Below, in pieces: positions 1 through 34,848 of a DNA stretch of 34,848 bases. A model generated the notes under the pieces. It was given only the letters and a program-made list of their open reading frames with translations. It did no database searches and had not been told where the DNA came from. A program made the position numbers and the translations under genes. Origin of the DNA: Phycisphaerae bacterium (GTDB lineage Bacteria > Planctomycetota > Phycisphaerae > Phycisphaerales > SM1A02). The DNA lies in assembly GCA_016873315.1 (NCBI GenBank), contig VGXL01000014.1:1-34848 (forward strand), read 5' to 3'. Positions within the stretch are counted from its first letter, which is position 1, and every line of letters begins with the position of its first letter.

Positions 1-2
1 TC

Positions 3-539
3 GTGCATCGCGTGGGTCGCGCCGGCCATGGTGGCGGCAAGGCCCAGAGCGTGACCTTCGTCGCAGGGCTCGATGCTGACCGCTGGAAGCGCATCGGCGA
101 CTTCGCCGGGGTCGACATTCCGGCGCGGGGGGCACCGGATCTCTCGGAGTTTGGCGTCGTGAACAAGGGTCGTCGCGCAGCGGATCTCTCAGAGCTTGGT
201 GTCGGGAGCAAGGGTCATCGCGCCCCGCGGACGGCCGCGTCGACTGAGCGTTCAGGCCGTCCCACCAAGGCATCGCGCGATCAGCGTCGACCGGCGCCGC
301 CGCGCACACGGGACGGGTCGGATCGATCCGCGACAGAACCGAGCGTGACCAGCGCGCGAGCAGACCGACCCTCGTGGGGCAACAAGGGTCCGCGTGGCCC
401 ACAGAAACCTCGTCGCGCAGGCAAGGCCGATCGCCTGTCGCGGTTGGCCAGCAGCAAGAAGTTGCGCGGCTTGATGCGCAAGCAGCCACTGACGCCCGAC
501 CAGAAGCCTGGCGGCGGCGTGCGCAAGCCCAAGGCCTAA
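3..539 (+). CDS. DEAD-box RNA helicase, C-terminal part (5' end outside window)
   Basis: The frame is open from the window edge, so the helicase core is mostly missing. The first visible residues, VHRVGRAGH, align with motif VI (HRxGRxxR) of superfamily 2 DEAD-box RNA helicases, and the following SVTFV fits the next core strand. About 140 further residues form a low-complexity tail rich in Arg, Lys, Gly, Ser and Pro, as in RhlE/DeaD-type RNA-binding tails. The tail contains a 45-bp tandem duplication (132-221) giving two 15-residue units, PDLSEFG... and ADLSELG.... Odd: the last Arg of motif VI, an arginine finger for ATP in the family, is His here. A small membrane protein starts 12 bases after the stop and may be co-transcribed. 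Confidence 0.8.
   Translation: MHRVGRAGHGGGKAQSVTFVAGLDADRWKRIGDFAGVDIPARGAPDLSEFGVVNKGRRAADLSELGVGSKGHRAPRTAASTERSGRPTKASRDQRRPAPPRTRDGSDRSATEPSVTSARADRPSWGNKGPRGPQKPRRAGKADRLSRLASSKKLRGLMRKQPLTPDQKPGGGVRKPKA
132..221 (+). repeat. 45-bp tandem duplication in helicase tail
   Basis: Two in-frame 45-bp units (132-176, 177-221) encode PDLSEFGVVNKGRR and ADLSELGVGSKGHR with flanking Ala. The units have diverged mainly by conservative changes, so the duplication is not recent. It lies in the basic tail, not in the helicase core. Confidence 0.75.
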
Positions 540-551
540 GGAACCAGCGCC

Positions 552-1121
552 ATGGCGATGAAGCGCCGGACGAAACTGATCGTGATCTCGCTGGTTGCTG
601 CGGCGGGAGTTGCCGCGCAGCCCATGATCCTTGGTTCCCAAGTCGATCGGTGCGAGCCAACCTTCACGGATGTCTTCGCCATGCAGGGCATCCTCTGGGT
701 GGCCAACGGTGCATCAAGCCCTGGCATCGACTGGATCAATCTCGAAGCCGAGGAGTCTGGGACCAGCGACGGCGCAGAGCCCGATGTTCCCGAGTGGCTC
801 GTCCTGCCGACGATGGCTGAGTCATCGCTCGAACGCCGTGTCGGAACGAGTGCACTTGGCTGGCCCGTCCGATGGTCCTTCTGTCAGTGGGTCGCTACTG
901 ACACGGAACACTTCTTCCCGCCGATCGCCGAGAACGAGGAGCCGTGTCAGTCGCTCTGTCGCGCCGTGCGTGACTGGGGCCACTCGGCGGATGGCGCGAC
1001 CGTCCAGACTTGGCTGAGCGTGAAGGGCATGCTTGTGTGCTGGCTGACCATCATCACACCGATGGCCATCGCTGTGTTGGCGAAGGGTCAGTCCGAGGGC
1101 AAGAGCGGCAACGCGCCGTAG
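552..1121 (+). CDS. hypothetical membrane-anchored protein, 189 aa
   Basis: No family recognised. The N-terminus (MAMKRRTKLIVISLVAAAGVA) is a positively charged stretch followed by a hydrophobic segment, consistent with a signal anchor or signal peptide. The middle is soluble with several Trp and Cys residues. A second hydrophobic segment lies near the C-terminus (about residues 160-180), followed by a charged tail. The start has AAGGA about nine bases upstream and lies 12 bases after the helicase stop, suggesting one transcript. Its 3' end overlaps by 34 bp the 3' end of the convergent 81-residue gene on the other strand. Confidence 0.6.
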   Translation: MAMKRRTKLIVISLVAAAGVAAQPMILGSQVDRCEPTFTDVFAMQGILWVANGASSPGIDWINLEAEESGTSDGAEPDVPEWLVLPTMAESSLERRVGTSALGWPVRWSFCQWVATDTEHFFPPIAENEEPCQSLCRAVRDWGHSADGATVQTWLSVKGMLVCWLTIITPMAIAVLAKGQSEGKSGNAP

Positions 1122-1333
1122 ACCACCACGAAGACCAGCGCGCCCAACAGCGCCATCACACCAAGGATGTTGGCGGTGAGTTTGATCACGCCGGCCAGGA
1201 AGTGGTCCATGGTGGGTGCCTTCACGGCGCGGTAGACGATCGCGATGCCCAAGCACAAGGGCGCAATGAGCAACCACCACGCACGGCCCAAGTGGACGGG
1301 TTCCAGGAGCGGAATCCACGCAAAGAGCATCAT
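1088..1333 (-). CDS. small integral membrane protein, 81 aa
   Basis: A very hydrophobic protein with about three membrane segments: an N-terminal one with FAWIPLLEP, a central WWLLIAPLCLGIAIVYRAV and a C-terminal LTANILGVMALLGALVFVVVYG. No family recognised. Its start codon overlaps the stop of the upstream minus-strand gene as ATGA, so the two are translationally coupled and probably act together in the membrane. It converges on, and overlaps by 34 bp, the plus-strand 189-residue gene. Confidence 0.65.
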   Translation of the reverse strand: MMLFAWIPLLEPVHLGRAWWLLIAPLCLGIAIVYRAVKAPTMDHFLAGVIKLTANILGVMALLGALVFVVVYGALPLLPSD

Positions 1334-1797
1334 GATCCTGCCTCGTCGGTCCGCCGGCGTTGAAGCGTGTCGAGCACGAGCGACACATTCAGCAGGCCAG
1401 CCAGTGCGCTGAAGAGCGTGCCGATTTCGTTGGAATAGGTGATGGACTTGAGCGTGCTCACCCGGGACTGCGCGCCGCGGTCAATCGTCCGGGATGGCGG
1501 AGTCTCGACGAGCCTGCCGTACTGGCCAGTCTTGATGAGTCGCGTGTTGCCCCAGTCGGCAGCAAACGCGACAGGACCCGCGCCGGCCTGCATGAAGAAC
1601 CACAATCGATCCTCACTCCGGTCGACCGAGTCCAGTCCACCGATCACCAGACCAGAGGCGAACAGTCCAAGCACCGCCGTCATCGCCCACGCACCACGAC
1701 GACGGTGGCCGAGCCTGATGAGCCCATAGCCCGGAACGAGCCAGCCCAAGGCTGCCTCGAACCAGTTCAGACCGTCGTCATCAGGCTGGGTGCTCAT
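1330..1797 (-). CDS. membrane protein, DUF6677-like, 155 aa
   Basis: The N-terminal stretch FEAALGWLVPGYGLIRLGHRRRG followed by a hydrophobic segment resembles the planctomycete DUF6677-type membrane proteins and, more loosely, TM2-like domains (tight turn with Gly-Tyr-Gly between two membrane helices). Further hydrophobic stretches follow around AMTAVLGLFASGLVIGG and near the C-terminus (FSALAGLLNVSLVLD). I chose the ATG at 1797 (MSTQPDD...) over a longer frame because the residues before it look non-coding; no strong ribosome site is visible. Divergent from the 130-residue gene with 63 bp between starts. Family assignment is from memory and moderate. Confidence 0.6.
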   Translation of the reverse strand: MSTQPDDDGLNWFEAALGWLVPGYGLIRLGHRRRGAWAMTAVLGLFASGLVIGGLDSVDRSEDRLWFFMQAGAGPVAFAADWGNTRLIKTGQYGRLVETPPSRTIDRGAQSRVSTLKSITYSNEIGTLFSALAGLLNVSLVLDTLQRRRTDEAGS

Positions 1798-1860
1798 GGG
1801 GGTGGCGCACTGTAGAGTGTAGGGAAGCGCGCGGATCCGTCCGGCGCGGAGGACCACACC

Positions 1861-2253
1861 ATGAGCGACTCGTACGACCCAGCCAAGCCCGAGCCCAGCT
1901 ACGGCATGCAGGAACGGCGAACTGGTGAGGATCGCCGCGATGTCACGCCGGCGTCACCGACCAACCTCGAACGCCGCCGCGGTCCAGGCCGCCGACTCAC
2001 CGACTTCATCCGCAGCGCGGAGGAAGGCGAAATGAGCCGCGAGCAGTACATGTGGCTCATGGCGATCGATGCCTTCAAGCGGGTCAACGGCAAGCCGTTC
2101 CCAAGCTGGACCGATGTGCTCGAAGTGGCCCGCAAGCTCGGCTACAGAAAGACCATGGCGAGCGAACTCAACCTCGGCAGTCGCTGCGAAGACTGGACCG
2201 AGCGCCCCGACTCCCAGAGTGGCGTGAACAAGGAAGCGCCCGAGGACGAGTGA
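1861..2253 (+). CDS. conserved hypothetical protein, 130 aa
   Basis: Soluble, highly charged protein of unknown function. The first half is Arg-rich with two similar patches, ERRTGEDRR (about 18-26) and ERRRGPGRR (about 38-46). The second half looks like a compact helical domain (MSREQYMWLMAIDAFKRVNG, then PSWTDVLEVARKLGYRK). The second part, with its regular helices and a W-x-D-V-L-E-V motif, has the look of a small DNA- or RNA-associated fold, but that is inference only. The start is supported by GGAGG eight bases upstream. Confidence 0.7.
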   Translation: MSDSYDPAKPEPSYGMQERRTGEDRRDVTPASPTNLERRRGPGRRLTDFIRSAEEGEMSREQYMWLMAIDAFKRVNGKPFPSWTDVLEVARKLGYRKTMASELNLGSRCEDWTERPDSQSGVNKEAPEDE

Positions 2254-2335
2254 GCGTCGGGCCCTTGGTTCGGCCTAGATTTCAAGCAGAATTGGGCCAA
2301 CAGGCCCCGGCGGTGCACTGTTCAGGCGACGCTCG

Positions 2336-2375
2336 CCCTGTGCGCCCTGTGCGCCCAGACTGCGCCCAGACTGCG
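2336..2375. repeat. short tandem repeats between convergent genes
   Basis: Two copies of CCCTGTGCG (2336-2353) run directly into two copies of CCCAGACTGCG (2354-2375). They lie in the 146-bp gap between the convergent 130-residue gene and the ferredoxin gene. The same gap holds a short hairpin GGGCC-AACA-GGCCC at 2294-2307. No run of T follows it, so a terminator role is unproven. Confidence 0.7.
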
Positions 2376-2399
2376 CAACACCTCATCCCCCGCGTCGGC

Positions 2400-2660
2400 T
2401 CACTTGGTGAAGTGATCCGCGTTGATCTGGATGTACTTCTTCCACTCTTCCGGCAGGTCGTCTTGGGGGAAGATCGCCCGAACGGGGCACTCGTCCACGC
2501 ACAAGCCGCAGTCGATGCATGTGGCCGGATCGATGAAGAGTTGCGTGGCTTGGGCGAATGAGCCCGACGCCTTGGTGGGGTGGATGCAGTCGACAGGGCA
2601 GACCTCGACGCAACTGGCGTCCTTGGTCGCAATGCACGGTTCAGCGATGACGTGTGGCAT
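2400..2660 (-). CDS. ferredoxin, probable [3Fe-4S][4Fe-4S] type
   Basis: An 86-residue electron carrier with eight Cys in two groups: C9, C17, C21, C25 and C48, C51, C54, C58 (CIDCGLCVDECP). The layout matches FdxA-type bacterial ferredoxins. In 7Fe ferredoxins of the Azotobacter FdI type, the first, third and last core cysteines hold a 3Fe-4S cluster and the others a 4Fe-4S cluster; the position that supplies a fourth ligand in 8Fe proteins is Thr12 here, which favours the 7Fe form. Cytoplasmic; redox partner unknown. It stands alone, separated from the next upstream minus-strand gene by a terminator at 2713-2747. Confidence 0.9.
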   Translation of the reverse strand: MPHVIAEPCIATKDASCVEVCPVDCIHPTKASGSFAQATQLFIDPATCIDCGLCVDECPVRAIFPQDDLPEEWKKYIQINADHFTK

Positions 2661-2712
2661 GGGAGTTGTCGCGGGGCGGTTTGAGCGGGGCGAAGTGTAG
2701 TGTGCTGCAAAA

Positions 2713-2747
2713 ACACCGAGAGCCGGCTCGAGGCCGGCCCTTGGTGT
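2713..2747 (-). terminator. rho-independent terminator of the lysine-rich small gene
   Basis: Read on the minus strand, a 15-bp near-perfect stem (arms 2733-2747 and 2713-2727, GCCGGC core, one mismatch and one G-T pair) with a 5-base loop TCGAG is followed by a run of five T. It begins 21 bases after the stop codon at 2769 and lies before the ferredoxin gene. This is the clearest intrinsic terminator in the window. Confidence 0.8.
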
Positions 2748-2768
2748 ATTGCTTGACCAACCGCCGAA

Positions 2769-2840
2769 TTACTTCGACTTCTTGGCGGTCTTCTTCGCGG
2801 CCTTCTTACAAGCCTTCTTACAAGCCTTCTTCTTTGCCAT
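2769..2840 (-). CDS. 23-residue lysine-rich basic peptide
   Basis: A tiny frame reads MAKKKACKKACKKAAKKT and ends AKKSK before TAA. Of 23 residues 12 are Lys, with Ala and two Cys, in a KKA(C/A/T) pattern like the C-terminal tails of histone H1-like and other bacterial basic nucleoid proteins. Support for it being real: GGAG nine bases before the ATG, no other gene on either strand here, and a strong intrinsic terminator 21 bases after the stop. Two exact 12-bp repeats (encoding KKAC) build the middle. It could bind DNA or RNA, or be a remnant of a longer basic protein; function is inference. Confidence 0.6.
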   Translation of the reverse strand: MAKKKACKKACKKAAKKTAKKSK

Positions 2841-2955
2841 GGTGATGGGCTCCAGGTTGGCTACGCTTCGGGTCGGAGAGTCAGTCGAGGCGCGTAGCGT
2901 TACCTCGGTGACCACACATGTTGTACCGTTATCGACGGGAGTTGGAAAGGGGCTT

Positions 2956-2980
2956 GATCCAAAATTGCCGATTTTGGGTC
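2956..2980. promoter_or_regulatory. AT-rich inverted repeat upstream of dapB
   Basis: GATCCAAAAT and ATTTTGGGTC form ten-base arms (one G-T pair) around the 5-base centre TGCCG. It stands out as AT-rich in a GC-rich gap between the divergent lysine-rich gene and dapB, 26 bases before the likely dapB start. It could be an operator or a stem-loop in a leader; there is no T run after it on either strand. Confidence 0.4.
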
Positions 2981-3006
2981 ACCACGGGCCTTGACACGAC
3001 TTGCTC

Positions 3007-3744
3007 ATGACGCCGCTCACGATGCACACCACCACCACCATCGCTGTCGTCGGAGCATCGGGTCGCATGGGTCGTGCGGTCATCGATGCAGCGCTTGATC
3101 CGTCGTTGTGTTGCCGAACAGCGCTTGAGCTTGATGCAAAAACACCTGATTCACAAGCAGTTGGAGTGATCGACTGCGTGATTGACTTCAGCAGCGCGCG
3201 CGGGGCGATCCGTGCGGCGCAGTTGGCGACGGAGCGTGGCGCGGCGCTGCTCTCCTGCACGACGGGGCTCGATGACCAGGCTCGAAGCGCGGTGCTGGCG
3301 GCCGCAAAAAAAATCTGCGTGATGGTCGCTCCAAACACCTCCTTGGGCGTTGCGGTGGCTCGACGCCTGTGCCGCGATGCCGCTCGGTTGCTCGGTTCCG
3401 AGTACGCGGTCGACCTCATCGAGCATCATCACCATCGCAAACTCGACGCGCCTTCAGGCACTGCGCTGGCGCTCGCCGAGGCAGTCCGCGCTGGTTCAGG
3501 GATCCCCGTTCCGCTCTCGCGCATCCACAGCATCCGTGCGGGCGACACGATCGGCGCGCACTCCGTGCAGTTCACCGGCCCGTTCGAGTCGATTCGCATC
3601 GAGCACGATGCCGTCAGCCGCCAACTCTTCGCGATCGGCGCGTTGCGTCTGGCACGCTGGCTCCACGGTCGTCCAGCGGGCCTGGTGACCATCGATGACT
3701 GGCTCGACGATCGCCTTGCCCACCACCCAGGAGCAGCATCATGA
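3007..3744 (+). CDS. dapB: 4-hydroxy-tetrahydrodipicolinate reductase
   Basis: DapB makes tetrahydrodipicolinate with NAD(P)H in the lysine/diaminopimelate pathway. The N-terminus has the Rossmann motif IAVVGASGRMGR, followed by CVIDFS, CTTG and APNTSLGV as in the family. The signature H-H-H-x-K-x-D-x-P-S-G-T-A is present as IEHHHHRKLDAPSGTAL (catalytic His and Lys). At about 245 residues it is slightly shorter than typical (about 270). The start is uncertain: TTG 3001, ATG 3007 and ATG 3022 are all in frame and none has a clear ribosome site. Its stop overlaps the start of the M16 gene as ATGA, so the two are coupled. Confidence 0.92.
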   Translation: MTPLTMHTTTTIAVVGASGRMGRAVIDAALDPSLCCRTALELDAKTPDSQAVGVIDCVIDFSSARGAIRAAQLATERGAALLSCTTGLDDQARSAVLAAAKKICVMVAPNTSLGVAVARRLCRDAARLLGSEYAVDLIEHHHHRKLDAPSGTALALAEAVRAGSGIPVPLSRIHSIRAGDTIGAHSVQFTGPFESIRIEHDAVSRQLFAIGALRLARWLHGRPAGLVTIDDWLDDRLAHHPGAAS

Positions 3745-4985
3745 CCACGGCCGCCCGATCCACGCAGTTGACATGTGGTGCATGGTTGCTCTCGGAGCGC
3801 ATGCCATCCATGTCCAGTGTCAGCGTGGCGTGGCTCTCGCCTGTGGGGACAGCAGGTGATCCCGCAGGTGTCGCTGGCGAAGGCGAGAGCGCGATGTGTG
3901 CGGAACTGCTCCTTCGTGGGACAGCACGAAGCACGAGCGAGGAGCTGGCCCGTCGGCTCGATGTGCTCGGCGTACAACGCAACGCGTCGGCTGCCGTGCA
4001 CCATGTGAACCTGTCGGCTGTCACGACGGGTCCCAATGTTGGTGGGATGCTGGCGTGCCTCGCCGAGATGATTCGCTCGCCTCGCATGGATCCCGAGGGG
4101 GTCGAACAGGCGAAAGCCCTTGGTTTGCAGGCCATCGCTGCGGTCCGCGACGAACCACAGCAACTGTGCATGCAGCATCTGCAGCGGATCAGCATGCCGG
4201 AGCCGTTCAATCGATCGGGCCTCGGCACGCCCGAGGGCATCCAGGCGCTGACAGCCGATGGACTCAGGGCTGCTTGGCACCGCCGATGCACACCCGGCGG
4301 CACGCTGATCGGAATCGCTGGCGATGTCGATCACGATGCCGCGTGCGCCGTGATCGACCAATCGCTCGCAGGGTGGACCGGATCCTCGACGACCATGGTC
4401 CCAGGCGCGTCACCACGCGCCGTGCGCCACATCGAGGTCATGCCGACATCCCAGTCCCACATGGCATTCTCGCTCGACGCGCCAAGCGCCCGCGATCCTG
4501 ACCGTCACGCGATGCGACTCGCGGCGCGCGTGCTCGGGGGTGGATCGAGCAGCCGGCTCTTCGATGAGGTTCGAGAGCGCCGAAGCCTCTGCTACAGCGT
4601 GGGCGGTTCGTACTCCGCTGGCCGCGACCTTGGCCGGGTCACGATCTACGCGGGATCGCGACCTGAGCGGGCCCAAGAGACGATCGATTGCATTCTGCGC
4701 GAGCTCGAGCGCCTCGAGCGCGGGATCGATGCCGGCGAACTCGAACGCGCGCGCATCGGAATCCTCAGCCGTCTGGTCATGAGTGAAGAGAGCACCTCCG
4801 CTCGCGCAATGGCCCTCGCCAGTGACTGGTTCACCTACGGTCGCCTGCGCACGCTCGATGAACTGACTGCAGATCTTCGCAGCGTGAGCCTTGACGCGGT
4901 CAACGGACTGCTCGCGCGTCGATGCGGCGCATCATGGCGCGATGGTCTGTGCCGCGCGATCGTCGCTCCAGCAAATCTGGTGTAG
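3741..4985 (+). CDS. M16 (insulinase/processing peptidase) family protein lacking the zinc site
   Basis: The 414-residue length and two-lobed layout match M16B peptidases. At the place of the zinc motif HxxEH the sequence reads AMCAE (residues 51-55, just before LLLRGT), so both His and the catalytic Glu are lost. The C-terminal lobe keeps the R-x(4)-Y substrate-binding pair in ERRSLCYSVGGSY. In two-chain M16 enzymes such as mitochondrial processing peptidase, one chain carries the zinc and the other the R/Y pair; this protein looks like the second kind, so an active partner may be encoded elsewhere. No signal peptide is seen. GGAG seven bases upstream and the ATGA overlap with dapB support the start. 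Confidence 0.85.
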   Translation: MTTAARSTQLTCGAWLLSERMPSMSSVSVAWLSPVGTAGDPAGVAGEGESAMCAELLLRGTARSTSEELARRLDVLGVQRNASAAVHHVNLSAVTTGPNVGGMLACLAEMIRSPRMDPEGVEQAKALGLQAIAAVRDEPQQLCMQHLQRISMPEPFNRSGLGTPEGIQALTADGLRAAWHRRCTPGGTLIGIAGDVDHDAACAVIDQSLAGWTGSSTTMVPGASPRAVRHIEVMPTSQSHMAFSLDAPSARDPDRHAMRLAARVLGGGSSSRLFDEVRERRSLCYSVGGSYSAGRDLGRVTIYAGSRPERAQETIDCILRELERLERGIDAGELERARIGILSRLVMSEESTSARAMALASDWFTYGRLRTLDELTADLRSVSLDAVNGLLARRCGASWRDGLCRAIVAPANLV

Positions 4986-5047
4986 TCCACTGCGCGCGAT
5001 CGTCGCGCCGGCGGACTTGGCGAACGGCATGGCTATACTCCCTGACC

Positions 5048-5296
5048 ATGTTTGAAGGACTTGCGCTCCAGCCCGGCACGCGCGTGCGCGTGATGCAACA
5101 GATGCCCCAAGTCGCCCAGGTGTGGACCACCGCGGTTGAGGGCGTTGTGGTTCGCTGGCGCCAGTCCAAGACCGGCTCGTGGTTCGCGCACTCCCATCAG
5201 GATCGACTCTGGCTCGATCGCCTTGAATTGCGCAAGGATGACGGGGAACTCGTCACCCTGAACCTCGACCGCTACTCGGTCGTCGACGCAGCCTGA
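5048..5296 (+). CDS. conserved hypothetical protein, 82 aa
   Basis: Starts MFEGLALQPGTRVRVMQQM and reads as a small beta-rich, probably SH3- or Sm-like, soluble protein (alternating hydrophobic strands, VWTTAVEGVVVRW, then LWLDRLELRKDDGELVTLNLD). The frame is open for 42 codons before this ATG, but those residues are Arg-rich and look non-coding. A TATACT sequence at 5034-5039 is only nine bases before the ATG, which would make the transcript nearly leaderless; no matching -35 box is seen. Converges with the amidohydrolase gene. Function not recognised. Confidence 0.7.
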   Translation: MFEGLALQPGTRVRVMQQMPQVAQVWTTAVEGVVVRWRQSKTGSWFAHSHQDRLWLDRLELRKDDGELVTLNLDRYSVVDAA

Positions 5297-5317
5297 ACTC
5301 GGGATGCCGGCATTTGG

Positions 5318-5422
5318 GTTTGGGCTGCCCGAACCTGCCCCAAACCGTCCTCAAGGACCCATCACGGCCTAGGTCTGTCCGAACCTGCCCTAGGTCATCA
5401 TCACGACGCATCACGGCTTGGG
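5318..5422 (-). repeat. 49-bp tandem repeat starting in the last codons of the amidohydrolase gene, with covarying hairpins
   Basis: On the minus strand, unit 1 (5422-5374) starts with the last codons and stop of the upstream gene (CCCAAGCCGTGATG), unit 2 (5373-5325) restarts as CCTAGGCCGTGATG, and a third partial unit starts at 5324 (CCCAAACCC). Both complete units are 49 bp. Each contains GGCAGGTTCGG in the loop of a hairpin closed by the head of the next unit. The arms are CCTAGG/CCTAGG (5368-5373 with 5389-5394) in one and GTTTGGG/CCCAAAC (5318-5324 with 5339-5345) in the other, so both arms changed together. The hairpins could end transcription for both convergent genes; no T runs are present. 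Confidence 0.75.
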
Positions 5423-6715
5423 CGCCTCGTACTTCTTTCGGTACTTCTCGAGCATCCTTGTCTGGTGGTTGGACAAATCAAGCCGACGCCCATCGATCCA
5501 CGCGGCCTCAACAGGCGTGCGCACATCAAGCGGGTCTGCGCCGCTCAGGATCATGGTTGCGCGCATGCCGGGCGCAATCGAACCGAGCTGGTCGCCCACA
5601 CCGGCGATCATGGCTGCATCCCGCGTGATCGCCGCCACAGCGCGGTCGTGCGACAGGCCGTGCGCGACCGCCGTCGCGGCGTGATGAGGAAGATTGCGAT
5701 CATTGCTCGGTTCGTCACCAGTCGCGATCGAAAATCGAATGCCAGCCTCAGCGAGGCGCGCGGGTAGCGTGAACGGCGCATCCCAGGCTTCGTGCGCCCA
5801 CTGCGGCAGGCGATGCACACCGACGACGATCACAGGCACATCGTGGGCGCGCAGCAGGTCCGCCTGCTCCAGCGCTCCTGAGCCACCGACGACGACGGGC
5901 TTGAATCCTTCGGCCAGCGCCCAGGTCACGGCGCTGGCGACCTGACCGGCGCTGTTGGCATCGAGATAGAGCGGAGCCGCGCCAGAGAGCACAGGGCGGA
6001 GCCGCTCGAACCGCAAGTCTTCGACCTGTGTTGAGCCCGCGTCACGCGCCGCGATGTAGGCCTTCGCGCGCGCAAAGAACTCCCGCAACTCTCGCAGTTC
6101 GCGATCGATGCGCTTCTGCTGATCATCGGGCGTCGTGCGCGTCCACCACTGCACCGTGGGCTCGGTCGCTGGCCAACGCACGATGACGCCGCTGTCCTTG
6201 CGCACGACCAAGTCGTGCGTGTCCCAGCCGTTCAGACGGATCATGCTCGCGGTGCCGCTCACTCGGCCGCCCTGAGGGAAGACGAGCGCGCCCAGGATCC
6301 CATTGGCGCGCGCGACGGCCAGAAGATCGCTGTCGGGATTCACAGCGACCCACGCCTCGACTTCTGGATGGAACAGACCGAATTCCGTGCGGTCATCCGT
6401 CGCGCGCACTTGCTGCACCTCGATCAGTCCCATGGTGGTGGCGCTCGAAATGAAGCCTGGCCACACATGGCGACCCCCTCCGTCGAGGACGAGCACATCA
6501 TCCATCGGCGCTTGGGCAGCCGGCACGATGGCGGCGATGCGGCCATCGGTTCCGATCACGACCGCTGCATCAGGGATGACCGTGAAGGCGGGATCCATGG
6601 TGTGAACGACGACATTGCGGATGCAACTCACCTGTCGGGGAGCAGCGGTGGGTGCGGTCGAATTCTGGGCCGCCGCCGTGGTGCAGAGCAGCAAGCAGAT
6701 GAGGTGAGTTCTCAT
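5411..6715 (-). CDS. exported amidohydrolase-family protein without metal ligands, 434 aa
   Basis: Starts MRTHLICLLLCTTAAAQ, a signal peptide. The body follows the imidazolonepropionase-like amidohydrolase layout: an N-terminal beta-sandwich (VVVHTMDPAFTVIPDAAVVIGTDGRI), then the place where GxxDxHxH should stand reads WPGFISSATTMGL, and C-terminally AVAAITRDAAMIAGVGDQLGSIAPGMRATMI closes the fold. The HxH metal pair is absent, so catalysis of the usual kind is unlikely. The start overlaps the stop of the 1110-residue amidohydrolase gene as ATGA, so the two are coupled and may form a complex in the periplasm. The longer in-frame start upstream would destroy the signal peptide position and was rejected. 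Confidence 0.8.
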   Translation of the reverse strand: MRTHLICLLLCTTAAAQNSTAPTAAPRQVSCIRNVVVHTMDPAFTVIPDAAVVIGTDGRIAAIVPAAQAPMDDVLVLDGGGRHVWPGFISSATTMGLIEVQQVRATDDRTEFGLFHPEVEAWVAVNPDSDLLAVARANGILGALVFPQGGRVSGTASMIRLNGWDTHDLVVRKDSGVIVRWPATEPTVQWWTRTTPDDQQKRIDRELRELREFFARAKAYIAARDAGSTQVEDLRFERLRPVLSGAAPLYLDANSAGQVASAVTWALAEGFKPVVVGGSGALEQADLLRAHDVPVIVVGVHRLPQWAHEAWDAPFTLPARLAEAGIRFSIATGDEPSNDRNLPHHAATAVAHGLSHDRAVAAITRDAAMIAGVGDQLGSIAPGMRATMILSGADPLDVRTPVEAAWIDGRRLDLSNHQTRMLEKYRKKYEAPKP

Positions 6716-9700
6716 CGGTCGCCTCCACCGAAGATGGTCATCGCTGCGCCGCAACCACACTCGCCTGAACGCACAGCTGCAGGGTCCTGGCCGCGTCGAT
6801 ACATCTCCCAAGACGCATCCTCTCGCGTGTCGAGCATGCGAGCCAAGAGGGTCGGTCCTCGGCGTCGGCCGCCTGAATCAGGATCAGGCTTCGCTGGTGG
6901 TCGATCGGCCGCACCACGCTCGAACGCAGCCTCGAGCAACTGGGCGCGAAGGTCAGCATCGAGCGCGCGACGCTCCAGGTCCGCACGGCGATCGAATCGC
7001 TTCACGCCCTCGATCCAGGTCTGATCACAGAGCGCGTAGCTCGAGAGCGGATCGGTGGTCCACACGACCAAGTCCGCATCCTTGCCGATCTCCAGACTTC
7101 CAGTTCGGTGACCGATGCCCAGTTGGATCGCTGGATTGATCGTCACGAACTTCAACGCTTCAGCAGGCTCGAGCCCGCCGTAACGGCAGGCCTTCGCGGC
7201 TTCAGTGTTGAGTCGTCGGGCGAGTTCGCTGCTGTCAGAGTTGAAACTCGTGAGCACGCCCTGGCCTGTCATGACCGCGCCATTGTGCGGAACCGCGTCC
7301 ATGACTTCCATCTTGTAGGCCCACCAGTCACTGAAGCTGCTCGCGCCCGCGCCGTGGCGCGCGATGCGATCGGCAACTTTGTAGCCCTCAAGGATGTGCT
7401 GCAGCGTGGCGACCTTGAATCCCAGTTCGTCTGCCAGATCGAGCAGCATCACGATCTCGTCCTGACGGTACGAGTGACAGTGCACCACGCGCTCGCCCGC
7501 AAGGATCTCGCCGAGCACCGTGAGTTCGTCATCCACATGCGGGGGCACGGTGCGTGCGCGTGTGGCCGAAGGAAGGGCGTTCCACCGAGCCAGCGCTGCG
7601 CGTTGTTCTGCTGCTGCGCGGAAGCGATCACGCATGAAGGCCTCGACGCCCATGCGCGTATCGGGGTAGCGATCGCGCGCCCGCACGACATTCTCGCCAA
7701 GGGCGAACTTGATGCCGGGCTTCGCGTCAGGGATCGGGAACGCCGCAGCTGGCTCGCCCCACTTGAGTTTGACCACACTGTTGCGACCGCCGATCGGATT
7801 GGCGCTCCCATGGAGTTGGTTTGCCGCCGTCACGCCGCCAGCGAGTTGTCGATACCAATTGATGTCCGCGGGATCGATGACATCACCGATGCCCACTTCG
7901 GCCGTGCAAGCCTGCGTCCACTCGTTGACTTCACCCAGCACGCCAGTGTGGCTGTGACAGTCGATCACGCCAGGCGAGATGTGGCGCCCGGAACAGTCGA
8001 CTTCCGTTGTGCCGGCAGGTACGACGAGCGCGCGACCGATCGCAGCGACCTTGCCAGCGTCAACAAACACATCGCAATCGTCCAGCGTGCCCGCAGCAGC
8101 GCTCGTCCAGACGGTGGCATGCCGGAAGACTGTTCGTTCCAACGCACCGACCATCCGGTCGCCGTTGGTCGTCCGCTCGAATCGAACACCCGAGTCGCCG
8201 AACGGCGCCGTCTTGAGCAGGGCCAATGCAGCGGGATGTCGCTGGTCCGTCGAGGCCGATGGTTCGGCCTCTTGGTCAGCAGAGTTTGGTGTGTTGGCGT
8301 TGTCGGCGGTCACCAAGTCGCTGGCTTGAGAATCTCCCTGCGCTGCGGCCTCGCCTTGATCTGGGGCTGGCACGCTCGCATCAGCGACCATCGTCCACAC
8401 CGTGCGAACACCCTGCGGCGTCACGCACTCGATGCGGATGGCGTGTCCATCAGTCTCGCCGACCACACGAATCCTTGACGCGGGATCGATCGTTCCCGCT
8501 GGCGCGACGAACGAAATCGTGCGCTCACCAAGGTCGACCCGCTCGGCCCTGGCGAAGGTGGGCTTCGATCCAGCCTCGGCACGCTCAGGAGGCGGCTTCA
8601 TCAGGTTGACCGTGCCCTTCGAGAGATCGATCGAGCCGCGCATGGATCGATTACCCGCCGTCATCACGAATCCTCCATCGATCGGAAGCACGGGTCGCGG
8701 CTTGACGATCGACTGTCGGCCGGCGACCCACACCCGGCGCACCTTCGCGCCCTTCGACGCCAAGGTGCCCTCCATGAGCACGATGTTGGCCATCGAACCA
8801 GGTGCGATGCGTCCGTGCGTTGAGCCGAGCCCGAGCAGGGATGCAGGGGTGGTCGTGAGCGCCGCAAGTGCCGCGTCGGTCGACAGTCCGTGTTCGACGG
8901 CGGCGTGCAACCGCGCGTGCAGATCACTGCGTTCCTTCAGTCGGTGGGTGGTGAGCGCCATCGTCACACCACGCTCCGCAAGGAGAGCTGGATTCATCGG
9001 CGAGCACGCCCATGTTCCGAGTTCGCGCAGCGAAATCTGGTCAGCACGCCTTGGATTGGTCAGGTCTGGTGCCTTGGCGAAGTCCAACGGCACCACGAGC
9101 GGCAGTCGCGTCGCGACGACCGCATCGAGTTCGCGGAACTCAAGGCCGCTTGCGACGCACCAACCCGACCAACCCGATTCGTCGAGGAGTGCCTTGGTGT
9201 GAAGGACAGCGTGTTCATCGCTGCACTCAACGACGAAGGGCATCGGCCGAGCACTGGATGCAGGCACGCACGATGCGAGCGCTGACAGTGCGGCGTTTGC
9301 GCGTGGCGGATCCTGGCCTGTGGGCTGCGCCGACCACGCGCGCGAAGCTTGCACGGACCACGCGGCATCGCGCATGACTTGACGCACCAGCGCGATCGCG
9401 CCCATGCGGGACGCTGGGTACGCCACGGCGCGGGGCGCGTCGTAGGGTGGTTCCTGTCCTTCGGGTGGTGTGAATCGATCGAAGGTCGCTGCTTGTCCAA
9501 GTTCCTGGCCGAGCCACATCACCATCGCATCCTCGCTGGCGAGCGTGAGCGCCGCGCCGGTGCCTCGCAACGCACCCGTCGAAGGCCACGCAGCGGCGAC
9601 ACAGAAGCCCGCATCACGCAAACTCTCTCGCGTCGACGCAGCCGGCAGACGCGCTGCACGGACACTGACCTGCGGCGTGACGCGCGGATTCCAGTGTGCG

Positions 9701-10044
9701 TCGGCCTGCGCCGCTGCGTCACGCGCCTGGGCAGAAGTGTCAATCGTCAGGTAGGGCTCGATGAATCCTGCATACGCCGTCAGGCCCGTGCAATCATGGT
9801 GCGTTGCACCAGCAGGGATCGGCGTCGACGCGGCGGGACCGACCGACACGATCCAACCATCCTTCATGATGATGGTGGCGTCGGCAATCATCGAGCCCGG
9901 CTGCGTCACGACGGTGCAATGCACCAGGGCATCGTGGCGAACATCGCTTGCGCGGATGCCGTTGGGCGGCGCCACTTGCGCCAGCGTGGACGACGCGATC
10001 AGTCCAAGGACGCCGCAGCTCACCGTGATCATGGACCGCAGCAT
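6712..10044 (-). CDS. exported two-domain amidohydrolase, 1110 aa
   Basis: A signal peptide (MITVSCGVLGLIASSTLAQ) is followed by two amidohydrolase-like halves. In the first (about 35-450) the metal motif is replaced by YAGFIEPYLTID, but the domain end (TTTPASLLGLGSTHGRIAPGSMANIVLMEG) is typical. A linker with low-complexity acidic and Ala-rich sequence (about 560-620) follows. The second half (about 650-1060) keeps GVIDCHSHTG (HxH near 697), VHCHSY (near 855), LQHILEGYK (near 885) and FNSDSSE (near 936), matching metal and catalytic positions of imidazolonepropionase/dipeptidase-like enzymes. The tail is Asp/Arg/Cys-rich. Thus one active-like domain is tied to an inactive one, plus the coupled inactive 434-residue protein. 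The substrate cannot be named. Confidence 0.85.
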   Translation of the reverse strand: MLRSMITVSCGVLGLIASSTLAQVAPPNGIRASDVRHDALVHCTVVTQPGSMIADATIIMKDGWIVSVGPAASTPIPAGATHHDCTGLTAYAGFIEPYLTIDTSAQARDAAAQADAHWNPRVTPQVSVRAARLPAASTRESLRDAGFCVAAAWPSTGALRGTGAALTLASEDAMVMWLGQELGQAATFDRFTPPEGQEPPYDAPRAVAYPASRMGAIALVRQVMRDAAWSVQASRAWSAQPTGQDPPRANAALSALASCVPASSARPMPFVVECSDEHAVLHTKALLDESGWSGWCVASGLEFRELDAVVATRLPLVVPLDFAKAPDLTNPRRADQISLRELGTWACSPMNPALLAERGVTMALTTHRLKERSDLHARLHAAVEHGLSTDAALAALTTTPASLLGLGSTHGRIAPGSMANIVLMEGTLASKGAKVRRVWVAGRQSIVKPRPVLPIDGGFVMTAGNRSMRGSIDLSKGTVNLMKPPPERAEAGSKPTFARAERVDLGERTISFVAPAGTIDPASRIRVVGETDGHAIRIECVTPQGVRTVWTMVADASVPAPDQGEAAAQGDSQASDLVTADNANTPNSADQEAEPSASTDQRHPAALALLKTAPFGDSGVRFERTTNGDRMVGALERTVFRHATVWTSAAAGTLDDCDVFVDAGKVAAIGRALVVPAGTTEVDCSGRHISPGVIDCHSHTGVLGEVNEWTQACTAEVGIGDVIDPADINWYRQLAGGVTAANQLHGSANPIGGRNSVVKLKWGEPAAAFPIPDAKPGIKFALGENVVRARDRYPDTRMGVEAFMRDRFRAAAEQRAALARWNALPSATRARTVPPHVDDELTVLGEILAGERVVHCHSYRQDEIVMLLDLADELGFKVATLQHILEGYKVADRIARHGAGASSFSDWWAYKMEVMDAVPHNGAVMTGQGVLTSFNSDSSELARRLNTEAAKACRYGGLEPAEALKFVTINPAIQLGIGHRTGSLEIGKDADLVVWTTDPLSSYALCDQTWIEGVKRFDRRADLERRALDADLRAQLLEAAFERGAADRPPAKPDPDSGGRRRGPTLLARMLDTREDASWEMYRRGQDPAAVRSGECGCGAAMTIFGGGDR

Positions 10045-10139
10045 AGGTCGATGAACAGCGCCCGCTCACGGGCGGCACTGTTCTGGCTGACCATCGTTCC
10101 GTGACGGTCAGAAGTTTGTGGAGGCCGCGTTGGCGGCGC

Positions 10140-10460
10140 TCAGTCCATCTCGTCGAGCATGCGCTCGATGGCTTTGTTCAGGACCACATCAGGGTCGTAT
10201 GAGCCCTGCTGCAACTGTTCCTTGATCTTGGCGATCTTGGATTGCCGTACATCAGGCATGGCGCGGAGTTGTTCAAGGCGCCGATCGTGGTCAGAAGCGG
10301 GGGCAGGATCTTGACCCGCTGGCTCACCATCACTGCAGCATGCGGTGGTCAATCGCAGTCCGGGGATCGCAGACGCGGAACCGCAGCACGAGGACCGATC
10401 AGTGAAAGTGGGGGCCGCGCTCAAGGCCGAGGTGCCGTCGTTTCGCAAGTCAATCGACAT
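10140..10460 (-). CDS. FlgM-like protein (anti-sigma-28 factor family), 106 aa
   Basis: The C-terminal 45 residues (MPDVRQSKIAKIKEQLQQGSYDPD... ending in NKAIERMLDEMD) match the pattern of FlgM: a conserved VRxxKIxxIKxxIxxGxYxxD element and a final amphipathic helix that binds the flagellar sigma factor. The N-terminal half is unstructured in appearance and carries two Cys pairs (SSCCGSA and TACCSDG), not usual for FlgM. The ATG at 10460 has GGAG six bases upstream; a longer frame exists but lacks a ribosome site. No flagellar gene lies nearby, so its target is not shown. It diverges from the SPOR-like lipoprotein gene. Confidence 0.6.
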   Translation of the reverse strand: MSIDLRNDGTSALSAAPTFTDRSSCCGSASAIPGLRLTTACCSDGEPAGQDPAPASDHDRRLEQLRAMPDVRQSKIAKIKEQLQQGSYDPDVVLNKAIERMLDEMD

Positions 10461-10535
10461 GGCAAACTCCAAGTAGACGGGCCTCGAGTCCTTCCTCGGC
10501 ACCGCCCAAGGTTGTCAGGGACATCCATGGTGGCT

Positions 10536-10571
10536 GCGGCTAGGTCACACACAACAGGATGTGTGAGCCGC
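10536..10571. promoter_or_regulatory. inverted repeat in divergent promoter region
   Basis: TCACACA (10545-10551) and TGTGTGA (10560-10566) enclose an 8-base centre, extended by GCGGC / GCCGC outside a small bulge. It sits in the 255-bp gap between the FlgM-like gene (minus) and the lipoprotein-holB operon (plus). It may be an operator or a leader hairpin of the minus-strand transcript. A TATGAT at 10663-10668, about 48 bases before the plus-strand start, is a possible -10 box without a clear -35. The gap holds no gene that I can support. Confidence 0.35.
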
Positions 10572-10715
10572 AAGAAAGGGTATCGACACACCGCCGCGAC
10601 GATCTTGAGGGATTCGACGCTCGCATGGACGAATTTCGCGCGATTTCCCGATGAAATCCGCTTATGATCCCCCGCCGCACGCACGCTTGTGCCGCCGACG
10701 ATCCTGAAGAGCGTT

Positions 10716-11816
10716 ATGGCCAATAAAACCACTTCCTCATCACTTTGGTTGGCCCTCCTCCTTTCGGCTGGTGTGGTTCCGGCCTGTGCGGGTCCGGGGC
10801 CGAAGGACTCAAAGGCTGTGCGGACAGCCGATTCCGCCAGCTTGCAGTGGGACGAGGACCTTCCAGAGCCCGCCGCCCCCAAGGGCAGACAGGGGGCCAG
10901 TGCCACAACACGCCTTCCGCCCAAGCGATTTGCACCACCGACCGGCGCCGATGCAACCGCCTCGGCTGACTCCCGCGAGGCGCCAGCCGCGCCTTCGGCC
11001 GCTCAGCCCACACAGCCAGCCGCGACACCATCCAGGCAGCCGGCCGACGAAGGGCTCGCTCCAGAACCCGTTGTGGATGACGCCCCACGAACCACGCGTT
11101 CAGGAACAACATCGAATTCTGATCCAGATGGAGACGGGGAATCGTGGGGCATCGTGCTGCAGACGTTCTCGCAGGATGATCACGCAGTGCGCGCGCAGGC
11201 GTCGTTGAAGTCGATCCGTTCACGCTGGCCTGGATTGGAAGGCGCCTATGTGCGACAGGTCGGTGGTGGCAGCGCAGTGCTGATTGGAACCTTCTCCGGC
11301 CCGACAGACCCACGCGCCAAGCAGCAGCTGGACCACGTCAAGCAGATCGTCGATGGCCGTACTCGCCCTTTCGCACTCGCCATGCTCACGCGCTTCGAAA
11401 CCAATCCTGGCGCTCTGGGGCAGTTCGACCTTCGCCGCGCGCGCGAGCGCTTCCCCAACCAGAATCCGCTGTACTCGGTGCAGGTTGCTGTGTGGAGCGA
11501 TCTTGGTTCGGGCGAACTCTCGCTCGCGGATGTCAAGCAGCGCGCAGAGAGCTACTGCAAGCAGTTGCGCACGCGTGGCATCGAGGCCTATGTGTTCCAC
11601 GACGGTGGCACGAAGACCAGCAGTGTGTGCGTCGGCGTCTTCGGCAAGGATGCCTATGACCCTCGCAGCACGCTCTACTCCGCCGAGGTGGAGGCTGTGT
11701 TCCGGCGCTTTCCCAAGCATTTGGTGAACGGCGAGCCGCTGATGCTGCCCTTCGACAAGAGCGATCCGAGCAAGCTTCGCGCACAACCACCCACGCTCGT
11801 CGAGGTGCCCAAGTGA
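10716..11816 (+). CDS. putative lipoprotein with two SPOR-like domains, 366 aa
   Basis: Starts MANKTTSSSLWLALLLSAG and reaches a possible lipobox VPAC about 27 residues in, so it is probably exported and lipid-anchored. A Pro/Ala/Thr-rich spacer fills about residues 30-140. Two alpha/beta repeats follow: WGIVLQTFSQDD...VLIGTFSGPTD (about 142-210) and YSVQVAVWSDL...CVGVFGKDAYD (about 255-330), each with the strand-helix-strand pattern of SPOR domains, which bind denuded peptidoglycan. Its stop overlaps the GTG start of holB. An earlier in-frame ATG at 10689 is less likely because it would push the signal sequence inward. Confidence 0.65.
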   Translation: MANKTTSSSLWLALLLSAGVVPACAGPGPKDSKAVRTADSASLQWDEDLPEPAAPKGRQGASATTRLPPKRFAPPTGADATASADSREAPAAPSAAQPTQPAATPSRQPADEGLAPEPVVDDAPRTTRSGTTSNSDPDGDGESWGIVLQTFSQDDHAVRAQASLKSIRSRWPGLEGAYVRQVGGGSAVLIGTFSGPTDPRAKQQLDHVKQIVDGRTRPFALAMLTRFETNPGALGQFDLRRARERFPNQNPLYSVQVAVWSDLGSGELSLADVKQRAESYCKQLRTRGIEAYVFHDGGTKTSSVCVGVFGKDAYDPRSTLYSAEVEAVFRRFPKHLVNGEPLMLPFDKSDPSKLRAQPPTLVEVPK

Positions 11817-13021
11817 GTCCGGCGCCACGGTCGGGCAAGTCGCCATCACGCCGCAAGGCCGAGTCGACTCCCGAGCCGCCGCCGCCTGGCGGCGATGCCG
11901 TGCTTTCTGCTCGCGCGCGCGTGGCGATCGACGATGGCGTGCTCGGTCAGGACACCGCGCAGCATCGACTGGGTCAAGCGCTCGGCTCCGGCAGGCCGCA
12001 TCATGCGTGGATCGTGTCAGGCCCGATGGGCGTGGGCAAGTGCACGCTCGCGGTGCGATTCGCTGCGCTTCTCGTTGATCCTGAATCGACGCCAGCGTCT
12101 CTTCGTGACTTCGCCCCGCGCACCGACTCCCGCAGCGCGGAACTTCTGCGTCAAGGCACGCACCCTGATGTGCATTTGATCCGCAAAGAACTCGCAGCGA
12201 CCAGTGCCGATCGGGAACTGCGGGATCGCAAGCAACTCAACATCCCCATCGGACTCTTACGCGAGCAGATGATCGGCGGCTCATCAGGCGATGGTCATGT
12301 GCATGAGTCGCGTGTGTCGCACTCCTCGGTCCTTGGTGCAGGCAAGGTCTTCATCATTGATGAAGCCGAACTGCTCGATGCCGATGGCCAGAATGCCTTG
12401 CTCAAGACCCTCGAGGAACCGCCGCCGCACACCACCATCATCTTGGTGGCGTCGCACGAGGACCGGCTGTTGCCCACGATTCGCAGCCGCTGTCAGCGCG
12501 TGTCGTGCGGACCGCTGGATCCTGCATCCATGCGTGCCTGGGTTGATCGCCGGATCGATCCGTCCACGCCTGCACGCGAGTGGATCATCGGCTTCGCAGG
12601 CGGCAGCCCCGGCTTGGCGCTCGAGGCGATCGAGCATGATCTCCACGCTTGGAACGAGCGGCTCCACGCAATCGTCTCTGACCTTGAGCGCGGCACGGTC
12701 GACCCAGCCATGGCCGAGGCGATGGCTGAACTCGTGTCGGCGTTCGCCGAGCGCGTGGTGAAGTCCAACCCTGACGCGAGCAAGGATGCGGCCAACCGCA
12801 AGGCGCTCGGCTTGCTCCTGTCCGTGCTCGGGCGCATCGTGCAGCAGCGACTGCTCGACGCATCGAATGCCGGCTCGACCGATCGAGTCAGTGCCCTCAC
12901 TGCGTGCGTCGATGCACTCGTCGATGCCGAACGATCAGTCGCCAGCAATGTGAACCAAAAGTTGGTGTTGGCGAACCTCATCGCTCAGAGCGCGCCGCTC
13001 CTCTCACTTCGCGGTGGATGA
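11813..13021 (+). CDS. holB: DNA polymerase III subunit delta' (clamp loader)
   Basis: Delta' is a clamp-loader subunit that helps place the sliding clamp on DNA. The sequence has an AAA+ layout: GQDTAQHRLGQAL (about 45-57), Walker A variant GPMGVGKC (70-77, Cys in place of Thr/Ser, tolerated because delta' does not hydrolyse ATP), VFIIDEAELLDADGQNALLKTLEEPP (Walker B region) and IRSRCQRV (sensor/SRC motif). The first 30 residues are a Pro- and Arg-rich extension. An insertion with DRELRDRKQLNIPI is compatible with the usual IxxIR element. The GTG start overlaps the previous stop (GTGA), and the stop overlaps the CYTH start (ATGA). Confidence 0.88.
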   Translation: MSPAPRSGKSPSRRKAESTPEPPPPGGDAVLSARARVAIDDGVLGQDTAQHRLGQALGSGRPHHAWIVSGPMGVGKCTLAVRFAALLVDPESTPASLRDFAPRTDSRSAELLRQGTHPDVHLIRKELAATSADRELRDRKQLNIPIGLLREQMIGGSSGDGHVHESRVSHSSVLGAGKVFIIDEAELLDADGQNALLKTLEEPPPHTTIILVASHEDRLLPTIRSRCQRVSCGPLDPASMRAWVDRRIDPSTPAREWIIGFAGGSPGLALEAIEHDLHAWNERLHAIVSDLERGTVDPAMAEAMAELVSAFAERVVKSNPDASKDAANRKALGLLLSVLGRIVQQRLLDASNAGSTDRVSALTACVDALVDAERSVASNVNQKLVLANLIAQSAPLLSLRGG

Positions 13022-13581
13022 CGGGTCCCATGAGCGGTCATGCGAACGACAGTCTGAACGAACACCGCGACGGTCACGCCACCGATCACACCTGCGGGCA
13101 TCTGGAGATTGAGCGCGCGTGGCTCTTGCGCGGCGAGCCTGCGATGCCTGCGTCGCGATGGTCGATTCAGATCGAGCAGGGCTATCTGCTCGGCGATGGC
13201 GGCCTGCTTCGTGGCGCGCGGTTGCGCCGCGCGGTTGATCCTGCTGGCGCGGTGCACTGCACGATGACGCGCAAGTCAGGCAAGGGTCTGGTGCGACAGG
13301 AACACGAGCGCACGCTGGACGCTGGGTCCTTCGAGGAACTCTGGCCACACACGAGCGGCCGACGGCTGCGCAAGGTCCGGCATGTCGTGCCGCATGGATC
13401 CCTGAAGTGGGAGATCGATGGGTTCATTGGGCTCGACCTGTGGCTGGCCGAAGTCGAGTTGCCGAGCGTGGACACCGTGGTCGAACCGCCGCCCTGGCTA
13501 GCGCCGTGGATCCTGCGAGAAGTGACCGAGGATCCTCGCTACCGCAACAGCGCACTGGCCTTGCGTGGGCTGCCGCAGTAG
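13018..13581 (+). CDS. CYTH domain protein, 187 aa
   Basis: The CYTH fold binds triphosphates in a beta-tunnel (tripolyphosphatases, thiamine triphosphatase, class IV adenylate cyclase). Visible elements are LEIERAWLL near residue 30, ARLRRAVD, CTMTRKSGKGLVRQEHER and RKVRHVV, then WEIDGFIGLDLWLAEVELP, which follow the order of short bacterial CYTH proteins. The hallmark ExExK reads EIERA, so the Lys is Ala; the other basic residues are kept. The ATG at 13018 forms ATGA with the holB stop and is preferred to 13030. The first 25 residues are His/Asp-rich and probably disordered. Substrate unknown. Confidence 0.8.
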   Translation: MTGPMSGHANDSLNEHRDGHATDHTCGHLEIERAWLLRGEPAMPASRWSIQIEQGYLLGDGGLLRGARLRRAVDPAGAVHCTMTRKSGKGLVRQEHERTLDAGSFEELWPHTSGRRLRKVRHVVPHGSLKWEIDGFIGLDLWLAEVELPSVDTVVEPPPWLAPWILREVTEDPRYRNSALALRGLPQ

Positions 13582-13667
13582 GCATCGATCGGGTTATCCG
13601 CGATCGGGCAATCGGTGATCCACTCGACGCGGGCCAGCCACTACCATTCCCGACCCACGGAGCACCC

Positions 13668-14087
13668 ATGGCCACCTTCCGCTGCACCATCGTCACCCCG
13701 TCCGATTCGCTGCTCGATGAGCAAGTCACCTACGCGTCGTTCCAGGCGTGGGATGGTCAGAAGGGCGTGGCGCCCGGGGCGAGCGCGTTCTTGGCCAAGC
13801 TCGGCACCGGCGCGGCGCGTCTTGATCTTGCGAGTGGTCAGTCGCGGTGGTTCGTGATCGATGGCGGCTTCGCGCAGATGCAGGGCGATGCTCTGTCGCT
13901 GCTCGTCGATGGCGCAGAAGATGCAGGGTCGATCGACGCTGGCAAGGCGCAGACCGACCTCGTCGACGCCAACGCGCGCGCGAGCGCCATCAACGCAACC
14001 CCGCTCACCCTTGAACAGCGTGAACAGATCGAACGCGCGCAGCGTCGCGCGGCGGTGCGTGTTGCGCTTGCCGGTCGAGGCTCGTGA
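13668..14087 (+). CDS. atpC: F1F0 ATP synthase epsilon subunit
   Basis: Starts MATFRCTIVTPSDSLLDEQV, the typical epsilon beginning, followed by a beta-sandwich with GVAPGASAFLAKLGTG (family usually has GxLPGHxPL, so the His is Ala here) and WFVIDGGFAQMQGDALSLLVD. The C-terminal helical hairpin is present (LTLEQREQIERAQRRAAVRVALA). Length 139 fits the family. GGAG lies five bases upstream. No other ATP synthase subunit gene is in the window: upstream is the CYTH gene (86 bp away) and downstream scpB, coupled by a GTGA overlap. Other atp genes must lie elsewhere. Confidence 0.88.
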   Translation: MATFRCTIVTPSDSLLDEQVTYASFQAWDGQKGVAPGASAFLAKLGTGAARLDLASGQSRWFVIDGGFAQMQGDALSLLVDGAEDAGSIDAGKAQTDLVDANARASAINATPLTLEQREQIERAQRRAAVRVALAGRGS

Positions 14088-14656
14088 GCGAGCACGACGC
14101 CGAGTCGACGACGGCACGCGAGGTGCCGTGCGCTGACCTCCCTCTTGCTCAGCGTGTCGAGGCCGTGCTCCTTGCGGCTGATCGACCGATCGCCGACGGT
14201 CGCATCGCGGATGTGCTGGGACTTGAGCTCGGCGCTTCACAGGTCCGCGCCGCGATCGAGGAGCTCAATGCGGTCTACGCGTCGACGGACCGGACCTTTC
14301 GCATCGAACAGGTCGCAGGCGGCCGTCAGGTCATGACGACATCCGCACTCGGGCCGGTCGTTGCCAGACTTCGTGGCGAGCGTGCTCAAGCGCGATTGAC
14401 GCAGGCCGCTTTGGAAACGCTCGCCGTGGTCGCGTATCGACAGCCGATTCTGCGTGCCGACATCGAGGCGATCCGTGGCGTGGCGTGCGGCGAAGTGTTG
14501 CGCAGCCTGATGGAGCGTCGCATGGTTCGCATCGTGGGGCGCAGCGAAGAGATCGGGCGCCCCATGCTGTATGGCACGACGGGCGAGTTCCTGCGCACCT
14601 TCGGCATCGCATCGATCAGCGACCTGCCCCAAGCCAAGGACCTGAAGGCTCCCTGA
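14084..14656 (+). CDS. scpB: segregation and condensation protein B
   Basis: ScpB binds ScpA and, with SMC, forms the bacterial condensin. Two winged-helix domains are visible: about 20-90 (LAQRVEAVLLAADRPIADGRIADVL) and about 100-170, with the hallmark LETLAVVAYRQPILRADIEAIRGV and a closing GRPMLYGTTGEFLRTFGI. Length 190 is normal. The GTG start forms GTGA with the atpC stop. ScpA is not in the window. The last codons (DLPQAKDLKAP) are the first unit of a tandem repeat that continues past the stop. Confidence 0.92.
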   Translation: MSEHDAESTTAREVPCADLPLAQRVEAVLLAADRPIADGRIADVLGLELGASQVRAAIEELNAVYASTDRTFRIEQVAGGRQVMTTSALGPVVARLRGERAQARLTQAALETLAVVAYRQPILRADIEAIRGVACGEVLRSLMERRMVRIVGRSEEIGRPMLYGTTGEFLRTFGIASISDLPQAKDLKAP

Positions 14657-14803
14657 GCAAGCCAAGGTCTGACGGGCCGCGGGGCAAGCTCGGAATCTGA
14701 GGTTCCCGAGCATCCAAGGTCTGACTGCTCCTTGAGCAAGGCGGGAATAAGAGGCCCGCTGGGCAAGCCAGGGTCTGAAGGCTCCGTATGGCAGGAGCGC
14801 GGG
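14621..14803 (+). repeat. imperfect 24-28-bp tandem repeat running out of scpB, with mini-hairpins
   Basis: Seven units: 14621-14645 (inside scpB), 14646-14672 (spans the scpB stop), 14673-14700, 14701-14724, 14725-14752, 14753-14778 and a degenerate one to about 14803. Most end in GGTCTGA or a variant of it, and carry GCAAGCC or a variant in the middle. Several units hold a small stem with a 2- or 3-base loop whose arms change together: GCTC-CCT-GAGC, GTTC-CC-GAGC (one G-T pair), GCTC-CTT-GAGC, GCCC-GCT-GGGC. The repeats are DNA-level; unit length is not a multiple of three throughout. Confidence 0.7.
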
Positions 14804-14835
14804 GGACTGTGGCGTCACATGCTCGACAATAACGA

Positions 14836-14903
14836 ACCCGCGGCACTCGTGGGGAGCGCCGCGGGTCGCGTGGGTAGATGTCACCGCTCCCTCCGCGGTG
14901 ACA
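14836..14903. terminator. two strong stem-loops between scpB and the convergent exported-protein gene
   Basis: ACCCGCGGC/GCCGCGGGT (14836-14844 with 14858-14866, 13-base loop) and TGTCACCGC/GCGGTGACA (14879-14887 with 14895-14903, 7-base loop) are perfect 9-bp stems placed between two convergent genes. Neither has a good T run, but TTCGTTATTG follows the first one on the minus strand. They probably end transcription from both sides. Confidence 0.55.
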
Positions 14904-14918
14904 GAAAGAAAGAGATCG

Positions 14919-15629
14919 TTAGCGGCGACGACGGCCGCCGAAGAGTCCTGCTGCTCCGGCCAGCGCAACCGCGCCAGGAGCCGGAACGGAGCCGACTGAG
15001 AAGGCTCCAGTGAAGCTGGATTCCATCCCCGCCGAGATCGAAAGGCGCAGGCGCATGCCCACGCCATCCGTGACCGAGCCAGCCGATCCGTTGAACGACT
15101 GCGGCGCGAAGGTCGCGAGCGAGAAGGGGTTGATGGTCTGAGTCGAGGTGATCGCACCGCCGACGACACTTCCATTGATCATCCCGCCCCACACAGGATC
15201 GCCGTTGATCGCACCGAGCGAACCTGGGTTGAGTGAGAAGTTGACGCCCTGTCCGCCAGCGGAACCGGAGAAGGTCGCGCCGGGTCCCATGGAACCCGCC
15301 ATGAACACGCTGAGATCGAGCAGCAGGGGGCTCGTGGCGTGGTTGTTCTTGACGGTGAACCCGCCCGAAACATAGGCGGTCTCAACACCATTCACCATCG
15401 TGTAGCTGGTGATGAGGTTCGACCACTGGACGAGCATGCCATTGTTTGCCCAGAAACCAGTGTGCGCGAAGCGACCACCGCCCAGATCCTGGGTGTTGTT
15501 GTTGACTGCCTGGACCGAACCATTTGCCGAGAGGCTAATCGTGGCCGTACTGGCAGAGATCGCCGCCGAGGCTGTGGACGAAGCCAACAGCGTGGCGGCC
15601 ATGACTGCATGGATGTGGTGTCGAATCAT
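14919..15629 (-). CDS. exported protein with PEP-CTERM-like sorting tail, 236 aa
   Basis: Starts MIRHHIHAVMAATLLASSTASAA, a signal peptide. The body is Ser/Gly/Asn-rich with beta-strand periodicity, few charged residues and no recognised enzyme motif. The C-terminus VPAPGAVALAGAAGLFGGRRRR is a PEP-CTERM-like signal: a Pro-containing motif, a hydrophobic helix and an Arg cluster, the kind recognised by exosortases in planctomycetes. It is likely a cell-surface or matrix protein. GGAGG lies 11 bases before the chosen ATG. Similar tail and size to the next gene upstream (15781-16506), 151 bp away on the same strand, so the two may be distant paralogues under one control. Confidence 0.75.
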   Translation of the reverse strand: MIRHHIHAVMAATLLASSTASAAISASTATISLSANGSVQAVNNNTQDLGGGRFAHTGFWANNGMLVQWSNLITSYTMVNGVETAYVSGGFTVKNNHATSPLLLDLSVFMAGSMGPGATFSGSAGGQGVNFSLNPGSLGAINGDPVWGGMINGSVVGGAITSTQTINPFSLATFAPQSFNGSAGSVTDGVGMRLRLSISAGMESSFTGAFSVGSVPAPGAVALAGAAGLFGGRRRR

Positions 15630-15780
15630 GTTTTCCCAACCCTCCTGTTTTTCCCAGCATGCCTTGACATGCCGGGCTCCCTTGGATTCCCTGTCCGGAC
15701 ACTTCCAGATGGAACACATCCGCCATCCTGCCTTCCGCGATTCACCGTTTCAGCGGCGCAATCAAGAAGGACTTGTTGAT

Positions 15781-16506
15781 TCATCTGCTTGACCGACGAC
15801 GTCGCGAACCAATGCAGCCTGCACAGCCGAGCAGTGCCAGCGCACCAGGCGCTGGAACATCCACGACATTGAAGAGGCTGGAGAACGAGACGCTGTCTCC
15901 CGCACTGAGTGTGAATCGGAACTTCAGGCCGATGGTCGAGGAGAGCCCAGGACCTGTTGTCGGGTCGAACGACTCCGGGCCAACCTGCGAGGATCCGAAT
16001 GCCGCGCCGCTGTAGCTGTACGGAGAACTACCGAGCGACCGGACGAGGTTGCCATCGATGAGGGCCGAGTAGAAGCCAGAGGAGCCACCTACGCGTCCGA
16101 TCGAAGCTGAGCCATCGCCATTGGCGTCGGTCAGCGTGCCAGAAAATGCTCCGTTCATCATGGACTGTGAAAACTGAACCGAGCTATCCAACGTGAACGT
16201 CACTTCGAACGTCTGGACGCTCGAGGCGATGTTGGTGATCGAGAAGGTGCCGCTGATGAACGGATCCGGGTCAATCAGGGCGTCCCACTCAAGAAAGCCC
16301 GTTGAGACGGCAGCGAAGCCATTTGTGTGATAGATGTTGTCGCCGAGGTAGGTCATCGAGCCCAGTGAGGCCGCCTGGCCGCCCACCGTCTCGCCGCCGC
16401 CCGAGAAACTCACTTCGAATCCCGGCCCGAAATTCAGGCCGGCGTGTGCGGCCGTGCTCAGGAGCACCGCGCCGAAAGCACCACCAAGGCAGGTCTTGAA
16501 CTGCAT
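15781..16506 (-). CDS. second exported protein with PEP-CTERM-like sorting tail, 241 aa
   Basis: Signal peptide MQFKTCLGGAFGAVLLSTAAHA, then a Gly/Ser/Phe-rich beta-type body (FEVSFSGGGETVGGQ, SITNIASSVQTFEVTFTL, FDPTTGPGLSSTIGLKFRF) and the tail VPAPGALALLGCAGCIGSRRRRSSR. The tail matches the neighbour gene and the planctomycete PEP-CTERM variant. A purine-rich ribosome site (GGAGGGGAGAGGG) lies just upstream of the ATG. The leader holds three hairpins (16569-16628). No enzymatic motif is visible; a surface-structure role is inferred from the sorting tail only. Confidence 0.75.
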   Translation of the reverse strand: MQFKTCLGGAFGAVLLSTAAHAGLNFGPGFEVSFSGGGETVGGQAASLGSMTYLGDNIYHTNGFAAVSTGFLEWDALIDPDPFISGTFSITNIASSVQTFEVTFTLDSSVQFSQSMMNGAFSGTLTDANGDGSASIGRVGGSSGFYSALIDGNLVRSLGSSPYSYSGAAFGSSQVGPESFDPTTGPGLSSTIGLKFRFTLSAGDSVSFSSLFNVVDVPAPGALALLGCAGCIGSRRRRSSR

Positions 16507-16923
16507 GACAACCCTCTCCCCTCCGCGCCCAATGGCGACGGACTTTCACAACCGGAACTGATGGTCGTCGCGATAACGCGAGTCCCTCCGTGACGCATCC
16601 CTCCAGATGCGGCCGGAGAATCTCCGGCACCCCATCCATACGATTCGGGCGGGCTGCGAGAAACACGAAGTCGGAAGTTTTTCAACCTCTCACGGCTCGT
16701 CCAATATGAACCGCCACGGAGCTTCATGGGTCGCCATCCCCGCGCCGGTCGCCCCCTCGCCGTCGATCACTTTCTGGCTCTAGCCGTCAACGGTCGCCCC
16801 ACCCATGCCGTCGACCGACGGTTCTGCGTCGTTCGCCCCTGGGTCAATGCCGTCGACCGACGGTCCGGCGTCGTTCGCCCCTGGGTCAATGCTGTCGACC
16901 GACGGCCCTGCGTCGTTCGCCCG
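16507..16923. other. gene-free stretch with leader hairpins and tandem repeats
   Basis: Neither strand holds a frame I can support. The left part is the leader of the exported-protein gene on the minus strand and contains three stem-loops: GCCGGAG/CTCCGGC (16612-16628), CGCATC/GATGCG (16594-16611) and CGCG/CGCG (16569-16580). The right part holds the 42-bp tandem repeats downstream of dusB. A plus-strand frame from 16726 encodes only translated repeats and then runs antisense to dusB. Confidence 0.6.
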
Positions 16924-16947
16924 CTAGTCCAGGCCGTCGACCGTCTC
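16807..16947 (-). repeat. 42-bp tandem repeat starting at the dusB 3' end
   Basis: On the plus strand three 42-bp units start at 16807, 16849 and 16891 (each GCCGTCGACCGACGG-like, then GCGTCGTTCGCC and CTGGGTCAAT), with a partial fourth at 16933-16947 inside the last codons of dusB. The third unit contains the dusB stop codon (16924-16926). A more degenerate copy appears further out near 16750-16800. Each unit carries the inverted repeat CCGTCG-AC-CGACGG with small changes. Confidence 0.75.
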
Positions 16948-17991
16948 CCGGCCTCTCAGGACGGCGGGCGTGTGCTCGCGGTCGGGCGTCATCCAATCCC
17001 GGATGGCGCCTCGCATCGCCTCGAAGGTGGTGGCGGTCCGGACTGCTTCCTTCAGAGGCTTGATGTGCCCCATCGTCCGGCCATACCACGCGATGCCCTG
17101 GTTGAGCCGCTTCACGCCGTACCACGGCTTGGCGAACTGCTCCATCAGGTCGATGTGGCGAAGGATGGCCCGGCACTTGTCGTTGAAGGACAGGTCGGGT
17201 CCGAGCGTTCCGGTGGCTAGGTGTTCGGCTGCTCGCCGGAACATCCACGGGGTCCGCAGCGCAGCCCGAGCGATCATGACACCGGCGCACCCGGATCGAT
17301 CGATGAGCGCCTTCGCGTGCTCAGGCTCGACCACATCGCCATTGCCGATGATGGGAATCGACGGAACGGCTTCGACTACCCGACCGATCGCGTCCCAGTC
17401 AGCCTGCCCGCTGAAGAACTGCACGGTGTACCGGCCGTGCACCGTGACGGCGGCAATGCCAACATCGGCCAGTCGCCCGGCCAGATCTGGCGCCACCATG
17501 TGTTCGGGATCCCAGCCCAGTCGCATCTTGGCGGTCACCGGGACTCGACCGCCGCTTGCACGCTCGACGGCCTTCACAATGCGATCAGCCAGGATGGCGG
17601 TCGCTGGGCAATCGCGCAGCAAGAGGCTGCCCCCATTTTTCTTGGCAACTTTGTCGACCGGACAACCCATGTTGATGTCGATCACCTGCGCGCCATGATC
17701 GATCGCCCAGAGCGCCGCCTCGGGCAAGGGATCATCGCCGTTGCCGTAGAGCTGCATGCCGCACGGTCGATCCAGTTCGTTCGTGGCTGCAAGTTCAAGC
17801 GAGCGTTCCGACCCGCGCAGCACGGCATGTGCATTCAGGAGATCGGTGAAGGCAATGCCCACACCACCAAGTTCGCGGCAGAGGATTCGAAACGGAAGGT
17901 CGGTGTAGCCAGCGATCGGCGCGAGCAACAGGTTGCTCTGGAGTTCGACGGGGCCGATGCGAAGCACGCGAGCATGGTAAGGCGCGTGCAT
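16924..17991 (-). CDS. dusB: tRNA-dihydrouridine synthase
   Basis: Dus enzymes reduce uridines in tRNA with FMN and NADPH. Family marks are APIAGYTDLPFRILCRELGG (FMN-binding start, about 24-43), MQLYGN, DINMGCPVDKVAKKNGGSLLL (catalytic Cys in NMGCP and Lys), VTAKMRLGW, VTVHGRYTVQFFSGQADW, IIGNGDV and GVMIARAALRTPW, followed by the helical C-terminal domain (GVKRLNQGIAWYGRTM...). About 355 residues is normal for DusB. The ATG at 17991 is chosen; upstream in-frame codons are translated 22-bp repeats. The last 20 bases form the end of the 42-bp repeat array. Confidence 0.9.
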   Translation of the reverse strand: MHAPYHARVLRIGPVELQSNLLLAPIAGYTDLPFRILCRELGGVGIAFTDLLNAHAVLRGSERSLELAATNELDRPCGMQLYGNGDDPLPEAALWAIDHGAQVIDINMGCPVDKVAKKNGGSLLLRDCPATAILADRIVKAVERASGGRVPVTAKMRLGWDPEHMVAPDLAGRLADVGIAAVTVHGRYTVQFFSGQADWDAIGRVVEAVPSIPIIGNGDVVEPEHAKALIDRSGCAGVMIARAALRTPWMFRRAAEHLATGTLGPDLSFNDKCRAILRHIDLMEQFAKPWYGVKRLNQGIAWYGRTMGHIKPLKEAVRTATTFEAMRGAIRDWMTPDREHTPAVLRGRETVDGLD

Positions 17992-18030
17992 CGGGCGTCC
18001 GCCAGATGACGGGTTTGTGTGTGCGGTGTG

Positions 18031-18106
18031 CCCATCTTGTGTTCCCGCTGCGACCGTCTTGTGTTCGCGCTGCAACGGAATTGCGTTCCTGCTGCGATCG
18101 TCTTGT
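18031..18106. repeat. three exact-length 22-bp repeats between dusB and the hydrolase gene
   Basis: Units 18041-18062, 18063-18084 and 18085-18106 are each 22 bp and share GTTC-C-GCTGC-A-CG; units 1 and 3 differ at two positions, and the middle one is more diverged. A partial copy (CCCATCTTGT) precedes. They occupy the 164-bp space between the divergent starts of dusB and the exported hydrolase. Two helical turns per unit would suit binding of a protein to one DNA face, but no regulator is known. Confidence 0.7.
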
Positions 18107-18155
18107 GACCGCCGACGACATCACTCGTCGCGGTTCGCATCGGTATCGTTTCCGC

Positions 18156-19016
18156 ATGAACAAGTCAGGGTTCGTCTTGGCGGTTGCGTCGCTCGCGACG
18201 ATCGGGGGAGCGAGCGCGCAGGCACCGAGTGCCGCGCCCGTGCCAGGAGCCACCATTGGCAGCGTGAGCGTGCGAGTGGGCGAGCAGACGCTCACCATGC
18301 CATACCGACTGATGGAGCCGACCGAAGCGGATCCCGGCGAGCAGTTTCCACTGGTGGTGTTCCTGCACGGCGCCGGTGAGCGTGGCACCGATGGAGACAC
18401 GGCGCTCAAACACCTCGGACCGGTGTTGGCCACACGCGAGATGAGGACGAAGCACCCTTGCTATGTGCTGGCCGTGCAGTGTCCGCGCGATCAGACATGG
18501 GTCGAACCCGATCCGCGAACCTTGAATCCAACGATGACGGAACAGCCGAGCATGACCATCCGCGGCGTCATGGCAGCGATGGACCAAGTCATCAAGGACA
18601 GGGCCGTGGATCGTGAGCGCATCTACTTGACTGGGCTTTCGCTCGGCGGCTATGGCGCCTGGGATATCGCGATCCGCCGGCCGGAGATGTTCGCCGCAGT
18701 TGTTCCCATTTGTGGTGGCGGCGATCCCACGAAGGCAGCGCTCCTGAAGGACACGCCGATCCAGGTGTGGCACGGCAGCCTGGATGGTTCGGTGCCTGTC
18801 GCGCGCAGTCGCGACATGGTCAAGGCTCTGAAGGATGCCGGTGCGACAGTCGACTATCGCGAGATCAGGAATGGTGGCCATGACGCTTGGGTGGAGGCGT
18901 ATCAGCCCAACGCCGCCATCGCGTTCATGTTCAAGCAGGTGCGCGACGCGCCGAAGCCGGCATCAGTCCCGGCTGGTGGGACCGCGGGCGATCCTGACGC
19001 TCGCTCTTCTGATTGA
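18156..19016 (+). CDS. exported alpha/beta hydrolase (esterase/phospholipase-like), 286 aa
   Basis: Signal peptide MNKSGFVLAVASLATIGGASAQA. The hydrolase core shows FPLVVFLHGAGERGTDGD (oxyanion region), the nucleophile elbow TGLSLGGYG (GxSxG), the acid in WHGSLDGSVPV and the His in NGGHDAWVEAY. The layout matches exported carboxylesterases/feruloyl esterase-like PHB-depolymerase relatives, such as planctomycete proteins acting on plant or algal polymer esters; the exact substrate is unknown. The C-terminal about 29 residues overlap, on the opposite strand, the 3' end of the exonuclease gene by 86 bp. Start chosen at the signal-peptide Met; no good ribosome site is seen. Confidence 0.82.
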   Translation: MNKSGFVLAVASLATIGGASAQAPSAAPVPGATIGSVSVRVGEQTLTMPYRLMEPTEADPGEQFPLVVFLHGAGERGTDGDTALKHLGPVLATREMRTKHPCYVLAVQCPRDQTWVEPDPRTLNPTMTEQPSMTIRGVMAAMDQVIKDRAVDRERIYLTGLSLGGYGAWDIAIRRPEMFAAVVPICGGGDPTKAALLKDTPIQVWHGSLDGSVPVARSRDMVKALKDAGATVDYREIRNGGHDAWVEAYQPNAAIAFMFKQVRDAPKPASVPAGGTAGDPDARSSD

Positions 19017-19539
19017 GCACATGCCACAGATAGGTGCGCCCCGTCGTCGGGTGACTGTGTTGCAGCAGAGCGTGCATGGCCTTGACATCACTGCCGGCTC
19101 GGTGAGCACTACCAGGATCGATTCGAAAGTGCGCCAAGAGCGATTGAAGCCGACGGTTGGGCGCGCCGATCGATCGCCAGTCGAAGCCCCAACAACTGCA
19201 ACGCCACGGTAGTGGCAGAGTCCAAGACCAGAGTCGGCCCATCATGGAGCGGTCGAACGAGATGTTGTGAGCGACGATTGCCGAGCACGGCTCAAGGAGC
19301 TCGCGGCAGGCCAACTCATCCAGTGACTTGCCGCGAACCGACTGCATGCTGATCCCGTGCACCGCCAGTGCGCCGGCGCTGATGGGCACCTTTGGTTCGC
19401 GAAGCCCCAGATAGTGGCCATCGAGCCCAGTGAAGCGGCCAGTCTCGGGATCGATCGTGATGACCGCGAACGCGAGTTCGATGACTTCATCGTGACGCGC
19501 GGCGCCTGTGGTTTCGGTGTCAAGGAGAGCGATCTTCAC
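18931..19539 (-). CDS. DEDDh 3'-5' exonuclease (DnaQ-like), 202 aa
   Basis: Proofreading-type exonuclease fold: Exo I LLDTETTG (Asp and Glu ligands, residues 6-12), Exo II IVAHNISFDRSMM (Asp), Exo III with HRAGSDVKAMHALL (His and Asp), all in order and spacing of the DnaQ/epsilon family. The size and the Trp/Cys-rich middle fit a stand-alone exonuclease, not PolC. The last about 35 residues look basic and unstructured and overlap the hydrolase gene antisense by 86 bp. Cytoplasmic; may act on DNA or RNA ends. Divergent from the GYF_2 gene, 93 bp away. Confidence 0.82.
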   Translation of the reverse strand: MKIALLDTETTGAARHDEVIELAFAVITIDPETGRFTGLDGHYLGLREPKVPISAGALAVHGISMQSVRGKSLDELACRELLEPCSAIVAHNISFDRSMMGRLWSWTLPLPWRCSCWGFDWRSIGAPNRRLQSLLAHFRIDPGSAHRAGSDVKAMHALLQHSHPTTGRTYLWHVLNQKSERQDRPRSHQPGLMPASARRAPA

Positions 19540-19632
19540 GGTGGTCAGGGTCCGATGCTAGGCTTTGAACCCCGCAAGCTTGGGCGACGATCGCCACGCG
19601 CTGTGCTGAGGAAAGGACACGAGGTACGGATC

Positions 19633-20043
19633 ATGAACAAGTGGTTCTATGCGAAGGATGGCCAGGCGATTGGGCCGCTCAGCACGCCAGAGATGCGCGA
19701 GTTGATCGACCAAGGTGCCTGCACTCGGACCACCTTGGTCTGGACGCGTGGCATGAGGGATTGGCTGCCGGCGTGCATGGCCGATTGGATGTGGGAAGAA
19801 CGACCCGAGCGTCGTGATGTGACGACGGGAAGCGGGGATCAGTCCACGGAAACGCGCAACGAGAGCGGGTTGGCCACCACGGACGCGGATGGGGTACCAG
19901 CCGTACCGAGCGAGTCGCGCGCCGAGCAGCACACCACAGCGAGTGCGACGATGTCGGCAGCGGATGGGACGCAAGGATCGATCGGAGCGTCGGGCGATGC
20001 CGGCGTGGTCGGCATGGTCCGCAAGCTCTTTGGCCTTGGATGA
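19633..20043 (+). CDS. GYF_2 domain protein, 136 aa
   Basis: The first 50 residues (MNKWFYAKDGQAIGPLSTPE... then LVWTRGMRDWLPA) match the GYF_2 (DUF4339) module: W-x-Y, G-x-x-x-G-P, and L-V-W-x-x-G-M-x-x-W. Such domains are thought to bind proline-rich or membrane partners. The rest is Ser/Thr/Ala-rich and probably disordered, ending in a hydrophobic amphipathic GMVRKLFGLG that could touch a membrane. GAGG eight bases before the ATG supports the start. Confidence 0.8.
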   Translation: MNKWFYAKDGQAIGPLSTPEMRELIDQGACTRTTLVWTRGMRDWLPACMADWMWEERPERRDVTTGSGDQSTETRNESGLATTDADGVPAVPSESRAEQHTTASATMSAADGTQGSIGASGDAGVVGMVRKLFGLG

Positions 20044-20075
20044 CTCGGCCGATCGCAGTCACGCCAGTGCGCCCA

Positions 20076-21206
20076 TCAGGCGGCGCCGACCTGGATCGCG
20101 CTGTCGAGCGATGATGTGACCTGACCGAGCGCGTTGGCGCTGGCATCACAACAGTAGATGCGCCCACGGCGACGACCAGTGACTTCGCGCAGGATGCCCG
20201 CGCTGATGCAGCGTTCGACGAGATCGTTCGCCGCAGCGAATGTGATCCCCAAGGTTCGCTCGACCTGACGGACATCAGTGATCGGTGAACCCATCAGGCG
20301 CCGAACCAGTTCGCTTGGATGGCGTGGTGCGCGCATCGCGGCGGCGCGCTCGAGCAACTCGGTTCGAGCTTGATCGATGGCCCCGAGCTGATGCATGGCT
20401 TGATCGCATGCCCGCGTGATTGTGCGCCAGACATGAGCGGACCATGGAGCCGTGGAGCCGCTCGCTGCGAGTTTGTGAAGACACTGTCGGTGGACCGCAG
20501 CATCAAGGGAACCGTGAAGGTCCAAGACCGAGGATCGCATACCAACGCTTCCGCAGAGCCACGCAGCGACTGCTGACCAGGCGAGTTCGCTGTTGCTGTC
20601 GGGAAGCGGAGCGGTGGACTCGATCGCCCAGACGAACCACGCGGCGCCGACCAGGGCCTGATCGAGCGAAGCGGGAAGTTCGGCGGTCGCTCGGTCGATC
20701 GATGCACCAAGCCGAAGGACATCCCGTGGGGATGGCGCAAGGCACGGCGTGCCGTCGGTATCACGAGGCAGCGCAGCGCTCGGAAGTTCCGTCGATCGAG
20801 GCTTGCCGGCCTGCCGTTGACCGGCCCACAAGGCGCGATGCGCCTGCACCAGTCCGCCCATGCTCGGCCGCCCCACGGATCCGATCGGCGTCGCAGGGTG
20901 CAGGATGGTCAACCGTGCCGAGAGTTCCGACAACGGATCCGACGAGGGGACCGTGGGTCCGATCCCCAAGGACCACACTGCAGCGTGCTCGAGGCGAGAG
21001 GCATCTTCGAGCGGCGCGGAGCTGAGCGCCACGCTGCATCGACCGAGCGCGCACGCCGCGTCGACGAACTCGCGGGCGGCGGCCTCGACTTGATGGAACG
21101 ACCAAATGGCTAGGTTCGGATCGAACCGACATGCCGGAACGGGGTAGCGTCGTCGATCGGTGATGCGGCCGAGCATGCTTGGGATGATAGATAGAGGCGA
21201 TAACAC
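20076..21206 (-). CDS. winged-helix protein with Fic-like C-terminal domain, 376 aa
   Basis: The C-terminal 65 residues (SELVRRLMGSPITDVRQVERTLGI, then AANDLVERCISAGILREVTG and RIYCCD) match the winged helix that follows the Fic catalytic domain in many Fic AMP-transferases. The Fic motif HxFxxGNGR is not present anywhere, so no AMP-transfer is expected. The middle is helical and Ala-rich; the N-terminus (MLGRITDRRRYPVPACRFDPNLAIWSFHQVEAAAREFV) is not recognised. DNA binding is likely; the role is unknown. The start is uncertain (ATG 21206 or 21176). Confidence 0.65.
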   Translation of the reverse strand: MLSPLSIIPSMLGRITDRRRYPVPACRFDPNLAIWSFHQVEAAAREFVDAACALGRCSVALSSAPLEDASRLEHAAVWSLGIGPTVPSSDPLSELSARLTILHPATPIGSVGRPSMGGLVQAHRALWAGQRQAGKPRSTELPSAALPRDTDGTPCLAPSPRDVLRLGASIDRATAELPASLDQALVGAAWFVWAIESTAPLPDSNSELAWSAVAAWLCGSVGMRSSVLDLHGSLDAAVHRQCLHKLAASGSTAPWSAHVWRTITRACDQAMHQLGAIDQARTELLERAAAMRAPRHPSELVRRLMGSPITDVRQVERTLGITFAAANDLVERCISAGILREVTGRRRGRIYCCDASANALGQVTSSLDSAIQVGAA

Positions 21207-21254
21207 AAACAGGGCACCAAGCAGCCTTGAGAGACAGATGCGCTGAACGCACCG

Positions 21255-22202
21255 TCAGACCGGACAGGCGCCCCAAACCGACAGCAGCATGCCCAGATCC
21301 GGCCCATCGACCAGCCCCGACCCATCAAGGTCGGCCACGGGGTCGGGAAACTCCCACTTCACCAAGAGGATGCCCAGGTCGACATTGTCCACGACTCGAT
21401 CCCCATTGAGGTCCCCAAGACAGGCTGAGCCTGTGGCGTCGCACCCGTTCACCGTGCCTGGCGTGTCGTTCCCGCCGATCAGAGCATCGGTCCCTCGGAC
21501 CCAGCCACCACTTCGGCAGCGCAGGATGTGCATGGGTTGGGTGTCCTGCTCAGGGCCCACGACCGTGGCATAGCCGCACTCGGCTCCTGCAGTGGGTGGG
21601 GCGATGCCGGTTCCGATCGTGACCGCATCGACGATCTCGATGAAGGTGCCATGATCGAGCACACAGTCATCATCAGCATCGAGATCCGCCCCGTTTGTGG
21701 ACGAGAGCCCGCGCAGCAGCATGTGCGTGACATTGTCGCCATTCTCGAAGTTCAGATTCGTGATGAGGTCAGGCGTCGCAGCAGTCATGCTGGACTCGCC
21801 GATCAGGAGATAGCCATCAGATGGAATGGTCTTGCCAGCAAGGTTGATGAACGACTCGATGACACCGCTGCCCTGCGCGGCGGTCCCATCGCCGATCACC
21901 ACGAACCAAAGACCATCGAGCGACGCGCCGGGCGGACCCTTGAGCTCGACATACTCGTCGTTGTCGGCCCCCGGTTGATCGATCCGGATTTCGTTCAGGC
22001 AAATCGTGCCATTGCCCTCGGCGGCGACCGCGACGCGGATGCACATGGCGGGAGTCAACGCGAGCGCGCAGGCAGCTGCTCTGGCACACAGCCACGAAAC
22101 CGACGGAGTCGGAGCAAACGACGAGCGTGGCGTCACCACGGCGAGTGACGCGAGTGACGCGAGCGATGAGCGGGACGGAAGCGACGGAAGCAGGTTGGAC
22201 AT
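21255..22202 (-). CDS. exported lamin-tail-like protein with dockerin-like C-terminus, 315 aa
   Basis: A long N-terminal leader, Ser/Ala/Leu-rich, ends in a hydrophobic segment (CALALTPAMCIRVAVAAEG). Next comes a lamin-tail-like domain: INEI-type start ICLNEIRIDQPGADNDEYVELKGP, then GLWFVVIGDG and DGYLLIGE. The C-terminus has two calcium-loop repeats, GDLNGDRVVDNVDLGILLVKW and ADLDGSGLVDGPDLGMLLSVWGACP, typical of Phycisphaerae exported proteins and similar to dockerin type I. Probably a surface protein. ATG 22202 (MSNLLPSLPSR) is chosen over 22253. A 9-bp coding repeat (ASLASLASLA) lies near the N-terminus. Confidence 0.75.
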   Translation of the reverse strand: MSNLLPSLPSRSSLASLASLAVVTPRSSFAPTPSVSWLCARAAACALALTPAMCIRVAVAAEGNGTICLNEIRIDQPGADNDEYVELKGPPGASLDGLWFVVIGDGTAAQGSGVIESFINLAGKTIPSDGYLLIGESSMTAATPDLITNLNFENGDNVTHMLLRGLSSTNGADLDADDDCVLDHGTFIEIVDAVTIGTGIAPPTAGAECGYATVVGPEQDTQPMHILRCRSGGWVRGTDALIGGNDTPGTVNGCDATGSACLGDLNGDRVVDNVDLGILLVKWEFPDPVADLDGSGLVDGPDLGMLLSVWGACPV

Positions 22203-22364
22203 GGTGGATCCCCAGTGTTCGAAGTGCGATGCATGCAGCGACAGAAGCGGCACAGCGCGCCAACCTAAGACCCATCCCGGCGACTTCCGAAAAAGCCGAA
22301 GGAAGTTCGGTGCAGGTTGTTGCGAGAACTTCGAACCGAAAAAGGTCGGCGATTGGAGTGCTGC

Positions 22365-22952
22365 TTATCGCAGCAGCTCCGCATCCTCGATGCGGTAGAG
22401 CCCAAGGACCAGTCCACCGAGTGCGAATGGCTCAAGCACCAGTCGTCCGCGCAGCGTCCCGAAGCGAATCTGGTGCTGCAGCGAGAAGTCGATTGGCGTG
22501 CGTGTCTTCACAAGCGCCGAGTCGAACGGTGTCGGCGGCAGGCCGATGCAGCAGCCGTCCCAGCGGTTCAGCGTCAACACGAGTTCATCGGTTGAAGGCG
22601 CGATGACCGCCGGCGCGTAGTAGCCACTGAGCTCGATCCATGTGCCGCCAAGCAACTCAATCGTTCGCGGCATGGCATCCAGTGTTCCATCACCGCGCAC
22701 ATGACCGTCAGCGCGGCCAAGCAACTCCCACGACACGCGAAACGGTTGTCGCTCGGTTCCAGCTCCGGGCGGCATGTCGCCAGGAGATGAGGGCGCAGGG
22801 GCGACCGCGGCGTCCGGCGAGTCCTGTCGCGCTTGATCGAGCAGTTCCCAGGGCGGCAACTCGCAGGCGAGTTGGTTCGTCTCGACAGGACCAAGCAGCG
22901 CCCACGCCGCCGCCAGCACAAGAATCGCCAACACCGACCAGAGGACTCTCAT
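22365..22952 (-). CDS. DUF3299-like membrane-anchored protein, 195 aa
   Basis: Starts MRVLWSVLAILVLAAAWALL, a signal anchor. The middle (GGTWIELSGYYAPAV... then NRWDGCCIGLPPTPFDSALV) follows the DUF3299 pattern: a beta-rich exported domain with a G-Y-x-x-P element and a Cys pair before PP. A hydrophobic C-terminal part (LEPFALGGLVLGLYRIEDAELL) is present. Its start overlaps the stop of the EboF-like gene as ATGA, so it is part of the ebo-like operon and probably sits at the cell membrane with those proteins. Function unknown. Confidence 0.68.
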   Translation of the reverse strand: MRVLWSVLAILVLAAAWALLGPVETNQLACELPPWELLDQARQDSPDAAVAPAPSSPGDMPPGAGTERQPFRVSWELLGRADGHVRGDGTLDAMPRTIELLGGTWIELSGYYAPAVIAPSTDELVLTLNRWDGCCIGLPPTPFDSALVKTRTPIDFSLQHQIRFGTLRGRLVLEPFALGGLVLGLYRIEDAELLR

Positions 22953-24322
22953 GAACCGAAGACCTGGCGGAGGATCGCGTCCTTCACGCAGCGCATGGGG
23001 ACCTGCGCATCCAAGCGATCGTCGTCGCACAGCAAGATCGGTTCGAGTCCGCGAGCGACGCTGCTTCGGCCATGCGAACCACGCACCAACGAGGGATCCA
23101 ACGGAACGACATCCAGAAGGTTGCGCATGCCCAAGGTGCGCAGCGCGAGCTTGGCCGCCGTGCGCAGGCCCAGCAGCGGCCGCGTGGGATCCATGAAGAG
23201 CTCGCACGGGTCGTAGCCCGGCTTCCTGTGGATGTCGACGGTCCGCGCGAAGTCTGGCGCGTGCGCATCATCCAGCCACCATGGATACGCGAACCAGGCG
23301 TCAGGTTCCGCAATGCAAACGAGGTCGCCGCTGCGTTCGTGGCCGATCCCCAGTGCATCCTGGGCTGCGCGATCGAGCACGGAGTCCACGCCCGACACAC
23401 GCTCAAGCAGATGGGAAACGCGACCGATGTCCTTTGCGCGGCGAACATAAATGTGAGCGATCTGGTGGTCGCACACCGCAAACGCATCGCTTTGCCCAGC
23501 GTCGAGCAACTCGGTGCCACGCTCTTCACGCAAAGAGAGCAGGTCGTCCTTGCGCAACTCGCGATTCAGGCAGATGGCACGGCTGACTGATGCGATGCCA
23601 TACTCGCTGACCACCATCACTCGAACGCCGCGCGCCGCGAAGAACGCGTGGAGCACATCGACGACACGATCGATCTCACGGAGTTCCTGCTGCGCTTCGC
23701 GCGTGCCGGGACCATGCTTCTGCAGGACATAGTCCAAATGCGGCAGATAGACCGTCTGCAAGGTCGGCGCGAATCGCTCCTCAATCTGCATCGCGGCGCG
23801 CGCGATCCAATCGGTGCTCTCGATACTCGCCTTGGGGCCCCAGAAGTTGAAGAGCGGAAAGGAACCAAGTTCGTCTTGCAGCGTGTCGCGCAGACCGGCC
23901 GGCACGGTCCAGACATCGGGGATCTTCCGACCATCGGCCGGATACTGCGGGCGCGGCGTCACCGTCACATCCGTCGAGCCATGCATCGCGTACCACCAGA
24001 ACGCGTTGGCGCTCGTGAAGGCTTCATCGCGCGAACGAGCTTCATCCCAGACGCGTGGCGCTTGGACGAGCGCGGCGGACTGTTTCCAGAAGTGCACTTC
24101 GTTCAGGGACCGGTCGAACCATCCATTGCCCACGATTCCATGCGTTGCGGGATCGACGCCGGTGAGCATGGTTGCCTGCGCGGAGCAGGTCACGGCCGGC
24201 AGTGGAGCGACCATCGTGCGCACGCCGCCCACGCTTCGTGCAAAGTCGCGCAACTTCGGTGCGCCAGATCCGAGCAGCGACGGCGACAGTCCAACGACGT
24301 TGAGAACGGCGACCCGATGCAT
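22949..24322 (-). CDS. alkaline-phosphatase-superfamily protein, EboF-like, 457 aa
   Basis: Start MHRVAVLNVVGLSPSLLGSGAPKL, then VAPLPAVTCSAQATMLTGVDPATHGIVGNGWFD, matches the nucleotide pyrophosphatase/phosphodiesterase branch (T/S nucleophile region, TG and HG motifs). Later marks are VVSEYGIASV, RAICLNRELRKDD, DAFAVCDHQIAHIYV, DARTVDIHRKPGYDP-like and LVRGSHG, seen in the phosphodiesterase-like proteins next to ubiA homologues in ebo clusters (EboF). No signal peptide. The start overlaps the EboC stop by one base (TGATG); the stop overlaps the DUF3299 start. Substrate unknown, likely a phosphoester of a metabolite carried by this pathway. Confidence 0.8.
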   Translation of the reverse strand: MHRVAVLNVVGLSPSLLGSGAPKLRDFARSVGGVRTMVAPLPAVTCSAQATMLTGVDPATHGIVGNGWFDRSLNEVHFWKQSAALVQAPRVWDEARSRDEAFTSANAFWWYAMHGSTDVTVTPRPQYPADGRKIPDVWTVPAGLRDTLQDELGSFPLFNFWGPKASIESTDWIARAAMQIEERFAPTLQTVYLPHLDYVLQKHGPGTREAQQELREIDRVVDVLHAFFAARGVRVMVVSEYGIASVSRAICLNRELRKDDLLSLREERGTELLDAGQSDAFAVCDHQIAHIYVRRAKDIGRVSHLLERVSGVDSVLDRAAQDALGIGHERSGDLVCIAEPDAWFAYPWWLDDAHAPDFARTVDIHRKPGYDPCELFMDPTRPLLGLRTAAKLALRTLGMRNLLDVVPLDPSLVRGSHGRSSVARGLEPILLCDDDRLDAQVPMRCVKDAILRQVFGS

Positions 24323-26106
24323 CAGGAACCCGCAACGCGTCGCTGCGCGGTGCGCGTGATCCACCAGCACCCCAGGGCGACGATGGACAGGCCCGGCGCA
24401 CCCAGCACACTGAGCGTGCTCGCGTCGAGCAGGCAGAACGCGGCGATCCATGCTGCAACGCCGCCAGCGATGCGCGTGGGATGACTTCGCATGGCGCGTT
24501 CAGCATGCAGAGTCTTCACAAGGAAGATGCCGCCGCAGAAGAGCGCCATCGGCAATGCGACGATCGTCATGACCTGAAGCATGCCGCGCGCGCCGCCAGA
24601 CACGACAGGGCTGAAGGCCCATGGAACCAGGATGGCCGCGCCCAGCAGCACCTGCACCCACGCGCGGGTGGGTCGCGGCGTTCCCGCGGGTGATGTGTCG
24701 TCGACCGGCACCACTTCGTCGCGCGCCATGAGCGAGACGGCGATCGTCGAGGCGAACGCGATGAGACCTGGGAAGAGCATGAGTCCCCATGCGCTGGCAG
24801 AGGACCCGTTGTACGCCATTCCCGACACGCTGATGACGGAGAGCGTGGCGCACCAGTAAGCCAACGCTCGGCACAGGCCCAGCAGCACGACGCTTCCTCG
24901 CCAGGACCGATGCGTGAACGAGTACGCGGCGATCGTGGCGACGAGGAGCAGCACGGCCTCGAATCCCCAGGGCGTCCTGAGTTCCACATGTCGCCAGTGG
25001 TCGAGCCAGTTCCAGAGGATCGCGCCGACGCCGACGACAGCCCATGCCTCGCCGAGCCATTGAATGGCATTGCGCTGACCCTTCGCGAAACTTCCGAACG
25101 CGAGACCGACGGCGATCGCAGCGAGTCCGGGAATCGGGAATGATCCGCCACCCACGAGCCAAACACCGGTTGAAACGAGCACGGCAGCGAGCAAGAGCGC
25201 CGGTCGAAGGCTGATGCGCCCGCTCGGCAGCGGACGGCTTGGCCGTTCGGTGGCATCGATGTCACGATCCAGAAGATCGTTGATCACCATCCCGAAGAGG
25301 TAGAGCAAGCAGATGCCCGCGATCGTGCCGACATGTCGTGGCAACCAGAAGATGAACCGATCGATCGTCGCTTGCCCGGCGAGAAGATGCGCGACCCAGA
25401 GTCCAACCATCGCGTTCGTCGCGACGGTCAGCACATTGGAAATGCGCGTGAGTTCGAGCCATGCCCAGACGCCATCGCGAGGAAGCGGTGCCGACCGTGG
25501 TGCTGGTTCAACATGGGATGTGGGAATCGCGAGCACTGCTGTGACGGTGGGTTCCTCGTCCGCTTCGATGCGCCGGAACCCCAAGGGCTCGGGAACCGCT
25601 GTGGCCGCTGCGTCAATGGACTCGACCGCCGCGGCATCAGCGGACTCAGCGACCTCCAACGGTTCGGCTGCAGTCGCGCTCGGGGACTCGACGACGGATT
25701 CAACGACGGGCTCGACGACTGGCTCAACGACTGGCTCAACGACTGGCTCAACAACAGACTCAACGACTGGCTCGACGACGGACTCAACAACGGACTCGTC
25801 CGATGGTTCGCCGGTGCATTCGATCGGCGCATCATCGATCGGTGCGACCACTTCAGGCTTGGGCTCGACCGACTCCCACGCATCGATGGGCTCGATCGAA
25901 CGAGGTGCGGTCAGCGAGGCATCCTCATCACCCCACGCGGCGAGCGCTTGCCCCGCAGGTGGCGCCGCGGGCTCGTGCATCTGCACCTCAGGCACGCTGT
26001 CCATCGAGGGTGGATCGATGCCCTCGAGGTCGGCCGCCACGATGTGGTCGAAGAGGCCGGGCTGCTCACCATCCTGCTTGCGTCGAGTGCGATCTCCGTT
26101 CGCCAT
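24322..26106 (-). CDS. UbiA-family prenyltransferase, EboC-like, with acidic repeat extension, 594 aa
   Basis: From about residue 210 the protein is a polytopic UbiA prenyltransferase: WLELTRISNVLTVATNAMVG, then NDLLDRDIDATERPSRPLPSGRIS near 275 (NDxxDxxxD, binds Mg-prenyl diphosphate) and further membrane helices to the C-terminus (about eight in all). UbiA-like proteins in ebo clusters (EboC) are thought to act in metabolite prenylation or membrane handling. The N-terminal about 200 residues are acidic and Pro/Ala-rich with a stretch of VVEP/VVES repeats, unusual for the family and probably cytoplasmic and disordered. The EboF-like gene overlaps the stop by one base; EboE ends 66 bp upstream. 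Confidence 0.82.
   Translation of the reverse strand: MANGDRTRRKQDGEQPGLFDHIVAADLEGIDPPSMDSVPEVQMHEPAAPPAGQALAAWGDEDASLTAPRSIEPIDAWESVEPKPEVVAPIDDAPIECTGEPSDESVVESVVEPVVESVVEPVVEPVVEPVVEPVVESVVESPSATAAEPLEVAESADAAAVESIDAAATAVPEPLGFRRIEADEEPTVTAVLAIPTSHVEPAPRSAPLPRDGVWAWLELTRISNVLTVATNAMVGLWVAHLLAGQATIDRFIFWLPRHVGTIAGICLLYLFGMVINDLLDRDIDATERPSRPLPSGRISLRPALLLAAVLVSTGVWLVGGGSFPIPGLAAIAVGLAFGSFAKGQRNAIQWLGEAWAVVGVGAILWNWLDHWRHVELRTPWGFEAVLLLVATIAAYSFTHRSWRGSVVLLGLCRALAYWCATLSVISVSGMAYNGSSASAWGLMLFPGLIAFASTIAVSLMARDEVVPVDDTSPAGTPRPTRAWVQVLLGAAILVPWAFSPVVSGGARGMLQVMTIVALPMALFCGGIFLVKTLHAERAMRSHPTRIAGGVAAWIAAFCLLDASTLSVLGAPGLSIVALGCWWITRTAQRRVAGS
25685..25797 (-). repeat. 12-bp coding repeat (VVEP/VVES) in the EboC-like gene
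   Basis: About nine units of a 12-bp repeat (GACTGGCTCAAC and variants on the plus strand) encode VVEP or VVES on the minus strand. Central units are nearly identical, and outer ones have drifted, as expected from slippage. The number of units is likely to vary between strains. Confidence 0.8.
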
Positions 26107-26172
26107 GCCGGGAGCGTACCGCGCATGCCGGGAATCCCTGCCGTTCGCTCGCCGTCCGCGCGGCGCACCGAA

Positions 26173-27333
26173 TCAGCCCATGAGGCCGACTTCGGTCATG
26201 CGTTCGCGCGCCCAACGGAGCTCCTGCGCGATCCCATCCGCCAACGAGGCCATGCGGTGGTCCATCGGCAAGGCGCCCCAGGCGTAGGTCTCGGCCTCGA
26301 AATCAGTGATGCCGTCCTCGGGGCGGATCGCGGCAAGACACGACAGGACATCGGACTGGGTCGTTCCGAGCACGCCACCCTGACCCAGTCGCTCTGCAAA
26401 GAGCGGCACATGGAAGTGCGTGCGCCACAGACCATCGGGCGCGTGATCGAAGGCGCGATCGAGATCGGTGAAGAGATGACGCTCGCCGGCGCCGTCGAGC
26501 ACGCAGGTCTGATGCAGGTAGACCGGTTCGTCGAAGTGCCTGAGCGCGCGGAAGGCTCGATCGCTCGATGGGCACTCGATCGCGCTGGACAACTGCACCT
26601 TGCCGACGCGGACGCCCGCATCGCGGTACGCCTGAAGGACGGACGCTTGGTCCTCGAACATGACGGACGCGTGACAGGTGTCATGACAGACTCGGATGTA
26701 GCGACGCAGGTCCGGCTCGCCCGCGCGTTGGCGCAAGACCTGGTCGAAGAACCCCGTCACATCGCGCGAGGTGTCGAGCATGCAGCCCGGCTCAGGCTCC
26801 AGGTCCAGGTGAATGCACTTGCCTGTGCGCTCCTCAAGTCGGGCTGCGTGACGAGCGAACTGCTCGAGCTGCGCGCTCGCCAGGCCGACGCTGCTGCCGC
26901 AACCCTCAAGCGAAAACGAAAGGCGCCAGCCCAACGGCAGCGTGCTGATGCCTGCCTCGCGGCGGCCATCGTGGACGAGCTCGACCAACAGATCCGCAAG
27001 ATCGATCGAGAAGAGCAGCCGCCGCGCGTTCGCCCAATTGGGCTCGTAGACCGATTGCTTCACGCGCTTGGCGTGGAAGTCGCCGTAGGGAAAGCCATTG
27101 ATCGTGAAGACGCGCAGGCCGCGCTCGTCGAGCCACTCGCGAAGTCGCGCAGCGCCGGCGTCCTGCTCCTTGAGTTCGAAGACGGATCGCGCACTGAGCC
27201 AGAGTCCGATGTCCAACCACTCGAGGTCCAGCTTGCGGCGCACGGCCGTGGCGTGACGCTCAAGCTGCTCCTTGGCTTGGGAAAGTGTTGCACCAGCGTG
27301 CACATTCGTGCAGTAGCCAAGCGTGGCGGTCAT
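26173..27333 (-). CDS. eboE: EboE-like TIM-barrel protein, 386 aa
   Basis: Starts MTATLGYCTNVHAGATLSQA, the signature beginning of EboE, followed by GLWLSARSVFEL and VFTINGFPYGDFHAKRVKQSVYEPNW, which belong to the same xylose-isomerase-like TIM-barrel family. Metal-ligand candidates are in CIHLDLEPEPGC, VCHDTCHASVMFED and the H-F-H element near RTHFHVPLF. EboE is named as a metabolite-traffic protein in ebo clusters, where it acts with EboA-F on secondary metabolites (for example scytonemin precursor in cyanobacteria); the chemical step is unknown. Start overlaps the C26 gene stop as ATGA. Confidence 0.85.
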   Translation of the reverse strand: MTATLGYCTNVHAGATLSQAKEQLERHATAVRRKLDLEWLDIGLWLSARSVFELKEQDAGAARLREWLDERGLRVFTINGFPYGDFHAKRVKQSVYEPNWANARRLLFSIDLADLLVELVHDGRREAGISTLPLGWRLSFSLEGCGSSVGLASAQLEQFARHAARLEERTGKCIHLDLEPEPGCMLDTSRDVTGFFDQVLRQRAGEPDLRRYIRVCHDTCHASVMFEDQASVLQAYRDAGVRVGKVQLSSAIECPSSDRAFRALRHFDEPVYLHQTCVLDGAGERHLFTDLDRAFDHAPDGLWRTHFHVPLFAERLGQGGVLGTTQSDVLSCLAAIRPEDGITDFEAETYAWGALPMDHRMASLADGIAQELRWARERMTEVGLMG

Positions 27334-27980
27334 CGACTCGCCTCGACGAGTCGCTGCACGATTCCATCACCCATCAGTCGATCGGGCGTGCGTTCGGGGT
27401 GCCACTGCACACCGACGAAGAACGCGCGACCTGGATCGCGGATCGCCTCGATCACACCATCGTCGCTGTGGCCAATGATCGCGTACGGACCCGCGTCGCC
27501 CAGGGCCTGATGATGCCAGCTCGCGACGGGACCATTGCCGAGTTCGCTCGTGACCCCGTGGATCCGATCGTTGTGGTGGCGCTCTCCATGCTCGATCTCA
27601 TCAGGCAGGTGCTGGATCAGCCGGCATCCTCGATGCACACCCATGAGTTGCATGCCAAGACAGATGCCCAAGACCGGCATCTCGGCGTGCTCATCGAGCC
27701 AGCGAAGCGTGGCGAATTCAGCCTCTTGCCGCTCGGGCAGCATGCACTCGGCCTTCGGATGGAGCGCGATGCCCATCGGGCGCGTGTCGATGTCGTCGCC
27801 GCCGGTGATCAGCACGCCATCCACAGCTTCAAGCATGCGAGCGCGTTCAGCGGCGATGCACGGCAGAATGAGCGGCGTACCGCCTGACCGCAACACGGCC
27901 TGCACATAGGTGTCGTTGAGGCGATGGCGGAGTCGACCGCTGTCGTCGACGAGATCTGCAGTGATTCCGATGACGGGCAT
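27330..27980 (-). CDS. C26 family class I glutamine amidotransferase-like hydrolase (PuuD-like)
   Basis: Gamma-glutamyl-GABA hydrolase-type protein of 216 residues, shorter than E. coli PuuD (254). Core marks are MPVIGITADL, VDGVLITGGDDI, PVLGICLGMQLMG with the nucleophile Cys107, NGPVASWHHQALGD, and FFVGVQWHPE with the catalytic His and Glu. The family frees glutamate from gamma-glutamyl amides. Here it is the first gene of the ebo-like operon, its stop overlapping the EboE start as ATGA, which suggests the pathway passes through a gamma-glutamyl intermediate; that link is inference. The start (ATG 27980) lies 35 bp from the divergent DUF3500 gene. Confidence 0.85.
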   Translation of the reverse strand: MPVIGITADLVDDSGRLRHRLNDTYVQAVLRSGGTPLILPCIAAERARMLEAVDGVLITGGDDIDTRPMGIALHPKAECMLPERQEAEFATLRWLDEHAEMPVLGICLGMQLMGVHRGCRLIQHLPDEIEHGERHHNDRIHGVTSELGNGPVASWHHQALGDAGPYAIIGHSDDGVIEAIRDPGRAFFVGVQWHPERTPDRLMGDGIVQRLVEASR

Positions 27981-28015
27981 GGACGGATGGTAGGCGCGCG
28001 CGGTATCACGCCACC

Positions 28016-29029
28016 ATGCGCACAGCCTTCGCCGCATCGATCCTGCTGGCCCTTGGTGCTGCGAGATCGCTCGAGCCGACGCCGGCCGAACTTCTCGCGC
28101 AGGATGCGAAGGCCTTCCTCGATGCACTCGATCCTCTGCAACGCGAGATGGCACGCGCATCCATCGACGCCCCTGCGCGAACCGCCTGGTCCTTCGTCCC
28201 GGGCGAACGGCCAGGAATCAGGCTCGACGCGTTGCAACCAGAGCAGCGCGAGCGCGCACTGTCGATGGCTCGACGCGCACTCAGTGATCATGGTTGGAAG
28301 GTCGTGCGAGGCGTCTTCGCGCTCGAAGGCATGCTCGGTGTCGGGCAACCCGAGCGATACAACCCGCTGTGGTACGACATGCTCGTCTTCGGAGATCCGA
28401 TGACGCCGCCATGGGGCATGCGGCTCGAAGGGCATCATCTTTCGCTGCACATCATGAGCGACGGCGCGCAGGTCACGGTCACGCCGATGTTCGTGGGGGT
28501 CGCGCCGTTCACGGTCCGTGGCGGTGAACTCGATGGGTTTTCGCCCTTGGGCCGCGAGCGTGAGCTGGCGTTCGCCCTGTGGGGCATGCTCACACCTGAG
28601 CAACGCGCGAAGGCGCGCTTGGCGGCCGATGCTCCAATGGATGTCTTCGGTGTGCCCGGCGGCGAGAGTCGCCTGAAAGATCGCGCGGGGCTCGAAGCGA
28701 TGCACATGACGCGCGAGCAGCGTGATGCACTCTGGGCGCTCGTGCGCGCGTTCGCGGCCCGGCTTGCGCCAGCCATTGAGAAGTCCGAAGTAGCGCGTTG
28801 GCGAACGGCGAGCGTTGACGCGATGGTCTTCGCGTGGATGGGCGGTGATGAGCCCACGCAGCGGCACTACTTCAGAATTGTGGGCGACGGCTTCGCGATC
28901 GAGTTTGATTGCACGAGCGGCGTCGATCATGTGCATTCGGTCTGGCATGACCTCCATCGCAACTTCGGCGATCCGTTCCTGCAACACGCGAAGGAGCACG
29001 CAGCGGGCACTGCGCACAAGCACCCATGA
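28016..29029 (+). CDS. DUF3500 family exported protein, 337 aa
   Basis: Signal peptide MRTAFAASILLALGAARS. The body has the DUF3500 marks: WSFVPGERPGIRLDALQPEQRERAL, LSDHGWKVVRGVFALE, RYNPLWYDMLVFGDP, WGMRLEGHHLSLHI and VTVTPMFVGVAPFTV, and a C-terminal HYFRIVGDGFAIEFD. The HH pair in EGHHLS and HxH-like residues at the end (HVHSVWHDLHRNFG) could bind metal. The function of the family is unknown; exported and often near secreted oxidoreductases. The start is 35 bp from the divergent C26 gene. Confidence 0.82.
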   Translation: MRTAFAASILLALGAARSLEPTPAELLAQDAKAFLDALDPLQREMARASIDAPARTAWSFVPGERPGIRLDALQPEQRERALSMARRALSDHGWKVVRGVFALEGMLGVGQPERYNPLWYDMLVFGDPMTPPWGMRLEGHHLSLHIMSDGAQVTVTPMFVGVAPFTVRGGELDGFSPLGRERELAFALWGMLTPEQRAKARLAADAPMDVFGVPGGESRLKDRAGLEAMHMTREQRDALWALVRAFAARLAPAIEKSEVARWRTASVDAMVFAWMGGDEPTQRHYFRIVGDGFAIEFDCTSGVDHVHSVWHDLHRNFGDPFLQHAKEHAAGTAHKHP

Positions 29030-29048
29030 ACAACAGATCTTGGGCGTC

Positions 29049-29118
29049 GGTTCACGAACTTGAGCTGTCGTCGGCCCCGTTCTCGCGATGTTCGGCGATG
29101 ATCGGTCAGTCGTGAACC
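29049..29118. terminator. long inverted repeat between convergent genes
   Basis: GGTTCACGA (29049-29057) and TCGTGAACC (29110-29118) are perfect complements about 52 bases apart; with a one-base bulge the pairing extends by ACT/AGT-type pairs. It lies in the 93-bp gap between DUF3500 (plus) and the PVC heme protein (minus). It may be a bidirectional terminator or mRNA end structure; no T run follows. Confidence 0.4.
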
Positions 29119-29122
29119 CTGC

Positions 29123-31657
29123 TCACTGCCCCGGCTGTGCGCGCTGGCGATTGGCCCACTCCGCACCAGCCTGCTCAACATAGGCGATCAGATCGATGAT
29201 GTCGTCCTTTGAGAACGAATCGAGCAGATGCGCCGGCATCGGGCTTGTGGGCGAGAGTGTGCGTTCACGAATCCGCGTTGCCGGCACGACCTGGCGCACC
29301 TTGCCGTAGCCGTCGATGGTCAAGGTCACCGCACCATTGCGCTCGTCCACGATTCGTCCCGTCACGGTCGAGCCGTCATCGAGCATGAGCGTGGTGAAGG
29401 CGTACTGGTCACTGACGGCCTTGCTCGGCTCGAGGATGGCCGTGATGAAGTCTGCGCGAGAGAAGCGGCTCCCGGCTGCGGTGATGTCCGGCCCGATCGA
29501 TTCGCCTGCGTCGGCGAAGCGGTGACACTGCAGGCACAAACCCGCTTCGAGGACGCGACGGCCATTGGCGAGCTGGCGTGGCGTGGTGGCTTCTGCGAGG
29601 TGCGCATGAAGGGCGTCGAGCGTCCACTCGGTGAGCGGCTTGCCACCACCAACGGCCACCGGCGCACGCTCCTCGCGCATCGCTTCACGCATGCGGTCGT
29701 AGGCCTCGCGTTCGCCCGGCGGCGTGCGGGTTTGCACCTGGCGTTCGATCGCGTCCACGAATCCTTGCAAACTGAAACCGCCGCGAAAGGCGCGGGCCCG
29801 CTCGATCCAGAGGACGAGCGTGCGCCGCTGGTCGGCCGTCAGGTCGTCGCGAAGTCGTAGTGGCATCGCGAAGGCCATTGCGTCGGTGCCATCGGTCGAC
29901 TCAAGCAGTTCCACGGTCGTGGCAATCGCCTCGGGCGATCCAAGGCTCACGAGGAGTTCGGCGAGTGTTCGGTCAAGCGCCACATCGCCTGATGGGTAGA
30001 GCTGGCCCAGCGCCGCGATGACCGAAGTTGCGGCATCGGGTGCGGGTTGCGAAGTCGTCCACGAGCTCGCGTGCTCGCCGCACCATCCTGCACCGCCGAG
30101 TCGAGCGAGCGCGATCGTTGCCACGCGCACAAGCCCCAAGCGGCACTCAACCTGATGGCACATCGGGAAGCCCTTCATGATCGCCGGGAGCGAGGTCAGC
30201 AGAGCACAACGATCCTCGTTCGTACCAACGCGTGCCAAGGCCGCCATCAACTGGAGTCGAGCGCGGAATGTGAGCGTGTCATCGTTCACGCGAGCGCGCC
30301 ATGACTCGATCGGCAAGGCTTCGATGGCGACGCGCGCGGTGAAACGCGTGAACCGGTCGGGCGAGCCGAGCAGCGGCAGGAGCGTGGCGAGCCGCGAACT
30401 CGTGACGGTCGCGTCGGGCACTGGCCCCGAGAGCATCGGTGCAAGGGCGAGTCGTTCGACCACATGCGCGGGCGTCGCCAACGGGGGATCCGTCTGGGCG
30501 ACGGTTTCCGTGCGGTGATTCCAAGCGATTCGATAGAGACCGCTCTGCGTGCCGCGGCCGCCCGTGAGGACATACAGCGCACCGAAGGGGCCAAACTCGA
30601 TGTCGGTGACCGGCATCGGTCGCCCGGTGGCGAATGGTTCCCAGCGACCGCGCCAGGTTGTCCCATCCCGGAACAGTTCCACCGTCAGGATTCGCCCATA
30701 GGACCAATCCGCGATGAAGAGCCGATCCCGCCACGGAGCGGGGAACGAGCTGTTCCGCGCGAACGTCACACCGACGGGGCTCGCAGGATCCGTGTCGACG
30801 ACCGCGGGAAGCGTGTCGATGGCCGTCGGATGCAACTTTGCACTGCCAGAACGCCAACCGAAGTCGCCGCCCTCGACCAAGTGCAGCACGCGCGGTGCGC
30901 GGTACCACGGCGCACCGATGTCCCACTCCATGTCGCTGTCGTAGGTCATCGCTTCGCCATCGACCGTGAAGTCGATGTCGCAAGCGTTGCGCATGCCGCA
31001 CGCCACGATCTCGCAGCGCGATCCATCGGTGGCGCATCGCAGCAGCAGTCCGCCTGGCGCCATGATCCCGTGCGCATGGCCGCGCGGATCCCATTCGCGT
31101 TCCGTGATCAGGTCTTCGGCCCAGTGCCGCACCGGAGAGTCCTTCGCCGCGCACTCCGGAACCGGAACATGATTGCCCAGGATGGCCCAAATCCGTCCAT
31201 CAGGTCCCTTGCGAATCCCATGCGCACCATGTTCGCCACCGCCGCCCCAGGCGTAGAGCCGCTCGTGTTGTTCATAGTTCCCATCGCCATCGGCATCGGT
31301 CAGTTTCCAGAGCCCACCACCATCCGTGGGTTCACGCGAGCTGTTGGCCCACAGCACGTGCCCGTCCACAAGAAGTCCGTGCACATCCCGCACTGGGACA
31401 TCGAGCGGCGTGATCGTGGGCGGCGTGGTCGACAGGTCGATCCGATGCAGGCCGGCGTACTGGGATCCGACGATCGCGCGGCCTTGGTCATCGAAGCACA
31501 TCGAGATCCACGAGCCGTGGCCAACACCCGCGCTCGCCAAGAGTTCGATCGTGAATCCCTCGGGCACCTTGATCAAGTCGGCCGGCGGAGCGTGGCCGCC
31601 GTCCGTGAGGGCCGGCGCAGCCACCAGCAGCGACGCGGTCAGGCCGAAGGCGCGCAT
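29123..31657 (-). CDS. PVC-type heme-binding dehydrogenase-like protein, 844 aa
   Basis: Exported (MRAFGLTASLLVAAPALTDGGHA). The first about 370 residues are a beta-propeller of the planctomycete membrane-bound dehydrogenase type (VPEGFTIELLASAGVGHGSWISMCFDDQGR, DVHGLLVDGHVLWAN, LYAWGGGGEHGAHGIRKGPDGRIW, APWRDRLFIADWSYGRIL). A helical HEAT-like middle follows (about 390-640). The C-terminal domain has a single heme-c site CLQCH near 707-711 and the PVC heme domain pattern NGRRVLEAGLCLQCHRF ... ILEPSKAVSDQY ... MLDDGSTVTGRIVDE. It probably transfers electrons from a sugar or alcohol to the cytochrome encoded upstream in the same operon; the substrate is unknown. Confidence 0.87.
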   Translation of the reverse strand: MRAFGLTASLLVAAPALTDGGHAPPADLIKVPEGFTIELLASAGVGHGSWISMCFDDQGRAIVGSQYAGLHRIDLSTTPPTITPLDVPVRDVHGLLVDGHVLWANSSREPTDGGGLWKLTDADGDGNYEQHERLYAWGGGGEHGAHGIRKGPDGRIWAILGNHVPVPECAAKDSPVRHWAEDLITEREWDPRGHAHGIMAPGGLLLRCATDGSRCEIVACGMRNACDIDFTVDGEAMTYDSDMEWDIGAPWYRAPRVLHLVEGGDFGWRSGSAKLHPTAIDTLPAVVDTDPASPVGVTFARNSSFPAPWRDRLFIADWSYGRILTVELFRDGTTWRGRWEPFATGRPMPVTDIEFGPFGALYVLTGGRGTQSGLYRIAWNHRTETVAQTDPPLATPAHVVERLALAPMLSGPVPDATVTSSRLATLLPLLGSPDRFTRFTARVAIEALPIESWRARVNDDTLTFRARLQLMAALARVGTNEDRCALLTSLPAIMKGFPMCHQVECRLGLVRVATIALARLGGAGWCGEHASSWTTSQPAPDAATSVIAALGQLYPSGDVALDRTLAELLVSLGSPEAIATTVELLESTDGTDAMAFAMPLRLRDDLTADQRRTLVLWIERARAFRGGFSLQGFVDAIERQVQTRTPPGEREAYDRMREAMREERAPVAVGGGKPLTEWTLDALHAHLAEATTPRQLANGRRVLEAGLCLQCHRFADAGESIGPDITAAGSRFSRADFITAILEPSKAVSDQYAFTTLMLDDGSTVTGRIVDERNGAVTLTIDGYGKVRQVVPATRIRERTLSPTSPMPAHLLDSFSKDDIIDLIAYVEQAGAEWANRQRAQPGQ

Positions 31658-31720
31658 GGGGCCATGCTAGGTCGCGCGCGTCAGGGCTCCAAGGACCGAT
31701 GATCACGCGGGCGCACTGCG

Positions 31721-33268
31721 TCAGGGCTTCGGGATCCGATTCAGCGTGTACATCGCCAGGTCGTGCAGAAGCGGCTCGCCGTCGGCGGCTCGCTTGAGCC
31801 CGGCTGCGCGGAGTTCGTGCACGAAAGTGGGTCGTAGGCCATCGACTGAGAGGTCGATCACGAGTCCATCGTCACTCACGCTGATGGGCGTCACAGCGAG
31901 CTGCTTGGTTTCGATCTCAGGACTGCCGTAGGGCTCGAAGTACCAGTAGGTGTAGCTCGACATCGTCCACGACTTCGGGTCGAGTGCGCTGGCGCGATCG
32001 ACCGGTTGAGTGGTCGTGATGCGGAATCCCGTGGGCATCGCGCGCATGGTCAGGAGTTCGAAGGGGATCTCGCCCTTCCACGAAAGCCGTTGCAGCCCCT
32101 CGCTACGCGAACCCGCGCTGGCCCATCCACGATTGGTTTCGCCGCACAGGATCGTGTTGGGCGACTCGAGCGCGATGCGAATGATGCCGCAATCGAATCC
32201 ATGTCGGAAGGGGAAGACCGCGCCCTGCCACTGCCCATCGACCTGCTCAAGATCGACGCGATTGATCGTCGCCGCGTACTGATCCGGCACCAAGCACTGT
32301 TCCGCGAACGGACCGAAGGCACCCGCCGGAAGCCACATCGGATTCCCCGGACTGCGACCTGCCTTGTCGTACGGGAACCACACGGCGGGCAGTCGGTAGT
32401 TGGGCATGCGATCAGCCGCTTGGGACTGCGTGATGCGATTGGGATGTTCGCCCTTGCTGCCATCAGCGTTCGGTGCGGGCCACTTCACCAAGGACTCGGG
32501 CCGCGCAGTGTCATCGACACCGAAGGGATGACCGTGATAGTCGCCGCGCACGAGTTGGCTGAGCTTGCTCGTGGCACACCACTCGCCTTGGTTGTCGGTG
32601 TAGAAGACATCGCCCCACGGCGCGACGCCGACACCGCACGGGCTGCGAAGCCCCGCGCACTCGTAGGTGATGGATCCATCGGGCGCGATGCGCACCGCCC
32701 AACCGCGCCAACGCGGTCGACCGAAGGGCTCCTCGCCGAACCCACGGTTCAGCGTGACCCACGCCGACCCATCGGGCGTGAAGGCAGGGCCGAACGCATA
32801 CTCGTGATAGTTGCCGCTGATGTCCCAGTCATCTTGCACGGTCTCGAAGTCGTCACCACGACCATCACCGTCGACATCGCGAAAGCGCGTGAGTTCCCCA
32901 CGCTGCGTCATGTAGATCCACTGGTCATCGCCGGGCTTGCGGGCAAGTCCCATCGGCTCGAGCAATCCGTCGGCGTAGAGCGTCCACGCGGGCGGCGAAC
33001 CAACTTGCTCGTTGACCATCCACAACTCGCCGCGACGCGTGCAGACGAGTGTGCGGCCACCGCCCAAAGGCAGAATGCCGCTGACTTCCGGCACGACCTC
33101 CGAGGGCCACTCGATGGTCGCGATCGTGCTGTACAGAGCCTCGCTCGCGGCGCGCGAGCGGTTGAGCGATGTCTGCGTGGCGCGCGAAACTTCGTCCCCC
33201 TGAGCATGCGCACTGGCGGTGACGATGAAGGCAGTGGCGACGACAACGAGTGGAGAGTTCATCACCAT
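31721..33268 (-). CDS. exported beta-propeller sugar-dehydrogenase-like protein, 515 aa
   Basis: Signal peptide MNSPLVVVATAFIVTASAHAQ. The next about 350 residues have a repeated propeller pattern (TLVCTRRGELWMVNE, MGLARKPGDDQWIYMTQRGELTRFRDVDGDGRGDDFE, GPAFTPDGSAWVTLNRGFG, CGVGVAPWGDVFYTDNQGEW, GDYHGHPFG), like soluble glucose/sorbosone dehydrogenases and related planctomycete exported propellers. No CxxCH heme site is present. The ATG at 33268 has GGAG five bases upstream and overlaps the previous gene by seven bases; a second ATG at 33262 overlaps its stop by one base. It is likely the dehydrogenase partner of the adjacent cytochrome; its cofactor is not shown. Confidence 0.8.
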   Translation of the reverse strand: MVMNSPLVVVATAFIVTASAHAQGDEVSRATQTSLNRSRAASEALYSTIATIEWPSEVVPEVSGILPLGGGRTLVCTRRGELWMVNEQVGSPPAWTLYADGLLEPMGLARKPGDDQWIYMTQRGELTRFRDVDGDGRGDDFETVQDDWDISGNYHEYAFGPAFTPDGSAWVTLNRGFGEEPFGRPRWRGWAVRIAPDGSITYECAGLRSPCGVGVAPWGDVFYTDNQGEWCATSKLSQLVRGDYHGHPFGVDDTARPESLVKWPAPNADGSKGEHPNRITQSQAADRMPNYRLPAVWFPYDKAGRSPGNPMWLPAGAFGPFAEQCLVPDQYAATINRVDLEQVDGQWQGAVFPFRHGFDCGIIRIALESPNTILCGETNRGWASAGSRSEGLQRLSWKGEIPFELLTMRAMPTGFRITTTQPVDRASALDPKSWTMSSYTYWYFEPYGSPEIETKQLAVTPISVSDDGLVIDLSVDGLRPTFVHELRAAGLKRAADGEPLLHDLAMYTLNRIPKP

Positions 33269-34848
33269 GCGAGCTCCGTGCGCACGGTGGCGCTGAAGGG
33301 GAACGAGGGATCCTTCGACGGCTGCAGCGGCACGCCCGCCACCAACTCCACGCGACCATCCACCGTGCGGACGAACGGTCGCGCGCCGCTGACGAAGAGC
33401 ACAGGTCCGCCATCGATGCGCCATCCCTCGCCGTCGGCGACGATCGAGGAGCCCTCGGCGAGTCGCAGCGAGATCGCATCGTCCGCAGTCCTCGCCTTGA
33501 CGGTGAAGGTGCGCGTGAGTCGCGCACCGCCAGTGAACAGCACGGTGCCGACCGCCTCGTCCACGCGCAGTCCAGGGCGCCCAATCGAGAAGGTCGGGTT
33601 TCCTTGTGCGTCGCGCTGCATGCCCAAGAACCGCAGGCCACTTTGCGATGCGCTCGGCCACGCCGCATCGGACGAGGGAAGGACGGCGACGACGGGGCCG
33701 GTCGCCACGCTGATGACCGATGATCCTGCGGGCATGCTCAGTTGTCCCGCTCGGCCACGCCAGGTGCCCTGCGCATTCATGAACTTGCCCTTCCACGCGC
33801 GAGCCAGCCGCAAGCCACCGGCGTCGTACACCGCCGACACGCGCCCAGGGAAACCGATCGCGTGACAACGCGCACCGATGCCATCCATGAATGTGCCGAA
33901 GACCATCGTGCGCGCACCGGGCTCAAGGTCGTACTCGCCAGGCGCCACGATCAACCCCTTCGGAAGCGGCATGCTGCCGCCGAGCGAGAGGTAGTTCCAG
34001 ACGCCGTCGATCTGCTTCACTCTGTCACCGCCCGCGATCTCGGGATACACGCGTTGGTCAGGTGGCCAGAACGCGGGCATGCGAGTGCCTGGTCGAAATC
34101 GCTGCGGATCCGCGAGGTAGGCGCGGAACCAACTCGGCCGAACGCGACCGTGCATGCTCGCTAGGTTCACCGCCGGAACGCCGAGGGACTTCTGTTCGCC
34201 GAGCGTGTGGCAATTCACGCAACTCGATCCGCCAGTGCCCACGATGGCTCGACCGACTTCGACCGCCTCTTCGCTGTAGGCAGACTGCGCGTCGGAGCCG
34301 ACCGCTGGATCGGCGGCGGTGAAGTGCTGCGCAAGGTGTGCGACATTCGCGCTTCCGAACTCGGGCATCCGAGTGTTCATGGAGGGCCGAACGCGTTCAG
34401 TGCCCGAGAGCATGCGCTCGATCGCCGCGGTCTGAAGTTTCGCGCCCGCGCCAGTGAGCGATGGCGGAAGGCGACCCTCGTCGCCAAGATCCACATCGCA
34501 CGTGAAGAGCGCATCGCGATCGGGTCCCACGCCGCCAAAGCCATCCCGATTGTGGCAGGCGACGCAGTTCATCCGGTCCATCGCGTGCACGATCGTCTCC
34601 TTTGGCGAGAGCGGTCGCTCCAGCGCGGCGTGGTTCACGACGAGCTGCCGCAAGATCGAACGCTGCGCCTCGTCGAAGCCGTACTGCGGAGCGGCGGCGG
34701 GAACACGGTCGGCCAGGCAGCCTGCCGAAGGGTCGAGCTCGGCCAGCGGCTTGGTCTTGAGTGTTGCGATCGCGGGCTCGTGGCAGTTCGCGCAACCCAG
34801 CGCGGTCCACTTGGTCTTGCCGACGGCGAGCAGTGCATCGTCGGGGCG
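33262..34848 (-). CDS. multiheme cytochrome c, 5' end outside window
   Basis: The frame stays open to the window edge, so the N-terminus is missing. 528 residues are visible. Three heme-c sites: CANCH (34780-34794, about residues 19-23), CVACH (about 95-99) and CVNCH (about 210-214). NTRMPEFG and PGTRMPAFW after the second and third sites supply the usual Met ligands. The C-terminal half is a beta-rich domain without heme (GARTMVFGTFMDGIGARCHAIGFPGRVSAVYDAGGLRLARAWKG...). Periplasmic electron carrier for the two dehydrogenase-like proteins downstream. A TTG at 34651-34653 could be taken for a start, but the coding continues upstream with a further heme motif. Confidence 0.85.
   Translation of the reverse strand, partial: RPDDALLAVGKTKWTALGCANCHEPAIATLKTKPLAELDPSAGCLADRVPAAAPQYGFDEAQRSILRQLVVNHAALERPLSPKETIVHAMDRMNCVACHNRDGFGGVGPDRDALFTCDVDLGDEGRLPPSLTGAGAKLQTAAIERMLSGTERVRPSMNTRMPEFGSANVAHLAQHFTAADPAVGSDAQSAYSEEAVEVGRAIVGTGGSSCVNCHTLGEQKSLGVPAVNLASMHGRVRPSWFRAYLADPQRFRPGTRMPAFWPPDQRVYPEIAGGDRVKQIDGVWNYLSLGGSMPLPKGLIVAPGEYDLEPGARTMVFGTFMDGIGARCHAIGFPGRVSAVYDAGGLRLARAWKGKFMNAQGTWRGRAGQLSMPAGSSVISVATGPVVAVLPSSDAAWPSASQSGLRFLGMQRDAQGNPTFSIGRPGLRVDEAVGTVLFTGGARLTRTFTVKARTADDAISLRLAEGSSIVADGEGWRIDGGPVLFVSGARPFVRTVDGRVELVAGVPLQPSKDPSFPFSATVRTELAW

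Follow-up and report, generated by a model that had tools for sequence, protein, structure and literature searches.

Why should the last codons of a gene, stop codon included, reappear in the spacer beyond it, and why should the hairpins at the boundaries of the copies differ in stem sequence and still pair? Both questions are raised by one junction in a bacterial MAG of 2.42 Mb (170 contigs, 65% GC). The window, by which we mean the whole stretch of 34,848 nucleotides that was analyzed, is contig C14 of this genome. On its minus strand, an ORF at 5411 to 6811 (466 amino acids counted from the listed TTG) encodes an amidohydrolase-like protein, with weak matches to Amidohydro_3 and Amidohydro_1 that both lie below the Pfam cut-offs. 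It converges on a plus-strand ORF of 82 amino acids at 5048 to 5296, for which no Pfam match was found, and a spacer of 114 bp separates the two genes. The most probable answer, and one in which we have good confidence, is that the spacer holds a decayed tandem duplication of the gene end that contained a quasi-palindrome, and that it is one of a genome-wide class of such duplications.

Tandem repeat at the end of the amidohydrolase-like gene

The last codons and stop of the amidohydrolase-like gene are the start of repeat unit 1 (U1), which occupies 5374 to 5422 on the minus strand and starts with CCCAAGCCGTGATG. It is followed on the same strand by a diverged copy, unit 2 (U2; 5325 to 5373, starting with CCTAGGCCGTGATG), and by the truncated start of a third unit, U3 (5317 to 5324, minus strand, CCCAAACC). 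Compared without gaps, U1 and U2 are identical at 24 of 49 positions. The copies have diverged with indels, the spacing of the repeat being 49 nt in the gene-end part and 50 nt in the loop part, where the loop segment recurs with 13 of 14 letters identical. Within the stretch, the highest 49-nt self-match is 29/49, a value reached by none of 200 dinucleotide shuffles (maximum, 27); the repeat is therefore not a product of chance, and the tandem copy of the gene end reported in the first-pass annotation is confirmed. Judging from its letters, the repeat is old and decayed. It is too degenerate to be listed by TRF and is absent from the genome-wide array counts given below; likewise, the amidohydrolase gene end scores 14/20 (hand count) in the 20-mer test described there and falls outside the 11 gene ends that pass it.

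Tandem repeats are prone to misassembly, and the genome, with its 170 contigs, might be thought to invite a short-read assembly artefact. This is very unlikely here, because a double count by the assembler would not leave units with just 24 of 49 positions in agreement; moreover, the array sits in the middle of its contig.

Two hairpins with near-identical loops and different stems

Hairpin H1 (5368 to 5394, minus strand) consists of CCTAGG, a 15-nt loop, and CCTAGG, with the arms of its 6-bp stem at 5389 to 5394 and 5368 to 5373. Hairpin H2 (5317 to 5346, minus strand) consists of GGTTTGGG, a 14-nt loop, and CCCAAACC, with the arms of its 8-bp stem at 5339 to 5346 and 5317 to 5324. Two hairpins with near-identical loops and different stems are thus present, as had been described. 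Comparison of H1 with H2, each in its own register, shows three stem pairs in which both partners have changed and pairing is retained, in support of the earlier statement that the arms changed together; another pair, an A.C mismatch in H1, is G-C in H2. The 8-nt arms of the two hairpins show seven differences, every one of them a transition. All three changed core pairs of this array are compensated and none is broken, although the array was selected for its compensated pairs, so that its standing out is post hoc. With four left and three right changes among eight positions, the chance of full coincidence is 4/56 = 0.07, a value calculated by hand and likewise post hoc.

Of 2,000 shuffled 114-nt spacers, 3.2% contain a stem of at least 8 bp, and 8.5% contain at least two stems of 6 bp or longer. 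The hairpins by themselves are only mildly unusual; what is striking is their placement round two copies of one loop. The spacer as a whole folds no better than its shuffles (z = 0.06 and -0.79 for the two strands); for the 121-nt region in full, z is -0.47 and -0.63.

The same junction in related genomes

The first-pass annotation proposed selection on structure as one source of the co-changed arms, and alignment of the same gene end in related genomes as the check. An orthologue of the amidohydrolase-like gene is present in seven of the eight other genomes of the genus, at 84 to 86% identity; the seventh orthologue is partial, cut at the end of its contig, and the eighth genome has no match. 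The convergent gene pair is kept in six congeners (four by translation, all six by alignment). Their spacers, of 66 to 105 nt including the stop codon, are unalignable with the spacer studied here and contain no such repeat. Compensated changes at homologous pairs, as covariation requires, were therefore not seen among these relatives, and co-change is confined to the units of the array itself. A search of 101 genomes, the host genome included, with the 134-nt region as a DNA query (E <= 0.01) returned the query's own locus alone.

These comparisons bear on the proposal that H1 and H2 form an RNA element under selection, such as a bidirectional terminator or a 3'-end protector, whose stems have been kept by compensatory substitution. 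The convergent orientation of the gene pair would suit such an element, as would the three stem pairs that changed in both arms yet still pair and the scarcity of 8-bp stems among shuffled spacers. The spacer at this junction in congener L030 also folds strongly (z = -4.63). The other five congener spacers do not, however, so that a strongly folding spacer is found at this junction in one of seven genomes, the z scores of the window's own spacer are unremarkable on either strand, and the repeat and its hairpins are not conserved in the six congeners. A terminator scan of 5200 to 5500, which covered loops of 3 to 8 nt, returned no sites; no run of T follows H1 or H2 as in an intrinsic terminator; and Rfam 15 gave no matches at the gathering score and none up to E = 1 for 5290 to 5440. 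Selection on RNA structure at this spacer thus finds little support, contrary to what had been proposed, and we regard a selected element as unlikely.

A proposed dispersed palindromic element

Short tandem spacer units that touch stop codons are familiar from bacterial minisatellites or VNTRs, among them the mycobacterial MIRUs. The present repeat resembles minisatellites in having head-to-tail copies beyond chance and a unit private to its locus and lineage. A second strain of the species, in which copy number could be compared, did not turn up among the genomes searched. It differs from the MIRUs, which are a dispersed family with a common sequence, in that its loop sequence is found at one locus only.

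A related proposal is that the hairpins are an inserted dispersed palindromic element of the REP or MITE type. They are short palindromes with a common loop and lie beside genes, as such elements do, and a scan of 61 genomes for the 15-nt loop pattern gave 11 sites, compared with 3 for the reversed control. Those sites are spread over 8 of the 61 genomes, however, and 6 of these have a single site. The exact loop pattern occurs twice in the 2.42-Mb host MAG, both times at this locus, and with up to one mismatch it occurs 11 times against 12 for its reversed control. Like REPs, the hairpins are small extragenic palindromes, but REPs are described as high-copy families (PMC3733652, as far as the available part of that report goes), whereas many genome copies of the hairpin were not found and it belongs to a single locus. 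With the 134-nt query matching only itself among the 101 genomes, the dispersed element was rejected, and we assign it almost no probability.

Tandem arrays at gene ends across the genome

If the repeat is a duplicated gene end, others might be expected in the same genome. Samples of six genomes were compared, with 435 kb from the host genome and 338 to 400 kb from each of five others. Arrays were defined by a TRF score of at least 50 and a period of at least 8, in spacers of 20 to 600 bp. Gene calls came from a simple codon-usage script, which leaves the spacer boundaries at gene starts approximate. In the host sample, the counts of spacers touched by an array are 12/39 (convergent), 12/118 (co-directional), and 2/47 (divergent), with Fisher p = 0.0011 for convergent versus divergent. 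In the congeners G001, G004, and G007 pooled, the corresponding counts are 7/100 for convergent and 13/363 for co-directional spacers. The host exceeds these three congeners both in convergent spacers (Fisher p = 0.0006) and in convergent and co-directional spacers combined (24/157 versus 20/463; Fisher p = 1.7e-5). Two further genera of the same family gave arrays at 1/34 convergent, 3/77 co-directional, and 3/47 divergent spacers (G013) and at 2/34, 6/148, and 1/44, respectively (G017). Coding arrays are not in excess in the host, at 0.157 per kb against 0.231 in G004 and 0.178 in G017.

A second count took the gene end itself as the query. The 20-mer at the gene end recurs downstream at 15/20 or better for 11 of 321 host gene ends, with a mean of 0.9 in the swapped control. 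The same recurrence was found at 1/309 gene ends in G001, 3/323 in G004, 3/298 in G007, 0/252 in G013, and 1/304 in G017. Gene starts of the host gave 3/325 at this threshold (control, 0.9) and a small excess at 16/20 or better (2/325 versus 0.0 in the control). The excess of arrays in the host over the three sampled congeners is a modest pointer to lineage differences in short tandem duplication.

A specific anchoring of arrays on the stop codon was considered and discarded. It looked strong at first, since 14 of 38 listed noncoding arrays (score of at least 45) have their start 1 to 36 nt ahead of the last base of a stop codon. Uniform placement of units in short spacers nevertheless accounts for the pattern: 11 of 28 arrays straddle a stop where 8.9 are expected (P = 0.21). 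Periods divisible by three are found in 39 of 56 coding arrays versus 4 of 20 stop arrays, a contrast that frame selection confined to coding copies would produce.

Of 28 array and gene-end rows, 17 have no within-genus orthologue in the samples. For the 11 gene ends with sampled orthologues in the genus, a TRF array is present in 3 of 18 congener rows, and in all three its unit differs from that of the host genome. Two of these congener arrays start at the gene end and have 13-nt units, and for one of them host and congener alike drew the unit from the gene end that they share. The third array begins 45 nt beyond the end of the matched protein. Taken as a class, the gene-end arrays fit recurrent, lineage-specific, mostly neutral tandem duplication.

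The window itself contains two more arrays that straddle a stop codon, both of them among the 14 counted above. A degenerate one at 14642 to 14778, in a convergent spacer, begins 15 bp inside the gene ending at 14656 and has a unit of about 52 bp, or perhaps 26 bp. The other, at 16805 to 16943 (42 bp x 3.3), extends 20 bp into the minus-strand gene at 16924 to 17991, and its unit contains a near-palindrome. A 36-bp x 3.1 repeat (alternatively 12 bp x 9.2) lies in a coding region at 25685 to 25797 of the window. Elsewhere, at L070:11504-11705, a perfect 94-bp tandem duplication takes in the last 20 nt or so of a tRNA-Val gene (11686 to 11760, minus strand), at its 3' end.

Among the repair genes searched in nine genomes, RecJ and SbcD give no lesion that sets the host genome apart and could lie behind its array excess. 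RecJ has a full-length match in the host that is below the family cut-off, as in all nine genomes, and SbcD matches are weak or absent in all nine. The third gene, mutS, is found as two overlapping pieces at contig ends (G000 C81 and C47), which may reflect either an assembly break or strain variation.

Hairpins within the array class and possible template switching

The idea that hairpin arrays form a class likewise found no support. In folding, the units of the host's stop arrays do not differ from shuffled ones (mean z = 0.01, n = 20), and those of G007, G013, and G017 fold no better than their shuffles; the stop arrays of G004 (mean z = -1.39, n = 6) and G001 (mean z = -2.22, n = 2) point the opposite way and fold better than shuffled. 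Across host spacers, fold z is only weakly lower in convergent (-0.50, n = 27) than in divergent (-0.06, n = 25) ones. Changes at hairpin pairs were counted in 40 noncoding arrays of the host genome with stems of at least 5 bp. Of 106 changed pairs, 81 lost pairing (78 by one-sided and 3 by two-sided changes), and pairing was kept after 18 one-sided and 7 two-sided changes. The two-sided changes thus still pair in 7 of 10 cases, versus 39% for random letters of the same composition (P = 0.046 on the assumption, not in fact true, that pairs are independent), which hints weakly at co-change across the class. A 10-bp x 7.5 array in a convergent spacer at L076:16218-16292 has 4-nt arms that alternate among GCGC, GCAC, and GTGC.

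These counts are relevant to hairpin-templated copying, the other source of the co-changed arms that had been suggested. Here, quasipalindrome template switching would be the main driver, with one arm copied from the other and several stem positions rewritten after the duplication. The mechanism is a known one (PMC8794818; PMC7202029), said to create and maintain hairpins (PMC8794818, in the part of that report available), and it could rewrite both arms of a hairpin together (PMC8794818). The multi-site arm differences with pairing kept and the 7 of 10 paired two-sided changes are in its favor. Against it, 81 of the 106 changed pairs across the class are broken, and all-transition differences would also arise from separate point changes. 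Furthermore, reverse-complement identity ends at the 6-bp and 8-bp stems, and no longer copied patch, exceeding the stem, is present. As suggested, hairpin-templated copying may have acted here. We treat template switching as main driver as a tentative alternative, appreciably less probable than not, while the co-changed arms as such fit either template switching or coincidence.

Origin of the repeat

Under the preferred reading of a decayed gene-end duplication, a segment of about 49 bp, running from the last codons through the stop into the spacer, would have been duplicated in tandem, with replication slippage or unequal exchange as the probable cause, and a third copy would have been started but left partial. 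In a promoterless convergent spacer the duplication would be harmless, since frame and stop are preserved in the first copy. The duplicated segment would have happened to hold a quasi-palindrome, and for this reason a hairpin would be found at each unit boundary. The duplication appears to have decayed since, presumably under neutrality, and the three pairs changed on both sides may reflect template-switch correction of the quasi-palindrome or coincident transitions.

The first-pass annotation also held that no known feature explains the repeat. This can no longer be maintained, as the genome contains a whole class of gene-end tandem duplications and others have been published for Borg elements (PMC9879509). 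In the part of that report available, the first unit of Borg tandem repeats lies inside gene ends, only 14 to 38% of intergenic unit lengths are divisible by three, and some units are predicted to form hairpins. The likeness lies in the placement of tandem repeats at gene ends. Borg repeats, however, are perfect, A-rich, and carried by archaeal extrachromosomal elements (PMC9879509), whereas decayed copies in a bacterial MAG of 65% GC are found here. A limited literature search found no paper on gene-end repeats in planctomycetes, which is not to deny that one exists.

A bolder extension would be that an unusually active process in this lineage makes tandem copies of the 3' ends of genes, one of them a tRNA gene, in the adjoining spacers, and that the hairpins of some copies are kept paired by template switching. 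We consider this rather doubtful; if it were true, gene-end spacers would preserve a record of the part played by tandem duplication and hairpin repair in shaping untranslated ends. The paired arms described here are a curiosity and not evidence of a new genetic element. No new element is required to account for an eye-catching repeat built from the last codons of a gene, and a tandem duplication over a stop codon persists because the gene is spared.
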